DNA of 64,000 bases from Pirellulaceae bacterium. Its GTDB lineage: Bacteria > Planctomycetota > Planctomycetia > Pirellulales > Pirellulaceae. Location: assembly GCA_029243025.1 (NCBI GenBank), contig JAQWSU010000022.1:62001-126000 (forward strand). Reading direction: 5' to 3'. Below the pieces are notes generated by a model. That model made no database searches. It saw only the letters and a program-made list of their open reading frames with translations, and had not been told where the DNA came from. The translations under genes and the position numbers were made by a program. Positions 1 through 64,000 of the stretch are shown here, one piece after another. Each line of letters begins with the position of its first letter. Within the stretch, counting starts at the first letter, position 1.

Positions 1-407
1 GGGTCGGGCGCGTAATGATATCCCGAGCCTTTCAGCGCTTCTGTCAAACGTACATTGACAACGCCTGGTTGAACCACCGCGTACCCGTCGCGCAAATTGA
101 TCTCCAAGATCGAATTCATGCGAGTGAGCACGATCATCACGCCTCCACCGACGGGTAAGCATCCACCTGCCAAGCTTGTACCTGCACCTCGCGGTACGAA
201 TAGAACATCCGCCTGCTGGCATTGTTTGACAATTTCGGCGACTTCCGCCGTATCTTGCGGAAAGACGGCAATGTCCGGACTGTTTTTCTCGATGACGAAG
301 CCGTCACACTCGTACACCAGCAAGTCAGATCGACCGGAAAGCACTCGGTCGGATCCCAAAAGCTTGCGGAATTGATCGATTAATTGGTACAGCTTTGAAT
401 TTTGCAT
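1..407 (-). CDS. FAD-linked oxidase, GlcD-like (N-terminal part, gene cut by window edge)
   Basis: Only the first 135 codons are in the window; the gene runs off the left edge. The translation from the ATG at 405-407 begins MQNSKLYQLIDQF and contains the FAD-binding PP-loop signature of the GlcD/D-lactate dehydrogenase family (VPRGAGTSLAGG near residues 72-83), followed by a GGGVMIVLTRMN strand. In this family a flavoprotein oxidises glycolate, D-lactate or D-2-hydroxyglutarate and passes electrons to quinone or a partner subunit; which substrate applies here cannot be seen from the N-terminus. It lies 57 bp downstream of the L-2-hydroxyglutarate oxidase gene on the same strand, so co-transcription is likely and a 2-hydroxyacid role fits. 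No clear Shine-Dalgarno site precedes the ATG. The family is confident, the substrate is not. Confidence 0.85.
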   Translation of the reverse strand, partial: MQNSKLYQLIDQFRKLLGSDRVLSGRSDLLVYECDGFVIEKNSPDIAVFPQDTAEVAEIVKQCQQADVLFVPRGAGTSLAGGCLPVGGGVMIVLTRMNSILEINLRDGYAVVQPGVVNVRLTEALKGSGYHYAPD

Positions 408-464
408 GGAGGGAATTATAAAAAAATTGGGGCTTGGATGGCTACGCCTCCCAAGGCAAAACTG

Positions 465-1688
465 TCATGCACTGTCAATTCTCGGCTGATCGCCGAGTCG
501 GTTTGCTAACCGATCCACAATCGTATCACCAATTTGCAGCGACGAGGTGGCGGCAGGCGAGGGTGCGTTGCAAACGTTGATCACTCGATCGGAATCCAGA
601 ATCAAAAAGTCATCAATCATCGCACCATCCTCTGCGACTGCCTGTGCTCTCACACCTGCCGGCGCCGATTCTAAGAGGCTGCCGTCGATTTCTGGTACCA
701 AACGCCGGAGGGCACGCACGAAAGCGGCTTTACTGGCGGATCTCCAGATCTCGCCGACGCCCACGCGCCAATATTGTGCGGCCAGCTTTAGGAAGCCAGG
801 GTAGGTGAGAGATTCGAATAAGTCGTTGAGATTGACATCCGTCTTGCGATAGCCCTCACGGGCAAAGGCCAGGACCGCATTGGGGCCGCATTCCACCGTT
901 TTGTCGATCATGCGGGTGAAGTGGACACCCAGGAAGGGGAAATTAGGATCGGGGACCGGGTAGATTAGATTGCGGCATAAATGAAAGGCGGATGGCTTCA
1001 GCTGATAGTATTCGCCGCGAAATGGAATGATCTTTGCCTTGGGATCTGCGCCGGTTAGTTTGGCGATCCGGTCGGACTGAAGCCCGCTGCAGTTGACCAG
1101 CAATTGACTCGAGAACTCTCCTGCCGTGGAACTGACGACGATCTGATCAGCTCGCTGGTCAACGGCAATAACGCGGGCGGAGGTGATGATTTGATGGCCG
1201 TTGGCTGCCAATACTTCTGCAAGACGTTGGCAGACTTTCACGTAATCAACGATACCCGTTTCTGGGACATGAATGGCTTGGATACCAGCCACATGTGGTT
1301 CCAGTTCTAGGAGGCGTTCCCGATCGATCCTCTCACATTGCACATGATTCTCTTTTCCCCGTTCAAGAATTTTGTCCAATGCGGGAAGTTCGCTTTCATC
1401 GATTGCCACGATTACCTTGCCGCAGACCTCAAAGGGGATTTCATGCTCTTCGCAGAATCGCTGCATGGCCAGTTTTCCCTGGCGGCAGTTGGTTGCCTTT
1501 AATGATCCCGGGCGGTAATAAATTCCGGAATGCAACACGCCCGAGTTGTGCCCGGTTTGATGATGGGCCAAGCTCGATTCTTTTTCCAAAACCGTGATGG
1601 ATCGATCTGGGTAACGCCGTTGCAGTTGATAGGCTGTCGCCAAACCGACGATGCCTCCGCCAATCACTATTACATCGCTTGATTGCAT
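465..1688 (-). CDS. lhgO: L-2-hydroxyglutarate oxidase
   Basis: The 407-residue protein opens with a dinucleotide-binding glycine motif (VIGGGIVGLATAYQLQRR, residues 8-25) and has the DAO-type FAD fold, with HHQTGHNSGVLHSGIYY after the first motif, as in the LhgO/L2HGDH family. Members oxidise L-2-hydroxyglutarate to 2-oxoglutarate at the membrane and deliver electrons to quinone. Length is that of the bacterial family (about 400-420 residues). The ATG at 1688 is preceded by an AGAAGAG purine tract, which supports this start. Downstream on the same strand is a GlcD-like oxidase, and upstream a thiamine-binding protein gene 70 bp away. Family assignment is strong; substrate specificity follows from the family. 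Confidence 0.9.
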   Translation of the reverse strand: MQSSDVIVIGGGIVGLATAYQLQRRYPDRSITVLEKESSLAHHQTGHNSGVLHSGIYYRPGSLKATNCRQGKLAMQRFCEEHEIPFEVCGKVIVAIDESELPALDKILERGKENHVQCERIDRERLLELEPHVAGIQAIHVPETGIVDYVKVCQRLAEVLAANGHQIITSARVIAVDQRADQIVVSSTAGEFSSQLLVNCSGLQSDRIAKLTGADPKAKIIPFRGEYYQLKPSAFHLCRNLIYPVPDPNFPFLGVHFTRMIDKTVECGPNAVLAFAREGYRKTDVNLNDLFESLTYPGFLKLAAQYWRVGVGEIWRSASKAAFVRALRRLVPEIDGSLLESAPAGVRAQAVAEDGAMIDDFLILDSDRVINVCNAPSPAATSSLQIGDTIVDRLANRLGDQPRIDSA

Positions 1689-1758
1689 TCCTGATTCTCT
1701 TCTGGGGAATGGGCAGCGTGGGTTCGTCTAACCGCCAGGTTGTTAAGGTCGATTGCTG

Positions 1759-2109
1759 TCAGAACGCCGGACCTGACGTCCGAAGTTGACGGCCTAGTTT
1801 GTCTTCGACGCTTTTGACTTTGCTACTCAGGCGATCGCCGGCGCCCTTGCGAAAGTCGAGCTTTGCGGAGCAGCTGATTCGGTTGCAGTCTTGGCTCATC
1901 GCGGTCAGGCATTGTTTAAATACGTTTAGGATTTGATCAATGTCGCCTTCCACCAGCGTACCCATTGCGTGCAGTTGGTAGTCGACACCGCTCTTATCGA
2001 TGATATCAAGAGTTTGGGCAACATACCGACTGACACTTTCTCCTTGACCGAGTGGCGTCATACTGAATTCCATCAAGAGCGTGTCCCTTGGACCGTTTTT
2101 TTCGTGCAT
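1759..2109 (-). CDS. MTH1187/YkoF-type thiamine-binding protein
   Basis: A 116-residue protein of the former DUF77 family (Thiamine_BP, MTH1187/YkoF-like). The core shows MEFSMTPLG at residues 13-21, YQLHAMGTLVEGD around 42-54 and a KVKSVEDKLG segment near the C-terminus, all typical of the ferredoxin-like fold that binds the pyrimidine of thiamine. Homologues are small cytoplasmic proteins, often multimeric, thought to carry or sense thiamine or a related compound. The ATG at 2109 has GGAG eight bases upstream and is preferred; an internal ATG at residue 13 would give the usual family length of about 100 residues. The gene sits on the same strand as lhgO, and a divergent intergenic region separates it from the S41 protease. 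Confidence 0.8.
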   Translation of the reverse strand: MHEKNGPRDTLLMEFSMTPLGQGESVSRYVAQTLDIIDKSGVDYQLHAMGTLVEGDIDQILNVFKQCLTAMSQDCNRISCSAKLDFRKGAGDRLSSKVKSVEDKLGRQLRTSGPAF

Positions 2110-2288
2110 TTATCAGCTCCAGAGTCGTGGCTTTATTGAAAACTGGGGTTGTCTGGCCCATGTCAAACTTGTTGAAGTTTTGGGCCAAGCCTATACTTGA
2201 CAGTGTCGGCGAGCGCTTCCGTCGGCCGGCAAGGATTCGCTGCCACTCCAACTAAACCTCATTGGATTCCACCGAAGGAGGCATCTCA

Positions 2289-3806
2289 ATGATCTCGCGT
2301 GTCTTAAGACTGACGGCTCCGTGGCTGTTTGTGTTCACCGTCTTTTACGTTAGCCTACCTGCGACTTACGCCGCCGACGAGCCGGCCGTGACGGGAAAAA
2401 CAGAATCTGAGACTCCCGCTGAAACTCCCGCTGAAACTCCCGCTGAGACTCCCGCTGAGACTCCCGCCGAGACTCCCGCTGAAACTCCTGGGAAAGATGG
2501 ATCCCCAGCCAGCCAAGACGTTCAGTCAGACGCTGGGGAAGAGCGTTCGGCAGAGGCTGCCTTGGAGGTCGCTGACGAAGAGTTTTACGAGCTGATCAAG
2601 CTGTTTTCGGACACCCTGGATCAGGTCGAGCGGAACTATGTGGAAGAGATTAGCCGCCGGGAATTAATGGAAGCCGCCATTCGAGGCGTGCTTGGTAAGC
2701 TCGATAAATACTCGAATTACATCCCGCCAGACGACCTCGATAACTTCAAGACAGGTGTGGAGAATCAGTTTGGAGGAATCGGCATTCGTGTTCGCATGCA
2801 GGACGATAAATTGACAATTATTACGCCACTTATCGGGACTCCAGCCTACGAGGCTGGGGTACTGGCCGGCGACCACATCGTCAAGATCGGCAACGAAGAT
2901 ACAGCCGGGATGAGCCTCGAAGAGGCGATCAAGAAGATGAAGGGTGTGATCAATTCAGCAATCGAAATCTCGGTTCGCCATGCTCACAACAGCGAGGTTG
3001 AGAGCTTTACACTCCGTCGGGAGATGGTTCAGCTCGAGACGGTGTTAGGAGATCATCGCAACGAAGATGACAGTTGGGATTTCATGTGTGACGACGACGC
3101 GAAAATTGCCTATGTTCGGCTGACGTCGTTTAGTCGACGTACCCACCGAGACCTTCGTCGTGTCATTCAGCAGCTGTCTAATCGAGGTTTGAAAGGCCTG
3201 ATCTTAGATTTGCGGTTTAATCCGGGCGGGTTACTGACTTCGGCTGTCGAGGTTTCCGACTTGTTTCTGGACGATGGGACCATCGTCAGCACGGAAGGGC
3301 GAAACACGCCAAGTCGCAAGTGGACCGCGAAAAAAAGTGGAACGTTCAGCGAGTTTGACATGGCGGTCCTGGTAAATCGGTACAGTGCAAGTGCTAGTGA
3401 GATCGTGGCTGCGTGCCTGCAAGATCACGACCGAGCCACCATTATTGGGGAAAGGACGTGGGGTAAAGGCAGCGTGCAAAATATCATCGAGCTCGAAGGT
3501 GGTCGAAGTGCCCTCAAGCTCACGACAGCCGGCTATCTGCGGCCCAGCGGTAAGAATATCCACCGCTTCGATGGTGCCAACGACGAGGATGATTGGGGAG
3601 TGCTTCCCGAGGACAGTAATCGAGTTCGCTTTAGCACCAAAGAGATGAACGAGTTGTTGGCTTATCAGCAAGAGACAGACATCGTCGCACGCCAGCAAGC
3701 AGCCGAAGAGGCGGCGAAAGAAGCGGACGAGTCCGAGCAGGACTTTACCGATCGTCAATTGGAGAAGGCACTCGAACTCTTGCAAAGCGAGATGGTCTCG
3801 CGATAA
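2289..3806 (+). CDS. S41-family C-terminal processing peptidase with PDZ domain
   Basis: The 505-residue protein has a signal sequence (residues about 3-29), a low-complexity ETPA repeat (about 41-68), a CTP N-terminal helical region, a PDZ domain (about 155-235) and the S41 tail-specific protease core. The catalytic serine lies in NRYSASASE (Ser at about 368) and the lysine 25 residues later in TWGKGSV (Lys about 393), the spacing of the Ser-Lys dyad in CtpA/Prc enzymes. Members cleave exported proteins from their C-termini in the periplasm. The chosen ATG at 2289 follows a strong GAAGGAGG at 2273-2280; an upstream in-frame ATG at 2262 would put that site inside the gene. The C-terminal 40 residues are rich in Glu, Ala and Gln and probably helical. 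The gene is monocistronic, 144 bp ahead of tsaD. Confidence 0.9.
   Translation: MISRVLRLTAPWLFVFTVFYVSLPATYAADEPAVTGKTESETPAETPAETPAETPAETPAETPAETPGKDGSPASQDVQSDAGEERSAEAALEVADEEFYELIKLFSDTLDQVERNYVEEISRRELMEAAIRGVLGKLDKYSNYIPPDDLDNFKTGVENQFGGIGIRVRMQDDKLTIITPLIGTPAYEAGVLAGDHIVKIGNEDTAGMSLEEAIKKMKGVINSAIEISVRHAHNSEVESFTLRREMVQLETVLGDHRNEDDSWDFMCDDDAKIAYVRLTSFSRRTHRDLRRVIQQLSNRGLKGLILDLRFNPGGLLTSAVEVSDLFLDDGTIVSTEGRNTPSRKWTAKKSGTFSEFDMAVLVNRYSASASEIVAACLQDHDRATIIGERTWGKGSVQNIIELEGGRSALKLTTAGYLRPSGKNIHRFDGANDEDDWGVLPEDSNRVRFSTKEMNELLAYQQETDIVARQQAAEEAAKEADESEQDFTDRQLEKALELLQSEMVSR
2409..2492 (+). repeat. 12-bp coding minisatellite (seven ETPA/ETPG units)
   Basis: Seven consecutive 12-bp units, GARACTCCCGCY, encode six ETPA and one final ETPG just after the signal peptide of the S41 protease. 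The units differ only by synonymous changes except the last, so the array probably varies in length by slippage without breaking the frame. It would form an acidic, proline-rich spacer between the export signal and the protease. Confidence 0.9.
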
Positions 3807-3950
3807 TCGGACAGATCTGACGCGATTCGAGGGCGTGTGCTCTTCGTCGAACGGTTTAAATCAGTGAGGTTTCACTCGCCGGTGTTCGAGCTATCGCGGT
3901 CCGTTCGTGAAATGCGGTGATGAAAGCAAGAGTGAGTTTGGGTCGTTCTT

Positions 3951-4970
3951 ATGAATCTGCTGATACTCGAAAGTTCGTGTGATGAGTCGGCAGCTGCCGT
4001 CGTGACTGACAGTCTGACTGTTCTAGGGGCCGCCGTCGCCTCTCAGGATGAGCTACATCAGCGTTTTCATGGGGTAGTTCCAGAGATTGCGGCACGAGCT
4101 CATGTGGAACGCGTATTGCCCGTTATCGACTTGGCTCTTGAAAGAGCGGGGCTGACGCTATCTCAAATTGACGCGATCGGAGTGACGACCACGCCCGGAC
4201 TGGCCGGTTCGTTGTTGGTTGGTGTGGTAGCCGCCAAGACATTGTGCGTGGCTCTTCAGATTCCGTTGATTGCCGTCAACCACATTCACGCTCACATCTA
4301 TGCCTGTCGATTGGCCGCAAAAAAGGATCTGTTTCCCTGTGTGGGGCTCGTCGTTAGCGGCGGCCATACCACCTTATTTGATTGTCAGAGCCCGTCCGAT
4401 TTTCAAGTTTTGGGCGGCACGATTGATGACGCAGCAGGTGAGGCGTTCGACAAGGTCGCGAGCATGCTGGGGCTTCCTTATCCCGGTGGGCCGGCGATTG
4501 GGCGAGTTGCGGCGCAAGGAGATCCTGAGTCGCACCGTTTTCCCCGTTCTTTTCTCGCAGATGCCGATCGGCTCGAGTTCAGTTTCAGTGGTTTGAAGAC
4601 GGCGGTGCGTTACAGCATTGTCGGTCCAGGCCGCCCCGATTTCACTCAGGTGAATCTGAGCGAACAGCAGGTCGCCGATTTGGCGGCCAGCTTTCAAGAG
4701 GCGGTCGTTGACTGCTTAGTCGGAAAATCTTTACAGGCTTTGGCAAAGACTGGCTCCAATGTGCTGTGCGTTGGAGGAGGTGTTGCTGCCAATCGGCGTT
4801 TGCGAGAGCGGCTTGAACAAGAGATCAAGAGCGCGGGTGTGGAGCTGCACATCGCTCCGATTGAATTGTGTACCGACAACGCAGTCATGGGCGCGATCGC
4901 TGTCGAACGCCTACGTGCCGGCCAGTTGGAGAGCTTGGACTTGGATATCTTGCCCGGTTTGGTTCGTTGA
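3951..4970 (+). CDS. tsaD: tRNA N6-adenosine threonylcarbamoyltransferase TsaD
   Basis: The 339-residue protein has the ASKHA-fold signature of TsaD (Kae1/YgjD): LILESSCDESAAAV at the N-terminus, the metal-binding NHIHAHIYA, VVSGGHTTLF, and GGTIDDAAGEAFDKVA, then SFSGLKTAVRY and a CVGGGVAANRRLR motif in the C-terminal half. The enzyme transfers the threonylcarbamoyl group to A37 of ANN-decoding tRNAs together with TsaB and TsaE. Length matches the family. It is preceded by the protease gene and ends 10 bp from the convergent VWA gene, leaving almost no room for separate terminators. Confidence 0.96.
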   Translation: MNLLILESSCDESAAAVVTDSLTVLGAAVASQDELHQRFHGVVPEIAARAHVERVLPVIDLALERAGLTLSQIDAIGVTTTPGLAGSLLVGVVAAKTLCVALQIPLIAVNHIHAHIYACRLAAKKDLFPCVGLVVSGGHTTLFDCQSPSDFQVLGGTIDDAAGEAFDKVASMLGLPYPGGPAIGRVAAQGDPESHRFPRSFLADADRLEFSFSGLKTAVRYSIVGPGRPDFTQVNLSEQQVADLAASFQEAVVDCLVGKSLQALAKTGSNVLCVGGGVAANRRLRERLEQEIKSAGVELHIAPIELCTDNAVMGAIAVERLRAGQLESLDLDILPGLVR

Positions 4971-4980
4971 ACGCGGGTGA

Positions 4981-7900
4981 CTAGAATCCAGCGCCGAAGC
5001 CACCAATACCACCGACTCCGCCTGCGCCAGTACCGCCACCACCTTGATCGGTTGTTTGACCAGTGACGTAGTTGAACGTTTGAACATCACCCACGGTCGA
5101 AAACATCAACATACCGGGCGAGAAGCGTACATAGCGGCGATCAGCCGAGATCACAGCAGTGGCCCCCATCATATTGGCACCTTCCGGCAAAACGGTCAGC
5201 TGTGGTTGGAAGCCCACCGCCGGGTTGCGGATGAGTCCAGCCAGATTACCGTCACGGCGAGCACGAGCGATTGCAAGATTGGCAACCGCTTCGGAGCCAG
5301 AAACAGAACTTAGCTGTTGGGCCAAAATTCCTCGATTGACGACTGCTTGATTCTTTACGACGCTTGCAATTTGTTGTTCTGTGAGCGATTCTTTGCGTCT
5401 TCCGTCATTGACTTCGAAGACGACGATTGCATCTTTGTCGGACAGCGGAATCTGCTGGTGGATGTGTTTCTCATTCGAAGTGTGTCGATTCACGTAGATG
5501 TCGACCGTGATTTTTCCCGCAGTCACGTCGCCCCAGATGCGTCTTACCAACATGCGGTATTGGCCGGAAAAGCCTTCGGGGCAAACATAGGTTTCTGACA
5601 TCACGTCTTTCTTCTCTGTATTGGCAAATCCATCACCCAACAGGACGCCACCCGCAGGGGTGCGTTGATTGTAGAGTGAGCAGACTGAGCCAGACGGTTC
5701 TTCGACGAGAATATCGATATCGGCGTCACCGGTCCAAGTCACTCGAACCATGCAGTCGCGAACGATGGCACCACTAATCGCCGCTCGGAACTCTTTCGCC
5801 TTGTCAGGATCTGACTTCATTAGATCCTTGAGAGTTGCTTGAGCGAGGGTGACCGCTTTTTCTTGGATGTGGCGATGTTCCTTGGGCCAAGCGTGTCGCA
5901 GGATGTGGGTTACTGCCCAGCGGATTCCATCTGCGTCATTTAGTTTTTGTGCCAGTTGCAACCCTTGTACGTAGGGCTCCGGTCGAAGTGGCGCCAATTC
6001 AGCCACTTCCTGGTAAAGCTTTAGTGCTCGAGCATGAACTCCCAGTTGAGCCATGTAGGCAGCCGATATAAGTGCATCATTGGGATCAGTCGTCAGGTCG
6101 ATGCTCGAGGTCAACGCTCGCTCAACGTCCGCTTCGGGGGCGCCTTGAGCTTTCATGGCCAGCCCCAATGCTTCGTACATCCAGGGACGGACATAACCGG
6201 CCCGGAGCGCCGCTTCAATGATCGTTGTAACTTCTTCGAATTGTCGTGATGTCATTCGGTCTCGTAAGGTCCTCCGGATCGCTGCATCGTTAATCTGTTG
6301 CTCGTCCTGCTGGAAGAATTCGTCCCAAGCATCGGACTGACTCTGGCCGTCGCGAACTTCCAGTTCAATCGCTTGGACTCGGACCGTGTTGGGCTTGTTG
6401 AGGCGAGGGATGAACTTGCTGTCAGTGGTCTTGGTCGTGCCGAGCGTCAGCGTGTCCTCGACGTCGAAGAAGCCGCCACCCATGCCGCCCATGCCGCCAC
6501 CCATGCCGCCACCCATGCCACCCATCATGCCGCCACCCATGCCGCCACCCATCATGCCGCCACCCATGCCGCCACCCATGCCGCCCATCATGCCGCCACC
6601 CATGCCGCCCATCATGCCCATGCCGCCGCCCATCATCGATTGGATAGGCAGGACAAGATCAGCCACGGGATAGACTTTGGTGACCAAGCGAAGTTCGGCT
6701 TCGTCGGGGGTGGTGATTTGCAACACTTCGTCCTCAATGACATAAGTCAGGCCGAGGTCTTTCAAAATTAAGTTAAGAGCCGATTTGAGTTTGATTCCGC
6801 TCAGCTGTTTGGATATCGGAATGTCAGTGGTGAGAGCGGCCTCTTCCAAAGCTCGATTGTCGATCTCAATTTGAATACCGTGATACTGCTCCAGATAGGT
6901 CATCGCATCGGAGAGTGGTTCATCCAGGAAGTCGATCTTCGTGTCGGATTCCAGTGCATCCAGAATCCTTTGTTCGGCACTGCCCGTCTTGGCAAAATCG
7001 ATTTGTGCATACTTTTGACGCCGATTGGTCAAATCCTGCCAAAACTCGGGGTCCGGGTAAACGATCGGTTCGTTATCGGGAAACGGGACTTGTGAGCTGT
7101 CGATGTCATACATCGCGTCGAGGAATTTCTGGCGTTTCAACGCCACCAGCTGCATTTGCTGATCATAGGCGGTGGCCAAATGAGCCTTGACGACTGTCGC
7201 ATTCGTGGCGACAAGATTTGGATTCGTGTCGTAAGCATTGAGCGACGCTTCGACAGCCAGATCATACCGCCGTTCATCAAGTCGTGCGTTGAAGTGATCG
7301 ATGTAGGTTACGACGAGAGCATCGTCTCGCTTTGCCAAGTCAAGCAGACGTTGTCGCTCCATTGCCTGAGCTCGGTTCGCTCGGATAGTTTTGTCTCGTT
7401 CATCTTTTTCGATTTTCTGTTGGTTTGCTTGACGCAACGAAGTTTCGATGCGATCGAGCAATTGGGCTCGAATGTCCGCATCGAGATCAGGGGCCTGATA
7501 AATTGACTCACGAAGCGTTTTGAGACTGATGATGGCCGCATTCGGATCGCTGCGAACAATGCGACGGGCATCGGCTAATCCTTGGGTGACATCGCTTTTA
7601 ACGATCTGAGTTTTCAGCCGACGATCTTCAATTGCCTCATCTAGCAAACCACTCGGTTTTTCCACAGGTTGGAATTCACGCAGAAGCTCTTCATCGACTA
7701 CGGCTTCAACCACATCTTCCGGAACCAGACGAAGTTCTTCTTCTTGAACCATCAGCGTTTGACCTTGTTTGTCCGCCGCCCGCTTCAAAGTCGCGGCGAT
7801 CGGATTGGATGGGTCTCGCTTCAGTGCTTCTTGGGCCAGAAAGTTTGCACCGGCAACGTTTCCGGCTGCCAACGCCTGGGTACCAAGTTCGGAAAGCTGT

Positions 7901-8940
7901 CCGGAGTCCGCCACGGACATGCGGCGAATTTCACGCAAAGCGTCGCTGCCGACTGTCGGTAGGCTTGCCCCACCATCGGCTCGGGCCGAATCAACCAAGC
8001 CTGTCAAAAAGGCAAAGTCGTCCGACGAACGTTTCGTGGTTACGTCCCAGCTCATCTGTACCGGTTGCCCGTTGACTTGGCCTGTTATGGCCACTTCTGT
8101 CGGATTCGCTTCTCCCTTGAGCGTTCCGATGACGATCGAGTCACGATCGAGTCGCAATGGTGGGAATTGGCTGGGGAAGTTTTCGTTGACAGCAGCACCA
8201 AGCTCTCCTTGGCTGGGCCAAATGACTGGTGAAGCGATCGCTTTTGCCAGTTTTTGCCCTGCCTGTTGGCCCGTCAAGTTTGGACCGTCGACCAAGACTT
8301 GACCACCACTTTGATTTGCCAAGGCGGCGAGGAGGTGGATGTCCCGTTGCGGTCCAATTGCATAGCTGCTGACACTGATTTGATGGTTCGCAACTTGCTT
8401 TGCAAGTTGTGAAAACTGCTTGCGATTGGGTAAGTCTGCATGGCTCACTCCGTCGCCGATGTAAACCAAATGGCGAGGAACGGAAGCGTCTCGTTGAAAC
8501 AATTTAGGGGAACTGCCGATTCCTTTGACCATGTCGGTGGAACCAAGCGGGGTCCGCTTGCGCAATTTCTGCACAGCCGATTGGGTCTCATCACTGTCAG
8601 TTGAGTGAAAGCCTTTTGATAAGGGCACTGTTTTCAGATCTAAAGCGGCAATCTGTACTCGGTCGTTGGGGGCGAGCGAACGTAGGACACTCTCGACGGC
8701 TTCGATCGAGTCTTCCCGATATAAGCCAACCTGGCTGGCTGATGTGTCGACCAGAATCAGCACGTCACGCGATTCGGCCGATGGCACAGGATCGGTGGGC
8801 TGTACGCTTAGCGCGAAATAACGACTACCGTCGACGTCGTTGAAAGTCATCATTGTGGCGGGCGAACCGGCCATCACGGCAGTAACAGCGGACGCGACGA
8901 AAATCGTGACCCCAAACGCAACCCGCAACTGCTTGGACAT
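4981..8940 (-). CDS. Large secreted VWA-domain protein with secretin-N-like domain and Gly/Met-rich tract
   Basis: A 1319-residue exported protein. In order: signal peptide (residues 1-24); a VWA domain (about 58-235) with the MIDAS start DTSAS at 65-69; a helical, TPR-like region (about 340-650); a secretin/TonB short N-terminal-like domain (about 655-750); a tract of only Gly and Met (769-823); a further helical region; a DUF2135-like beta domain (about 1055-1170) with WTGDADIDILVEEPSG; and a glycine-rich C-terminus (last 20 residues). VWA domains bind metal and protein partners; the domain set suggests a cell-surface or periplasmic assembly factor, but no specific function is known to me. 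The ATG at 8940 is preceded by GAGGGAG. It is convergent with tsaD and divergent from the isomerase-like gene. Confidence 0.85.
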   Translation of the reverse strand: MSKQLRVAFGVTIFVASAVTAVMAGSPATMMTFNDVDGSRYFALSVQPTDPVPSAESRDVLILVDTSASQVGLYREDSIEAVESVLRSLAPNDRVQIAALDLKTVPLSKGFHSTDSDETQSAVQKLRKRTPLGSTDMVKGIGSSPKLFQRDASVPRHLVYIGDGVSHADLPNRKQFSQLAKQVANHQISVSSYAIGPQRDIHLLAALANQSGGQVLVDGPNLTGQQAGQKLAKAIASPVIWPSQGELGAAVNENFPSQFPPLRLDRDSIVIGTLKGEANPTEVAITGQVNGQPVQMSWDVTTKRSSDDFAFLTGLVDSARADGGASLPTVGSDALREIRRMSVADSGQLSELGTQALAAGNVAGANFLAQEALKRDPSNPIAATLKRAADKQGQTLMVQEEELRLVPEDVVEAVVDEELLREFQPVEKPSGLLDEAIEDRRLKTQIVKSDVTQGLADARRIVRSDPNAAIISLKTLRESIYQAPDLDADIRAQLLDRIETSLRQANQQKIEKDERDKTIRANRAQAMERQRLLDLAKRDDALVVTYIDHFNARLDERRYDLAVEASLNAYDTNPNLVATNATVVKAHLATAYDQQMQLVALKRQKFLDAMYDIDSSQVPFPDNEPIVYPDPEFWQDLTNRRQKYAQIDFAKTGSAEQRILDALESDTKIDFLDEPLSDAMTYLEQYHGIQIEIDNRALEEAALTTDIPISKQLSGIKLKSALNLILKDLGLTYVIEDEVLQITTPDEAELRLVTKVYPVADLVLPIQSMMGGGMGMMGGMGGGMMGGMGGGMGGGMMGGGMGGGMMGGMGGGMGGGMGGMGGGFFDVEDTLTLGTTKTTDSKFIPRLNKPNTVRVQAIELEVRDGQSQSDAWDEFFQQDEQQINDAAIRRTLRDRMTSRQFEEVTTIIEAALRAGYVRPWMYEALGLAMKAQGAPEADVERALTSSIDLTTDPNDALISAAYMAQLGVHARALKLYQEVAELAPLRPEPYVQGLQLAQKLNDADGIRWAVTHILRHAWPKEHRHIQEKAVTLAQATLKDLMKSDPDKAKEFRAAISGAIVRDCMVRVTWTGDADIDILVEEPSGSVCSLYNQRTPAGGVLLGDGFANTEKKDVMSETYVCPEGFSGQYRMLVRRIWGDVTAGKITVDIYVNRHTSNEKHIHQQIPLSDKDAIVVFEVNDGRRKESLTEQQIASVVKNQAVVNRGILAQQLSSVSGSEAVANLAIARARRDGNLAGLIRNPAVGFQPQLTVLPEGANMMGATAVISADRRYVRFSPGMLMFSTVGDVQTFNYVTGQTTDQGGGGTGAGGVGGIGGFGAGF
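6472..6636 (-). repeat. Gly/Met-only coding repeat in the VWA protein
   Basis: Fifty-five consecutive codons encode only glycine and methionine, in GGGM, GGM and GMM units. The repeat also opens long but meaningless reading frames on the plus strand, encoding Pro/Met and Ala/Thr/His repeats. The tract lies between the secretin-N-like domain and the C-terminal half, where it may be a flexible linker or a methionine-rich metal ligand region. Confidence 0.95.
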
Positions 8941-9451
8941 GACGCGAACTCCCTCGATTAGATGTGAAGAATGGTGGGCTTTCTCTGTTCCCGAAATTTC
9001 ATTGCGAGGAGCCCACGTCAGTTTTGCCTAACGAAACCGACGCTAACTGAGTTGATACAACCCTAACTCTATCTTATTTCCTAAAAGCTGCTGATGCCAC
9101 TACGAAAACCGATGTAATGATCGATCTGCCGCTCGTTTGAACCCGCTCCGGGACTCCATAGCCTAATCAAATCTAGGGAAGTGTCAAAGCGTAGGAGTTC
9201 TGTAGCGATTAGGTTGGATGTGAAGAATGGGGGCCTGTGTTCACTTGTTTGAACAGGAGTTGGCCAATTCGTGCTGAGGTCGCCGATCGGGCGGGCTACA
9301 TTTGGATAAAACTGGCTCCAATCGCTTTCTGATGAACCGTTTGCGGCTGGCGGCTGCCGAGCATCGTTGTTTTAATGACCGTCTCAAGTCCCGAATTGAA
9401 AAGCCAAACGGTAACGGCTGATAAGAACTTAAAACGAAGAGGAGTTCATTG
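8941..9451. other. Divergent intergenic region without a gene
   Basis: About 510 bp separate two divergent genes and must hold both promoters. I see no convincing protein-coding frame. A 14-bp sequence, GATGTGAAGAATGG, occurs twice in direct orientation at 8961-8974 and 9218-9231, each copy preceded closely by CGATTA. The stretch around 9060-9090 is AT-rich and could contain a promoter for the VWA gene, but no well-spaced -35/-10 pair stands out. Confidence 0.5.
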
Positions 9452-10366
9452 ATGGAATCGCAGTTTTGTTCACGCCGAACGTTCACCAAATTTCTCGCTG
9501 CCGGAGCGGGCGCTGCTATCTTGCCGGCTGCGGTTCGCGCTGACGAGAGTAAGCGATTGTTCGAGATTTCGGTCGCCGAATGGTCGATCCACAAATCATT
9601 GTTTGCTGGGAAATTGAGCAACCTAGATTTTCCGGCCTTCTGCAAAGAGAACTTTGGCATCACCGCTGTCGAATATGTCAATCAATTCTTTAAGGACAAA
9701 GCTCAGGATGAGACTTATCTGGCAGAGCTCAAGAAGCGAGCTGACGATATTGGTGTGAAAAGTTTGTTGATCATGTGTGATGGCGAAGGCAATCTGGGTG
9801 ATGCCAACTTGGCGAAACGGCTCAAAGCGGTAGAGAATCACTACAAATGGGTTGAGGCGGCCAAGTTTCTTGGCTGTCACTCGATCCGCGTGAATGCGGC
9901 CAGTAGTGGGAGTTACCAGGATCAAGTTTATCGAGCGGCGGATGGACTGCGGGCATTGACGGAATTTTCTGCTCCTCACGACATCAACGTGATTGTCGAA
10001 AACCATGGCGGTCTCTCGTCCGACGGAAATTGGTTGGCGGAGGTCATGGAAACCGTTGACCTGCCTCGTTGTGGAACCTTGCCGGACTTTGGCAACTTCA
10101 ACATCGGTGGCGGAAAAACGTACAACCGTTACCTGGGTGTGCTGCAACTTATGCCGTTCGCAAAAGCGGTAAGTGCGAAAAGTCACGACTTCAATGCGGA
10201 TGGTAACGAGACGAAAACTGACTATTTGCGGATGATGAAAATCGTACTGGATGCGGGTTATCACGGTTATGTGGGTATCGAGTACGAAGGCGGCAAGCTC
10301 AGTGAAAAAGATGGAATTCGTGCGACGCAAAAATTGTTAGAGCGAGTTCGAACGGAGCTGTCCTAG
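9452..10366 (+). CDS. Tat-exported sugar phosphate isomerase/epimerase-like TIM-barrel protein
   Basis: The 304-residue protein starts with a twin-arginine signal ([14 protein letters not shown], then a cleavage-like AVRA) and continues as an AP endonuclease family 2/xylose isomerase-like TIM barrel. Features include an early EWSIHKS segment, IVENHGG near the middle, [14 protein letters not shown], and YVGIEYEGG near the end; the acidic and histidine residues there fit the metal site of this fold. Such exported isomerase-like proteins are abundant in planctomycetes and are thought to act on sugars or cyclitols, but the substrate is unknown. The ATG at 9452 follows GAAGAGGAG and is preferred over the adjoining TTG. 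No operon partner: the next gene is convergent. Confidence 0.85.
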
Positions 10367-10470
10367 GGATTGCGAGTTGCTCGAAGCGCTACGGCACGGG
10401 GCGGATTGCGTTTCGAGCTGCGTGTGAGATTTTTGCGCTTCGAGCTGCGGGTCGCTTGGTTTTGAGCGGG

Positions 10471-11541
10471 CTACGCTTCGCCTGCGGTCCAACGCACGAC
10501 ACGACCATCGTCTTTAAACCAAACATTGCGTTGGATCTCATCGGTCTTGAGGCCAAGTGCTTTGGGACGTTGAACGCCGGGGAGAACGAGAACATCGTAA
10601 AGTTCTTCCACGATGCCCTCGAATTTCAGCCATTCCACCGTGCGGCCCGTGTGGAGGTCAACCACTTGCAATCCACAGAGAGGTTGGGTCTGACGTTTGC
10701 TCAACTCATCGTCGAGGGGTAACCCGGCAAACGTTTTTTGCCGGGGGCGGGAAAGGCCGACGAGAGCGTAATTCTCATGAAAGGCCAGTCCCCTCGCATA
10801 GCCGGGGCAAAATTCGATCCGTTCGAAACTTCCGTCGCGAGGATCAACCCGGCCCAGATAACCGTGGCCGGAATCCAGCAGCCAGAGTTCATCACCGCGA
10901 ATTCGTGGGGAGTGAGGCATCGACAGCCCTTGCGTGATTGTTTCATTGCGTTTGACGTCGATAACGACCCCCCCATGGTCTCGCGTTTTACGCCAGCCAT
11001 TTCTTGTGTTTGTTTGACTGCAGGCGGTGACAAATCGCGGCTCTGTTTCATCACACGCGAGGCCGTTGAGGTGACAGCGATCTTCTGCAGCAAGTTGGCT
11101 CACAAAGGGCGGTTGCCAAATTGGCTCAAAACTCAACTCCTCACTAGCGCGAGCGAGGCAACTGAATAGCGTGCTCACAAAGACCGGCTGGCGATTCTTA
11201 TCCACGGCCATGTCATGGGCGTCGATGTCTCCAGTCGTTTGAGCCAGAGTCGGCACGAAAAGTCGATCATAGCCGTCTTCAGATACGGCTCCTGATGCGA
11301 GCACATTGTCGAGACGCCAGAGCTGATAGGCGGCGGCTAACCAGATGGTTTGTGAGTCCGACCAAAGCCCCATACAGCGATTGAACGTTCGCTCGAATAC
11401 GGACAGCCGTCCATCCGTTTTGGTCCCTAGCAAAAATAGCTTGCCGATCTGGTAGGTGCTCAAGGCCAAGCTGATATTGGATGAACGTAGCCACGCGGCA
11501 AAACCTGGTGAGGCAAAGATTTCGAATTTGGGTTGGTTCAT
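10471..11541 (-). CDS. TIGR03032-family protein
   Basis: The 356-residue protein matches the TIGR03032 (DUF4915-like) pattern: an N-terminal FEIFASPGFAAWL, then LALSTYQIGKLFLLG, a HDMAVD motif, and HSPRIRGDELWLLDSGHG followed by LAFHENYALVGLSRPR. The regular strand pattern implies a beta-propeller. No signal peptide is visible, so it is probably cytoplasmic. The family's function is not established; in other bacteria it often lies near sugar or polysaccharide genes. It is downstream of the FG-GAP protein gene on the same strand, 178 bp apart. The C-terminal end, beyond the propeller, is basic. There is no clear ribosome binding site before the ATG at 11541. Confidence 0.8.
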   Translation of the reverse strand: MNQPKFEIFASPGFAAWLRSSNISLALSTYQIGKLFLLGTKTDGRLSVFERTFNRCMGLWSDSQTIWLAAAYQLWRLDNVLASGAVSEDGYDRLFVPTLAQTTGDIDAHDMAVDKNRQPVFVSTLFSCLARASEELSFEPIWQPPFVSQLAAEDRCHLNGLACDETEPRFVTACSQTNTRNGWRKTRDHGGVVIDVKRNETITQGLSMPHSPRIRGDELWLLDSGHGYLGRVDPRDGSFERIEFCPGYARGLAFHENYALVGLSRPRQKTFAGLPLDDELSKRQTQPLCGLQVVDLHTGRTVEWLKFEGIVEELYDVLVLPGVQRPKALGLKTDEIQRNVWFKDDGRVVRWTAGEA

Positions 11542-11719
11542 GCCAAGGGCTCACTGGTCCTTCACGTCTGGAGGGCGTAAACCCCTATCATGCTCTTGTC
11601 TGCATTACACCGCAACAACGGTTGCGTGTCAGACTTTTGCAAAATGGGGTACTGGCGAGGATTGGCGTGGAGATACTCCGGATGAGAAATCTTACCGTGA
11701 ATCAGAACACCATCGATGA

Positions 11720-14404
11720 TCACGATGAAGCAGGTCGCTTCTGCTTCGCTTGAGCATCACTGTCTTGTAACAGGATGGCTGCGGCCAAGTCGGAAGAGAT
11801 GGTAGCAGATGGTGTGGCGGCCAATTCGAATTGGCCACCTTGAAAAGCAGCTACGAGGTCGCCCGAATCGAATTCCCCATCACAATTCCAGTCACCCTGT
11901 GACCAGCGTGAGTTGCCGGGGATATTGTCTTCGTATTGGCCCGCTTGGAATACGAGAACCAGATCGGCTGTCGTAAATAATCCGTCGAGATTGGCATCGC
12001 CGGCGGAGGTCTGCAGAATATCGCGAATCATCGATTCCAAATCGGCCGGAGTGATCAGCCCATCGGCATTAAGATCAAAGAGGGGGTCGGGATCTTGGGC
12101 TTGGATTGCCGCACAAAGTAGCGCGATGTCGGCGGCGTCGACGCTGCCATCACCGTCGAAGTCGCCTGATGTGCTCAGGTTCCGGTAGAGGGACAGCTTG
12201 CTGTCGTAGGCGGACGCGGACAGAATGTCCATATCCGCATCACCATCCATATCAGCCACCGTGACTTCGAATACTCCCGCCACATTCCCTTGGGTGACAA
12301 GATGATCTGAGAAGCCTTCACCCTTGCGCTCAAACCAAACAACCTGCGAACTATCGGCGATCACGATATCGTCGATACCGTTTCCATCGACGTCGGCGAT
12401 GGCTAACGCTTCGGGTTCGTTGAATCCAACGGCAATATCTTGAGGCTCGCTGAAGACTTTGTTTTCGGTCTGCTCAATCCAAGACAGAATTCCACCAGTT
12501 GCATTGGTTCCGAATTGGGTGGTCACTAAATCAAGGTCACCATCGTTGTCGAGATCGGTTGCTTCGACGGTCACGGAGCCTTCGCGGATTGCAATCGTTT
12601 GTGTTGAGCTGAAGGAGCCGTTCCCATCCTCGTTTTCATACCAAGCAATTTTCCCGTCTCCGTATGCCGCGCTGAGGACGTCGATGTCACCGTCGCCATC
12701 CAAATCCGCAGAACTGACCCATTCCGCCGAAATCGCCCTTCGCGTCAATATTTGGAGGCTGCCAAAGTTGCCTTGGCCATCTTCATTGCGATACCAGGCG
12801 ATAATCCCGTCGATCGCAGAAGCGGACAGAACATCAATATCACCATCACCATCCAGATCTGCAGTATGAAGATCAATCGCCCCATTGCTGCGGCGTGAGA
12901 TGATCTGTTGGGGACCGAAGTTGCCCAAGCCGTCGAGGTTTTCGTACCACGCTATCTTGTCGTCGCCAAAAGATGCCGAAATAGCATCCAGATCACCGTC
13001 ACCGTCCAGGTCTGCAGCTCGAACTGTTTCCACTCGACTAGCCTGAGTCGTGATGATCCGAGCCGCTGTGAAATGTCCCGTTCCGTCGAGATTCTCGTAC
13101 CAAGCAACTTTGTTGTCTGAGTTGCTTCCGGCTAATACGTCGAGATCTCCATCCCCGTCAAAGTCAGCGGTTGCGATCGAGCCAAGTCCGACCGGATGCG
13201 TCAAGACGGGCTGCGGAATTCCAAAGGCTCCGTCTCCATTGTTGGAAAACGAGGAGACCCGGTTATCGTCACTGGATGCCACAATCACGTCCGGAGTACC
13301 ATTTCCATCGAGGTCGGCGATCGCAATCGATTCAGGACCGATTAGCTTGTCAGAAATGATCTTTCCGGTCGCGAACAGACCTTGCCCGTCCGTATTCTCA
13401 TACCAGCTCGTGTTGTTGCTTGGGTAATAACTTGACGCCGCGACGACATCGTTATCCCCGTCGCCATCCAGATCTGCGACGGTAATGAATCTTGCTCCTT
13501 CGGCCGATGTGGAAAGCTCCCTTCGTGAGCCGAACGTGCCGCGTTCATCAAGGTTTTCGAACCAAGCGACCATGCCTTCAAACGTGAAGGCCGTAAATAC
13601 ATCGAGGTCGCCATCCCCATCAGCATCTGCCAAGGAAATAGCTTCCGGACCATTCGTGTTCGTCGAGATCGTTTGCGGTTCGCTAAAGCGGCCATTTCCT
13701 TCGTTGGAGAACCAAGCGACCGTGTCATCAAATCGGAAGGCGACCGCTACATCCGGTCGCCCGTCTAAGTCAATGTCACCAACGCGTAGGTGTCTGGGAC
13801 CGGCGATTGATGCTGATATGATCTGTTGCGAGTCAAAGTTTCCCTGCCCGTCGTTCGCGTACCAGGCAACCTTGTTGTCGAGCCAAGATCCGGAGACAAG
13901 GTCCAGATCGCCGTCAGCGTCAAAATCCGCCGCCGCCAGTGTTCGCACCCCATCGGTTTCTGTGGTGACAGTCACCAGATTGTCGAAGTTGCCATTCCCC
14001 AGATTTCGGTACCAAACGATGCGATCGCTACCGTAAGCCGCAACCGCTACGTCGTCGTCACCATCACCATCAAAGTCGGCTGCAATTAACTCACGAATCA
14101 AAGAGTCGTCAGAGCCAGGAATTGAATCGATCGAATGTTGCACAAAGCGATCCGCACCACGGTTTTCGTGCCAGGCCACTTTGCCGTCTCGAAAGGAGCC
14201 GACGATCAAGTCGATATCACCGTCTAGGTCAACATCAGATGGGACGACCGACACGGGACCATCGGCCGCCAAACCGTCAATTAGCTCCTGATTGCCGAAG
14301 GAGACTGCGGCCAGCAAATGGCGTGTTTCTAGCAGCTCCAATGAGATACGACGAAACATGGACTGCTTGCGCGCCGATCGCCAATGTGGTCTCGATTCCC
14401 GCAC
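11720..14404 (-). CDS. Secreted FG-GAP/VCBS-repeat protein with dockerin-like C-terminus
   Basis: A protein of about 890 residues. Near the N-terminus is LELLETRHLLA, the planctomycete LExRxLLA-type export motif. The body consists of about fourteen FG-GAP/VCBS-type repeats, each with a DxDGDGDxD calcium-binding loop and an AWYEN-like strand, predicting one or two beta-propellers. The last 120 residues hold dockerin-like EF-hand loops (DFDGDGSVDAAD, DLNADGLITPAD, DANLDGLFTTAD and DWNCDGEFDSGD). Such proteins are secreted or surface-bound calcium proteins; no enzymatic domain is visible. Start choice is uncertain: a GTG at 14404 has AGAGGA upstream and is used here, an ATG at 14458 would add 18 residues and an ATG at 14359 would remove 15. 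The C-terminal module closely resembles that of the lamin-tail protein at 50549-52570. Confidence 0.85.
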   Translation of the reverse strand: MRESRPHWRSARKQSMFRRISLELLETRHLLAAVSFGNQELIDGLAADGPVSVVPSDVDLDGDIDLIVGSFRDGKVAWHENRGADRFVQHSIDSIPGSDDSLIRELIAADFDGDGDDDVAVAAYGSDRIVWYRNLGNGNFDNLVTVTTETDGVRTLAAADFDADGDLDLVSGSWLDNKVAWYANDGQGNFDSQQIISASIAGPRHLRVGDIDLDGRPDVAVAFRFDDTVAWFSNEGNGRFSEPQTISTNTNGPEAISLADADGDGDLDVFTAFTFEGMVAWFENLDERGTFGSRRELSTSAEGARFITVADLDGDGDNDVVAASSYYPSNNTSWYENTDGQGLFATGKIISDKLIGPESIAIADLDGNGTPDVIVASSDDNRVSSFSNNGDGAFGIPQPVLTHPVGLGSIATADFDGDGDLDVLAGSNSDNKVAWYENLDGTGHFTAARIITTQASRVETVRAADLDGDGDLDAISASFGDDKIAWYENLDGLGNFGPQQIISRRSNGAIDLHTADLDGDGDIDVLSASAIDGIIAWYRNEDGQGNFGSLQILTRRAISAEWVSSADLDGDGDIDVLSAAYGDGKIAWYENEDGNGSFSSTQTIAIREGSVTVEATDLDNDGDLDLVTTQFGTNATGGILSWIEQTENKVFSEPQDIAVGFNEPEALAIADVDGNGIDDIVIADSSQVVWFERKGEGFSDHLVTQGNVAGVFEVTVADMDGDADMDILSASAYDSKLSLYRNLSTSGDFDGDGSVDAADIALLCAAIQAQDPDPLFDLNADGLITPADLESMIRDILQTSAGDANLDGLFTTADLVLVFQAGQYEDNIPGNSRWSQGDWNCDGEFDSGDLVAAFQGGQFELAATPSATISSDLAAAILLQDSDAQAKQKRPASS

Positions 14405-15206
14405 GCGTAATTCCTCTAACGATCGGATGTACCGACCCTTATCGTCGGTAGCGAACATTGGAAAAGCCCGCCGTCGATCATACTCAGCGGGTACAGTTTC
14501 GGCAAACTTTCTTAGCCGGATCTTTGACGACCACGAAATTCGCCAGAATTTTCCGCTCGAGAAGGCTTGCTCACTTTCCGCCGCAAGCTTAACGGATCAC
14601 CGGATGAAGACGCTCTCCCAAGTAGAAAAGTTTGAGAAAAGGGGCGTGCCGTTTAGCCGGCTTATCCGCTTCGGAAATCTGCGACACGAAATCGGCACGC
14701 CAAAATCTGACGGTTTCGGTAGCGTGCCATCTGAGCTGCTCTGATTGGTCAAGAGTTGCATTGGAATTTGAGTTGGCGTCCGAGAAAAGCGGGTGGCCCT
14801 CCTGATTTCCGCCCCCCTGATTTCATCTCGCCAGGCAGGATTGCGAACTCGTGCGGGTTGACTTTCTGAACGACACGGACGCACGGCGTGAGCCGATTCG
14901 TCACTCGCGTTTTCCGATGTAGTCGATTCGTCCAGCTCGCGGTTTCATCATTGATGTTGCAAATGTGACGATTGACTCACCGTTGCGCCGTAATTTAATG
15001 AATGAAACCGACCAACGTCATGAGGCCGTCATGTTTCATTGGGCCCGTCATCTCCGCTCGCGATTGCTGAAGGTGAATGTTGTAAGGACGTCAGACGCGC
15101 AAACCGCGATTCAGACTCGTAAAACGGGATCGTAGGTTGTCGGCGAACCTCAACTAACCAATACTGCCTGTGTCAAATCTTTTTCTGGTAAACGCGAGTG
15201 GCGGCG
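14405..15206. other. Divergent intergenic region without a convincing gene
   Basis: About 800 bp (less if the longer FG-GAP start is used) lie between divergent genes. Open frames on both strands exist around 14292-14884, but their composition is unlike the neighbouring proteins and I do not accept them. The sequence holds a 9-bp inverted repeat, GGCGTGCCG at 14643-14651 and CGGCACGCC at 14693-14701, with a 41-base spacer. The AT-rich part near 14990-15010 could carry the regB promoter. Confidence 0.45.
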
Positions 15207-16544
15207 ATGAATCGGCTGAATCAAGAACACACGGGTTCGACTCCAGGTGGTGACACTGTGCGGTGGGTGGCGAAAGCCGCCTGGCTAGTCCGGCTACGTT
15301 GGGTAGCCGTAGCGGGCCAATTGGCAACGATCGTCGTGGCCGTGTTTGGTTTGCGAGTCTCGATGCCGATGATTCCCCTGTTGAGCATCGTCGGGTTCAC
15401 CGCACTGACCAACGTATTCTTGACTCTCGCGTTGCGACGAATGGTGGCCTCTCGGCAATCGCGTACCGTCTTACTGAGCGGAGACACTCTGTTGGCGGCG
15501 ATGATGGCCATTGATTTGCTGTCGCTCACAGGTCTGTTGTATTTCGCAGGTGGGGCCACCAATCCATTTTCAGTTTTTTATCTCGTGAATCTCACGCTCT
15601 GCGCCGTGATTCTGCCGGAAAGGTGGGGGTGGTCTCTGATGGCGGTGGCGGTGGGGAGTCTGGCCGCCTTATTGGCTTTTCACGTGGATGTACCCGAGTT
15701 GCGGAGCGGCGCAGCGAGCGCCCAGCGCGCGAGTCTTAGTGAGTGGGGCCAACTTGTTGCTATGACCACCTGCGCATGGGTAATCATCCTGTTTGTAAAA
15801 CGTGTAATCCACCAGCTCGAGAAGACGCAGGCCACGTTGCAACGGGTTGAATTAGAACGTTCTCGGAGCGAAAAACTGCAGGCCCTGGGTACCCTGGCTG
15901 GTGGGGCAGCGCACGAACTTGCGACGCCGCTCTCGACGATCGCTGTCATCTCGAATGAGATGGCCCGCCATCTGCACGACGGCGACACGACGTTGGCGGA
16001 GGATGTGACGTTAATTCGCAGCGAGGTCGACCATTGTCAGACAATTCTGGCGAGGATGACCGGTCGCGCCCGGCAAATTACTGGTGAAGAAGTCACTTGG
16101 CTAACGGTGGATGAGTTGATTGCCATGACACTCAACGAGCTGACCTCAGCCGACAAGGTAAGCGTTTTGCTGAGTGATGAAGTGTCAAAGCTGAAACTGA
16201 GTGTTCCCTGTGAAAGCTTGGCTCAAGCGTTGAGAGGTTTGATTCAAAATGGTTTGGATGCCACGGCTCCTGAAAGTTCTGTTGAGTTTTCGATTGTTGC
16301 CGCAGGCGATGGTGTTCGCATGGTCGTCCATGATAACGGACCAGGCATGATGGCCGAAACGTTGAATCGGGCTGGAGAGCCTTTCTTCACTACGAAGGAG
16401 CCGGGGCGAGGTATGGGGTTGGGGCTCTTTTTGGCTCGGAGTGTGATCGAAAGACTCGGCGGAACACTCCACCTTGACTCGTCGCCCGGGCAGGGCGTCA
16501 CGGCGATTTTGGAGCTTCCCTGTGGTTTACCTGCTGCCGGTTAA
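15207..16544 (+). CDS. regB: RegB/PrrB-type redox-sensing histidine kinase
   Basis: The 445-residue protein has about six membrane segments (residues about 30-200), a dimerisation/phosphoacceptor region and a HATPase domain. The H-box reads GGAAHELATPLSTIAV (His about 236), as in RegB/PrrB/ActS. Two features of this family's redox sensing are present: the quinone-site motif GGATNPF (GGxxNPF) in the membrane domain at about 115-121, and a cysteine (about 277, in VDHCQTIL) 41 residues after the histidine, where the redox-active cysteine of Rhodobacter RegB lies. The ATP lid shows DNGPGM and GRGMGLGLFLARS. In proteobacteria RegB adjusts RegA phosphorylation to the redox state of the quinone pool. 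The ATG at 15207 is used; a GTG lies three codons upstream. The response regulator gene follows after 164 bp. Confidence 0.9.
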   Translation: MNRLNQEHTGSTPGGDTVRWVAKAAWLVRLRWVAVAGQLATIVVAVFGLRVSMPMIPLLSIVGFTALTNVFLTLALRRMVASRQSRTVLLSGDTLLAAMMAIDLLSLTGLLYFAGGATNPFSVFYLVNLTLCAVILPERWGWSLMAVAVGSLAALLAFHVDVPELRSGAASAQRASLSEWGQLVAMTTCAWVIILFVKRVIHQLEKTQATLQRVELERSRSEKLQALGTLAGGAAHELATPLSTIAVISNEMARHLHDGDTTLAEDVTLIRSEVDHCQTILARMTGRARQITGEEVTWLTVDELIAMTLNELTSADKVSVLLSDEVSKLKLSVPCESLAQALRGLIQNGLDATAPESSVEFSIVAAGDGVRMVVHDNGPGMMAETLNRAGEPFFTTKEPGRGMGLGLFLARSVIERLGGTLHLDSSPGQGVTAILELPCGLPAAG

Positions 16545-16645
16545 GCTTGACCTTTCTCGTTTCTGGTAGTTGTTTTCGGGACAGAAGCTCCAATAGTCTG
16601 TTAGCCCAAAAATGGGGGGGGGCAGATGGAGCTAGGCAGGCTAAA

Positions 16646-16664
16646 ATGCGACAATTTGCCGCAT
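16646..16664. promoter_or_regulatory. Putative RegA-type operator (19-bp near-palindrome)
   Basis: ATGCGACAATTTGCCGCAT is palindromic in eight of nine base pairs around a central T. Its core GCGAC-N5-GCCGC is the reverse complement of GCGGC-N5-GTCGC, and it matches the proteobacterial RegA/RegR consensus as I recall it (GNGRCRTTNNGNCGC) at all positions but one. It sits 44 bp before the regA start, a sensible place for autoregulation. The match is by eye only. Confidence 0.55.
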
Positions 16665-16671
16665 GTTTCCG

Positions 16672-16684
16672 ACTCTTTAAGAGT
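16672..16684. promoter_or_regulatory. Perfect short palindrome upstream of regA
   Basis: ACTCTTTAAGAGT is a perfect inverted repeat with one central base, only 7 bp after the putative RegA site and 24 bp before the regA start. It may be part of the same control region or overlap the promoter; no good -35/-10 pair can be assigned. Confidence 0.3.
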
Positions 16685-16708
16685 GATAAACTTAGGATAT
16701 GACTACCG

Positions 16709-17326
16709 ATGATAAATCAGGCGAAAGATGACGCTTTCTCCGGCATAGATCAACCGGTGGGGCGCGACGAGGCCGGAAAACAGGGTGTTTCTGGAAAACG
16801 GCGACTGCTATTGGCCGATGACAGTCAACTATTTCGAGAGCGACTTGCCCGAGCTTTTCGGGAACGCGGCTTCGACGTGCAAGCAGCTGAGGATTACGAT
16901 CAGGCCATGGAGTTGGCGCGTTTAAGTCCACCGGACTTAGCTGTCGTCGACCTAAGAATGCCAGGCCGTTCCGGCTTGGAATTGGTTCGCGATCTTCTCA
17001 AGCTGAATTCCTCCACACGCGTGCTGATCTTGTCAGGGTTCGGCAGTATTTCGACAGCCGTCGAGGCAGTAAAGTTGGGAGCGGTAAATTTTTTGCCGAA
17101 GCCCGCGGACGCTGACGACATTTTGGCTGCTTTCGAACGGTCGACCCCAGAGGCGGAGGACGCGCCGACGGAAAACCAAGACGTGCCGTCGCTCGCTCGA
17201 GCAGAATGGGAACACATCCATCGTATCCTTGCCGACTCCGGCGGTAACATTTCGGAAGCCGCTCGCCGGTTAGGTATTCATCGAAGGTCGCTTCAAAGGA
17301 AATTGCGTAAACGAGCACCGGATTAA
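16709..17326 (+). CDS. regA: RegA/PrrA/ActR-type response regulator
   Basis: The 205-residue protein has a receiver domain with the acidic pair ADD at 36-38, the phosphoacceptor Asp81 in VVDLRMPG, and LPKPAD for the conserved lysine. The C-terminal Fis-like helix-turn-helix (about 179-205) reads GNISEAARRLGIHRRSLQRK, a close match to the RegA/PrrA/ActR group. A 30-residue N-terminal extension precedes the receiver. In proteobacteria this regulator controls respiration, carbon and nitrogen fixation, and hydrogen metabolism according to redox state; the targets here are unknown. The ATG at 16709 gives this frame; another ATG at 16699 lies in a different frame and stops after ten codons. The sigma factor gene follows after 9 bp, so these two are surely co-transcribed. 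Confidence 0.92.
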   Translation: MINQAKDDAFSGIDQPVGRDEAGKQGVSGKRRLLLADDSQLFRERLARAFRERGFDVQAAEDYDQAMELARLSPPDLAVVDLRMPGRSGLELVRDLLKLNSSTRVLILSGFGSISTAVEAVKLGAVNFLPKPADADDILAAFERSTPEAEDAPTENQDVPSLARAEWEHIHRILADSGGNISEAARRLGIHRRSLQRKLRKRAPD

Positions 17327-17335
17327 GCCTTCGCC

Positions 17336-18259
17336 ATGACGATCAACTTGTCGATTGTTGCACCAAACGTTCAAACAACTCCCGTGGGTGCTCGGGTGGA
17401 CACCAAGTTGTCTTGGCATCCGCCAATCATTGACGGAGCATTGCTCGAGCAACAGCAGCGAGCTCGGCGAATTGCCGACATGATTGTTGAGTACCGAAAC
17501 GTCGACTTGACAGCTCCCGAACTACGTCTTCCTTTCGTCGCCGATCACGACCCGAAACTTCGTTTGGATGCATCCGCGGAACGCTGGCTATTTCTGACCC
17601 TGAACGCCGAGAAGCAACGGCTTGATGAAGGTCGTCGTACTCTTTGCACCGAACATCCCGACCTGGCTCTGCTTGAGCAACTTGAGGGACACCATCAGCT
17701 TGCCACTGCTGTGCGAAGACATCTGGCTGAGGTCTTCTTCAAACTGGCAGTGTCGATCGCACGAACCTTTAACAACTCGGGTCTTGAGATGGACGACTTG
17801 GTTGGCCAGGCTTGCGTGACGTTAATTCGTTCGATTGAGTTGTTTGATCCGAATCGAGGATTTCGCTTCAGTTCGTACGCAACCCGGGCAATTCGCACGG
17901 AATTGAGTCGTTTTGTGGTCAGGCATCGAAAACGGTCTCATGTTTCCATGGAGCCAAGTGACCTGAACGGCGTTCGCGACGGGCGAACAAGCGTTGCCGA
18001 ACAGCTCCTGCGAGGAAGAGCCGTTTCAGCACTCGACTTGATGCTGCAGAATCTAGAGCAGCGAGAGGCTCACGTCGTCCGCTCACGTTTCGGTCTGAAT
18101 GACGAACCTGGAGGCTGTTCGTTGCAAACACTGGCTGACGAGTATGGAGTCACTCGAGAGAGGGTGCGACAGCTCGAGCGACGAGCGTTGAAGAAACTAC
18201 GCGAAATGGCGATGGCTTCCGAGCGTCGGAGCGCCTTGGAAGCGATGGTCGACGGCTAG
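17336..18259 (+). CDS. Sigma-70 family RNA polymerase sigma factor
   Basis: The 307-residue protein contains sigma region 2 (about 125-205) with LEMDDLVGQACVTLIRSI and FRFSSYATRAIRTELSRFV, and region 4 near the end with LQTLADEYGVTRERVRQLE. Region 3 is short, and the N-terminal 110 residues lack a recognisable region 1.1, so it is an alternative rather than the housekeeping sigma. Region 4 ends in RRALKKLREM, typical of group 2/3 factors. Its start lies only 9 bp after regA, which strongly suggests that the redox two-component system and this sigma factor form one operon and perhaps one cascade. The function of this sigma is otherwise unknown. A possible terminator follows. Confidence 0.9.
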   Translation: MTINLSIVAPNVQTTPVGARVDTKLSWHPPIIDGALLEQQQRARRIADMIVEYRNVDLTAPELRLPFVADHDPKLRLDASAERWLFLTLNAEKQRLDEGRRTLCTEHPDLALLEQLEGHHQLATAVRRHLAEVFFKLAVSIARTFNNSGLEMDDLVGQACVTLIRSIELFDPNRGFRFSSYATRAIRTELSRFVVRHRKRSHVSMEPSDLNGVRDGRTSVAEQLLRGRAVSALDLMLQNLEQREAHVVRSRFGLNDEPGGCSLQTLADEYGVTRERVRQLERRALKKLREMAMASERRSALEAMVDG

Positions 18260-18262
18260 GGC

Positions 18263-18310
18263 TGAACGAGCCTCAATTCGTTCAATCAGCGGCCGCCAGC
18301 CAGTTTTTTT
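18263..18310 (+). terminator. Possible terminator after the regA-sigma operon
   Basis: A perfect 7-bp stem, TGAACGA/TCGTTCA with an 8-base loop (18263-18284), is followed after 19 bases by a run of seven T (18304-18310). The distance between stem and T-run is longer than in a classical intrinsic terminator, so the call is tentative. Confidence 0.35.
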
Positions 18311-18407
18311 GGGGGTGAGCATCAACTTTCGGGGACGCTGCTGGCTTTAAACGCTAAACTGGGGACAGAAGCGTTTACTCTCCTGCACTTTTTTCTATTG
18401 CACCACC

Positions 18408-21365
18408 ATGTCTTACCTGCAGAATCTGATGGTTCTTTTTATGCTTCCGACCCTGGTTCTGCCAGTCGTTGCGCAAGCCGTCTCCGATCTGGAGCATCAT
18501 CCGGATATTGAAATTCAACTGTTCGCGTCGGAGCCAGACGTGGTTGATCCGGTGGCTTTAGATTTTGCCGCGGATGGGAGTTGTTTCGTCGTCGAAATGC
18601 GAGATTATCCATACGGCTTTGGTGACCAACGTCGACCGGGTGGGACGATTCGTCTTTTGAGAGATACCGATGATGATGGACGGGCTGACCAGTCAGTCCT
18701 GTTTGCGGAAGATTTGAGTTTTCCCACTTCGGTGATGGCGTGGAAGCAGGGGGTGTTGGTTGTTGCACCACCCCAGGTTATTTATCTCGAAGACACCGAT
18801 GGAGATGATCGATCGGATCTGCGTCGTGTGATGATTGATGGACTGGTTCGCGGCGTCACGGACAGCAATGCGAACAGCTTGCGCTTTGGGTTTGATAATC
18901 GAGTGCACCTTGCCAACGGCGGTAACGCAGGCCAGGTTTCGTTGCCCGGTCGACCCACAAAGTCGGTGACGCTTGGACGGGCTGATTTGTCAGCCGACTT
19001 TGACGCAGAAATCCTTTCTCGAACTCGTGGTACAGGCGGAGGGTTTGGTCTGTTATTCGATGCTTGGGACAATCGATTTACGACCTACAACATTGACTAT
19101 CTGCAGCAGCAGGTGCTGCCCCTTGAACTACTCGAATCACGGCCTGATTTGCCACGTTGGGAGGTGACCCACAATGTTTCTGATCACGGGCCATCGGCTC
19201 GTATCTTTCCCATTGTGAAAGCTCAGACGCGCGTCAATCATCCGGAGCAAGCAGGGCACTTTTCTTCGGCTGGCGGGATGGGCTTGATTCCAGCGGGGAC
19301 GATTTTCAAGACGCTTGGCAATAGCATCTTTGTTTGTGACGTTGTTTGCAACTTGGTCCATCGAGATGTGTTATACGAGAAGGGTCCGATTTTCGGGGCC
19401 CGGCGAGCACCGGAAGAGACCGATCGAGAGTTTATCGCGAGTCGTGATCCGGATTTTCGCCCCGTTGGCCTCGAGCACGGTCCCGACGGTGCTCTGTATT
19501 TGATGGACATGCAACGGTCGGTGATTGAGCATCCTGACTACATTCCTGAAAAAGTGTTGGCGAAAATGGATTATCGCGAGGGTGAAAATCGAGGTCGAAT
19601 TTACCGAATCATCCCACGTGAGAGGTCCAAGTTGCCGCCCCAACAATTGGCGAACATGGCAGAGGAAGGCTTAGTGAAGAGTCTGGCTTCTATTCATCCA
19701 TGGGTAAGGCGAACAGCACAGCGGTTGATTTGGGAGCAACGTACGGATACGACTGCGGCGACCGTCCGAAAGCACGGTTTGAATTCGGAGTCACCAGAAG
19801 CACTTGTCCGCAGTCTTTGGCTGTTGGAGGGGATGGGGCAGCTTCGAGAAGCCGAGCTATTAGTCTCGCTCGTCGATTCATCGCACGGCGTTCGTCAAAA
19901 TGCGGTTCGGCTTGTTGCGCGTCATCCTGAACAGTGGCCGGAGGCCGTCAAAGCATCGCTCGACCGTCTTCAAGACGATCATCCGCACGTGCGGTATTGG
20001 GCCGCCATCGCAAGTCGCCATGCCGTGATCCGCGAAAAGCTGCAGCCGCTGGCTGAGATGTTGATGAAGGATCAGCGGTATGAATGGTCTCGTCGAGCCG
20101 TTTATGTGGGGGCGAAGGGCGGATCGTTACCCTTGCTGGCGCTGATTGTTGATGATGCTGAATCGGCTCAGCCGAACGAGGAACGGAGGCTCGTGATTCG
20201 TGAACTGGCCGCTGTCGTCGCTGCGGGGCTGACCGAGCAAGATCGCCGCGAATTTGTTTCTTGGATCAAAAAGAATTCAAAAATGGCGCCCTGGGAAACC
20301 CAGCAGGAAGTGCTGCATGGCTTGCTGGTCGGTTGGCAGCGACGTCCGGAATCTCGCTTGCCGTCCTCCGTTTGGAAGCCGCTCCTGGATGATTGGCGGC
20401 CTGATTCCAGGGATCTTGATTTGCCTCTGTTTGATCTCTATCGGCAAGCAGACCTGAAAGCGCCTGCTGTGCTCGTGGCCCGATTGGAGCAGGCGACGTT
20501 ACTCGCTGATAAAGTTTCGGCTGAACTTCCCCAACGATTGGCGGCAATCGAGGTGCTCGCTCGCTTACCCGGCACGACCGTAACCGATCGTTTGGCTCGA
20601 TTACTGGAATCGAATCAGCAATCGCAGATTCAACTCGCTGCCCTGGCATCGCTTGAATCGCGACGTGAGCCGAGTACGGCTCGGACGATTGTCAAAAACT
20701 GGACACAATTGCGACCGGCGAATCGAACTAAAGCGATCAACATCTTGTTGTCTCGGCGAGATTTCCAATCGGCATTGTTGTCCGCCGTCGAGCAGGCTGA
20801 AATCGATGTGAGTGAATTGAATCTCGATTTGGAGCAACGTCGGACCTTGTTGCGATGGTCGACTCCGAAAATTGCTAAGCGGGCTGCTGAGTTTTGGGGG
20901 GATGAGGAGTATAGCAATCGGAAACAAATTGTGAGCCAATGGCTCGATTTACTCCCGCCCGACGGAGATTCTCGTCACGGAAAGGAAATGTTTGTCAAGC
21001 ACTGCGCAAACTGCCATCGAGTCCACGAACTTGGATCCCGTGTGGGCCCTGAGTTGACCGCCCAATCGCATCGCAGCGTCGAGGATTTGCTTTCTCACAT
21101 TTTGGACCCGAACATGGCCATCAATCCGAATTATGTCACGTGTGTGGTGGAGACGGTTGATGGTCAGGTTATGCAGGGATTGTTGGCGGATGAGGACATC
21201 AATGGTATCACCCTGGTTCAAGCCGAAAACCGTCGGACGACCATTCCCCGTCAGCAAATCGAGCAGCTGCAAATGCTCAAGACGTCGCTCATGCCGGAGG
21301 GCTTGGAAAAACAATTGTCTCCCGCTGATTTGCGATCGCTGATTTCGTTCTTGCAACAAAAGTAA
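18408..21365 (+). CDS. PVC-type membrane-bound dehydrogenase with C-terminal CxxCH heme domain
   Basis: The 985-residue protein has a signal peptide (1-24), an N-terminal beta-propeller of the putative membrane-bound dehydrogenase type (about 30-420; FASEPDVVDPVALDF, DTDDDGRADQSVLF, FGFDNRVHLANGG), a central HEAT-like helical region (about 430-840) and a C-terminal cytochrome c-like domain with CANCH at 866-870 and HILDPNMAINPNY downstream. This architecture is a hallmark of Planctomycetes and Verrucomicrobia, where dozens of paralogues per genome are thought to oxidise sugars or other carbohydrates in the periplasm; the exact substrate is not known. It stands alone, 149 bp after the sigma gene and 131 bp before a GNAT gene. 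Family assignment is confident. Confidence 0.93.
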   Translation: MSYLQNLMVLFMLPTLVLPVVAQAVSDLEHHPDIEIQLFASEPDVVDPVALDFAADGSCFVVEMRDYPYGFGDQRRPGGTIRLLRDTDDDGRADQSVLFAEDLSFPTSVMAWKQGVLVVAPPQVIYLEDTDGDDRSDLRRVMIDGLVRGVTDSNANSLRFGFDNRVHLANGGNAGQVSLPGRPTKSVTLGRADLSADFDAEILSRTRGTGGGFGLLFDAWDNRFTTYNIDYLQQQVLPLELLESRPDLPRWEVTHNVSDHGPSARIFPIVKAQTRVNHPEQAGHFSSAGGMGLIPAGTIFKTLGNSIFVCDVVCNLVHRDVLYEKGPIFGARRAPEETDREFIASRDPDFRPVGLEHGPDGALYLMDMQRSVIEHPDYIPEKVLAKMDYREGENRGRIYRIIPRERSKLPPQQLANMAEEGLVKSLASIHPWVRRTAQRLIWEQRTDTTAATVRKHGLNSESPEALVRSLWLLEGMGQLREAELLVSLVDSSHGVRQNAVRLVARHPEQWPEAVKASLDRLQDDHPHVRYWAAIASRHAVIREKLQPLAEMLMKDQRYEWSRRAVYVGAKGGSLPLLALIVDDAESAQPNEERRLVIRELAAVVAAGLTEQDRREFVSWIKKNSKMAPWETQQEVLHGLLVGWQRRPESRLPSSVWKPLLDDWRPDSRDLDLPLFDLYRQADLKAPAVLVARLEQATLLADKVSAELPQRLAAIEVLARLPGTTVTDRLARLLESNQQSQIQLAALASLESRREPSTARTIVKNWTQLRPANRTKAINILLSRRDFQSALLSAVEQAEIDVSELNLDLEQRRTLLRWSTPKIAKRAAEFWGDEEYSNRKQIVSQWLDLLPPDGDSRHGKEMFVKHCANCHRVHELGSRVGPELTAQSHRSVEDLLSHILDPNMAINPNYVTCVVETVDGQVMQGLLADEDINGITLVQAENRRTTIPRQQIEQLQMLKTSLMPEGLEKQLSPADLRSLISFLQQK

Positions 21366-21496
21366 TTTCACTGGCAGATGAGTCTGCCGATCGCTTCGGG
21401 CCTTTTCTCGCGACGCCAGATCTGTCATCTTGGAAACTTGCACGGATGCGCCCGCCACACGGGCCAGTGCCAAGTGGAATCATTTAAGGCCAGGAT

Positions 21497-22060
21497 ATGA
21501 TTCGAGTAGCCACGCCCGATGACGCTGTTGAAATCCGCCGAATCTATGCGCCTGCGGTCAACCAGGGGGTGACATCCTTCGAGACCGTTGTGCCGGAGGT
21601 GGCCGAGCTGCGTGAGCGTGTGGGTGCTACTTTGCAGCATTATCCGTGGCTTGTGGATCAGGGAGATGAGGGGCTTCGCGGATTTGCTTATGCGACTTCC
21701 CACCGGGCCCGTGCGGCCTACCGTTGGTCGGTCGAGGTTTCGGTTTACGTGGATGCCGGCCGCTTACGGCAAGGTTGTGGTCGTCAGTTGTACGAACAGC
21801 TGTTCACGGTTTTGATCTCGCAGGGATTCTGCTCCGCCTATGCAAGCATCGCGGTGCCCAATACGGTGAGCCAAGCGTTTCATGATTCGCTCGGTTTTAA
21901 GCGAATTGGCGTTTTTCCTCGCGTTGGCTTCAAGCACGGTGTGTGGCGCGACGTCGGTTGGTGGTACATGCAGCTCCTGGAAGATGATCTCGCGACCGAT
22001 CCGCCAGCTCCCATTCCGTTCGCTAGCTGGCGGTCAGCAGAGAGCAGCGACCCTAGCTAG
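21497..22060 (+). CDS. GNAT-family N-acetyltransferase (phosphinothricin acetyltransferase-like)
   Basis: The 187-residue protein begins MIRVATPDDAVEIRRIYAP and shows the pattern of the phosphinothricin/methionine sulfoximine acetyltransferase group: TSFETVVPE near residue 30, YRWSVEVSVYVD, the acetyl-CoA loop RLRQGCGRQLY, and IAVPNTVSQAFHDSLGF, ending in a GVWRDVGWW motif. Such enzymes acetylate amino groups of amino-acid-like toxins or methionine derivatives. It is likely cytoplasmic. RecO starts 25 bp downstream and may be co-transcribed. Confidence 0.88.
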   Translation: MIRVATPDDAVEIRRIYAPAVNQGVTSFETVVPEVAELRERVGATLQHYPWLVDQGDEGLRGFAYATSHRARAAYRWSVEVSVYVDAGRLRQGCGRQLYEQLFTVLISQGFCSAYASIAVPNTVSQAFHDSLGFKRIGVFPRVGFKHGVWRDVGWWYMQLLEDDLATDPPAPIPFASWRSAESSDPS

Positions 22061-22085
22061 CGATCGCGGGAGAGACGGAGAAGGG

Positions 22086-22838
22086 ATGTCCTCAGAGAAG
22101 ACGATGGCGATAGTCATTCGGCTCGTCGAGTTTAGCGAGTCAAGTTATGTGGCGACTGTCTTTACCGAAGGTTTCGGGAAAATCACGGCGTTAGCCAAGG
22201 GGGCTCGTCGCACGAAAAGCTCCTTCGAGAACGCTCTTGACCTCCTGGCTGTTTCTCGCGTAGTGTTCATCCGCAAGTCTTCCACTGCGATGGACCTGCT
22301 CACGGAAGCTCGTTTGGAACGTCCGTTTCGAGCGGCGTCCCGCGATTTGACTCGTCTTTACGCGGGCTATTACGTGGCGGAAATTCTGCAAGCGATGACG
22401 GATGATCGCGATCCTCATCCGGAGTTGTTTCGTCGAGCTAATCAGACATTACTGGCGTTGAGTGGAAACGATGATGTTGGAGTACTCGTATTAGGTTTCG
22501 AGTTGGCAACCCTGAGAGAATTGGGGCATTTGCCGGCTTTTTCAAGTTGCGTTGAATGCGGGACGGAAGTAGAGCTTAAACGAAACCGTGTATCGTTTGG
22601 CCAGCTTGCTGGTGGTGTCCTTTGCGGCCGCTGCAAGGTGGGCAAGCGCCAAGTTGTGAGCGTTAGTAGCCAAGCGATGCAGGCCTTGGTTCAATTGGCT
22701 GATCCAGATCGAACCAGTGAATCAATAAATTTGGAAACTAAGGTGCGTGGAGAGCTGCGTGGACTGTTGAACAGTTATTTCAGTCACTTGCTTGGGCGTC
22801 GTCCACGCATGCACGGTTTTCTAACTCGACTGCGTTGA
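22086..22838 (+). CDS. recO: DNA repair protein RecO
   Basis: The 250-residue protein has the RecO layout: an N-terminal OB-fold (TMAIVIRLVEFSESSYVATVFTE with FGKITALAKGARRTKS), a helical middle (LTRLYAGYYVAEILQ) and a zinc-ribbon-like segment CVECG...CGRC in the C-terminal half. RecO works with RecF/RecR to load RecA on single-stranded DNA. The ATG at 22086 is used; an ATG six codons later (22104) is also possible, since GGAGAAGGG directly abuts the first ATG and is better spaced for the second. An in-frame extension upstream would overlap the GNAT gene and is rejected. Confidence 0.9.
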   Translation: MSSEKTMAIVIRLVEFSESSYVATVFTEGFGKITALAKGARRTKSSFENALDLLAVSRVVFIRKSSTAMDLLTEARLERPFRAASRDLTRLYAGYYVAEILQAMTDDRDPHPELFRRANQTLLALSGNDDVGVLVLGFELATLRELGHLPAFSSCVECGTEVELKRNRVSFGQLAGGVLCGRCKVGKRQVVSVSSQAMQALVQLADPDRTSESINLETKVRGELRGLLNSYFSHLLGRRPRMHGFLTRLR

Positions 22839-22855
22839 ACGAATAAGAGATTCGT
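22839..22855 (+). terminator. Hairpin directly after recO
   Basis: ACGAAT and ATTCGT form a perfect 6-bp stem with an AAGAG loop directly after the recO stop codon, followed by CTTTC. The stem is weak and the T-run poor, so it may only attenuate transcription into the next gene. Confidence 0.25.
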
Positions 22856-22878
22856 CTTTCGGTAAAGGGTTGACAAGG

Positions 22879-24078
22879 ATGTCGCGAATGAATTGGAAAT
22901 ACAGCGGAGAGTTGTTCGACCGCAAGCATGTGCGTTGCTGCTGTTGCCTAGCTTTACTAACGTCTTTTGTTTCATTGCTCACCACCTCGGCCGGTGGGCA
23001 GGACGATATCGGATTCTTACGTTATGTAGATCCGACGCGTGCCATCGACTCGGCCAAGGCTGCCAGCGGTTTTGGTCCCGATCGCGATCTTGCTAAGTCA
23101 ACGTTTGACGAAGCTGAGGCGATTTTTCTCGAGGCGACCAAGCTGGAGGGCAAGCAACGCAAGAAACGCTTTATGGCGGCCGCCGGCAAGTACGAGAAGG
23201 CTGCGAAGCGTTGGCCGACTTCAGTGATTGAAGAAGACTCGATGTTCATGGCGTCCGAGAGTTATTTCTTTGCGGACTATTATCCAAAAGCGTCCGAGTC
23301 TTACGCCATGCTCGTCAAGAAATACCAAAACAGTCGTCATCTGGATACGGTTGACAAACGACGGTTTGCGCTCGCCCAATATTGGGTAGAGCATCACGAA
23401 ATCAACCCCGATTTTCCAATGACTCCTAATCTGCTCGCCAAGGATCGGCCGCTTTTCGATAAATTTGGCCATGGGGTTCGCGTGCTCGATAAGATACGCT
23501 TTGATGATCCAACCGGGCGTCTGGCGGATGATGCGACGATGGCTGCAGCGGTTGCCTTCTACAAGCAAAAGAAATTTATGCGTGCCGACGAACTATTTAC
23601 CGATCTCCGTCGTGCCTTTCCCAACAGTGAGCATCAATTTCAAGCTCACCTTTTGGGAGTGAAGTGCAAAATTGAAATCTACCAAGGAGCTCAATATGCC
23701 TTGACTCCCATGGATGAAGCTGAGGAGCTTGTGAAGCAAATTCATCGACAGTTCCCTCAAGAGTCCGTCGAGCACAAAGAATTTCTTGCCGAGGCCTGGA
23801 AGAAAATCCGTCTCAATAAGGCGATGGATGACTGGGAAATGGCGAAGTACTACGACAAACGAAAGGCTTATGGGGCAGCTCGTCAATACTACGAACGCGT
23901 TCGTCGGGATTATGGTGACACGAGCCTTGCCAAGGAAGCCACCGATCGCATCGCTGTGATTGCCGAAAAGGATCCTACGCCAAGTCAACCCTTGCCTTGG
24001 TTGGCAAAGATGTTTCCGACACCTGAACGAAAGAAACCGCTTGTGGCCAGTGGGCCTCTGGAAAAGTTGCGGCGATAG
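22879..24078 (+). CDS. BamD-like TPR protein, probably exported
   Basis: The protein of about 399 residues carries a signal-like segment (cysteine-rich CCCCLALLTSF followed by a hydrophobic stretch and TTSAGG) and a series of TPR-type helical repeats: a first group near 60-150 with ASESYFFADYYPKASESYAML, and others around 220-260 (YKQKKFMRADELF) and 340-370 (AARQYYERVRRDYGDT). This resembles BamD/ComL lipoproteins, which help insert outer-membrane beta-barrel proteins, though it is longer than BamD and no clear lipobox is seen. Its place directly before lptE supports an envelope-assembly role. ATG at 22879 is preferred; a TTG at 22870 and an ATG at 22888 are in frame. The functional call is moderate. 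Confidence 0.75.
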   Translation: MSRMNWKYSGELFDRKHVRCCCCLALLTSFVSLLTTSAGGQDDIGFLRYVDPTRAIDSAKAASGFGPDRDLAKSTFDEAEAIFLEATKLEGKQRKKRFMAAAGKYEKAAKRWPTSVIEEDSMFMASESYFFADYYPKASESYAMLVKKYQNSRHLDTVDKRRFALAQYWVEHHEINPDFPMTPNLLAKDRPLFDKFGHGVRVLDKIRFDDPTGRLADDATMAAAVAFYKQKKFMRADELFTDLRRAFPNSEHQFQAHLLGVKCKIEIYQGAQYALTPMDEAEELVKQIHRQFPQESVEHKEFLAEAWKKIRLNKAMDDWEMAKYYDKRKAYGAARQYYERVRRDYGDTSLAKEATDRIAVIAEKDPTPSQPLPWLAKMFPTPERKKPLVASGPLEKLRR

Positions 24079-24126
24079 CTGCATTCGTTTGAGGTATGCG
24101 ACGCTTCCTCCTTCAACAGGTCAAGG

Positions 24127-24660
24127 ATGTCTCACCGACGCGTTTATTCATTGCTACTGATCCTGGCTTGGCTTGGCGGGGCCGGTTGCGCGGGCTATCG
24201 CGTCGGATACAAGACCCTCTATCGGCCAGATGTGGCGACCGTTCATGTCCCAATCTTTGAGTCCGACACTTTTCGACGTGATATGGGAGAACGGCTAACT
24301 GAAGCCGTTGTGAAACAAATCAACGTGAAGACTCCCTATCGAGTCGTGACTGCTGATCGTGCCGACAGCGTTCTCAAAGGTCGTATTCTTTCGGAATCGA
24401 AGAACACCATTGCGGAAAACGAATATGATATTCCACGTATCTATGAAGTCGATCTGATTGTCGACGTCAAATGGTACGGGCCGCAAGGTGAGTTGTTGAG
24501 TGATGCTATGACCATCCCGGTCGAAGATTTCTTTCTGCGAATCGTTCAGGAGCAGACGATGATTCCCGAGTCGGGGCAATCGGTGGCAACGACGTTTCAA
24601 GCAGCAATCGATCAGATGGCGGAGCAGATTGTGGAACAGATGGAAGCAACTCCGTGGTAA
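24127..24660 (+). CDS. lptE: LptE-like LPS-assembly lipoprotein
   Basis: The 177-residue protein has a lipoprotein signal ending in the lipobox LGGAGC (Cys at about 21), then AGYRVGYKTLYRPDVATVHV, a beta-rich core and a C-terminal helix (QAAIDQMAEQIVEQMEA). This is the LptE/RlpB pattern; LptE plugs the LptD barrel that delivers lipopolysaccharide to the outer leaflet of the outer membrane. The gene sits between a BamD-like gene and folP, and folP starts 9 bp after its stop, so these are probably co-transcribed. Presence of an LptE-like protein implies a Gram-negative-type outer membrane. Confidence 0.85.
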   Translation: MSHRRVYSLLLILAWLGGAGCAGYRVGYKTLYRPDVATVHVPIFESDTFRRDMGERLTEAVVKQINVKTPYRVVTADRADSVLKGRILSESKNTIAENEYDIPRIYEVDLIVDVKWYGPQGELLSDAMTIPVEDFFLRIVQEQTMIPESGQSVATTFQAAIDQMAEQIVEQMEATPW

Positions 24661-24669
24661 ACTGCCGGC

Positions 24670-25608
24670 ATGACCGACCTCCCGCCGAATTCCCCACTGC
24701 CATTTGCTGATGCTTCGCTTGAGCTCCGTTTTCCGCAGCGAGCTCGAACGTGGCAGTTGCGAGACCAGACTTTGGCGTTTGAACGAAGTCCTCGCCTGAT
24801 GGGCATCGTCAATGTGACGCCTGACAGTTTTTCTGATGGTGGTCTCTATCAGGCCCTGTCCGCTGCCGTGGATCAAGCACTCAAGTTGGCGGATGAGGGA
24901 GCCGACATTCTGGACATCGGCGGTGAAAGTACCCGACCCTACGCTGAGGTCGTCGATACGGCCGAGGAGATTCGTCGCGTGATCCCCGTCATTGAGCGAA
25001 TTTGCAAACAAGCTCGTGTTCCGGTCTCAATTGACACTTCCAAAGCAGAAGTAGCAGCCCGAGCGCTCGATGCTGGAGCTCAGATTATTAACGACGTCAC
25101 CGGTCTTGAGGGTGACTCGGAGATGCTCCCGCTTGCGGTCAATTCACAAGTTGGCGTCTGTGCGATGCACATGCAGGGTCGGCCCCAAACGATGCAGGAC
25201 TCTCCTCAGTATGGGAATGTGGTGGAGGACATCGAAGCGTATCTCAAGCAGCGACGTGACCACTTGCAAGCTGCGGGGCTGGAGCCGCGACGCATCTGTC
25301 TCGATCCGGGAATTGGGTTTGGCAAATCTCATCAACACAATTTGACGTTGATGGCTCAATGCGGAACTTTTCATCGGTTGGGCTGCCCGGTACTCGTCGG
25401 CCACTCTCGGAAGGGATTTTTGGGGAAACTGCTGGAAGATAAGGAGGCTGATCGTACCTTCGCGACTGTCGGGGCTGCTCTCGCCCTCGCTCGCCAGGGA
25501 ATTCAAGTGATTCGGGTCCATGATGTTCGGCCGGCGAAAGAGGCATTGCTGCTGTTTGAGGCAACGGGGGGAGTCGATGGTTGTGAACGGCAGTTGGATC
25601 AGTGCTAG
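24670..25608 (+). CDS. folP: Dihydropteroate synthase
   Basis: The 312-residue protein has the two FolP signatures: MGIVNVTPDSFSDGG (about residues 44-58) and DIGGESTRP (about 83-91), followed by VPVSIDTSKAEVA, IINDVTGLEGD, CLDPGIGFGKSHQHN and GHSRKGFLG. It joins p-aminobenzoate to hydroxymethyl-dihydropterin diphosphate in folate synthesis and is the target of sulfonamides. The first 40 residues form an extension relative to the minimal enzyme. It starts 9 bp after lptE. Confidence 0.95.
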   Translation: MTDLPPNSPLPFADASLELRFPQRARTWQLRDQTLAFERSPRLMGIVNVTPDSFSDGGLYQALSAAVDQALKLADEGADILDIGGESTRPYAEVVDTAEEIRRVIPVIERICKQARVPVSIDTSKAEVAARALDAGAQIINDVTGLEGDSEMLPLAVNSQVGVCAMHMQGRPQTMQDSPQYGNVVEDIEAYLKQRRDHLQAAGLEPRRICLDPGIGFGKSHQHNLTLMAQCGTFHRLGCPVLVGHSRKGFLGKLLEDKEADRTFATVGAALALARQGIQVIRVHDVRPAKEALLLFEATGGVDGCERQLDQC

Positions 25609-25732
25609 TCGCTACGGTCGCCGCCAATTCATTTCTGCGTTATGCTTTTAACTCGTGTGCCGCTGAGAGTTGCTGAGTTCAGCAAGCTCAGGTTGTCAGT
25701 CAGATGTCGGATTTTCCCGCAAGAGCGTCTTC

Positions 25733-26401
25733 ATGTCGATTCAAGTCACCTGCCCCAGCTGTCATGCTCGCTTTAACGTTAGCGACAAATTTGCTGGTCA
25801 AACCGGACCCTGTCCGAAGTGCAAAAAGCCGATTCGTGTTCCCGAAAAGGAAGAAGAAGTCGTCGTTCACGCGCCGGACGAGTTTGGACCCAAAGATGGA
25901 TCGGGGCGTGCGGTTTTAAAGCCCGTCGAACGGAGTGAATCACAGATTACTCCCGTCATGATCGCCCTGATTGCCGCTTTTTGCCTGGTCGTGTTGATTG
26001 TTGCTTTTCTGCTGGGGCGAAGTGACGGAGGGGTCTCGATCTTTGTGCTTGGGATCGGTGCCGTTCTGTTGGGACCACCTGTTGCATTTGCCGGCTACGG
26101 CCTGTTGCGAGATCACGAACTGGAACCACATCGTGGCGTCTCATTGATGATTCGCTGTTTGGTTTGCGGGCTGATCTATGCTGCCCTTTGGGGAGTGTTC
26201 TTTTATTTTAAAGGTTCGCTCTTGGAAGGAGAGGTTGAGCTTTTCCATCTGATGTTCATTGCTCCACCGATGATTGCCGCTGGCGCGGTTGCCGGTTTAG
26301 CCTGTTTGGAGCTGGATTTCATTTCAGGAGCGCTGCACTACGGACTTTATTTATTGGTGACCATCCTGTTGCGGCTCTTGATGGGTTTGCCTCCGCTATA
26401 A
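25733..26401 (+). CDS. Zinc-ribbon membrane protein of unknown function
   Basis: The 222-residue protein begins with a zinc-ribbon of the kind often seen in planctomycete membrane proteins: CPSCHARFNV, a 14-residue loop, then CPKCKKPIRV (four cysteines in two CxxC pairs). After a charged linker come about four to five hydrophobic segments (roughly 75-100, 105-130, 145-165, 185-205 and 205-222). The most likely topology is a cytoplasmic zinc finger with a membrane-embedded remainder. I recognise no further domain and cannot assign a role. An ATG at 25733, in front of SIQVTCPSC, is used; an in-frame extension to 25670 lacks similarity to the expected start. Confidence 0.75.
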   Translation: MSIQVTCPSCHARFNVSDKFAGQTGPCPKCKKPIRVPEKEEEVVVHAPDEFGPKDGSGRAVLKPVERSESQITPVMIALIAAFCLVVLIVAFLLGRSDGGVSIFVLGIGAVLLGPPVAFAGYGLLRDHELEPHRGVSLMIRCLVCGLIYAALWGVFFYFKGSLLEGEVELFHLMFIAPPMIAAGAVAGLACLELDFISGALHYGLYLLVTILLRLLMGLPPL

Positions 26402-26452
26402 CCCTGTTAGAAGCGGACGTCCGATTTGGCGTTGCCGCGTGGGAAGGATTCG

Positions 26453-27778
26453 ATGGCTAACGCGATTTGCCAGATTCCGGAAATCCAGGCACTGGATGCG
26501 CCTCGACAACGAATCCGAATTCCACCCGAAATTGATGTGCCCCTCACGCCACGCGTGCGTGCCATCGTTGATACGCCGGCCTTTCATCGCCTAGCTCATG
26601 TGACTCAGCTAGGTTTGGTATCACAGGTGTACCCAGCTGCCCATCATCGCCGATTTGAACATTCACTAGGTGTCTATCGTCTGGCTCTCTTGTTCTTGCG
26701 TCAGCTGTCAGGAGATCATCGATTCCGAGCCTTGATCGAACCGAAGGATGCCGAAGCGCTAATCGCAGCTGCCTTGTTGCATGATGTGGGCCACTGGCCC
26801 TTTTGTCATTTGATTGAAGATTTGGGTTTGGAGGGGATACCAAGGCACGAAGTCTTTGCGAGACAATTGCTTCACAGCGGTCAAATCAATCAAGTACTGG
26901 AAGAACAGTGGGGGTTTGGCGGGGATCTCGTGGCGGATATCCTCGACGGTGCTTGTGTTGGTCCGAAGGATCAAGTGCTTCGAAGTATTCTTTCTGGGCC
27001 CATCGATGTTGACAAAATGGACTATCTGATGAGAGATAGTCTCCATGCTGGCGTACCGTACGGGCGGAATTTTGACCAAGCTCGCTTGATCGGTAGTCTG
27101 TGCCTTAACGAAGCCGGAAACGGATTGGCGGTTTCCGGAAAAGGGCGGACGGCTGCCGAGATGATGGTCTTTGCGAGATATGTGATGTTTAGCGAAGTCT
27201 ACTGGCATCATACCGTAAGGGCGGCGACTGCCATGCTCCAGCGAGCTTTTTTTGTGCTGAGGTCGAAGCTGGATTTGACGCGTTTGTTCCTGATGAACGA
27301 GCTGCCCTTTATCGAGGAAATGAAAAGAGTTGCTGCCGCAGGGCCGGCAAGTGAATTGCTGGCAGGATTGTTTGGGGCCTCGCGGCAGCTTTACAAACGT
27401 ATGCTCGAATGCAGCTTCAATGAGCAGCCTGAGTTGTACTCCCGCTTAGCTCGGCAAGACTACGCGCACCTCGTTGCATTCGGCACCGAAGTCGCCGCGC
27501 GACTTGCTGCTGAACTCAACATAGAGGTTTTGCCGGAGCATGTCCTGATCGACGCGCCTCCGGCGAAGCTGGAGGTGCAATTTGCTGTCGACATTCACGA
27601 CGCAAAACGCGATGAGTTTCGACCTTTGGGTGACGTCTCACCCGTCGTGCGGACGCTCGCCGAAAAACAATTTGACGACTATGTTAAACGAGTGCGAGTC
27701 TTTGTGCATCCACGCGTGATGGAAAAAATTCAGCGGTCCTCACCGCCCCTTTCGTGGGAACAGATCATGCGTATTTGA
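26453..27778 (+). CDS. HD-domain phosphohydrolase (dNTPase-like)
   Basis: The 441-residue protein shows the HD superfamily metal ligands in order: HHRRFEHSLG, then LLHDVGHWPF, and DVDKMDYLMRD, with the surrounding PAFHRLAHVTQLG that is typical of dGTP triphosphohydrolase-like enzymes. Members hydrolyse dNTPs or other nucleotides; the exact substrate is not visible. Length is in the family range. The ATG at 26453 follows GGAAGGA and is preferred to an upstream in-frame ATG at 26426. The gene ends 11 bp before the convergent thioredoxin-like lipoprotein gene. Confidence 0.88.
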   Translation: MANAICQIPEIQALDAPRQRIRIPPEIDVPLTPRVRAIVDTPAFHRLAHVTQLGLVSQVYPAAHHRRFEHSLGVYRLALLFLRQLSGDHRFRALIEPKDAEALIAAALLHDVGHWPFCHLIEDLGLEGIPRHEVFARQLLHSGQINQVLEEQWGFGGDLVADILDGACVGPKDQVLRSILSGPIDVDKMDYLMRDSLHAGVPYGRNFDQARLIGSLCLNEAGNGLAVSGKGRTAAEMMVFARYVMFSEVYWHHTVRAATAMLQRAFFVLRSKLDLTRLFLMNELPFIEEMKRVAAAGPASELLAGLFGASRQLYKRMLECSFNEQPELYSRLARQDYAHLVAFGTEVAARLAAELNIEVLPEHVLIDAPPAKLEVQFAVDIHDAKRDEFRPLGDVSPVVRTLAEKQFDDYVKRVRVFVHPRVMEKIQRSSPPLSWEQIMRI

Positions 27779-27789
27779 GTGATTACCAC

Positions 27790-28533
27790 TTACATGAGAT
27801 CTGGCGTGGCGGCGACTTGCATCCTTAGATTGTAGAGCACCGCATTTCTTAGCTCGCGACGCGTGCTGCGAGAGTATTCGAGATCGAGCCAGCAGACCGT
27901 TCCAGTTGCGTCGATCAAGTAGGTGCGAGGTAAGATGTGTTCCGCAACCTGCTGGAAGCCGATGGCTTCTTCGTCCAGGAATTGAGCCGCGTCGCAGTGG
28001 GTGTTTTGCATGAAACTCTTGACGTCATTAGCGGTGTCACCGACGTTGATCGCAATAACGTTGACCCCTGCATTCTGAAACGGTGTCAACAGCTCACTGT
28101 TGATGCGAGACACCTGCTCGATGCTCATCGGATGTTGCAGGTTCCAAAAGATGGCCACTGTGAGCCGATTTCCAAATTCCTTCTCTAACGATCCGAGCTG
28201 TCCCTCGATTGTCGTAAGATCAAGTGACGGAAATAAGTCGCCGACTCTGATCTTGCAGCTCGTAGCATGCTCTGTGCTCAATGAAACAATGGGCTCGGAA
28301 ACGATGGCGTTCGCATCCTCTTCGGAGAGTCCTTCAAGCGGTGTTGGATTGGAAATCGTGACCGGTACTTCTGTTTCCGAACGCGTATCGTCAGCAGGGG
28401 AGGGGGGCTCGCTCGGACCGAATGAGGAAGCACTGGGTGTGCCCGTGGACGATGGTTGTTGACCGCAGCCTGGCGACAAAATAACGACGGCCAACCAACA
28501 GATCATTCCACCGCTCAACTGCAGCTTCGACAT
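27790..28533 (-). CDS. Thioredoxin-like (TlpA/redoxin-type) lipoprotein lacking the CxxC motif
   Basis: The 247-residue protein has a lipoprotein signal with lipobox LSPGC (Cys about 23), a low-complexity Ser/Pro/Thr stretch to about residue 60, and a thioredoxin-fold domain (about 95-245) with FPSLDLTTIEGQLGSL, VAIFWNLQHPMSIEQV, VNVIAINVGD and LPRTYLIDATGTVCWLDL. In the position of the catalytic CPPC of TlpA, the sequence reads HPMS, so ordinary disulfide exchange is not possible. The cis-proline strand (ILPRTYLID) is kept. It is probably an anchored periplasmic protein with a binding rather than a redox role. The same HPxS replacement occurs in the lipoprotein at 57157-59610. aspS lies downstream on the same strand, 102 bp away. 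Confidence 0.8.
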   Translation of the reverse strand: MSKLQLSGGMICWLAVVILSPGCGQQPSSTGTPSASSFGPSEPPSPADDTRSETEVPVTISNPTPLEGLSEEDANAIVSEPIVSLSTEHATSCKIRVGDLFPSLDLTTIEGQLGSLEKEFGNRLTVAIFWNLQHPMSIEQVSRINSELLTPFQNAGVNVIAINVGDTANDVKSFMQNTHCDAAQFLDEEAIGFQQVAEHILPRTYLIDATGTVCWLDLEYSRSTRRELRNAVLYNLRMQVAATPDLM

Positions 28534-28635
28534 GAATGGAACTCCTTAATCCTTTGTTTTCCGAGCAAGCATCTGCCGGTGATTGTGAATACCGAAAGTC
28601 TGATCCGTTAGGATCGAATCCGCGAGTCCTGTTTG

Positions 28636-30414
28636 CTATTTTTCCTGACCTTGGCCGGCGCGAATACCCAACTCGCGTAATTGCTTGAGATCGACGGAAC
28701 TCGGCGCGCCGGTCATTAAATCGGTGGCTCGCTGAGTTTTGGGGAAGGCGATGCAGTCACGAATGCTCTCGAGGCCGGCAAAAAGCATCACAAACCGATC
28801 GATGCCGAGGGCAATGCCGCCATGCGGGGGGGCTCCCATCTGTAGTGCGTCAAGCAAAAAGCCGAATCTCTCTTGGGCCGTTTCTGCATCCATACCTAGC
28901 AGATCAAACACTTTCGATTGAACATCGTTGTCGTGAATCCGGATCGTTCCTCCTCCAGCTTCCGCTCCATTAATCACGAGATCATATGCGACGGCACGTG
29001 CTTTGGCTGGATCGCTGTCAAGCAGTGAGATGTCTTGCGGGCGAGGAGCGGTAAATGGATGGTGCATCGCGACCCAACGTTCTTCTTCGCTGTCAAAATC
29101 GAACATGGGAAATTCGACGACCCAGGAAAAGTTCATCGCATTCGGGTCATAGAGCTTGAGATCAGCCGCTAAGCGGCGGCGGAGCCCATTTAGCACGCGG
29201 CAGGTAACATTCCATTGGTCGGCGCTGATCAAGAGGAAATCGCCTGGTTCCGCTTCCAGTCGTATTTTGAATTGGGCAAGCAGTTCGTCACTGAAATTCT
29301 TCGCAATCGGCGATGTGAGTTTGCCGTCCGCATCGACCTTAAACCAGGCGAGTCCTTTAGCGCCAAAATCTTGCACGACGTAATCCGTCAGCTGGTCAAT
29401 ATCTTTTCGAGAGTAATTGGCAGCCGCGCCTTTGGCGTTGATGCCTCGAACTCGACCACCACTCTCAGCAACACCGCGGAAAACACGGAATTCGGCTTGA
29501 GCTGCCAAGTCGGTGCAGTCGATCAATTCCATGCCATATCGCAAATCAGGCGCGTCGTGGCCGAAACGTTCCATCGCTTCGTCATAAGTCATGCGTGGCA
29601 GCGGCAGCGTGACGTCGAGATCAAGCAACTGTTTAGCGAGCCGCGCAACCAGTCCGTCGATCATCTGGATCACATCTTCCATCTCGACGAAGGACATTTC
29701 CATATCTAATTGGGTGAATTCCGGTTGGCGATCAGCACGTAGATCTTCATCGCGGAAGCAACGAGCTACCTGGACATAACGGTCGTACCCGGACATCATC
29801 AGGATTTGTTTGTAGAGCTGGGGTGACTGCGGCAGCGCGAAAAACGAGCCCGTGTGCACTCGGCTCGGCACGAGGTAGTCTCGTGCACCCTCGGGCGTGC
29901 TCCGACCAAGTATTGGTGTTTCGACGTCGACGAAGTTGTGTTCTTCGAAGTAGTCACGCATCGTCTTAATGATTCGGCTACGTGTTACTAGCGTCTGTTG
30001 CATTGCTGGACGTCGCAGGTCCAAGTAGCGGTGTTTCAGCCGCAAGTCCTCACCGGGCAGATCCTGTTGAGTTGGTACGAAGGGAGCATTCAGGCACTTG
30101 TTCAGAACCTCAAGCGCCGTGCTCCGCAGCTCGATGTCGCCCGTTTCAAGTTTGGGATTCTTGGTGCCTTCCGGTCTTGCCGTAATGACTCCGGTGACCT
30201 GAATGACATCCTCGGACCTCAATGATCGGCTTTGTTCGAGGAGCGCGTCGCCGCTTTCTGGACCGAACACGATCTGCGTTTTTCCATAGCGGTCTCGCAG
30301 ATCAATGAAGATGGTTCCACCGTGGTCACGGTAGCTATCTACCCAACCGCAAAGCGTGGCCTGATTAGATTCATCAGCGAGGCGTAAGTCGCCGCAGGTG
30401 TGAGTGCGTAACAA
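28636..30414 (-). CDS. aspS: Aspartate--tRNA ligase
   Basis: The 592-residue protein is a full-length bacterial-type AspRS: an N-terminal anticodon-binding OB domain (VTLCGWVDSYRDHGGTIFIDLRDR-type segment from about residue 20), class II motif 2 (ARCFRDEDLRADRQPEFTQL), a GAD insertion domain in the middle, and motif 3 (GGIALGIDRFVMLFAG) near the C-terminus. It charges tRNA-Asp; whether it also mischarges tRNA-Asn for the GatCAB route cannot be decided by eye. The ATG at 30414 follows a 412-bp intergenic region. The gene order lipoprotein-aspS on the minus strand may be an operon with aspS first. Confidence 0.95.
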   Translation of the reverse strand: MLRTHTCGDLRLADESNQATLCGWVDSYRDHGGTIFIDLRDRYGKTQIVFGPESGDALLEQSRSLRSEDVIQVTGVITARPEGTKNPKLETGDIELRSTALEVLNKCLNAPFVPTQQDLPGEDLRLKHRYLDLRRPAMQQTLVTRSRIIKTMRDYFEEHNFVDVETPILGRSTPEGARDYLVPSRVHTGSFFALPQSPQLYKQILMMSGYDRYVQVARCFRDEDLRADRQPEFTQLDMEMSFVEMEDVIQMIDGLVARLAKQLLDLDVTLPLPRMTYDEAMERFGHDAPDLRYGMELIDCTDLAAQAEFRVFRGVAESGGRVRGINAKGAAANYSRKDIDQLTDYVVQDFGAKGLAWFKVDADGKLTSPIAKNFSDELLAQFKIRLEAEPGDFLLISADQWNVTCRVLNGLRRRLAADLKLYDPNAMNFSWVVEFPMFDFDSEEERWVAMHHPFTAPRPQDISLLDSDPAKARAVAYDLVINGAEAGGGTIRIHDNDVQSKVFDLLGMDAETAQERFGFLLDALQMGAPPHGGIALGIDRFVMLFAGLESIRDCIAFPKTQRATDLMTGAPSSVDLKQLRELGIRAGQGQEK

Positions 30415-30529
30415 CGGTGGGTCCTTTACACGGTTAGGTCGTGGCCAAGCGACTTGGCGTCATTGGGCCGCCGATTCATCAGTTTGTTAGGAGGAAAGGC
30501 GGAACACGGCTGACGGAGCAGCCGCACTG

Positions 30530-30570
30530 TCGGTCTGGGGCGATTGTCGGTCGGTCTGGGCGATTGTCGG
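30530..30570. repeat. Tandem 20-bp repeat
   Basis: TCGGTCTGGGCGATTGTCGG is present twice in tandem at 30530-30550 and 30551-30570; the first copy has one extra G. It lies about 120 bp upstream of the aspS start. Confidence 0.85.
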
Positions 30571-30672
30571 GGTTCTGGTTGAAACCCGGTATTCTAATGG
30601 CTTTTCGCTCGATCGACACGGGCTGTCCGCAAAATCGGCCGAACTTTGCCCCTTCGTTGGGTTGTTGATCTG

Positions 30673-30720
30673 GCCCGCAGAGCGGGCGGTCGACCCACGG
30701 GAGTCCAACCCGTCGGGTGC
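30673..30720. other. Two adjacent hairpins
   Basis: GCCCGC-AGA-GCGGGC (30673-30687) is a perfect 6-bp stem with a three-base loop. Next to it, GACCCACGGG at about 30690-30699 and CCCGTCGGGT at about 30708-30717 pair with one mismatch or bulge around a seven-base loop. The two stems are GC-rich and directly adjacent, as in a structured RNA leader or a bidirectional termination region. Confidence 0.45.
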
Positions 30721-30826
30721 GAAAACTCCGCGCCACCCCGTAGATCTTGATTCGGCTTGCCAGGAAGGTCCGCGACAAGATGGGCTCAGATTTCCAGAGA
30801 GTCAAGTCTTGACGAATACGTCAACT

Positions 30827-31786
30827 TTACGAATCAGTACCGTCCGCAACAATTGTCTCAGCCATCTCGAGCGGGCTCTGTGTTTTCGATTGAGCAAGCC
30901 AGCGACATTCGTCCAGGCTGCGAAACCAAGTGATTTGACGTTTGGCAAACTGTCTTGTGCGGCTTTTGGTGCGATGGATCGTGAAGTCGAGTTCTATTTC
31001 TCCTGCAAGGAACGAAATCACTTCGGCGTAGCCGACGGCTTGTTGGGCAGTACGTCCTAATTGCTGGTTTTGGGACTCCAATTGTTGGACTTCCTCAACC
31101 AGACCGGCGGCAAACATGCGATCTACTCGGTCGTTAATTCGATGATGGAGTTCGGGGCGAGGCCAGTTGAGCACGAAGACGCGGCACTCCTCCGCCGAGC
31201 GGGCCTGGTCAAACTGTAATTGCAGGTGGCTGATCGGTTGGCCGGTGGCTTTGTGGACTTCCAGAGCTCTGACAATTCGTCGGACATCATTGGGGTGGAA
31301 TTTGGCCGCCGAGAGCGGGTCCACTTGTTGCAGCCTGGTGTGCAAGGCAGCGATCCCAACTTGTTTGATCTCTTCCGCGACAGCCTGTCGGAATTCCTCA
31401 TCAGCGGGAGGGCCCACAAACGTGCCACGGAGTAAGCTCTTCAGGTAGAGGGGAGTCCCACCGACAAACAAGACTTGTTTGCCTCGTGCTCGAATTTTCT
31501 GGATGCACAGCTGTGCCGCATCGACATAATCAGAAACGCTGTAAAGTTCATCCGGATCGACGATGTTGACTAGGTGGTGAGAAATCGCGTTGCGTTCGTC
31601 GACGGTCGGTTTTGCGGTGCCAATGTCCATCCCCCGATAGATGGCCATGGAGTCCATTGAGATGATTTCCGCATCGAGAATTTTTGCTAGTTCGATGCCA
31701 ATACGGGTCTTTCCACTTGCGGTAGGTCCTGTCAGGAACCAGCAGCGGTTGATTTCAAGATTCGGATCCAGAGCAAGGTCATTCAT
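30827..31786 (-). CDS. miaA: tRNA dimethylallyltransferase MiaA
   Basis: The 319-residue protein has the P-loop TGPTASGKT (residues about 19-27), the conserved SMDSMAIYRGMDIGTAKP, ISHHLVNIVDPDE and the VGGTPLYLKSLLRG motif, all hallmarks of MiaA. It transfers a dimethylallyl group to A37 of UNN-reading tRNAs, the first step toward ms2i6A. The C-terminus ends with RQFAKRQITWFRS, which helps hold the tRNA. Length is normal. The ATG at 31786 is used. The gene is alone on the minus strand between aspS and the divergent hisE. Confidence 0.95.
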   Translation of the reverse strand: MNDLALDPNLEINRCWFLTGPTASGKTRIGIELAKILDAEIISMDSMAIYRGMDIGTAKPTVDERNAISHHLVNIVDPDELYSVSDYVDAAQLCIQKIRARGKQVLFVGGTPLYLKSLLRGTFVGPPADEEFRQAVAEEIKQVGIAALHTRLQQVDPLSAAKFHPNDVRRIVRALEVHKATGQPISHLQLQFDQARSAEECRVFVLNWPRPELHHRINDRVDRMFAAGLVEEVQQLESQNQQLGRTAQQAVGYAEVISFLAGEIELDFTIHRTKSRTRQFAKRQITWFRSLDECRWLAQSKTQSPLEMAETIVADGTDS

Positions 31787-31997
31787 TTGGCAATTGTCAG
31801 CTGATAGATATCGGTCTAGTATAGATGCCCTGGTTCGCTATTTTGTGCGGCGCGCGACCCTTGCCAACGCTTCGGCTCGGATGGCGGCGTGGCCCGGGAG
31901 TCGGGGGGAGCATTCGTGATGTTTTCGCCGTGGGTGCCGTAGTCTGTTGTTTTATTTGTGTAGCGTCCCGAACGCATCAGAGAAGAGTTATCAGGAT

Positions 31998-32345
31998 ATG
32001 GCTTCCTCGGCAGATATTCTAGAGCGGCTCATGATGATTATCGAGGATCGTCGTGACAATCCGCCTGAACGATCTTATACAACGGCTCTCTTTCAGGGGG
32101 GGACTGATAAGATTGGGCGGAAGATTAGCGAAGAAGCGGCGGAAGTGGTGGAGGCTGCGGGGAAGGTCGAAGAGGGGGATCACCAACACCTCGTCTACGA
32201 GTCAGCCGATTTAATTTACCATTTGTTCGTGATGCTCGGTTATCACAACGTATCGCTTTCAGAGGTCGCCCATGAATTGGCTCGTCGCTTCGGCACGTCC
32301 GGTCTTGACGAAAAAGAATCGCGGTCGCCAAATACAGAGAGTTAA
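31998..32345 (+). CDS. hisE: Phosphoribosyl-ATP pyrophosphatase
   Basis: The 115-residue protein is HisE: MASSADILERLMMIIEDRR at the start, RSYTTALFQGG, the metal-binding helix KISEEAAEVVEAA (EExxE), and YESADLIYHLFVML. It hydrolyses phosphoribosyl-ATP to phosphoribosyl-AMP, the second step in histidine synthesis. The ATG at 31998 is used because it begins the conserved region; an upstream in-frame ATG at 31947 would add 17 residues without family resemblance. hisG starts 2 bp after its stop, so the two form an operon, here in reverse order to the pathway. Confidence 0.93.
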   Translation: MASSADILERLMMIIEDRRDNPPERSYTTALFQGGTDKIGRKISEEAAEVVEAAGKVEEGDHQHLVYESADLIYHLFVMLGYHNVSLSEVAHELARRFGTSGLDEKESRSPNTES

Positions 32346-32347
32346 CG

Positions 32348-33199
32348 ATGAGCAATCTACGTATTGGAATCCCAAGTAAAGGGCGATTGAGTGATCTGGC
32401 ATCCGAACTGTTGCGGCAGGGCGGGTTGAGCTTCCGTCGCCAGGACCGCAGCCTGTTTGCCCGCGTCCGTGAGGTGCCGGTTGACATCACGTTCTTGCGC
32501 ACCGATGACATTCCCGTGCTCTGTGCCGAAGGCGCCATCGATATGGGGATCACCGGGAGCGATATCGTGACGGAGCACGGAGCGGATGTGACGACCTGTT
32601 TGAAACTTGGCGTTGGCAAATGTCGCCTGGCCGTATGCGTCCCGGAGGATAGCTCAATCCAACAGGCGTCTGACCTGGATGGTTGTCGCATTGCCTCGAC
32701 TTTTCCGCGGGCGACGGAACGTTTTTTGGCGGATCATCAGGCCAAGGCTCGCCTCGTGCGGTTGTCGGGGTCGGTGGAGATCATGATTGCCCTCGGAGTT
32801 GCCGACGCGATCGTTGATCTGGTGGAAACCGGCAGCACTTTGGCGGCGAATCGTTTGCGGGTGATGGACGAAATTGGGCAATACGAAACCGTCCTCATTC
32901 AGAGTCCTCACTGCGAACAACGGGAATTGGCCGACCGTGTGGTGCGTCGACTTGAAGGGGTGGTGATTGCTCGCAGTTACTCTTTACTCGAATATAACCT
33001 GCCACGAGATCGCTTGGAAAAGGCCGAATTGATTACTCCTGGGTTCAATTCACCCACAATCAATCCGTTGGAAGATGCGTCCTGGTGCGCCGTACGAGTG
33101 ATGGTTCCGCAGAAGGACGTGATCGGAGTGATGGAACAGTTGGAAACGCTAGGTGCGTCGGCGATCCTCGAAACGAAAATCGGTAATTGCCGTCTCTAG
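32348..33199 (+). CDS. hisG: ATP phosphoribosyltransferase, long form
   Basis: The 283-residue protein starts LRIGIPSKGRLSDLASELL and has TSVSD-like segments: AIDMGITGSDIVTE, the PRPP-binding region near IVDLVETGSTLAANRL, and a C-terminal domain with VRVMVPQKDVIGVMEQLE, the regulatory ACT-like domain. This is the long, HisZ-independent form that starts histidine synthesis and is normally inhibited by histidine. It is coupled to hisE (2-bp gap). No other his gene is in the window. Confidence 0.95.
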   Translation: MSNLRIGIPSKGRLSDLASELLRQGGLSFRRQDRSLFARVREVPVDITFLRTDDIPVLCAEGAIDMGITGSDIVTEHGADVTTCLKLGVGKCRLAVCVPEDSSIQQASDLDGCRIASTFPRATERFLADHQAKARLVRLSGSVEIMIALGVADAIVDLVETGSTLAANRLRVMDEIGQYETVLIQSPHCEQRELADRVVRRLEGVVIARSYSLLEYNLPRDRLEKAELITPGFNSPTINPLEDASWCAVRVMVPQKDVIGVMEQLETLGASAILETKIGNCRL

Positions 33200-33238
33200 T
33201 TCACGACCGCCTTGTCCCTGCGATTGCTCGCCAGTGGT

Positions 33239-34135
33239 TTAACGTCTTCCCGGGCGATTCGTCTGACTCGTCGCGGATCGCTCCGTGGCACTGACCAATT
33301 TCCGCTCTTGGGCCGCATCGAATACCTCGGAAGCGATTTCAGCGAATCGTGTTTTGACGTCGTCATCGACCTGATCGAGGCGCGTTGCCAGTCGCTGCAT
33401 ACCAGGTCCGTTGCTTTCTGACGTTCGTGAGATACGCTCGAGAAATTTTGTCGACTCCACAAAGTTGATGTCCGCCGATTTGCCGAGGAACGGATGCAGT
33501 GTTCTCGCAAAAACATCCACGCCGATATGATCGACTTGTAAGAATACGTCGAGCCGATTCGTGACCTGCCACTCCGCTTCCGCTGTTCGCGAGTACTTGC
33601 TTTTTAATAGCAGCACACAACGACCTGTCAGCGGACGTCGAAATAGCGGACCATCGTAGTGGCCCTCGCAGTAGATTACGTGCGTGTCCTTGTCGCCATA
33701 GATCAAATCAACCTTGGTGACCGTGCCAACTCCGTCAGCTGCGTCCATGGTGAATGGGCTCACCCGTTTGCAACTGACTTTCGTGATCCCCATTAACTGC
33801 CAGATGTTGACGATCACTTCTGGGTGCCGAACAAGGAACTGATACATATCCGGTTCGCACCGGACCACATTAGTTGGCATGCGGCGAAACATGCTTGGTT
33901 TTGATACGACACGCGTGATCCGCTCACGTGCCTTTGGAGTGAGGCGTTCATACGGAAAACTTTTGATCGCATTATCTCGAGCCGAACGACTCGTGGTTGC
34001 TTTGCTAATCGTGGCCGCGCTAAACGCAGGCGTGCATGGGCACGATGTCACTAGCAATGCGATGACGACGATGCGAGACGCGCCTGTCGGCTGCCTACGC
34101 TGCACCGTTCGTGCAGAGGGTTCCCACTGCCCCAT
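33239..34135 (-). CDS. Exported protein of unknown function
   Basis: I do not recognise this 298-residue protein. It begins with a basic region and a hydrophobic signal-like segment (RIVVIALLVTSC, ending near AFSA at about 40), followed by a globular part. Notable segments are MFRRMPTNVVRCEPDMYQFL, VNIWQLMGITKV, VTKVDLIYGDKDTHVIYCEGHY and a helical C-terminal third (about 200-280) ending in a basic tail. The pattern with a conserved-looking HYDGPLFRRPLTG and the long C-terminal helix suggests a periplasmic protein, and similar proteins of unknown role are common in planctomycetes. It is convergent with hisG (39 bp) and 175 bp upstream of the SH3-domain gene on the same strand. Confidence 0.65.
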   Translation of the reverse strand: MGQWEPSARTVQRRQPTGASRIVVIALLVTSCPCTPAFSAATISKATTSRSARDNAIKSFPYERLTPKARERITRVVSKPSMFRRMPTNVVRCEPDMYQFLVRHPEVIVNIWQLMGITKVSCKRVSPFTMDAADGVGTVTKVDLIYGDKDTHVIYCEGHYDGPLFRRPLTGRCVLLLKSKYSRTAEAEWQVTNRLDVFLQVDHIGVDVFARTLHPFLGKSADINFVESTKFLERISRTSESNGPGMQRLATRLDQVDDDVKTRFAEIASEVFDAAQERKLVSATERSATSQTNRPGRR

Positions 34136-34310
34136 AACGCCCCCCCAAAGAGCTGCCTAACCAGTAGCGGATGATGGCAAGGTTTGCCGGTCCTACTGGT
34201 AATTCGGCTGGAGGGAGGGGCGGGGGACAGTTAATTTTTCACGACGTCAGGTAGTGGCATCGCTTGCGAGCGGCAAAACGACTCCTCCCATCGAATCTCA
34301 AGCGATCGTT

Positions 34311-35669
34311 TTAGCGGCGGTGGCGGTCCAAAACAATAATTCGTTGAGCTGTAAGTCGAGCTTGTTCCTGCGGGGAATTGGTTTCAATTGCTCCCACGAT
34401 TCCGACTCGCTTGCGAAGATAGCGGCGCAGGTTGAGGCCGCTTCTCGGGGTCACAAAATACAGGATCGCACCGTCATCGTCCGTCAGCGCGAAGCTTGGG
34501 AGGTCTTGGCGATTTGTGAAAACCGGAATGAGCCAGCCTTCGCCTTGGTAAATCGTCGGTTGTGAGTCGACTGGCTTGGGACGGGTCGATCGGATGGACC
34601 AGGGAATGATATCCTTGAGCGCTGCTGATTTTTCCAAGAGTTTGTTGGACGGCTTATCCATCGGTTCTTGAAAGCTGACCTTGGATGTCTCTTTGACCGT
34701 TTGTTCCTGGCCGCGAGTTCTGGGTACGGCTTGGGAGGGGAGGGGGCGGTCTGCTAAAGCCCGATGCCTGCGCTGCAAGCGATCGAACTCCGCGACTCGG
34801 TTCAGCAGTTGTTGAGCACTTCTTCGCAGCCGATTGTCTGCCGAATTCGAGCTGATTTCTCTGATTTTGCGCCGGATGGGCTCCAGATCCCAACTTCCGA
34901 CGGGCATTGCAACCGTTTGCGATAAATAGGCGTTGAGAATTTGCAGCTGACGTTGTGGTTGTGGGGTGATCGGGCGGGTGGGGCTGGATGACGTCGGCGT
35001 CGAGGTTACTGCTGGTTTTTTTTCTGGGGAGGGGCCAGGGATCGGAACTGTTTCCATCGATCCTTGTGAAAGCTTTTCCAAGTGGACCCCTTCGTTCCGA
35101 TCGTCGATGTCGCTCTTATCAAAGGTGGCTCGTACGACTCCACTACCGGTCGCCTTGTCCGGGGTGTTCTCACCGCCAGCAAGCCGATCCAAATAGCGGC
35201 GATGGATCCAACGAAATTCACCCGAGGGCGGTTCGATGCGGTAGGCAAGCAACGATTTTCCCGGTAATCGTTCGGCAGATCCCAGGGATTGGATGATTTC
35301 GTTTTTGCGGAGCGAAACATATTCGACGTTGCTAAGTTGGGTGAGATTTGATCCGACACGTGTCTTGCTACCACTCCGATTGACCTGGAGTAGGTTTTTT
35401 TCGCCAGACGCTTTCACATCTTGGGCGAGGACCCAACTGAAACTGCCCGCGGGCGGGCGAATCGCGAACCAATTGTTTTTGACTTGGCGGTAGACTTCCA
35501 CCACCTCATCCTTCTCAAGGAGATCGGTCGCGTAGTAATTGTTACCCGGACCACTCCGTACCGTGGCTTCCTGGGTTTTGATGGTGGCGCTGTAGGGAAA
35601 CGATTCGGCCGAAACCGATACCGATCCCAGAAGTATGGCGAGCAGCCCGCAGGCATGCGTGCGAATCAT
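34311..35669 (-). CDS. Exported protein with two SH3-like domains
   Basis: The 452-residue protein has a signal peptide (IRTHACGLLAILLGSVSVSA) and two bacterial SH3-like domains: the first at about 25-95 with TVRSGPGNNYYATDLLEK and WFAIRPPAGSFSWV, the second around 100-170 with the same WIH/ F-W pattern (SLLAYRIEPPSGEFRWI). A Pro/Thr/Ser-rich linker and a helical region follow, and the C-terminal 80 residues look like an OB-type beta fold (LIPVFTNRQDLPSFALTDDDG, then LRRYLRKRVGIVG). Such SH3 domains usually bind cell-wall or peptide ligands. The ATG at 35669 begins a typical signal peptide; the frame is open further upstream without one. Function unknown. Confidence 0.75.
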   Translation of the reverse strand: MIRTHACGLLAILLGSVSVSAESFPYSATIKTQEATVRSGPGNNYYATDLLEKDEVVEVYRQVKNNWFAIRPPAGSFSWVLAQDVKASGEKNLLQVNRSGSKTRVGSNLTQLSNVEYVSLRKNEIIQSLGSAERLPGKSLLAYRIEPPSGEFRWIHRRYLDRLAGGENTPDKATGSGVVRATFDKSDIDDRNEGVHLEKLSQGSMETVPIPGPSPEKKPAVTSTPTSSSPTRPITPQPQRQLQILNAYLSQTVAMPVGSWDLEPIRRKIREISSNSADNRLRRSAQQLLNRVAEFDRLQRRHRALADRPLPSQAVPRTRGQEQTVKETSKVSFQEPMDKPSNKLLEKSAALKDIIPWSIRSTRPKPVDSQPTIYQGEGWLIPVFTNRQDLPSFALTDDDGAILYFVTPRSGLNLRRYLRKRVGIVGAIETNSPQEQARLTAQRIIVLDRHRR

Positions 35670-36318
35670 GGTAAGATTCCTAACGGTCCCAAGAGTAGCA
35701 TTTGCCGAGACCTCGTCTGGCGAGCGGTATGTAATCGAAAGCCCCCCACAACTCAACAGCAATTGAATCGATCAGAGGATTGGGGGCCTGTGACGGGTAC
35801 GATCTTGATTGCCGATTTGCGCTGTAGTGACGTAAGAACAAGGTGTCGACTACTGTCGCAGCAATGAAAGCAAGTCGTGATTTCCCGCGATTTGACTCAC
35901 CTCTCTCATGCGGCAGTGACGAATCATTAGCTTTTGGTTTGTACGCGGTCCGCTGCGAATAATAAGAGGGAGGCATGCAGTTGCAAGTTGAGCGATCGAT
36001 TGGGATTTGATTCCTGCGATCAATCCTCGGTTGCTATCGCTCATCAGCTTCGTGCTAGCGCTTGCATCACAGTTAGTTGCGAAGGTGCTGAAGTCGTTTC
36101 TAGCAGTTCTGCCGCAGCATGAAGTTTCAACCTTTTCGATTACATCGATCTGAACGGTCGAAAGAAACAACGTTTGACGGAATCACGTTTACATCCTAAC
36201 GCAGGTGGCGTAGTCCCAAGGATTTGTCCGATAGGACGGTTAACGCCCAGCCCTGATGATGGAGCAACGTGCGTGGCCAAGATGGCCAAACCGGCAGTGT
36301 GTCAGGAGGAGATCCGAA
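35670..36318. other. Divergent intergenic region without a gene
   Basis: About 650 bp between the SH3 protein and the small protein at 36319. Several short frames on both strands have no family resemblance or ribosome binding site, so I reject them. No strong repeat is seen. The region must contain promoters for both divergent genes. Confidence 0.45.
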
Positions 36319-36594
36319 GTGTCAGAAGATATCAATGTCCTTGCCCTCGTGAAGGGTGAAGAGCGATACATTTTTTTGTACAGCGATTCGAATCGCTCTC
36401 AAACCCTCCGACTTTTGGGCAGGTATGCTTCGAATCCTGACCTGAGTTTTAGTTGGTATGACGCGGCGATTCTCAGCCAGAAGATTCGTCGCCAAGCCCA
36501 AGAATCCGATCCGATGCAAAGTCGTATGAGCTATACGCAAATGACGGACTCGTCCGACAAGTTGGATCCCTGGAACGACGATAGCAATCTGTAG
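36319..36594 (+). CDS. Small protein of unknown function, upstream of xerC
   Basis: A 91-residue protein starting with GTG at 36319, preceded by a strong GGAGGAG at 36305-36311 with seven bases spacing. The N-terminal two thirds are ordered-looking: DINVLALVKGEERYIFLYSD, then LRLLGRYASNPDLSFSWYDAAILSQKI; the last 35 residues are polar. No signal peptide or membrane segment. I recall similar small proteins in other planctomycetes but know of no function. It lies 58 bp upstream of xerC on the same strand and may be co-transcribed with it. The upstream in-frame ATG at 36256 is not needed. Confidence 0.75.
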   Translation: MSEDINVLALVKGEERYIFLYSDSNRSQTLRLLGRYASNPDLSFSWYDAAILSQKIRRQAQESDPMQSRMSYTQMTDSSDKLDPWNDDSNL

Positions 36595-36652
36595 AGCGAT
36601 CAGTTTGCGGCGGATTGCATGCGCACGTGTGACAGCACTGTGAAATTCCATC

Positions 36653-37597
36653 ATGAAGCAATCCGCCCAACGTTTTTTGCGTTATCTCGTGGTCGAACGC
36701 AACGCTTCGGACTTGACTGTAAAAAGCTATCGAGAGGATTTGGCCGCCCTCACTGATTTTCTTGAGGCTGAGGATGGGACGGTACCCGCACCGCACGCGG
36801 TCACCACTTTCGATTTGCGAGATTATGTGTCGGCTCTTCACGAGGCTGGCTATGCAAAGTCGTCTATTTCCCGACGTCTTGCTTCGCTACGCAGTTTTTT
36901 TCGGTTTGCTCAGCGTAATGGGATGGTCGAACACAACCCGGCGAAGCCGTTGAGGAATCCGCGTCCCTCGCGCAGCTTGCCACATTTTCTCAGTACGGCC
37001 GATCTGAAGAAACTGCTTTCCGCGCCACCTGCGGGGGAAAATAGGGGGCTGCGAGATCGAGCGATGCTCGAGACGGTTTACTCGGCCGGTTTGCGGGTCA
37101 GCGAGCTTGTGGGGCTGAACGAGGGCGATTTGGATTTTGAGGAGGCATTGGTTCGAGTCCGAGGAAAAGGACGTCGTGAACGATTGTCGCCGCTCGGTTC
37201 CTTCGCCATTCGTGCCTTGCGTCGTTGGTTGGGCGTGAGAGAACTGGCAGTCGATGTGCCGAAAGGATTGGCTGCACCCGTGTTCGTCAATAAGTTCGGC
37301 CGACGAATCACGACGCGGAGTGTGGCCCGCATGCTCGAGAAATATCTGAAACTCACCGGGCTCGATCTGAGAACTTCGCCCCACACCCTACGGCACAGTT
37401 TTGCGACGCACTTGCTCAATCATGGCGCCGATATCCGTAGCGTTCAAGAACTACTGGGGCACAAGAGTCTCGGCACGACCCAGATTTATACGCACGTTAG
37501 TACGGCCGGATTACGCGCTGCCTACGACAAGGCTCACCCGCGCGCCATCGCCGCTAATTCGCCTGGAAAAAAACAACTTTCGGCAACTGCTCGCTAG
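36653..37597 (+). CDS. xerC: Tyrosine recombinase XerC
   Basis: The 314-residue protein has an N-terminal SAM-like core-binding domain (FLRYLVVERNASDLTVKSY) and a catalytic domain with the tyrosine-recombinase residues: Arg in TVYSAGLRVSEL, His-x-x-Arg in HTLRHSFATHLL, His in LLGHKSLGTT and the nucleophile Tyr in QIYTHV. Length and the GLRVSELVGL motif fit XerC/XerD, which resolve chromosome dimers at dif. No dif-like site was found nearby. There is no integrase-type extension and no sign of a mobile element around it, which supports the housekeeping role. Confidence 0.9.
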   Translation: MKQSAQRFLRYLVVERNASDLTVKSYREDLAALTDFLEAEDGTVPAPHAVTTFDLRDYVSALHEAGYAKSSISRRLASLRSFFRFAQRNGMVEHNPAKPLRNPRPSRSLPHFLSTADLKKLLSAPPAGENRGLRDRAMLETVYSAGLRVSELVGLNEGDLDFEEALVRVRGKGRRERLSPLGSFAIRALRRWLGVRELAVDVPKGLAAPVFVNKFGRRITTRSVARMLEKYLKLTGLDLRTSPHTLRHSFATHLLNHGADIRSVQELLGHKSLGTTQIYTHVSTAGLRAAYDKAHPRAIAANSPGKKQLSATAR

Positions 37598-37620
37598 TCT
37601 CGATTGGGCTGTGAGTTGTT

Positions 37621-38259
37621 CTAGGACTCGACAAGACCCTTCTTCACGGCCCACACGGCTGCTTGTGTTCGATCGCTCGCATTGATTTTGCGAAGAATGT
37701 TTTGAACGTGTTCCTTGACGGTTTCGACGCTGATGCTCAATGAACGTGCGATTTCTCGATTGCTCAGGCCGAGTGCTATGTGCCGTAAGACTTGGGTCTC
37801 GCGATTCGTTAAGGGCACGTCGTCGCCGACGCCTTCACGGCGACGCAACATCGATCGTCGGATTTTTTCCAGAATGGATTCATCTGCAGGGGGGGCACCT
37901 CCGGCAGCTCTTCGAATGCTGGAAACCAATTCGTCACGTGTCGAACTTTTTAAGACGTAGTCATTGGCTCCCAAGGCAACCGATCGAGCGACATAAGTCG
38001 GATTATCGTAAGTCGAAAGAATAATCACTCGCGTCTGGGGCGACTGCTCGCGGATTTGTTCCAACGCTTCCAAACCGTCTGTTCCACCCATTCGAATATC
38101 CATCAGAACGACGTCAGGTGAATGCTTGAGTGTTTGAGCGACCGCCTGGTTGCCGTCTTTAGCCTCACCAACCACTTGAATTTCAGTGTTTTTTAACAAG
38201 TTCAACAGGCCGGTTCTGACAACTGCATGGTCGTCGGCGATCACGATTGAAACGGACAT
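37621..38259 (-). CDS. NarL/FixJ-type response regulator
   Basis: The 212-residue protein has an N-terminal receiver (IVIADDHAVVRTGLLN, phosphoacceptor Asp in VVLMDIRMGG at about 56, Lys in YVLKSS) and a C-terminal LuxR-type helix-turn-helix (LTNRETQVLRHIALGLSNRE then LSISVETVKEHVQNILRKI). This is the classical NarL/FixJ layout. No histidine kinase is next to it, so it is an orphan in this window. It is divergent from the NtrC-type regulator at 38594, and the 334-bp gap between them contains a perfect 16-bp palindrome. Confidence 0.92.
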   Translation of the reverse strand: MSVSIVIADDHAVVRTGLLNLLKNTEIQVVGEAKDGNQAVAQTLKHSPDVVLMDIRMGGTDGLEALEQIREQSPQTRVIILSTYDNPTYVARSVALGANDYVLKSSTRDELVSSIRRAAGGAPPADESILEKIRRSMLRRREGVGDDVPLTNRETQVLRHIALGLSNREIARSLSISVETVKEHVQNILRKINASDRTQAAVWAVKKGLVES

Positions 38260-38397
38260 TACGTCACCCTTATTCGATGAAACGGCATTTTCGCGCTGAA
38301 CTAGACGGAATCGACCGGGAAAAACAACAGAAGATGGCTGATTGGGGCATGTGACAGCTCTGCCTGATTTTTAGCCGGCTCCCCAATGGTAGGGTGT

Positions 38398-38413
38398 TTG
38401 CTTCGCGAAGCAA
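38398..38413. promoter_or_regulatory. Perfect 16-bp palindrome between two divergent regulators
   Basis: TTGCTTCGCGAAGCAA is a perfect inverted repeat without spacer in the region shared by the promoters of the NarL-type and NtrC-type regulators. It may be an operator for a dimeric regulator; as RNA it would form a hairpin with little or no loop, so a DNA site is more likely. Confidence 0.45.
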
Positions 38414-38480
38414 GCCTGCACTCGAATTGGAAACAGGACGTTGCCATCAAATTGTTGCTCGAGCCATTTTTACGGCGTTT

Positions 38481-38509
38481 TTGACTGTCTCCCAGAAGTA
38501 ACGTAGATA
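38481..38509 (+). promoter_or_regulatory. Possible sigma-70 promoter of the NtrC-type regulator
   Basis: TTGACT at 38481-38486 and TAGATA at 38504-38509 are spaced by 17 bp. The -35 box is close to consensus; the -10 box keeps three of six consensus bases. It would give a leader of about 80 bases before the ATG at 38594. Confidence 0.4.
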
Positions 38510-38593
38510 ACTATCGACGACCGGACATTTTGCGCGCGTCATCTCCGGTTGGTTTTTTATCTTGTTGCCCCGGGATTCTTTGAGATTGCATTC

Positions 38594-39985
38594 ATGAAAG
38601 ACGCTTCGATTCTGCTGGTCGACGACGACCGCCACGTGCTCGACTCGATGTCAAGCTGGCTTCAAAGCCAAGGTTATCGGCTGGAAACGGCAGACAGCTT
38701 ACGGTCCGCGGTTGAAAAATTACAGAGTAATCCGTTTGATTTGGTGTTGTCTGACATCCGTCTTAGTGATGGGGATGGATTCGGATTACTCCAGCATTGT
38801 TGCGAGCGCTATCCTGAGTTAACCGTCATTCTGATGACCGGATACGCGACGATGGAGACAGGCGTTGAGGCCTTACGGGCAGGCGCCTTCGATCTGTTGA
38901 CAAAGCCGCTGATCGATCAGGAGCTAGAAATGTCGATCGATCGAGCTTTCTCGCAACGCGAAGTCCTGGCGGAAAATCAGCAACTAAAGGCTCAGCTTGA
39001 CACTCGGTTCGGATTGGACAATATCGTCGGGCACGACCCTCGGATGCAGCGTGTTTTCGAGATGATCGAAAGCGTGGCTGAGACCCGTGCTACGGTTCTG
39101 ATCACGGGAGAAAGCGGTACGGGCAAGTCGATGATTGCTCGAGCGATTCATCGCCGAAGTGATCGTCGCGAAAAATCCTTCGTCGAGGTTGCCTGTGGTG
39201 CCCTGCCTGAGACGCTTCTTGAAAGCGAATTGTTTGGCCACGTCGCGGGCTCGTTCACTGGCGCGACCGGGAATAAGATTGGAAAGTTCAAACAGGCGGA
39301 TGCTGGAACAATTTTCTTAGATGAGATCGGGACAGCTTCGGCTAGTATGCAGGTCAAGTTGCTTCGTATCTTACAAGATCTGCAATTTGAGCCGGTGGGT
39401 GGTACCGAAACGGTCACGGTGGATACACGCGTGATTCTTGCCACGAACGAAGATTTGGCCGAAGCCGTTTCCGATGCTCGCTTTCGCCAGGATCTCTACT
39501 ACCGAATTAATGTGATCAATATTGAGCTGCCTTCACTGAGGCAGCGACCATCCGACATTCCATATTTGGCCCAGTATTTTCTCCGTCAAGTTTGTGAAGA
39601 TGTTGGCAAGGAAGTGGATGGCTTCTCTGGAGAGGCAATGGAGTTGCTCCAGTCTTACGCCTGGCCGGGAAATGTGCGTGAATTGCAAAATGTGATCGAG
39701 CGAGGTGTGTTACTGGGGCGGGGTGGAGTCATCGGAGTTGAGGATTTGGCTTCACACATTCGCACGGCACCTATTTCCTCCATTCCGGCGGCGGTGGCAG
39801 GGCGGACCCTCAAGGAGGCTTTAGCCGGCCCGGAACGCCAGATTATCTTCGAAGTGCTTGAAGCCAACGGGTGGAACCGCAATGCGACGGCTGAATCACT
39901 CGGCATTAACCGCACAACTCTCTATAAAAAAATGAAGCGTTTAGGCCTAGAGGACGCTACCCCTCAGCGTCCGGCCATGATTTGA
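38594..39985 (+). CDS. NtrC-family sigma-54-dependent response regulator
   Basis: The 463-residue protein has a receiver (SILLVDDDRHVLDSM, Asp in LVLSDIRLSDGDG at about 53), an AAA+ domain with Walker A GESGTGKS and Walker B-like GTIFLDEIG, and a Fis-type helix-turn-helix (NRNATAESLGINRTTLYKKM) at the C-terminus. The sigma-54 contact loop reads GSFTGA instead of the usual GAFTGA. It activates sigma-54 promoters on phosphorylation, but no kinase or sigma-54 promoter is seen nearby. The ATG at 38594 starts the receiver directly; an in-frame extension to 38549 is not supported. Terminator-like hairpin follows. Confidence 0.93.
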   Translation: MKDASILLVDDDRHVLDSMSSWLQSQGYRLETADSLRSAVEKLQSNPFDLVLSDIRLSDGDGFGLLQHCCERYPELTVILMTGYATMETGVEALRAGAFDLLTKPLIDQELEMSIDRAFSQREVLAENQQLKAQLDTRFGLDNIVGHDPRMQRVFEMIESVAETRATVLITGESGTGKSMIARAIHRRSDRREKSFVEVACGALPETLLESELFGHVAGSFTGATGNKIGKFKQADAGTIFLDEIGTASASMQVKLLRILQDLQFEPVGGTETVTVDTRVILATNEDLAEAVSDARFRQDLYYRINVINIELPSLRQRPSDIPYLAQYFLRQVCEDVGKEVDGFSGEAMELLQSYAWPGNVRELQNVIERGVLLGRGGVIGVEDLASHIRTAPISSIPAAVAGRTLKEALAGPERQIIFEVLEANGWNRNATAESLGINRTTLYKKMKRLGLEDATPQRPAMI

Positions 39986-39987
39986 CG

Positions 39988-40018
39988 GGGTCCTAATCGG
40001 ACCCGATTCCCGTTTTCT
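39988..40018 (+). terminator. Likely terminator after the NtrC-type regulator
   Basis: GGGTCC-TAATC-GGACCC (39988-40004) is a perfect 6-bp stem with a five-base loop, starting two bases after the stop codon, followed by GATTCCCGTTTTC. The short T-run and the GC-rich stem fit a weak intrinsic terminator before the sucC promoter region. Confidence 0.4.
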
Positions 40019-40117
40019 GTGTGAGTGAACAATCGCGCCGGTGATTCCTGTCGCGTGATTTTCTGCAGCTTGGACAACACGCCCTGACTTCTGTCTCTTG
40101 GGACCGTTTGGCGTCCT

Positions 40118-40147
40118 TGACCCTTCGCGGCGGCGGGTCCTATAATC
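40118..40147 (+). promoter_or_regulatory. Sigma-70 promoter of sucCD
   Basis: TTGACC (40118-40123) and TATAAT (40142-40147) are spaced by 18 bp. Only one base of the -35 box departs from consensus and the -10 box is perfect. It lies 46 bp before the sucC start and would give a leader of about 40 bases. This is the best promoter in the window. Confidence 0.7.
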
Positions 40148-40193
40148 CGACCTTTCTCATCCACCGCGTCTTTGATTACTTGAGTCACGCGCT

Positions 40194-41378
40194 ATGAAAG
40201 TACATGAATTTCAGGCCAAGCAAATCCTGCGCGACGCGGGCGTCGCGGTCCCTCGCGGGATTGTTGCTCGTACAGCCGAGGAGGCCTCAGCGGCTTTTCA
40301 GGAATTGGCCGGCCCAATCGCTGTTGTTAAGGCTCAAATCCATGCGGGCGGCCGCGGCAAAGGCAGGCTAAAAGAGCATCCCGAGCAACCCGGGGTTCAG
40401 TTGGTCAAATCAGCTGACGTAGCCCAAGAAGTGGCCGGCCGACTGCTCGGGAGTTGCCTTGAGACGATCCAAACGGGGCCAGAAGGCCAAGTCGTCCGAC
40501 AGGTGTTGATTGAGGAAGGCTGCCAAATTGCTCGGGAGCTTTACCTGGGAATTGTGGTGGATCGAGCAAAATCATGCCCTGTGCTGATGGCGTCCAGCGA
40601 AGGCGGCGTCGAGATTGAAAAGGTTGCGGCGGAAACACCGGAACTGATTTTCAAGGAACATTTTGACCCAGCCCAGGGTTTGCAAGACTTTCAAGTGCGT
40701 AAACTGTGTCAGCAGTTGGGGATCCAATCTGGAAGCCTCAAGTCGGCGCTCAGCCTGATGAAAGGCCTATGTCGCGTCTTTGCCGAATCCGATTGCAGTC
40801 TGGCTGAAATTAATCCACTGGTGGTCACCGAGCAGGGTGAACTGATCGCCCTGGATGCGAAAATGACGTTCGACGATAACGCCATGTTTCGACATCGAGA
40901 CATTTTGGAGTTCCGCGATGAAGCCGAGGAAGAACCGTCTGAATTACGAGCCGGTAATGCGGGGCTGAGCTATGTTGCTCTCGAGGGCAACATTGGCTGC
41001 CTGGTGAATGGAGCCGGATTGGCGATGAGTACCATGGATCTTATTAAGCTTCATGGTGGCGAGCCCGCAAATTTTCTGGATGTCGGAGGCGGGGCCAATG
41101 TGGACCAGGTGACCGAAGCCTTCCGCATCCTGTTGGATGATAAGAATGTCAAAGCGGTGTTGGTCAATATATTTGGCGGAATCATGCGTTGCACAACGAT
41201 CGCTAATGCCTTGGTCGAAGCCTACAAAACCGTCGGCTTCAACGTGCCGCTTGTCGTTCGTCTTGAAGGTACCGAAGTCAAAGAAGGTCGTCAGATCATT
41301 GCCGATAGCGACGTTGACATCATTACCGCAGATGATTTGACCGATGCTGCGAAAAAGGTTGTGGCAGCGAGTCGCTAA
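40194..41378 (+). CDS. sucC: Succinate--CoA ligase, beta subunit
   Basis: The 394-residue protein is Suc[18 protein letters not shown] at the start, the ATP-grasp segment [35 protein letters not shown], and the C-terminal CoA-ligase domain with [34 protein letters not shown] and [14 protein letters not shown]. With SucD it makes ATP or GTP from succinyl-CoA in the TCA cycle; the nucleotide preference is not visible. Behind the promoter at 40118-40147 and 46 bp ahead of sucD. Confidence 0.96.
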
Positions 41379-41388
41379 ACAACACTGC

Positions 41389-41422
41389 ATCTCAACAGGG
41401 ATATGATCTCAACAGGGATATG
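41389..41422 (+). repeat. Exact 17-bp tandem duplication before sucD
   Basis: ATCTCAACAGGGATATG occurs twice in direct succession, at 41389-41405 and 41406-41422, ending two bases before the sucD ATG at 41425. Each copy has an AGGGA that can act as a ribosome binding site, and each copy ends in ATG. The ATG of the first copy (41403) opens a 12-codon frame that overlaps the sucD start in another frame. Confidence 0.9.
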
Positions 41423-41424
41423 TC

Positions 41425-42303
41425 ATGAGTATTCTGATTAACCGAGACACACGCGTCATCTGCCAGGGAATCACTGGTCGAGTTGGTGGATTTCATACCC
41501 GCGGCTGTCTCGAATACGGTACGCAAATGGTTGGTGGCGTCACGCCCGGTAAAGGCGGAGCGGAAGCCGAAGGCTTGCCCGTGTTTGACACGGTGGCCGA
41601 AGCCGTTGAGCAGACGGGGGCCAACGCGACCATGATCTTTGTGCCACCCCCATTTACCGCTGATGCCATCCTTGAGGCGGTGGATGCTGGGATTAAGGTG
41701 GTGATTGCCATCACCGAAGGGGTGCCCGTCTTGGATATGGTCCACGTCTATGAAGTCGTTCGCCGCACAGGAACCCATCTGATTGGGCCCAATTGCCCCG
41801 GCGTGATCACGCCGGAAGAATGCAAGATCGGGATCATGCCAGGATACATTCACAAAAAGGGCTCCGTTGGTGTGATGAGCCGCAGTGGTACGCTGACTTA
41901 CGAGGCCGTCTGGCAGTTGAGCAATGTTGGTTTGGGCCAAACGACTTGTGTCGGATTAGGGGGAGACCCGATTGTTGGCACGTCCTTCATCGATCTCTTG
42001 AAAATGTACGAGGCCGATGATGAAACCGAGGCGATTCTCATGATCGGTGAGATTGGCGGGACCGCTGAGGAAGAAGCGGCTGCGCACGTCAAAGAGCATG
42101 TCACGAAACCGGTGGCTGCCTTTATTGCCGGACGAACGGCTCCACCCGGAAAACGTATGGGCCATGCCGGGGCCATTATTTCTGGTGGCAAAGGAACAGC
42201 CGTCGAAAAGGTCGCTGCCCTTCAGGATGCTGGCATCGAGGTTGCTGAGAGTCCGGCCGATATGGGGGAAGCGGTGAAGCGTTCCATTGCCGCTGCTCGT
42301 TAG
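41425..42303 (+). CDS. sucD: Succinate--CoA ligase, alpha subunit
   Basis: The 292-residue protein is Suc[19 protein letters not shown] and the CoA-binding loop, [28 protein letters not shown], and [12 protein letters not shown], which holds the phosphorylated active-site histidine. Length is normal. It forms the catalytic complex with SucC and is co-transcribed with it. Its translation start lies directly against a 17-bp tandem duplication that contains two possible ribosome binding sites, which may tune the ratio of the two subunits. Confidence 0.96.
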
Positions 42304-42351
42304 CTGCAACGAGATTTCCTTCCCAATTTCATCTGCTTGAAATGCCGGGAA

Positions 42352-42579
42352 ATGATGCCAGCCGTGCTGCTTGTTATCCTTGCCGGATTTTTGCGAGTGG
42401 CTTTATTTTTCGGCATCCTCATCTTCACGCTTGTGAAAAAGCGACCGTATCCCAAGTCCAGCTTGCTGGTAATCGGTGGTGCCGTGGTGCTGCTTGCGGA
42501 ACAGCTCGGCTCCACGATCGTCAGGATGGTTTTCTTGCGAAGCTTTTCGCCAAGTTCCATTCCAACCGCATGGCGATGA
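42352..42579 (+). CDS. Possible small membrane protein after sucD
   Basis: A 75-residue frame with two clear hydrophobic segments (AVLLVILAGFLRVALFFGIL and SSLLVIGGAVVLLAEQLG). The ATG at 42352 is used. The next reading frame carries on after the stop region with LVSTCLWTRALGLFVVAAF, which could be a third segment if there were a frameshift. No family is recognised, so the gene may be a real small protein, a broken one or a chance frame. Confidence 0.35.
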   Translation: MMPAVLLVILAGFLRVALFFGILIFTLVKKRPYPKSSLLVIGGAVVLLAEQLGSTIVRMVFLRSFSPSSIPTAWR

Positions 42580-42755
42580 CCGACTTGGTCTCGACCTGCT
42601 TGTGGACTCGTGCTCTGGGTTTGTTCGTTGTCGCTGCTTTTCGAGACGAGCATCCGATCGGACCAAGATCCATCCACCGATGTCGACGTGAATTGTCCCC
42701 AGCCGCCATTCAACAGCGGTAATCCGTATCATTCGCCGCAGTAGGTGCTGGCGAT

Positions 42756-42971
42756 CTAGTTGATACCCAGGTTGCGTTCAATCGCTTTGGCCCGCGGGTC
42801 GAGCCCCGTGCCACGTGGAGCTGGCTCATCCTTGGGACGCCATTGCTCTGTCCAGGATTCAGTGATGGACGATTCACTGCTAGCTGGCCAGAGATTGCAG
42901 CCACTGGTCCAGGTCGCACAAACTGCCACGATGAGCAGAAAGGAAACAGGAGTGATGTTGAACTGAGTCAT
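42756..42971 (-). CDS. Small lipoprotein of unknown function
   Basis: A 71-residue protein that starts MTQFNITPVSFLLIVAVCAT and has a lipobox ending in TSGC (Cys about 25), followed by a short charged part ending in GLDPRAKAIERNLGI. A similar ending, RAxxIExxLGI, is familiar from other planctomycete small lipoproteins, but I know no function. The internal ATG at 42971 is preferred over an upstream ATG at 43040 because it begins the signal peptide. It is downstream of mnmE on the minus strand, 142 bp from its stop. Confidence 0.65.
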   Translation of the reverse strand: MTQFNITPVSFLLIVAVCATWTSGCNLWPASSESSITESWTEQWRPKDEPAPRGTGLDPRAKAIERNLGIN

Positions 42972-43113
42972 GGGGATTCCGCACGGGCGAACGAACTTTC
43001 GCGTACAAAGGTCAATGGCGCGAAGTCTGTCAAAGAGCATGTTTCCTGTCCAGATCAGTTTTTTCTCACCTCAAGAACAGGACGGCATGAGGCTGTTTCG
43101 TTCGTCACAATTG

Positions 43114-44553
43114 TTATTTGCCGATGCAGAAGCGGCTGAAAATTCGATCTAAAACGTCTTCGGTATAGACCGCGCCGACGACTTTCCCCAGTTCGTTGAG
43201 GGCGTTGCGAATCTCCGCAGCCACCAATTCGTCACCTGCCTGGCCGGATGCCAGCTGGCGAGCTCGGCCGACATCCTCCAAGGCTCGCCGTAGGCTCTCG
43301 CGGCAGCGAGTGGAAGTGGCAGTCACAACACTCGATTCGTCGTTCAGCTTGCCTCCTAGGGCTCGGTTCATTCTTTCCAGCAACTCGTTGACGCCACGGG
43401 TCTGATGGCAGCTGATATGAATTAATTCGATCACTCGTCCCGATTCAAAATGGGTTAGTGTGGTTTGCTGGGCGCCCGGCGTGACTTCAAATCCAAATTG
43501 CTCATGTTCCGACTGCCAAAAATTTGCGATCGAATCCGATTTCGTCAGCACGGCCAGATCGACAGATTGCTCACACGCCAGCTGACTGGCGTCCCATTGT
43601 TGAAAGGTTGTCGAACTGTCAATGCAGAGGACGTTTACGTGTGCCTGCTCGTGTCGTTGAGCAGTCATTTCGCGAGCTGCTGCGTCGATTTGATCGAGTG
43701 GCTGATCATCAACCCCTGCTGTATCGATCAACGTGCATGCGATTCCCCCCAGTTTGACTGCCGACTCCAAATAATCACGCGTGGTTCCTGGGATGTTGGA
43801 AGTGATGGCTGTCTGCTGTGCTGTTAAAGTATTCCATAAGGTGCTCTTACCCGCGTTCGGCCGGCCTCTAAGCACGATGCGTGGTGTGAAATAAGATTCA
43901 CCTCGGCGCTGCATCTGGTCAACCACACTCGCGATAGCCTGTTCGATGGTGGTAAGTTGTCGAGTGGATTCCGTTGCCGAAACGAATTCGATGTCTTCAT
44001 CAACAAAGTCGAGTCCAGCTTCGAGATCGGCACACAGGTTAAGCAAGCCATCTCGCAATTGGTTCAGCTTACTCGAGAGTCCACCTGCTAATTGGGTCAA
44101 GGAAACGTCTAATTGCTGTTGATTCGTAGCATCGATGACACCCAGCACTGCCTCTGCCTGTGGTAGATCGAGCCGACCTGCAAGAAACGCACGAAGTGTG
44201 AACTCGCCTGGCTCGGCAAGTCTTGCGCCGTGCTTGCAAAGCGTTTGTAGCAGCAATTCCAGGATGGGTGGTGAGCCGATCGTATGGACTTCAGCGGCCG
44301 GTTGCCGAGTGTAGCTGCGCTGGGTTGGCCAGACGTAAACTTGGCAATCAAGATCACCGATCGGTTCGCCCGCGTTCAAGTGTCCCGTGACTCGGGTCGC
44401 TTGTTGGCTGGGCAACGGTTGATCGTTGGTTGGATGGAAACAAGCTCTGAGACAGGCAATTGTTTCGGGGCCGCTCAGTCGCAAGATACCTCGGGCTGAT
44501 CCGCCAGATGCGGAAGCAATTGCTGCAATTGTGTCATCGACATCGTAGGCCAT
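43114..44553 (-). CDS. mnmE: tRNA modification GTPase MnmE
   Basis: The 479-residue protein has the N-terminal folate-binding domain (DDTIAAIASASGGSARGILR), helical arms around a G domain with the P-loop GRPNAGKSTLWN, the switch motif NIPGTTRDYLE, DTAG and TKSD, and the C-terminal motif FCIGK, which holds the catalytic cysteine. It makes the cmnm5 modification of U34 in tRNAs together with MnmG. Length is slightly above the usual 450. It is 76 bp downstream of yidC on the same strand. Confidence 0.96.
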   Translation of the reverse strand: MAYDVDDTIAAIASASGGSARGILRLSGPETIACLRACFHPTNDQPLPSQQATRVTGHLNAGEPIGDLDCQVYVWPTQRSYTRQPAAEVHTIGSPPILELLLQTLCKHGARLAEPGEFTLRAFLAGRLDLPQAEAVLGVIDATNQQQLDVSLTQLAGGLSSKLNQLRDGLLNLCADLEAGLDFVDEDIEFVSATESTRQLTTIEQAIASVVDQMQRRGESYFTPRIVLRGRPNAGKSTLWNTLTAQQTAITSNIPGTTRDYLESAVKLGGIACTLIDTAGVDDQPLDQIDAAAREMTAQRHEQAHVNVLCIDSSTTFQQWDASQLACEQSVDLAVLTKSDSIANFWQSEHEQFGFEVTPGAQQTTLTHFESGRVIELIHISCHQTRGVNELLERMNRALGGKLNDESSVVTATSTRCRESLRRALEDVGRARQLASGQAGDELVAAEIRNALNELGKVVGAVYTEDVLDRIFSRFCIGK

Positions 44554-44629
44554 TGCGAAGTGCTTTCCGACCGGTTGTCATTGACAGCGGGGCGTCCGGC
44601 GTGTTGCCCCGCTTCTTGCTCTCCGTTAC

Positions 44630-47137
44630 CTAGCGTCTTTTTTGCCGTTGCCGACGACGTTCTGCAACACTCTCTGCTCCGTTACCGTTTTCTTGTACTC
44701 CCTTGGTCAATTTGGAAAGCAGCGACGGTTTGTTGGGGGATAATGCTTCGCCAGGTTGCTTGGGTTTGGGTTTTGGTAGCAGTTTACGTTCAGCCAACGC
44801 CCAGGCACTCGAAGTGATGAAATAAATGCAGAGACCTGCGGGGACTCGGAAGAACATGAAGGCAAATAAGAACATCATGTATTTCATCATCTTTTGCTGC
44901 ATGGCTTGCTGTTCGTCCGTGGGCGGCGGCGTAAACATTTTTTGATGCATGATCATGAAAAAGACAGAAATCAACGGCAGGATGTTGAGATAGGGGCCGA
45001 GCCAGCCGTCGGGTGCGGCCAGCATGGCCGGTAGATAGGGTTCCCAAAACCAGAGCTGATCGGGACCGGCCAAGTTAGAACACCACGAAATGCCTGGAAT
45101 TAGCGGCGCTTGGCGCAATTCGATGTCAACGCTCAGGGCGCGATAAAGGCCGATGAAAATCGGTAGCTGAAAGAAAACCGGCAGACAACCGGCCAAAGGG
45201 TTGTAGTTGTTTTTGCGGAACAGCTCGCGTTGAGCGGCTGCCTTTTTCTCCATGTCATCCTTGTATTTCTCTGTAATCGCCTTCATTTCTGGGGCGAGCA
45301 TCTGCATTTTTTGAGCATTCATGACCTGCTGACGCCCAATGGGGAACATGCAGCCGCGGACGAGAACGGTCAGCAGAATGATCGCGATGCCATAATTGCC
45401 AGTAATCGAATAGAAGAAATGCAACACGGCCATCAATGGTTTGGCAACCAACGGGAACCAACCGTAGGTAATGAAATCTTGGAGATTGTAAAGCGCTAGA
45501 ATGTCACGCTGCTTCGGGCCAGCAAAGATCAAGAAATCCTGTTTGAAGCTTTGCCCCGGCGCGATCTCTTTTTCTCCGCTGATGAGGCGAAAAGAAACGT
45601 CGGTGCGATTGGCTCTTAGCTCATCAACTTCGTCTGCAACTGGTAACGCCAGAATGTAATCGAATAAGTACTGTTCGCGTTCTGCCTGTGCCTCGGCCGA
45701 CTGCTCTTCGGCGTCTGGCGCTTCTGCAATCAGGGCTGAGGCAAAGTACTGAGCATCAACTCCTGCGTATTGGACATCCATGGGGATACGCTTGTCGTCT
45801 TTATCAACGTCTGAAATCCGCAGGTAAGACTCTTCCTTAATGGATAGTTCACCGGCTTTTTGCCCGTCCTGATATTCCTCATAGGGTTCCAGAATCTTTG
45901 GGTTCGTGAACAATTGGTGCCCATCACCAAATGTCTTCACGGCCACGTCACGCACCCCGGCACCGCCGAAGCTTTTTGGATGAGTCTTGTAGGTGTACCA
46001 CCAGCCTTCCAAAGGAAGACCTGTTGGGCCATCCAATTGGTAGCCAACCTCAGCGGGGGTGTCACCCAGGTTCTTGATCTCAAAGTCAAAATCTAGGTGA
46101 TAAAGACGGCCCGTTTCTTGCATCGCTTCGTCTTGTGGGTTGCGCTTGGCCAAGCGAAAGCGTTTAATGACGAGTAGATCACTCTTGAGTTTGAGTTCTG
46201 GGAAACGATCGGCCGCAACGCGATACCGAAATTCCACGCCGGGCAGCTTCCCGTCGGAAATAGGAGTCATCTCCCAATTCTCAACGAGCATCGCTTCAAT
46301 CCCTTCGTGTCCTTTTTGGCCGCGAAGCTGCGTCATCTTTTCTGTCTTGGGAGAGAGTGTCAGCCGATACGACAAGGGATGAGCGGGATTTAATTCCGAG
46401 GGATAGAGCGGTTCCGGTCGAATCAGCTCCAAGGGACGGTGGACCAACTCGGCCGAATAAGTATGTTCTGCATTTCCTCGCTCAACCGTGATCTGGATCG
46501 TCTCGCCTGGCTTGGTCGAGCTGAGTACCAGAGCAATCTGCTTCGACTCGCCGATCTCCTTGTCGTCGATTTTCGTGATGATGTCGCCCACCTGGAGGCC
46601 GACCGGATCACCGGCGGTGGCTGGAATCGCCGTGGCTGCGGGGGTGCCAGCACCAACCACATTAATGCGGCTCGTCTTGTCTTCTGATGAGAAGGCAAAG
46701 TAGCCCAGGTAGCCCGATTTATCCTCGAGATCGCGGTACCTGGGCTCGTTCAACGCAATGGATTCAATCGCGGCACCCTGATTCGTGAACCAAACCAGCA
46801 TTTTGTAAGGGCTCTCAGGGTCAAGAGAGCCGAGAGCTATTCGTTGCGGGGGCACCTTGGCGGCTTCAGCGACGCCTGCTTTACCGTCCAGGCCGGCCTC
46901 ATTGAAACCTTCTTCGCCTGAGATTTCAGCTTCGTTGGCCTCTGCCGCGTCCGCTTTTTCGCCAGCATTGGCGACGGCCTCTGCCGCCTCCTTACCCCCG
47001 TCAGCATCCACCTCATCGGCTGCTTGCTGGACAGCCTCATTTGGATCGGGAGGATTGAGCCACGCATTGAGCGCCTGAAAGCCGATCAGCACCGAGGCTG
47101 AAAGCATCAAAAAACTTATGAATTTCTTATTGTCCAC
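44630..47137 (-). CDS. yidC: Membrane protein insertase YidC with an extra PDZ-like segment
   Basis: The 835-residue protein has one N-terminal membrane segment, an Ala/Glu-rich acidic linker (about 33-92), a periplasmic domain with a PDZ-like insertion (about 165-232; PVGLQVGDIITKIDDKEIG), and the C-terminal insertase core (about 555-790) with GIAIILLTVLVRGCMFPIG, including the conserved substrate-groove arginine, and PVFFQLPIFIGLYRAL. A basic tail ends the protein. YidC inserts proteins into the inner membrane alone or with Sec. E. coli YidC has 548 residues, so this one is much longer, largely through the acidic linker and the PDZ-like segment. mnmE follows downstream. Confidence 0.93.
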   Translation of the reverse strand: MDNKKFISFLMLSASVLIGFQALNAWLNPPDPNEAVQQAADEVDADGGKEAAEAVANAGEKADAAEANEAEISGEEGFNEAGLDGKAGVAEAAKVPPQRIALGSLDPESPYKMLVWFTNQGAAIESIALNEPRYRDLEDKSGYLGYFAFSSEDKTSRINVVGAGTPAATAIPATAGDPVGLQVGDIITKIDDKEIGESKQIALVLSSTKPGETIQITVERGNAEHTYSAELVHRPLELIRPEPLYPSELNPAHPLSYRLTLSPKTEKMTQLRGQKGHEGIEAMLVENWEMTPISDGKLPGVEFRYRVAADRFPELKLKSDLLVIKRFRLAKRNPQDEAMQETGRLYHLDFDFEIKNLGDTPAEVGYQLDGPTGLPLEGWWYTYKTHPKSFGGAGVRDVAVKTFGDGHQLFTNPKILEPYEEYQDGQKAGELSIKEESYLRISDVDKDDKRIPMDVQYAGVDAQYFASALIAEAPDAEEQSAEAQAEREQYLFDYILALPVADEVDELRANRTDVSFRLISGEKEIAPGQSFKQDFLIFAGPKQRDILALYNLQDFITYGWFPLVAKPLMAVLHFFYSITGNYGIAIILLTVLVRGCMFPIGRQQVMNAQKMQMLAPEMKAITEKYKDDMEKKAAAQRELFRKNNYNPLAGCLPVFFQLPIFIGLYRALSVDIELRQAPLIPGISWCSNLAGPDQLWFWEPYLPAMLAAPDGWLGPYLNILPLISVFFMIMHQKMFTPPPTDEQQAMQQKMMKYMMFLFAFMFFRVPAGLCIYFITSSAWALAERKLLPKPKPKQPGEALSPNKPSLLSKLTKGVQENGNGAESVAERRRQRQKRR

Positions 47138-47260
47138 TTCGATTTGCTCTCATCAATCTGGAAGCTAGGGAGTGCCTGTGACGCGGCCTTATCCTCTGTG
47201 GGAAGCCGCGAGATAGGACTGTCAGGTACCGCCAGCAGTTGGTGGGGCGACCCGGTCATC

Positions 47261-47288
47261 GATTGCCGAACGTTGATTGCCGAACGTT
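47261..47288. repeat. 14-bp tandem repeat upstream of yidC
   Basis: GATTGCCGAACGTT occurs twice in tandem (47261-47274 and 47275-47288), followed by GATT of a third partial copy. It lies about 125 bp upstream of the yidC start codon and 157 bp after the phosphoesterase stop codon read in the other direction, both on the minus strand. Confidence 0.85.
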
Positions 47289-47353
47289 GATTCGGCGACC
47301 ATTGGTGATTTAATTGCTCGAGGGAATCAGCATCGTCACCTTCGCGATCTGAT

Positions 47354-48103
47354 TCAGCGGCCCTCCTTCAGCCGATCACCCAAAAAGTTATCCAGTTCCG
47401 GTATCGCATAGATTTTTTCAATCGTTTTTTCAAGCATGTAAGGTACTCGACGGAAGGTAAGCTGACCTCCCTCCAATATGACATAGGAGGCTTGTGGGTT
47501 ACCATCCCGCGGTTGGCCGACGCTGCCCACATTGATCATCGCTTTTTGTTCGCCCAGGGTGAGCTGATCGCCGAAATCCGACGGTCGGTAGAATTTGTCG
47601 CCTTGAACAAACACGCCAGCAACGTGCGTGTGTCCTTGAAAGCAATATTGTTTGATCAGGCTGAAAATTCGTTGTAGTTTTCCCGGGTTGTGAACATCTT
47701 CCGGGAAGACATATTCCATCAGCGGGTTCCTGGCGGAACCATGGACAAACGTATGCTCGGCTTCGTGATGTTGACGAGGCAATTCGCAGAGAAAGGTCCA
47801 GCGGGCCAAATTTTCAGGGGTTTCGCCGCCGGCCTCCAAGGCCGACCGTGTCCAGAAAATGGCTCGCTCTGCACCGCTGCTAAACCCCTCGGGATCGAAA
47901 AGGGCAGCCTGATCGTGATTTCCCAGGATGCACATCTCCATCTGCATCACTTGGTCGATGCATTCACACGGGTTGGGACCGTAGCCAACGACGTCACCGA
48001 GGCAGTAGATCGAGCTGATGCCGGCGTCTTGGATGTCTTCCAGCACGGCGGTCAGGGCTTCGAGATTGCCGTGTATGTCGCTGATGATCGCCCGTTTTTG
48101 CAC
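47354..48103 (-). CDS. YfcE-type metallophosphoesterase
   Basis: The 249-residue protein has the calcineurin-like phosphoesterase motifs: [30 protein letters not shown], and GHTHVAG. This set binds two metal ions and hydrolyses phosphodiesters or phosphomonoesters. Residues such as [10 protein letters not shown] belong to the same family. Its substrate is unknown. A close paralogue is encoded 262 bp upstream on the same strand, so the pair likely arose by tandem duplication. The ATG at 48103 starts the first motif directly. Confidence 0.85.
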
Positions 48104-48364
48104 GCTTATCCTCGTACTATCGACGCTTCTCTACGGCTAATTTCGCTAGATCCGGGTTGGGAAACACTGGTTGTTCGATCTTGGCCCAGAGAATCAAGGC
48201 GGCTGACCGACTTCATGCCGTAGTTTGGTATCTGCGACGGAACCTCTATTTATACGCGAAAGCCGTTCGATGGCTATTCGCCTTCCGCTGGCCCACCTTG
48301 CTTTTGAGCCCCCGAGTACGCCATTTTTGGCTGCGAATCTGTGATCGACCTTTTTCGCCTCTAC

Positions 48365-49126
48365 TCAGCGACCCTCGCGAAGTCGGTCCCCGAGCATGTT
48401 GTCGAGGTCGGACTCTCGATAGATTTTTGCAATCGTTTCTTCTACGGGATACTCGATTCGGCGAAATGTGATTGATTCATCCGTCAGGATCGCGTAACAG
48501 GCACGCGGATCACCATCTCGTGGTTGTCCGACACTCCCAACGTTCACCATCATTTTATCGCCCGTCAGACGATACTCGAAGTCGAACTCTTCAGGACTCA
48601 AAAAATCGCCGCTGATGTTGAACACGCCTGGAATATGGGTGTGTCCTTGGAAGCAATACAGCTGAATGCGTTCGAACAGGATTTGCATTTTTCGCTGATT
48701 ATAGACGTCTTCAGGGAACACGTATTCGTTCGTGGGTTCGCGGGGTGACCCGTGCACGAACAATCGGAGTCCCTCGTCGCGTGTACGGGGTAATTCGCCC
48801 AGGAAATCCCAGCGGCCGTTGACGCGGCTAGGCGAGTCACCGGCTTCCAACTGCTCTCGGGTCCAATAGACCGCCCGCAAGGCGACGGGATTGAAGCCAT
48901 CCGGATCGAACATGGCCGCCTGATCATGGTTTCCGAGGATGCAAACCTGGAATTTCATGGCGTGGTCGAGGCATTCTCTTGGGTTTGGCCCATAGCCGAT
49001 CATATCGCCCAGGCAGTAGATCTCGGTGATGCCTTGCATCGATATGTCGTCAAGGACAGCGCGCAACGCCTCAAGGTTGCTGTGCACATCACTGACGAGC
49101 GCAAGCTTCACTTTCACGGACCTCAT
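48365..49126 (-). CDS. YfcE-type metallophosphoesterase, paralogue
   Basis: The 253-residue protein is closely related to the one at 47354-48103: [51 protein letters not shown] and GHTHIPG. The order and spacing of the motifs are the same in both proteins, and a shared tail, LDNXLGDRLXEGR (X marks differing residues), ends both. The ATG at 49126 is used; an in-frame extension up to 49222 is unlike the paralogue, and a GTG two codons before LALVSD is possible. The active-site set is complete, so both copies look functional. Substrate unknown. Confidence 0.82.
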
Positions 49127-49451
49127 AGAACCCAGGGAAACAAAATTGGCATCCAGAGGCTTGAACGCCAGCGGATGCCTATTCCATCTCCGCAGTCTAG
49201 GTTTCTGTGAACCTAAGGTCAAGAGTCGTAAGCTCTTGCTGGCTGCGAATCAAGCCGCTGGCCAAGCTCACACGGCCCCAATTTGCCTCCAGATCGCAGC
49301 GATCTTCCGCGGCGGCGAATCGCCTGCCTGCCGAAATTCGCGGGTGGCTTCTGCCGCAACTCACGCATCCGTCTGCACTTCCATCATGATGTTGTGCAGG
49401 TTTCCGCAGTGGCGACGGGAGGCAGCCCAGGAATTCCCGTTTTCAGCCCAA

Positions 49452-50486
49452 TTATTCCGGCGGGGATTCCGGCGGGGCGGCGAGCTCGGTGGGGCGACTG
49501 GACCAATAGCGAGCGAGAATCGTGCCGGTGAACATGCAACCGAAGGTGTAGATCGCGACCGGAATCAGAACGGGTGATTCTTTGCCGAAGATCTCCATCG
49601 CCAACGTCACGCCGAGTCCGGCGTTTTGCATGCCAATTTCGAGTGTCAGCGCCCGTCCCATCGAGCTGGGCAGGCGAAAAAGCCGAGCTCCTACTTGTCC
49701 GACGCCGTACCCACCCAGATTGAGAGTCAAGATCGCCATTAACAGCGAAGCGTCGATCGATGTGACCCGCTCGCGGTTTGCTGACACCACGACGGCAATG
49801 ATCCATAAAATCGTAAGATTTGCCACGATCTTGCCGATCGGCTGTGCCCAATCGCGGACGCGGCGATTGAAAAAATCAAATAGCAAGCCGACCAAGAAGC
49901 CCCCGATCACTGGGCCAACCACCATCCAGCAAAGTTTGACAACGATCCCTTCCACCGGTACTTCGAACGACTCACTCATCCCCAGCTTGAGTGCGATCGG
50001 AACACAGATGGGGGATAGGAGCGTGGCGGTTGTCGTCAGGCAAAGCGAATAGCTCACATTGCCTCGGGCAATCATGGTGAGCACGTTGGATGCCATGGCT
50101 CCGGGCACACAGCCCGCCATCATGATGCCAAGTTTCCAAGCGTCGCTCAGTGGAAAGCTGTTGGCAATCAAATAGGCGATCAGCGGCATCGAAAGGTATT
50201 GAAGCGTTGTTCCGCAGAGCACGAGGGGCCAGCGACGAAAGACTTCCTGTACTTCATTGACGTGAAGAAGCCAGCCGATTGCGAACATCGTGACGGCAAA
50301 GCCGTATGGCACCCAATCGGCCGTGTCCACAAACGGATCGAATTCAAGCCGCGTGGGCCACCCAAAGGCGATTCCCGAGGCAATACAGAGCCAGATAAGC
50401 AGAAAGCGTTCTACGACAGCAGCCGTTTTTTGAAGTCCGGTGAGCAACATGCCGGACAATTTAGCATACCAACGATCACTCGGCAT
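49452..50486 (-). CDS. Bile acid:sodium symporter (BASS) family transporter
   Basis: The 344-residue protein has about nine to ten hydrophobic segments and the BASS motifs: GIMMAGCVPGAMASNVLTM in the middle and EIGMQNAGLGVTLAMEIFG near the C-terminus, which form the crossed helix substrate and sodium site. Family members import organic anions such as bile acids, pyruvate or pantoate with sodium. The substrate here is open. The ATG at 50486 is kept; one at 50450 is also in frame and would remove 12 residues. It is flanked upstream by the lamin-tail protein and downstream by the phosphoesterase pair, all on the minus strand. Confidence 0.9.
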   Translation of the reverse strand: MPSDRWYAKLSGMLLTGLQKTAAVVERFLLIWLCIASGIAFGWPTRLEFDPFVDTADWVPYGFAVTMFAIGWLLHVNEVQEVFRRWPLVLCGTTLQYLSMPLIAYLIANSFPLSDAWKLGIMMAGCVPGAMASNVLTMIARGNVSYSLCLTTTATLLSPICVPIALKLGMSESFEVPVEGIVVKLCWMVVGPVIGGFLVGLLFDFFNRRVRDWAQPIGKIVANLTILWIIAVVVSANRERVTSIDASLLMAILTLNLGGYGVGQVGARLFRLPSSMGRALTLEIGMQNAGLGVTLAMEIFGKESPVLIPVAIYTFGCMFTGTILARYWSSRPTELAAPPESPPE

Positions 50487-50548
50487 ACGCCGAATCGAAG
50501 GGGCGATCTGGCCCGATGGGGTCTTGGTGTCTGTTTAATTCCGGTAGC

Positions 50549-52570
50549 CTAGTTTTCAACTCGTCGTCGCTTCTCATCCTCGTCGTCAACATCCAAGTCA
50601 CCGTGAGTCAGACTGTTGGCCTGAGCAGGACCTGCAGTTTGATAGCCTCCTTCACGAAAGGCAGCCACGAGGTCACCCGAGTCGAACTCGCCGTCGCAAT
50701 TCCAGTCGCCCGATGCCCAGCCCGAATTACGCACGACACGGTCTTCGTATTCGCCCGCACGGAACACCGTAACTAGATCACCAGAATCAAAGACCCCGTC
50801 GAGATTCGCATCGCCGAGTACCGTATTGAGAATGTCGTGGATCAAAAAGTCGACATCCTGCCCGTTGACGGTACCGTCTCGGTTCAGATCATAGCTGGGA
50901 TTCTGCCCGAAGTGGGCGACGGCGCAGAGCAAATCGATGTCAGCCGCATTGATCACGCCGTTGCCGTCGATGTCACCTGACAGGCCGCTTGTGCCGGGAC
51001 TCGGCCGAGCTGCTGTCCAGCTCTTTGCGTCATCCCCGTATCCCAACAGGTTGTGGCGAGTCAGCGATTGCCCGCCACCGTCCGCCTCCGTGGGCCATGC
51101 TCCCGCGTTCTGATAGGTCACTCGGTCGACCAGGACAAATCCTAGTCCTAGTTGCTCGATGTCTTCGGGCCGGGCAAGATTAATCACTTCGCTTTGATCA
51201 TCCAGTTGATCGGCGTTTGGATCATCCCGGTCCGAGTAGGCACCGATCAGGCGAATGCCATTCAAGATGTCGTAATGATTGAGAAAGGCCTGAGCACGAG
51301 CCGGATCGTTTGCTGGGTCGAAGCCCACAATCACGATCGTATCGTTGGCACCGATCACTGTTCCAGCGGGAAGCGTGTAATCGACGGCGGCGCTTAACTG
51401 CCAGTAGCTTAGATCCACTGGGAAGTTGCCTTGATTGAGAATTTCGATGAATTCCAGATCGTCTTCCGAAAGAATTGATCCGACCGGGGGCGCCGCAGGA
51501 TGGTAATTCACTTCACTGACGATGATGGGTAAATAGCTAATCTCAGGAATGGAAATGTCGGAAATCAACGGGCCCGAATTGGGGTCTTCAAAAGTGAGCT
51601 CATCCATGGGGAACAGTTCACCTTCCCCGTTTCCCCAACGTCCAAGCGACACGCCATTTTGTGTTGCGTAAAAACTTACAGCGTCCACAAAGCGCATGGG
51701 TTTGCCGTTGGACGCGGCCTCGAGCAGAAATGCGTTGTCTGTTTCTTGTCCGCGGAAACTGAAGCTGAGTTGATTTTCATCAAAGACTCGATAGTCGTTA
51801 CCTCCGATGACACTTTGAGAGCCTTCGATCTTGAACCGGTAAAGATTGGCTGCTGAATCGCTAATGAACCAATTCGTCATGTCGATCGGTGTGTCAGTGC
51901 GATTGTAGAGTTCGATCGTATCGATCTGCGGCAAGTCGGTGTGCGTCAAGATTTCGTTGATCACCACTTCCCGAGTCATCCCCCTACCGTCGGCACCCGG
52001 GCTGCCGCCAAACTCAGAGCTGGCATGCCAGCTCTTTGGATCTTTCGCATCCGCTAGCACGTCGATCATTTCCAGCGAGCTTCCCATGCCGTCGGCCCGC
52101 GTTGGCCACTCGCCCGTATCGTAATAGGTGAAACTTTGGAGGATCGAACCTGATGGACCCCGCAATTGCAGCGATTCCCCGCTGTTTCGCAGGCTGCCCT
52201 TGAACTCACCCTGCTTGCCGCCGTCGCCGTCGTTCCCGATCGCTACTCGAGGTTGGAAGCCGTACCGCGATCGAAAATCCTTCAGATCTTTTGTGGCGAC
52301 AATTCGTTCCCCAGCGCCTAAGAACTGCTGAGAGAATTGAAAGAGAACGCCTCCCTCAACTCGGTAGTTTCGTAGGTTGAGTTGAGCGTCACCCACATTC
52401 ATCAGTTCGATGAACTCAAAGTCATCCGCAGCACTGTCTCGCTCACCATAAGCCGGCATCGCATCGTGGGGGTTGTAGTTGAATTCTACAATTTGCAAAT
52501 CTCCGGCCAACAGTTCCCGGCGTTCGAGAGATTCGACTTGCAGCTTTCGTTTTGATTGCCTTGGTTTCAT
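50549..52570 (-). CDS. Secreted lamin-tail-domain protein with dockerin-like C-terminus
   Basis: The 673-residue protein begins KPRQSKRKLQVESLERRELLAG, a basic segment with the planctomycete LExRxLLA export motif. Three lamin-tail-like beta domains follow, at about 25-165 (LQIVEFNYNPHD), 200-330 (REVVINEILTH) and 345-545 (PIIVSEVNYHPA). The last 120 residues carry dockerin-like calcium loops (DIDGNGVINAAD, DLNRDGTVNGQD, DANLDGVFDSGD, DWNCDGEFDSGD), nearly the same as in the FG-GAP protein at 11720-14404. Probably a surface or secreted calcium protein; no enzyme domain is seen. The ATG at 52570 starts the basic segment; a GTG five codons upstream is in frame. Confidence 0.85.
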   Translation of the reverse strand: MKPRQSKRKLQVESLERRELLAGDLQIVEFNYNPHDAMPAYGERDSAADDFEFIELMNVGDAQLNLRNYRVEGGVLFQFSQQFLGAGERIVATKDLKDFRSRYGFQPRVAIGNDGDGGKQGEFKGSLRNSGESLQLRGPSGSILQSFTYYDTGEWPTRADGMGSSLEMIDVLADAKDPKSWHASSEFGGSPGADGRGMTREVVINEILTHTDLPQIDTIELYNRTDTPIDMTNWFISDSAANLYRFKIEGSQSVIGGNDYRVFDENQLSFSFRGQETDNAFLLEAASNGKPMRFVDAVSFYATQNGVSLGRWGNGEGELFPMDELTFEDPNSGPLISDISIPEISYLPIIVSEVNYHPAAPPVGSILSEDDLEFIEILNQGNFPVDLSYWQLSAAVDYTLPAGTVIGANDTIVIVGFDPANDPARAQAFLNHYDILNGIRLIGAYSDRDDPNADQLDDQSEVINLARPEDIEQLGLGFVLVDRVTYQNAGAWPTEADGGGQSLTRHNLLGYGDDAKSWTAARPSPGTSGLSGDIDGNGVINAADIDLLCAVAHFGQNPSYDLNRDGTVNGQDVDFLIHDILNTVLGDANLDGVFDSGDLVTVFRAGEYEDRVVRNSGWASGDWNCDGEFDSGDLVAAFREGGYQTAGPAQANSLTHGDLDVDDEDEKRRRVEN

Positions 52571-53219
52571 GAAAGATATCTGCACTCAAATTACCCCGAG
52601 AGTGCCAACAGAAACGGACCGCTAGTCGTCCTCTTCCTGTTCGCGAAAAAGAATCTTGACGTCGCCAAACGCCAACCTTGAATGTACACGGAATTCCTAG
52701 CGAGTGGCAGCAAAACGTTGCTAGCTGCCTCTCAAAAGTGCGAAATGGTTGGATTCCGGAGAGCTACCGCGTCATCCGGCGTTAATCACCGCCACTTATT
52801 TTTAACGTCTGCTCGAAACCGTGCCTTCTGTTGGGGGCCATTTTTCGCTTGGCCGTTTTAACTTGATTTCTTTCGAGGTCCGTTGCGTCGCCAAAAAAGC
52901 GTCCCGATGTTGGGCGAAAGCAGTGATTGCAAACCGTTGTAATTGCCCTTGTAGGGCCATCATTGCTACCAATGCTTTCGCCTCCAATCTTGCCGAGACT
53001 CGCTAGGCTCACCGTGATTTGGTGGGACTGTTGCGAATACAACGAATTTAGCGGTCATTCCAGCCGATAATTGACAGTGCGATGTTGTTGAATGGGTATC
53101 CAAATTTTTTCCGTTTAGAACACTCAACATGACTTGTTGCCTCGCGAGGGATTGGCGTTTTCCTAGGGCGTCGATTCCTGTACAACTCGACCCTTCTCTG
53201 TACACACAGCCGGATAGAT
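52571..53219. other. Divergent intergenic region upstream of the fusion gene
   Basis: About 650 bp with no acceptable coding frame. Close to the downstream gene it contains a perfect 10-bp palindrome, CCTCGCGAGG (53140-53149), and two copies of CTGTACA (53178-53184 and 53198-53204). The rest shows nothing that I can interpret. Confidence 0.45.
53178..53204. promoter_or_regulatory. Paired CTGTACA sites before the dehydrogenase-ketosynthase gene
   Basis: CTGTACA occurs at 53178-53184 and at 53198-53204, exactly 20 bp apart or about two turns of the helix, so a regulator could bind both from one side. Each contains the palindrome TGTACA. The second copy ends 15 bp before the first possible ATG, which suits a repressor site. 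Confidence 0.4.
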
Positions 53220-56200
53220 ATGCTCAGCATGGACACGCAGCACTTGCTACGACTTTACCGCACCATGACCCTGGCGCGGAGAATCGACCAGGTCGAACAA
53301 GAAATCACTAGTCGTGGAGAGGCTTTCTTCCAAATCTCTGGAAGCGGGCACGAGGGCACGGCAGTTTTTGCGGATTTCTTGACACGCGACGACTGGTTGC
53401 ATTGCCATTATCGTTCACGAGCCTTGTTGCTTGCTCGTGGAATTCCCGCGAAGCGATTCTTTGACAACTTGTTGTGTAAGAAAGACTCGACTTCTCAGGG
53501 CCGACGAATGAATGCATTCTTCAGCTCGTCTGAATTGCGCATTCTCAGCATGGTGACACCTGTGGGGAATCATGCGTTGCAATCGGTGGGCGTCGCAGAA
53601 GCTGTTCGCGATGAAGCATCACGGCCGATTGTTTTCTGCGGTTTGGGGGATGGAACTGCGCAACAAGGCGAGGTTTTGGAGGCACTTGGCGAGGCCAAGC
53701 GTCGCGAATTGCCATTGCTGTTCGTGATTGAAAACAACCATTGGGCCATTTCCACGCCGACGTCGGGTGGCACCTTCTTTGATTACGCCCGTGCAGCGGG
53801 CGATCAATTCATGGGGATTCCGATCCATTATGTGGATGGGCGGGATGTGGTGGCCAGCTACGATACTTGTGGCCCCATCGTGCAGTCGGTCCGCGAAGAA
53901 CGGAAGCCGGCGATTATCGTCGCGGATGTCGAGCGGTTGACCAGTCACACGAGTGCCGACGATCACTCGCTTTATCGTTCGGCGGATGACTTGGAACAAG
54001 CAGTGTCGGATGGTGATCCGATCAAGCGGGCGGAAGCCCATTTAATGACGCGTGGTGTGACTGTGACAGAGCTGGAGTCGATTCGGGCGGATGTGAATCG
54101 TGAAGTCGAGCAGGTAGAAAAAGAGGCTTTCTTAGGTGAGGAACCCACTACTGCCCCCGATGCGAAGCGGCATTTGTCGGTCGAGCTCACTCACTCATCC
54201 CGCGAATTTCGCGGCAGCGGCGAGCCCACCGTTACGATGCGCGAGGCGATTCGTGACGTCTTGAGTCATCGCTTACGGAGGGATTCCCGTGTCGTACTTT
54301 TTGGCGAGGATATCGAGGATCCTAAAGGCGACGTGTTTGGGGTAACTCGCGGCCTGAGCACTTTGTATCCGGAGCGTGTTCTCAACTCGCCCCTCAGTGA
54401 ATCAACGGTACTCGGCGTTTCGATTGGACGAGCCTTAGCAGGGGAACGGCCCGTTGCCTTTGTGCAGTTCGCCGACTTTTTGCCGCTCGCCCACAATCAG
54501 ATCGCGGATGAGATGGCAACCATGTATTGGCGCACTGCCGGCGACTGGGAATCACCGGTGATCGTGATGGCCGCTTGCGGAGCCTATCGACCCGGTTTGG
54601 GTCCCTATCATGCTCAAACGGCCGAAGCAATCATGGCGCATATCCCGGGGTTGGATGTGTTCATGCCGTCGACGGCGGCAGATGCAGCCGGCCTGTTGAA
54701 CGCCGCGTTTGAGTCGGGGCGTCCAACCATTTTTCTTTATCCCAAAGCGGGTCTAAATGATGCCAACGTCGCCACATCGGAAGATGTGGCCGACCAGTTC
54801 GTGCCGATTGGTCCAGCCCGTAAGGTGCGTGGTGGTCGTGACATCACTTTTGTTGCTTGGGGCAATACGGTGGGTGTCTGCGAACAGGTGGCGGAGGCCT
54901 TAGATCGAGTCGGTGCGGAGTCCGATATTGTTGACTTGCGCAGTCTCTCGCCGTGGGACCAACGGAGTGTGTTGGCATCGGCGGAGCGCACGGCTCGCTT
55001 GGTCGTCGTTCACGAGGATAATCATACCTGTGGTATTGGGGCGGAGGTGCTGGCGACGGTTGCTGAGAAGGCCCGCGTGCCTGTGGCTTGCCGCCGTGTG
55101 GCCCGACCCGACACGCATATCCCTTGCCACTTTGGCAATCAGATTGAGCTTTTACCGTCTTTCGAAAATGTGCTGCAGGTTGCCGCTGATCTATTGGATC
55201 TCGATCTGCAATGGATTGAAACGCGACAACAGCTCGATGACGTGATGCTGATCGAAGCGATCGGGTCAGGTCCCTCCGATGACCGAGTGGAAGTCGTGCA
55301 ATGGCATGTCAAAGAGGGTGACACGGTCCGTCGAGGAGACGCATTGGTTGCTCTCGAGGCATCCAAGTCGGTGTTCGATATGACTTCGACAATCGACGGA
55401 ACGATTGATCGCCTGCTCGCCGATCAGGGCGATGAGGTGCCTGTGGGCGAACCCCTGCTGAAGTTGTGTTGCGATCCGGCCTCGACTCGGCCGCAGCCCA
55501 AGCACACGGAAGCCGATCGCACCCCGGTACTCAAGCCAAAGCCGAAATCGGGTCGACTGATTCTGCCCAGATCGGAAGAAGAGCCGCGACAATTTGATGT
55601 CGGTATTTCGAATATTGCCACGGTCGAGGGCAGTCGCTTGGTTAGCAATCGCGAATTGCTTGCCGATCAGCGCCAACGAACCAGCGACGACGTCTTGCGC
55701 CGTACGGGCATCGAAAATCGCCGTTGGGTAAACGGTGGCGAGGATGCGATCAGCATGGCAGTCAGTGCTTGTCATCAGGCCTTAGAGCAGGAAAACTTGA
55801 TTCTTGATGACCTCGACATGTTGGTCTGTAGCACGACCAGTCCAACTTCCGTCACACCTTCGATGGCGTGTCGTGTGCTGAATCGACTGGCTGCTGGTAA
55901 GGGTGAGACGATGATGCAGGCATTCGATATCAACGCCGCCTGCTCTGGCTATTTGTATGCTCTGCAGGCAGGCTTCGATTATTTGCAAAGCCGCCCGCAT
56001 GGACGCGTCATGGTGGTGACGACCGAGGTACTATCGCCCTTGCTTGATCCTGCCGATTTCAATACGGCAATCCTGTTCGGTGACGCGTCGTCGGCGACCG
56101 TCCTTTACGGTGAGGCGCATTTCGAAAATGCCCGAGCACGTCTGCATCGTCCCGAATTGTCTGCGAAAGGAGATGTCGGAGGCGCCTTGTCGGTACCTCT

Positions 56201-56546
56201 GCTGCACGATGGTTTCATTCAGATGGAAGGTCGTAAGGTCTTTAGCGAAGCAGTCCGAACGATGATTGCCAGCCTGAATCGAGCTTGTCAGCAAAACGGG
56301 TTGAATATTGATCAATTAGATCTGATCGTGCCGCATCAGGCCAATCAACGAATCTTGGATGCGATTCAGAATCGTATTCAACCTCGGGTCTACAGCAACA
56401 TCCGACACCACGGGAATACTTCCTCTTCCAGTATTCCGCTTTGCCTGTCAGATATCCTGCCTCAGTCAAAGAGCTCAAGTCGATTTGGACTCTGTGCCTT
56501 TGGTGGCGGTTTTACTTTTGGGGCAAGTATTCTCGAAACCAACTAA
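53220..56546 (+). CDS. Fused 2-oxoacid dehydrogenase E1-alpha/E1-beta, lipoyl domain and KAS III ketosynthase
   Basis: A 1108-residue polypeptide with four domains. E1-alpha (about 1-310) has HCHYRSRALLLARG and the thiamine diphosphate motif GDG (143-145) to Asn (172/173). E1-beta (about 335-660) has VVLFGEDIEDPKGDVFG and NSPLSEST. A lipoyl domain (about 675-750) has acceptor Lys716 in ALEASKSVFDM. A KAS III domain (about 790-1108) has the full triad: Cys908 in NAACSG, His1039 in VPHQAN and Asn1066 in HHGNTSSSS. Known families: E1 decarboxylates 2-oxoacids and reductively acylates lipoyl; KAS III condenses acyl groups with malonyl-ACP. Inferred: the acyl group passes to the ketosynthase of the same protein. 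No E2 transacylase core or E3 is present. ATG at 53220 is used for numbering; one at 53229 is equally possible. Confidence 0.92.
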   Translation: MLSMDTQHLLRLYRTMTLARRIDQVEQEITSRGEAFFQISGSGHEGTAVFADFLTRDDWLHCHYRSRALLLARGIPAKRFFDNLLCKKDSTSQGRRMNAFFSSSELRILSMVTPVGNHALQSVGVAEAVRDEASRPIVFCGLGDGTAQQGEVLEALGEAKRRELPLLFVIENNHWAISTPTSGGTFFDYARAAGDQFMGIPIHYVDGRDVVASYDTCGPIVQSVREERKPAIIVADVERLTSHTSADDHSLYRSADDLEQAVSDGDPIKRAEAHLMTRGVTVTELESIRADVNREVEQVEKEAFLGEEPTTAPDAKRHLSVELTHSSREFRGSGEPTVTMREAIRDVLSHRLRRDSRVVLFGEDIEDPKGDVFGVTRGLSTLYPERVLNSPLSESTVLGVSIGRALAGERPVAFVQFADFLPLAHNQIADEMATMYWRTAGDWESPVIVMAACGAYRPGLGPYHAQTAEAIMAHIPGLDVFMPSTAADAAGLLNAAFESGRPTIFLYPKAGLNDANVATSEDVADQFVPIGPARKVRGGRDITFVAWGNTVGVCEQVAEALDRVGAESDIVDLRSLSPWDQRSVLASAERTARLVVVHEDNHTCGIGAEVLATVAEKARVPVACRRVARPDTHIPCHFGNQIELLPSFENVLQVAADLLDLDLQWIETRQQLDDVMLIEAIGSGPSDDRVEVVQWHVKEGDTVRRGDALVALEASKSVFDMTSTIDGTIDRLLADQGDEVPVGEPLLKLCCDPASTRPQPKHTEADRTPVLKPKPKSGRLILPRSEEEPRQFDVGISNIATVEGSRLVSNRELLADQRQRTSDDVLRRTGIENRRWVNGGEDAISMAVSACHQALEQENLILDDLDMLVCSTTSPTSVTPSMACRVLNRLAAGKGETMMQAFDINAACSGYLYALQAGFDYLQSRPHGRVMVVTTEVLSPLLDPADFNTAILFGDASSATVLYGEAHFENARARLHRPELSAKGDVGGALSVPLLHDGFIQMEGRKVFSEAVRTMIASLNRACQQNGLNIDQLDLIVPHQANQRILDAIQNRIQPRVYSNIRHHGNTSSSSIPLCLSDILPQSKSSSRFGLCAFGGGFTFGASILETN

Positions 56547-56636
56547 GCTCCTTGAGCTGATTCAGCGACCGCTGATGGCTGAGAAAAATTAGCTGGTGAG
56601 TTGAGTTGTCACCGGGATGCAAACCGTTCCACGGTC

Positions 56637-57059
56637 TCAGCAAGGACCGTTCGAATAGATTTCGACGAGATAGCCGTCCGGATCGTAGATATAGAGCTGC
56701 CGAGCTCCATCCGGACGCGAACGGGGGCCAGTAACCACGTCGATGCCAATTTGTTTTAATTGTTGGTCGGCTGCGTCGCAATCGTCCACTTCGAAGGCGA
56801 AGTGGAAACCGCGGGAGGGTTTACTACCGGCAAACTCCGGCATGCCTGATGGACCTGCTTCTTCACTATCGACGTTCATATGGATCTGGGTGGGGCCGAC
56901 TTGGAACCACAATCCGGCAAAGCCAAAATCGGGGCGTTTCGTGACTTCCATTCCCAGGATGTCCGCATAAAAGGTCGAACTGGCTTCCAGATCCTTCACG
57001 ACCAGTGTGATGTGGTCAATCGCTTGGACATTGAGACAAGTCGAACTGATACCGGACAT
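56637..57059 (-). CDS. VOC-family (glyoxalase-like) protein
   Basis: The 140-residue protein has the vicinal-oxygen-chelate fold: VQAIDHITLVVKDLEASSTF at the start, FYADILGMEVTKRP, a metal-ligand histidine in IHMNVD and another in GFHFAFEV, then the closing YDPDGYLVEIYSN with the conserved Glu. These residues fit a metal site for glyoxalase, dioxygenase or fosfomycin-type activity; the substrate cannot be deduced. The ATG at 57059 has GGAGAG upstream and is preferred; an in-frame extension to 57179 overlaps the next gene's stop. It is convergent with the fusion gene, 90 bp apart. Confidence 0.85.
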   Translation of the reverse strand: MSGISSTCLNVQAIDHITLVVKDLEASSTFYADILGMEVTKRPDFGFAGLWFQVGPTQIHMNVDSEEAGPSGMPEFAGSKPSRGFHFAFEVDDCDAADQQLKQIGIDVVTGPRSRPDGARQLYIYDPDGYLVEIYSNGPC

Positions 57060-57156
57060 TTTTTCTCTCCAGCGTGGCAATGGGCGAAACGCGTTGCGGA
57101 GACGAAAGTATACCACTGGCCGCCAAGCGGGTGATGCTCGATCCATCAGATTTGTT

Positions 57157-59610
57157 CTATCGTTCGACTGCATAGGCACCCACGCCCTTGGGCGTCGAGA
57201 TGATCAGCGTTCCCCCACCCGTTTCGCTGGGGTAAGCGGAGAGGCCGTTCACCGAGTCGCCAGTCCTGAAAAAATCAAAGAATTCGCCATCATCACTGAT
57301 CATGTGGATGGACCCATCGGGCCCGACCAACAGCCATTGGTTCTCCTGACCCGCCAATAATTTCGATGACTGAACCGTTTCGACCTGACTACGATAAAAT
57401 CCCGCAGGTAATCCGTAGCTCCACGCTTCCTGCAGTGCATCGCTGAGCCCGACGGCGATAAGCCGTCCGTCGACCGTTAACGAGATGCCTAAAAATTGGG
57501 TGGGTCGGGATGATGGTGATCGGTTTGCTGTCAGGTGATGAATCGGCCGGTTGGGGATCGTTATCGCCGGCCCTTCTTGCCCCGATCGACTTAGAGATCG
57601 CAAGGTGCCCCGATCGCTCGTAATTAACAGGTAAGGTGGTTTTGCCAGGTATCGTGGTGCAATCGATGTCACACTGGGGGTTGCCCGATTGCTCCAGACA
57701 CGATTGCCTGATAGGTCGACGCAGTGAATGCCGGCCGGATCGGCAAAACCGATAAATAACTCCAGTTGGCCATCCTTGTCGACGTCGAGTAATTCCACGT
57801 CCAAGATTTTCAGCTTTGATTCACGCGTTTTCGGGTAGCTGAACACGACTTGAAACTGCTCGTTCAGGAGGTGCATTTGCTCGCCAAGTTGGCTGAATCC
57901 TGCGTAATACCGCTTGCCGTCCGCGTTGACACTGGTTCGTAGACGGGTGATTCCGGCAGATTCACTCAGCGGCAGCTGCATTCGCATTTTCACTTGCCCT
58001 GCTCCATCGAGTTGGACGATCTCGTGGGTGCCGTTCAACAGGCTGATCAGTTTGACGTCTTGTTGGCTGCTGACTACGACGGAATTGCCGGGCGAATCGA
58101 GTTTTGACGATTGCCAAAGCTCACGAAGTTTCAGCTTTTGAGGCTCGGAAGCGGCTGGCAATTCGGTCTCGGCTACAACACTTGGTTCGGACGAAATTCG
58201 CGCCAGAACCAACTGTCTTTCATACGCTTTTTGTTCTTGCGAAATTCGCTGTTTTACTTCCAAGCCAATGTTTTGTCCGGTCGCAATTCGCTCAATTGCT
58301 CGAACCAAGTTTTCGCGAATGTTGGGGTTCGCACCCACTTCAAAAAATTGCAGACGCCGTTCCTCATCTAAAATTACAACCGTGGGCGCATCTTTGATCT
58401 TCAGTAGGTCACGACCGGCGGCGGAAGGGTCCCGCAACACGGGGAATTCTAATTTCAATTGATCGGCGAGCGCTTGTAATTGTTGGTTCGACACGGCTGC
58501 AGCGTTGTCAGCGCAGATCGCAGCAAATGCAAGTTTGTCGCTGATGCGAGCCAAATCATCTTTCGCACGTTTGATCCGCGGTAGGGTCGCTCGAGAAGTC
58601 GGGTGGTCCTGAAACCAACAAAGAATGAGTGTTTTGCCCGACCACGGGTCATTGTCAAAAGGCCGATTCTCGAGCGTTTCGAGTGGGAAATGGGCGATCG
58701 TATTGCCGAGTAAGTCGCTTGGAAGTTTGACGGGGGGCAACACGAAAAAACGAACGAATTCGCTGTCAGCCGGTGGTTGGCGATTGAACGTCGTTTCCAC
58801 CGAATCTCCAAAACGAACGTCATGCATCTCGAGTCTGAAAGAGCATTCCCGAGGTCGTTCTGATTCGGGAAGTTGTCCAAAAAGTAATTCCGGCGGGTAT
58901 TCGATCCGTCTCAAAGCCTCATCCTGAGGCGACCACCAAAAGATATACGATCCCGAGGGGAGGCTAATCTGATAGCGTTGGCAGGTGACCTTATTGAGAG
59001 TTTCATCATCCAAACGGACGACCGTGCCGTTTGCTGCGAGCTGCGGGAAAAACTCGCCATTCATCAAGAGTCCCAGTTGGGATATCTCCAAATTCAAAGG
59101 CATGCCAAATAACGCACTCATGGCCTCGTTGGGTAAGGCTGGATTGACCAGTTCCGTGGCCGCGTAGATTTGTGTTGCCGTCAACGTCGCTGGTGCTGGC
59201 ATCCGAATGACCTGTCCGTCCAGGTTGTTTGTCGTTGGATCGATGATTTGTGTCCACAACGACGTGCTATCACTATGGAGTTCGAGTGAGTTGACTCCAC
59301 GCATAATCTTCATGTCGATTTTGTTGGGACGCACGAACCGTGTTTCGATCCGAGCGTTGTCAACCGTGCGATGGTTGCCCTGTTGATAACGAAGCGCAAT
59401 CGTAGCTCGATCTGAGTAGGCTTTGCACTCTTGGTACCGAGCAAAGATTCTTTGTAATTCTTGTTTGGCGTTTGGCGAGCCAGTGGAGCGGACTGGAGTG
59501 GGGGTTTCACCGCAGCCTGCGAAAATTGGAGCGACAATGAAAATCCATCGAATCAAGGCTCGAGGCTGGTTTTTCTGGGCGGGCAGGATTCGAGTTAAGT
59601 GGGCATGCAT
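57157..59610 (-). CDS. Three-module lipoprotein with a redox-dead thioredoxin-like domain
   Basis: The 817-residue protein has a lipoprotein signal with a lipobox ending in IFAGC, then three parts: an N-terminal beta-rich domain (about 40-300) that resembles outer-membrane lipoprotein carrier-like domains (RIETRFVRPNKIDMKIMRG); a thioredoxin-like domain (about 320-470) with LILCWFQDHPTSRATLPRI and VFPVLRDPSAAG-like strands; and a C-terminal beta-propeller (about 520-817) with LLDVDKDGQLELFIGFADPAG. In the thioredoxin domain HPTS replaces the catalytic CPPC. Probably it acts outside the cytoplasm, anchored in a membrane; the role is unknown. The ATG at 59610 begins the signal peptide, and an in-frame extension to 59727 is rejected for that reason. 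Confidence 0.75.
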   Translation of the reverse strand: MHAHLTRILPAQKNQPRALIRWIFIVAPIFAGCGETPTPVRSTGSPNAKQELQRIFARYQECKAYSDRATIALRYQQGNHRTVDNARIETRFVRPNKIDMKIMRGVNSLELHSDSTSLWTQIIDPTTNNLDGQVIRMPAPATLTATQIYAATELVNPALPNEAMSALFGMPLNLEISQLGLLMNGEFFPQLAANGTVVRLDDETLNKVTCQRYQISLPSGSYIFWWSPQDEALRRIEYPPELLFGQLPESERPRECSFRLEMHDVRFGDSVETTFNRQPPADSEFVRFFVLPPVKLPSDLLGNTIAHFPLETLENRPFDNDPWSGKTLILCWFQDHPTSRATLPRIKRAKDDLARISDKLAFAAICADNAAAVSNQQLQALADQLKLEFPVLRDPSAAGRDLLKIKDAPTVVILDEERRLQFFEVGANPNIRENLVRAIERIATGQNIGLEVKQRISQEQKAYERQLVLARISSEPSVVAETELPAASEPQKLKLRELWQSSKLDSPGNSVVVSSQQDVKLISLLNGTHEIVQLDGAGQVKMRMQLPLSESAGITRLRTSVNADGKRYYAGFSQLGEQMHLLNEQFQVVFSYPKTRESKLKILDVELLDVDKDGQLELFIGFADPAGIHCVDLSGNRVWSNRATPSVTSIAPRYLAKPPYLLITSDRGTLRSLSRSGQEGPAITIPNRPIHHLTANRSPSSRPTQFLGISLTVDGRLIAVGLSDALQEAWSYGLPAGFYRSQVETVQSSKLLAGQENQWLLVGPDGSIHMISDDGEFFDFFRTGDSVNGLSAYPSETGGGTLIISTPKGVGAYAVER

Positions 59611-59902
59611 GGTGGCTTCTATTTCAAACGAAAATGAGTCGGAGACGAAAAATTGATCAAGAATTCTTTGCGAGATCGAGCCTCCAGCAGCGATTACGGA
59701 AGCCAAGTACCGACGAATTATCGGCAAATTGATGCTGACTCACCATACCGGTTCCGCAAGCGAGGGGGTGCATCCTCCTAAGGCTCTTTGTCTACCAGCG
59801 CTCAGACACTCATTGACCGAGTTTGCACCTGCTCTTAGGCTGTGCGTTTGCGCGATTGGAATCCTACCGGTTCGCTGTTTTATCGATGGGTGAGTGGAAG
59901 CC

Positions 59903-61129
59903 ATGTCTACCTATGAATTTGGAATCGATTCGGAGTTCTCATTGCCGGATGAGATCGGCGTGAGCCAATATGGAGCGCCGGCGGGAGAGGCGGTGGATGA
60001 TGCGAAGGCGGCGGTACTCGAATCGCTTCAAAATCCTCACGGATTTCCGCCCCTCAACCAAACGATAGTGCCGGGTGATCAGGTGACACTGGCCATTGGC
60101 GAGGGATTGCCCCAAGTGGCGGCTGTGGTGGCGGGGGTGGTCAATGAGTTGTTGTCTGCAGGTATTGAGGCGGATGCGATTCGCATTGTTCGTAGTGCTG
60201 TAGATGCTCGCTTGTCACGTGCAAATCCTACTCGCGATTTACCCGCTCCGATTCGGGATCGGATCGAAGTGGTCGTTCACGATTCATCAGATCGAGAATG
60301 CTTGAGCTTGCTGGGGCATTCCGTACACGAGGATCAACCTGTCTATGTGAATCGTCAAATCGTAGACGCCGACGTCGTCTTGCCACTGGGGGTGATCAAA
60401 GCCTCGGGTTCGCTTGGATATCTGGGCGTGCATGGGATGTTGTTTCCGACTTTTGCTGACGATGAAACACAACGCCGCTTCAATGCGCCGGAATCATCAT
60501 TGGCGGATGTGGAACTTTCGCGTCGTCAGGAGGAAGCGAAGGAAGCGAGTTGGATGCTAGGGGTCCGGATGACGATTCAAGTCGTACCGGGAGTCGGTGA
60601 CCAGCTTGTGGAGGTATTATCTGGGGATGCGACGGTCATTGATCAAATTGGTCGAGAACGATGTGGGAAAGTTTGGGGAGTCCATGTTCCCGAGCGAGCT
60701 AGTCTGGTGGTGGCGACTCTGCCGGGGGGGCGTGAGCAACAGTCTTGGTCTAATTTTGCTCGAGTTCTCGATGCGGCACTACGAGTAGTTCGCGATGACG
60801 GAGCAATTGCCGTTTGTTGCGATCTTAGTGCCAAGCCCGGCCCCGCGCTCAAACGCCTCGCGGGAGCTGAATCGTTAGACTCGGCAAATCACGCCGTCCA
60901 GAATGATCGGAGTTACGATGCATTGACCGCAACCCAGCTCGTTCGAACGCTCCAACGAGCGCGTGTCTACATGTTAAGCCAATTGGAGGAAGACGTTGTC
61001 GAGTCGTTGGGAGTCGCCTACGTTTCTTGTCCCGAGGAGCTGATTCGACTCGCTTCCCACTATGATTCTTGTATCTTGTTGCAGAACGCACACCAAGCCG
61101 TTCCGATTGTCGAGTCGGAAGAAGAATAA
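59903..61129 (+). CDS. LarA-fold (DUF2088-type) protein, catalytic residues not conserved
   Basis: The 408-residue protein has the LarA/lactate racemase-like N-terminal domain: a GDQVTLAIGEGLPQ segment, a V-rich helix, then ADVVLPLGVIKASGSLGYLG and a C-terminal domain with VVATLPGGREQQSW. In LarA the second of these segments carries the catalytic His and the lysine (GGxKSxxPG) that binds the nickel-pincer cofactor; here that loop reads GVHGMLFPTF, so the lysine is missing, and the KPH histidine is Ser or Ala. The other catalytic histidine is also absent. It therefore probably binds a ligand or acts on an unknown substrate by another route. The ATG at 59903 is used. ygfZ begins 30 bp after its stop, so an operon is likely. 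Confidence 0.8.
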   Translation: MSTYEFGIDSEFSLPDEIGVSQYGAPAGEAVDDAKAAVLESLQNPHGFPPLNQTIVPGDQVTLAIGEGLPQVAAVVAGVVNELLSAGIEADAIRIVRSAVDARLSRANPTRDLPAPIRDRIEVVVHDSSDRECLSLLGHSVHEDQPVYVNRQIVDADVVLPLGVIKASGSLGYLGVHGMLFPTFADDETQRRFNAPESSLADVELSRRQEEAKEASWMLGVRMTIQVVPGVGDQLVEVLSGDATVIDQIGRERCGKVWGVHVPERASLVVATLPGGREQQSWSNFARVLDAALRVVRDDGAIAVCCDLSAKPGPALKRLAGAESLDSANHAVQNDRSYDALTATQLVRTLQRARVYMLSQLEEDVVESLGVAYVSCPEELIRLASHYDSCILLQNAHQAVPIVESEEE

Positions 61130-61159
61130 GTGAATAATCCCAGATCCAAGGAAGCTTTG

Positions 61160-62110
61160 ATGAACGGATATGATGCACTGACAAAAGAATCCGGTCTGGT
61201 GGATTTCTGCGATCGGACTCAAATTGAGTTCAGCGGGGAAGATCGAAGCGCATTTCTGCACAATCTATGCACCAATGACATCAATAAATTGAATTCCGGA
61301 GATGGTTGTGAAGTGTTCATCACAACGGTACGTGGAAAAGTACTCGCTCATGGAATCGTCTTCTGTACACCGACTTCACTGATCTTGGAAACAGCAGCAG
61401 GGCAGGGCGATCTGCTGATGGCGCACTTCGATCGTTATCTGATCAACGAGGATGTTCAGCTTTATGATCGGTCGTCCGAGTGGTGCGAATATTTGTTGAG
61501 CGGGCCGCAAGCCGAACAAGTCTTGGCGGAGTTATACGTCGCTGAAATACCTGCGACTCAGGGCGCTCATCAGGCAGTCCAAGTTGATCGTGTTGACGGT
61601 TGGATACGTCGGGTACCATGGTTGTCAGCAAGCACTTTCCTGATTGGGACTGCTCGCCTGGATGCCGAAACGTTGTGGGGGTGTCTCTTAAAGGCAGGCG
61701 CCCACGAATGCGATCTCGACAGTTTTCATGTCGTGCGTTTGGAAACAGGTTACCCCTGGTTTCCCGTCGACATCGGTGAGGCGAATTTGCCGCAAGAAGT
61801 AGCTCGAGATGAAGAAGCAATCAGCTTTCAGAAAGGTTGTTATCTCGGACAGGAAACGGTTGCTAGGTTAGATGCCTTGGGTCACGTTAATCAGATCCTG
61901 ACGTTGATTCAACTGGCCGGTTCGGTGGTGCCGTCCGAAGGTACGGAAATCGTAAGCGATGGACAGGCTGTCGGTCGTGTCACTTCCGCGACGTTTTCTC
62001 CTCGACTTCAAGCACCGATCGCATTGACCGTGCTCCGATGCTCCGCCTTGCGGCAAGCTCTCAACGTGGGCGAAATAACCGCTTCCGTCGTGGCACTGCC
62101 AGTCAATTGA
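61160..62110 (+). CDS. ygfZ: YgfZ/GcvT-like folate-binding protein
   Basis: The 316-residue protein belongs to the YgfZ/IBA57 family: SGEDRSAFLHNLCTNDINKL in the N-terminal part, SFHVVRLETGYPWFPVDIGE, and the family signature KGCYLGQETVARLDALG, which holds the conserved cysteine. YgfZ takes part in iron-sulfur cluster assembly for certain enzymes and binds tetrahydrofolate. The ATG at 61160 is preceded by AAGGAAG and is preferred; a GTG at 61130 directly after the preceding stop is in frame. It overlaps or closely follows the LarA-like gene and lies 27 bp before the alcohol dehydrogenase gene. Confidence 0.92.
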   Translation: MNGYDALTKESGLVDFCDRTQIEFSGEDRSAFLHNLCTNDINKLNSGDGCEVFITTVRGKVLAHGIVFCTPTSLILETAAGQGDLLMAHFDRYLINEDVQLYDRSSEWCEYLLSGPQAEQVLAELYVAEIPATQGAHQAVQVDRVDGWIRRVPWLSASTFLIGTARLDAETLWGCLLKAGAHECDLDSFHVVRLETGYPWFPVDIGEANLPQEVARDEEAISFQKGCYLGQETVARLDALGHVNQILTLIQLAGSVVPSEGTEIVSDGQAVGRVTSATFSPRLQAPIALTVLRCSALRQALNVGEITASVVALPVN

Positions 62111-62137
62111 CAATCGATGGTCCGAAGGAGTTGATTG

Positions 62138-63178
62138 GTGCGCGCGATCGTCTTCGAACAATTTCAACAACCATTGCAAGTTTGTGACGTGCTGGATCCA
62201 ACACCGCCCGCCGACGGTGTTGTGATTTCTGTTGCTGCCAGCGGTCTTTGCCGGAGTGATTGGCATGGTTGGATGGGACACGATCCGGATATTCAGCTGC
62301 CGCATGTGCCGGGACATGAATTTGCCGGCCGGGTTGCAGAGGTTGGGCCTGAGGTGACACGATGGCGGGTCGGTGATCGTGTCACGGTGCCGTTTTGCGT
62401 CGGATGTGGTGCCTGTGAGACCTGTCTACAAGGTGACCTGCAGATTTGTGATCACTATTTTCAACCGGGTTTCACAGCCTGGGGGGCGTTCGCAGAATAT
62501 GTTGCGATTCCTCACGCTGATCTAAATCTTGTTCAACTCCCAGAGGAATTGGCCTTTGACGCGGCGGCCAGTTTGGGCTGCCGAATGGTGACGGCCTTCC
62601 GTGCCGTCGTTGATCAAGGACGGCTTCAACCTGACCAATGGATTGCTATATTCGGCTGTGGTGGGGTTGGACTCTCGGCGGTGATGATCGCGAAGAGCTT
62701 GGGAGCGAAGGTCATTGGGATCGATGTCCAACCGTCTGCTTTGCAAATGGCTGCCCAATTCGGGGCGGATTACATGATTGACCCCGCCAACGAGGATCCT
62801 GTCGATGCGATTCGCGACCTGGTGCCGGCTGGTGTTTCCGTGACAATCGATGCCTTGGGCCGTGCGGATATTTGCTGCCAAGCGATTGCCGCTCTGCGCA
62901 AACGTGGCCGGCATGTCCAGGTGGGTTTGTTGGCTGGAGCGGAAGTGTCATTGTCTTTGGATCAAGTGATCGCGAAAGAGCTTGAGCTGTTAGGAAGTCA
63001 CGGAATGTCTGCCCAAGCATACGGACCATTGCTCGAGATGATTGCGTGCGGGAAACTTCACCCCGAGCGATTGATTGCGGAAAAAGCCCGCCTCGATGAT
63101 CTTCCCCGACTGCTGCCCCGCATGGGACGAAATCAGCACCACGGGATCACCGTCATTGAATTGACGCAGTCGGATTGA
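62138..63178 (+). CDS. Zinc-dependent alcohol dehydrogenase
   Basis: The 346-residue protein is a medium-chain dehydrogenase with both zinc sites: catalytic ligands in GLCRSDWHGWMGHD and GHEFAGRVAEVG, and the structural site CVGCGACETCLQGDLQIC. The Rossmann motif IFGCGGVGLSAV binds NAD(P). It probably oxidises an alcohol or reduces an aldehyde; the substrate is unknown. The GTG at 62138 is preferred because GAAGGAG (62124-62130) lies seven bases upstream. It may be co-transcribed with ygfZ, whose stop is 27 bp away. fabI is convergent downstream. Confidence 0.9.
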   Translation: MRAIVFEQFQQPLQVCDVLDPTPPADGVVISVAASGLCRSDWHGWMGHDPDIQLPHVPGHEFAGRVAEVGPEVTRWRVGDRVTVPFCVGCGACETCLQGDLQICDHYFQPGFTAWGAFAEYVAIPHADLNLVQLPEELAFDAAASLGCRMVTAFRAVVDQGRLQPDQWIAIFGCGGVGLSAVMIAKSLGAKVIGIDVQPSALQMAAQFGADYMIDPANEDPVDAIRDLVPAGVSVTIDALGRADICCQAIAALRKRGRHVQVGLLAGAEVSLSLDQVIAKELELLGSHGMSAQAYGPLLEMIACGKLHPERLIAEKARLDDLPRLLPRMGRNQHHGITVIELTQSD

Positions 63179-63237
63179 CGTTGTTTTGTGTCGGACCGCA
63201 GCTTCGTTTTACGACCGGAACAAGGTTGTTCGAAAAC

Positions 63238-64000
63238 CTACTTATTGGCATCCATCACCCGCTGAACAATCGACGCGTCAAAGTAGTTGATCGACATGCC
63301 GGCGTCCACCACGATTTGTTGGGCATTGATGCCACTCGATCGGGGGCTGAGTAGGAATGCGGCCGTGTTTGCCGCCTCGCCGGTTTGCACGGCCTTGCCA
63401 CGTGGGATTACTTGTTCGGCAAACAGGTAGGCGTCTACGTATCCCGGGATCCCTGCTGAGGCACTGGTCTTGAGCAGTCCGGGGGCGACTGCGTTAAAAC
63501 GCACTTGCGAAAACTGACTAAATGACTTCGCCAAGAATGCGAGCGATGAATCCAGAGCTGCTTTGACGGGTGCCATGAAACCGTAGTTTTCGCTCGCCAT
63601 CCGAGTTGTTGAAATCGAGACGGTGACGACCGAAGCATCCTGGCTGAATAGGTCCTTAAATGCATTGGCAATTGCAATCAGTGAGTAGCAGGAAACGTCA
63701 ATCGTACGAAGGAACTGTGCTTTTCCCGTTTCGTGGAATGGTTTCATGCCGCCGGAGTAGTCGGCGAATGCGATGGAATGCAGGAGACCGTCAACCTGTG
63801 GATGCTGCTGTTCAATCTGAGTTTTTACCGCGGCAATTTGCTGCTCGGACTCGACATCGCAGACATAGATATCGGATTCCGGGAAGAGCTTTGAAACCGC
63901 TTCGCGCCGTTGCTCGGAACGAACCACGTAAACGACATTCGCGCCAGCCGCTGCGACGCACTTGCCGACATGATAAGCGACGCTTTTTCGATTCGCGACA
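63238..64000 (-). CDS. fabI: Enoyl-ACP reductase FabI-like (N-terminus cut by window edge)
   Basis: About 253 codons are in the window and the start lies beyond the right edge; the frame enters at 63999. The first visible residues, [20 protein letters not shown], are the FabI-type cofactor loop. [11 protein letters not shown] and the Tyr-x6-Lys of YGFMAPVK follow, with [15 protein letters not shown] and the C-terminal [13 protein letters not shown]. FabI reduces enoyl-ACP in the last step of fatty acid elongation. A GTG at 63927 would make a shorter frame but lacks the glycine-rich start, so it is not the real start. It is convergent with the alcohol dehydrogenase. Confidence 0.88.

Follow-up and report, generated by a model that had tools for sequence, protein, structure and literature searches.

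In the textbook route, the acyl group made by a 2-oxoacid dehydrogenase leaves the complex as acyl-CoA, and the KAS III ketosynthase FabH takes its acyl group from the CoA pool. The branched-chain starters of Bacillus and Streptomyces follow this route: a 2-oxoacid is converted by the BCKDH complex to an acyl group which enters KAS III condensation on FabH, moving between these separate enzymes as free acyl-CoA. The same succession is proposed here for a single polypeptide, in which E1, a lipoyl domain and KAS III are joined. No description of E1-lipoyl-KAS III proteins was found in the openly licensed papers searched, which is weak evidence of absence, and the main texts of two ladderane papers do not contain the terms lipoyl, pyruvate dehydrogenase or dehydrogenase E1.

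The window (the whole 64,000-nucleotide stretch analysed, from a planctomycete genome of 8.35 Mb) contains an uninterrupted 1108-codon frame at 53220–56546 on the + strand, in which Pfam identifies E1-α, E1-β, lipoyl and KAS III parts in that order, as a sequence-only reading of this DNA had proposed. The ThDP-binding E1-α domain (residues 13–303, 53256–54128; PF00676, E1_dh, E = 9e-46) aligns to Thermus 1um9_A and has Gly143, Gly145, Asn173 and His243; the E1-β domain (residues 338–634, 54231–55121), with Glu394 and His464, comprises Transket_pyr (PF02779, 338–511, E = 1e-27) and Transketolase_C (PF02780, 532–634, E = 1e-26). These are followed on the same strand by the lipoyl domain (residues 690–749, 55287–55466; PF00364, Biotin_lipoyl, E = 3e-13) with its target Lys716 (codon 55365–55367), a linker (residues 752–793, 55473–55598) and the KAS III domain (residues 794–1106, 55599–56537; PF08545, ACP_syn_III, 902–965, E = 6e-17; PF08541, ACP_syn_III_C, 1023–1106, E = 2e-19), with the triad Cys908 (55941–55943), His1039 (56334–56336) and Asn1066 (56415–56417). 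Lys716 and the triad had been named correctly from the sequence, and the catalytic residues of all four parts are invariant in an alignment of 31 full-length homologues. In an AlphaFold2 monomer model on the family alignment (mean pLDDT 84), the E1-β part superimposes on the Thermus 2-oxo acid dehydrogenase (1um9_B; Z 42, rmsd 1.8 Å) and the KAS part on Escherichia coli FabH (Z 39, rmsd 2.0 Å).

In kind, the fusion is a 2-oxoacid dehydrogenase variant. It has in common with the described complexes an E1-α/E1-β pair with the ThDP motif and the active-site Glu and His, a lipoyl domain with its target Lys, and an E3 encoded in the genome. In contrast to them, the window chain has neither an E2 core (PF00198) nor a peripheral-subunit-binding domain (Pfam, E ≤ 0.01), and its C-terminal seat is occupied by KAS III. 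We consider it quite probable that the protein is a dehydrogenase in which KAS III has replaced the E2 acyltransferase core, with the following cycle. The E1 part, using ThDP, would decarboxylate a 2-oxoacid, probably leaving an acyl group larger than acetyl, and would reductively acylate the lipoyl group on Lys716 of the same protein. The lipoyl arm would then swing on its flexible linker and pass the acyl group to Cys908 of KAS III, which would condense it with malonyl-ACP to give a β-ketoacyl-ACP, the intermediate with which a fatty-acid-like chain begins. E3 (dihydrolipoamide dehydrogenase) would reoxidize the dihydrolipoyl arm in trans, and free acyl-CoA would be bypassed. The missing peripheral-subunit-binding domain counts against this explanation with respect to E3 recruitment. 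As anticipated from the sequence, which pointed to an E3 from elsewhere, an E3 gene is found in the same genome, together with lipoylation genes (LipA and members of the lipoate-ligase/LipB/biotin-ligase family), two separate E2 proteins, another E1-α-β gene and a separate FabH-type KAS III on contig C18. The genome thereby encodes everything that the cycle would require in trans; with another FabH-type KAS III in the genome, the fused KAS III is an accessory one.

The lipoyl domain retains Lys716 and Glu713 in 31/31 homologues (family consensus AELEADKAVFEL). The window copy reads EASKSVFD where the family consensus is EADKAVFE, so that its motif is SKS and not DKA, with the Lys and the Glu at −3 retained. 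This non-consensus motif counts against the proposed explanation, in which lipoylation of Lys716 is presumed. In a Bacillus lipoyl domain with mutated Asp/Ala flanks, only the correct lysine was lipoylated (review, PMC6270654). The segment from E1-β to the lipoyl domain is exactly 27 residues long in 31/31 proteins. The lipoyl-KAS linker, in contrast, ranges from 37 to 73 residues in the family, has a high content of Ala, Arg, Pro and Ser, and is modelled with low confidence (low pLDDT); from its composition, varying length and low model confidence we read it as a flexible arm.

The KAS III domain resembles FabH in its thiolase-type fold, its Cys-His-Asn triad and the Arg249 of the putative ACP dock. 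It differs from FabH in its fusion to E1 and a lipoyl domain and at three positions. The NCBIfam FabH models are divided on it, with a score over the cut-off of the broad model PRK09352.1 (251.6, cut-off 249) and one below that of the fabH model TIGR00747 (222, cut-off 292); no NCBIfam model dedicated to the fusion was present among the best 25 matches. In FabH, the CoA adenine is stacked between Trp32 and Arg151 (PMC4606726). We compared 47 fused KAS III domains (45 distinct at 95%) with 49 free-standing KAS III proteins, nearly all of the latter chosen as nearest relatives; positions are numbered after the FabH of E. coli K-12. Trp32 and Arg151 are each present in 48/49 free-standing enzymes and in 0/47 fusions, where position 32 is Asp (39), Glu (7) or Ala (1) and position 151 is Phe (20), Pro (14), Leu (9), Lys (2) or Tyr (2); the corresponding window residues are Asp824 (55689–55691) and Phe947 (56058–56060). 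Lys214 is mostly replaced, and the adjoining loop (E. coli residues 196–197) is missing in most fused domains. Cys112, His244 and Asn274, as well as Arg249, are kept in 47/47 fusions. We infer that the fused KAS III has retained condensation with an extender carried by ACP and, because the Trp32/Arg151 clamp is absent family-wide, that the usual intake of a primer from CoA has been lost. It counts against the proposed explanation that the loss of the clamp would suit any non-CoA donor, such as acyl-ACP, acyl-lipoyl being one option.

The third position concerns the size of the acyl group. The bulk of residue 87 sets acyl-chain size in FabH, the Phe of the E. coli enzyme preferring acetyl-CoA and the Thr of the Mycobacterium tuberculosis enzyme long chains (PMC3734052). 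Position 87 is Thr, Ser or Cys in 47/47 fusions (Thr879 in the window protein, 55854–55856), which suggests that the fused KAS III may accept an acyl group larger than acetyl. The E1-α part is closest to the Thermus and human BCKDH enzymes, and the best matches of the E1-β part are Pyrobaculum, Thermus and Geobacillus E1 proteins of mixed annotation. On the basis of the relationship of E1-α to branched-chain-type enzymes and the small residue 87, a bulky acyl group, of the branched-chain type or another, would be favoured over acetyl.

Comparison with a sister group indicates which part KAS III has replaced. In the planctomycete family f66 (L147, L148 and L154), which has the closest E1-α-β relatives, a single chain runs from E1-α-β through a lipoyl domain to an E2 catalytic domain (PF00198). 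Its E1-β is 48–50% identical to that of the fusion, compared with about 26–36% for ordinary planctomycete E1 proteins, and an E1-α-β tree places the E2-fused group as sister to the KAS-fused one (support 100/99). The f66 protein resembles the window protein in its E1-α-β module and the lipoyl domain that follows, and differs in having a C-terminal acyltransferase where the window protein has KAS III. Since the sister E1-lipoyl module bears an E2 core at its C terminus, KAS III occupies the former seat of E2. This position might also be taken to mean that KAS III acts as an acyltransferase, moving the lipoyl-bound acyl group to a thiol, that of ACP or a different one, with no decarboxylative condensation and with acyl-ACP as the product: KAS III lies exactly in the seat of the sister clade's E2 acyltransferase, and natural-product pathways have KAS III relatives that merely transfer acyl groups. 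However, dedicated acyltransferase variants of KAS III often have the Asn changed, whereas the condensing Cys-His-Asn triad is intact in 47/47 fusions. In addition, a gene for an SDR-type reductase lies just downstream of the fusion in several spirochaetes, overlapping the fusion stop codon in one of them (L061), which is suggestive of reduction of a β-keto product and is what would be expected of a condensing enzyme. We therefore regard transfer without condensation as unlikely. The other neighbours in spirochaetes (aconitase, NeuB, seryl-tRNA synthetase and OmpA) are not informative.

The same functional parts also occur as two successive genes, the first for E1-α-β and the second for lipoyl-KAS III (L023–L027, L074 and L084), in another family of the window genome's order (f2) and in some Spirochaetales. 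As in the fusion, lipoyl and KAS III share a chain and Trp32 is replaced (Tyr in 7/7), with Arg151 kept in 4/7; unlike in the fusion, the genes are separate and the E1 is from another lineage. A single origin of the fused and two-gene E1-α-β was rejected, as the two do not form one clade (p-AU 0.00013), whereas one clade is not rejected for E1-β alone (p-AU 0.13), and the KAS III parts may or may not share one (p-AU 0.54; SH-aLRT 90 in a quick tree). Because the E1 proteins of the two forms do not group together, the pairing of E1 with lipoyl-KAS III recurs: it would have been assembled twice, or else the E1 would have been exchanged.

The two-gene form bears on whether the two halves exchange an acyl group at all. 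The E1-lipoyl part might serve an E2 in trans while KAS III is fed with acyl-ACP or acyl-CoA, the fusion merely setting stoichiometry or place; the two separate E2 proteins and the E3 of the genome would be consistent with such an arrangement, and the loss of the clamp fits an acyl-ACP donor equally well. Against this, a flexible linker carries the lipoyl domain between the two halves, in the two-gene form that domain belongs to the KAS III protein and not to E1, and the sister clade has its E2 in the same seat. An arrangement without acyl exchange thus appears improbable. The loss of the clamp, the E2 in the sister's same seat and the two-gene form together favour direct transfer from the lipoyl arm to the ketosynthase. 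The sequence-only reading had proposed that no E2 core takes part and that the protein's own lipoyl arm hands the acyl group to the ketosynthase of the same chain; the clamp loss and the E2 in the sister's seat lend this putative transfer independent comparative support. By direct transfer, the fusion probably starts chains from keto acids without free acyl-CoA.

Homologues with the same domain order extend well beyond the window genome. The 31 aligned full-length proteins, from Planctomycetota, Spirochaetota, Verrucomicrobiota, Lentisphaerota, Methylococcaceae and Marinobacter, are 45–87% identical to the window protein, the nearest of them (L035, from another assembly) being of equal length and 87% identical along the whole chain. 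A lipoyl-KAS query (E < 1e-100) identified long frames (1129–1362 residues) in 14/297 genomes of the window genome's class, and shorter, truncated or broken copies in four more. When 85,000 species genomes were scanned, the fusion was also located in Spirochaetales, Verrucomicrobia, Lentisphaeraceae, Methylococcaceae and Marinobacter halodurans; it is present, too, in a further planctomycete family (f83). A phylum-wide search with E1-β and lipoyl parts returned mostly apparent ordinary E1/E2 genes, the exceptions being f83, with the fusion, and f66, with the E2 fusion. That the gene is degenerate, a chance fusion or the product of a sequencing or assembly error, a doubt raised at the outset and for which one might cite the frame broken inside E1-β in one metagenome assembly (L044/L009), is scarcely credible given 31 intact full-length homologues in several phyla with the same order and invariant catalytic residues, and a confident structure model.

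The genomic surroundings are less uniform. A survey for conserved neighbours, suggested with the original reading, gave a negative answer among planctomycetes: beyond near relatives no neighbour is conserved, there is no conserved pathway cluster, and the remaining flanking genes compared have nothing in common. This loner status in planctomycetes counts against the proposed starter function. A lipid cluster (FabI-like, FabA/FabZ-like, two FAD oxidoreductases, ACP and KAS II) near the end of the window starts about 7 kb from the fusion and adjoins it in L045. A link between the two is unsupported, a co-occurrence test with the cluster's first FAD protein having failed: in the family to which the window genome belongs, this protein is present in 27/27 genomes tested, whether or not they carry the fusion, but it is absent from fusion-bearing f16, f83 and one f17 genome. 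Because the cluster is general to the family regardless of the fusion, the fusion was not assigned to it.

Taken with the two-gene form, we hold with moderate confidence that the fusion would represent a new multienzyme class, an E2-less dehydrogenase with a lipoyl-specialized KAS III and a CoA-free start, which would have emerged on more than one occasion, each time with a different E1 lineage. The exchange of E2 for KAS III implies that, in a dehydrogenase, an acyl-accepting enzyme of another kind can take over the seat of E2. In several phyla the fusion appears to short-circuit the textbook route, leading from the lipoyl arm directly to the ketosynthase. If direct transfer is correct, it would connect 2-oxoacid decarboxylation to the start of a chain by a new enzymatic step, would make that start independent of the CoA pool, and would provide a compact one-protein starter module open to work in vitro.

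Single-chain fusions of E1-alpha, E1-beta, lipoyl and E2-catalytic domains occur in f66, the planctomycete family whose E1-alpha-beta forms the sister clade of the fused E1, at L147:2727-6089 (- strand), L148:2848-6120 (+ strand) and L154:3307-6834 (+ strand). The E2 active-site motif in these three proteins is HRPFNG, in contrast to the usual HRxxDG. In a two-gene form, a lipoyl-KAS III gene lies directly 3' of an E1-alpha-beta gene (loci L023-L027, L074, L084, L120, L121 and L135-L137); its E1 differs in ancestry from that of the fusion.

At L044:6884-10353 and in L009, the contig of which is equal in length, two overlapping frames are observed in place of one, with the split falling within E1-beta of the fusion, reflecting either a genuine break or an assembly error. 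In L144, an E1-alpha-like fragment of 203 aa (6213-6824) is positioned immediately upstream of an intact fusion gene, and one match to the E1 search in this genome carries a single internal TAG.

The free-standing FabH of the window's own genome (L001, G000:C18) retains Trp32 of the E. coli FabH CoA-adenine clamp and has a glutamate at the Arg151 position, a combination seen in this protein only (1 of 49 free-standing KAS III controls).

Elsewhere in the window, 44630-47137 (- strand), as judged by eye, encodes a YidC/Oxa1-type insertase, the periplasmic part of which seems to contain a PDZ-like stretch, VGDIITKIDDKEIG. Inspection by eye also pointed to a tandem pair of metallophosphoesterase-like paralogues (47354-48103 and 48365-49222, - strand).

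The lipid cluster, which extends from window position 63238 through the window end to approximately C22:131128 of the genome (L117:13239-19001, L155:1238-7128), encodes FabI-like and FabA/FabZ-like proteins, two FAD amine-oxidase-type oxidoreductases, an ACP and a KAS II, a gene set resembling proposed ladderane clusters, with none of the radical SAM genes of the latter among the proteins scanned. All 27 tested members of the window genome's family carry the first of the two FAD proteins, at 68-78% identity in those other than the window genome itself.
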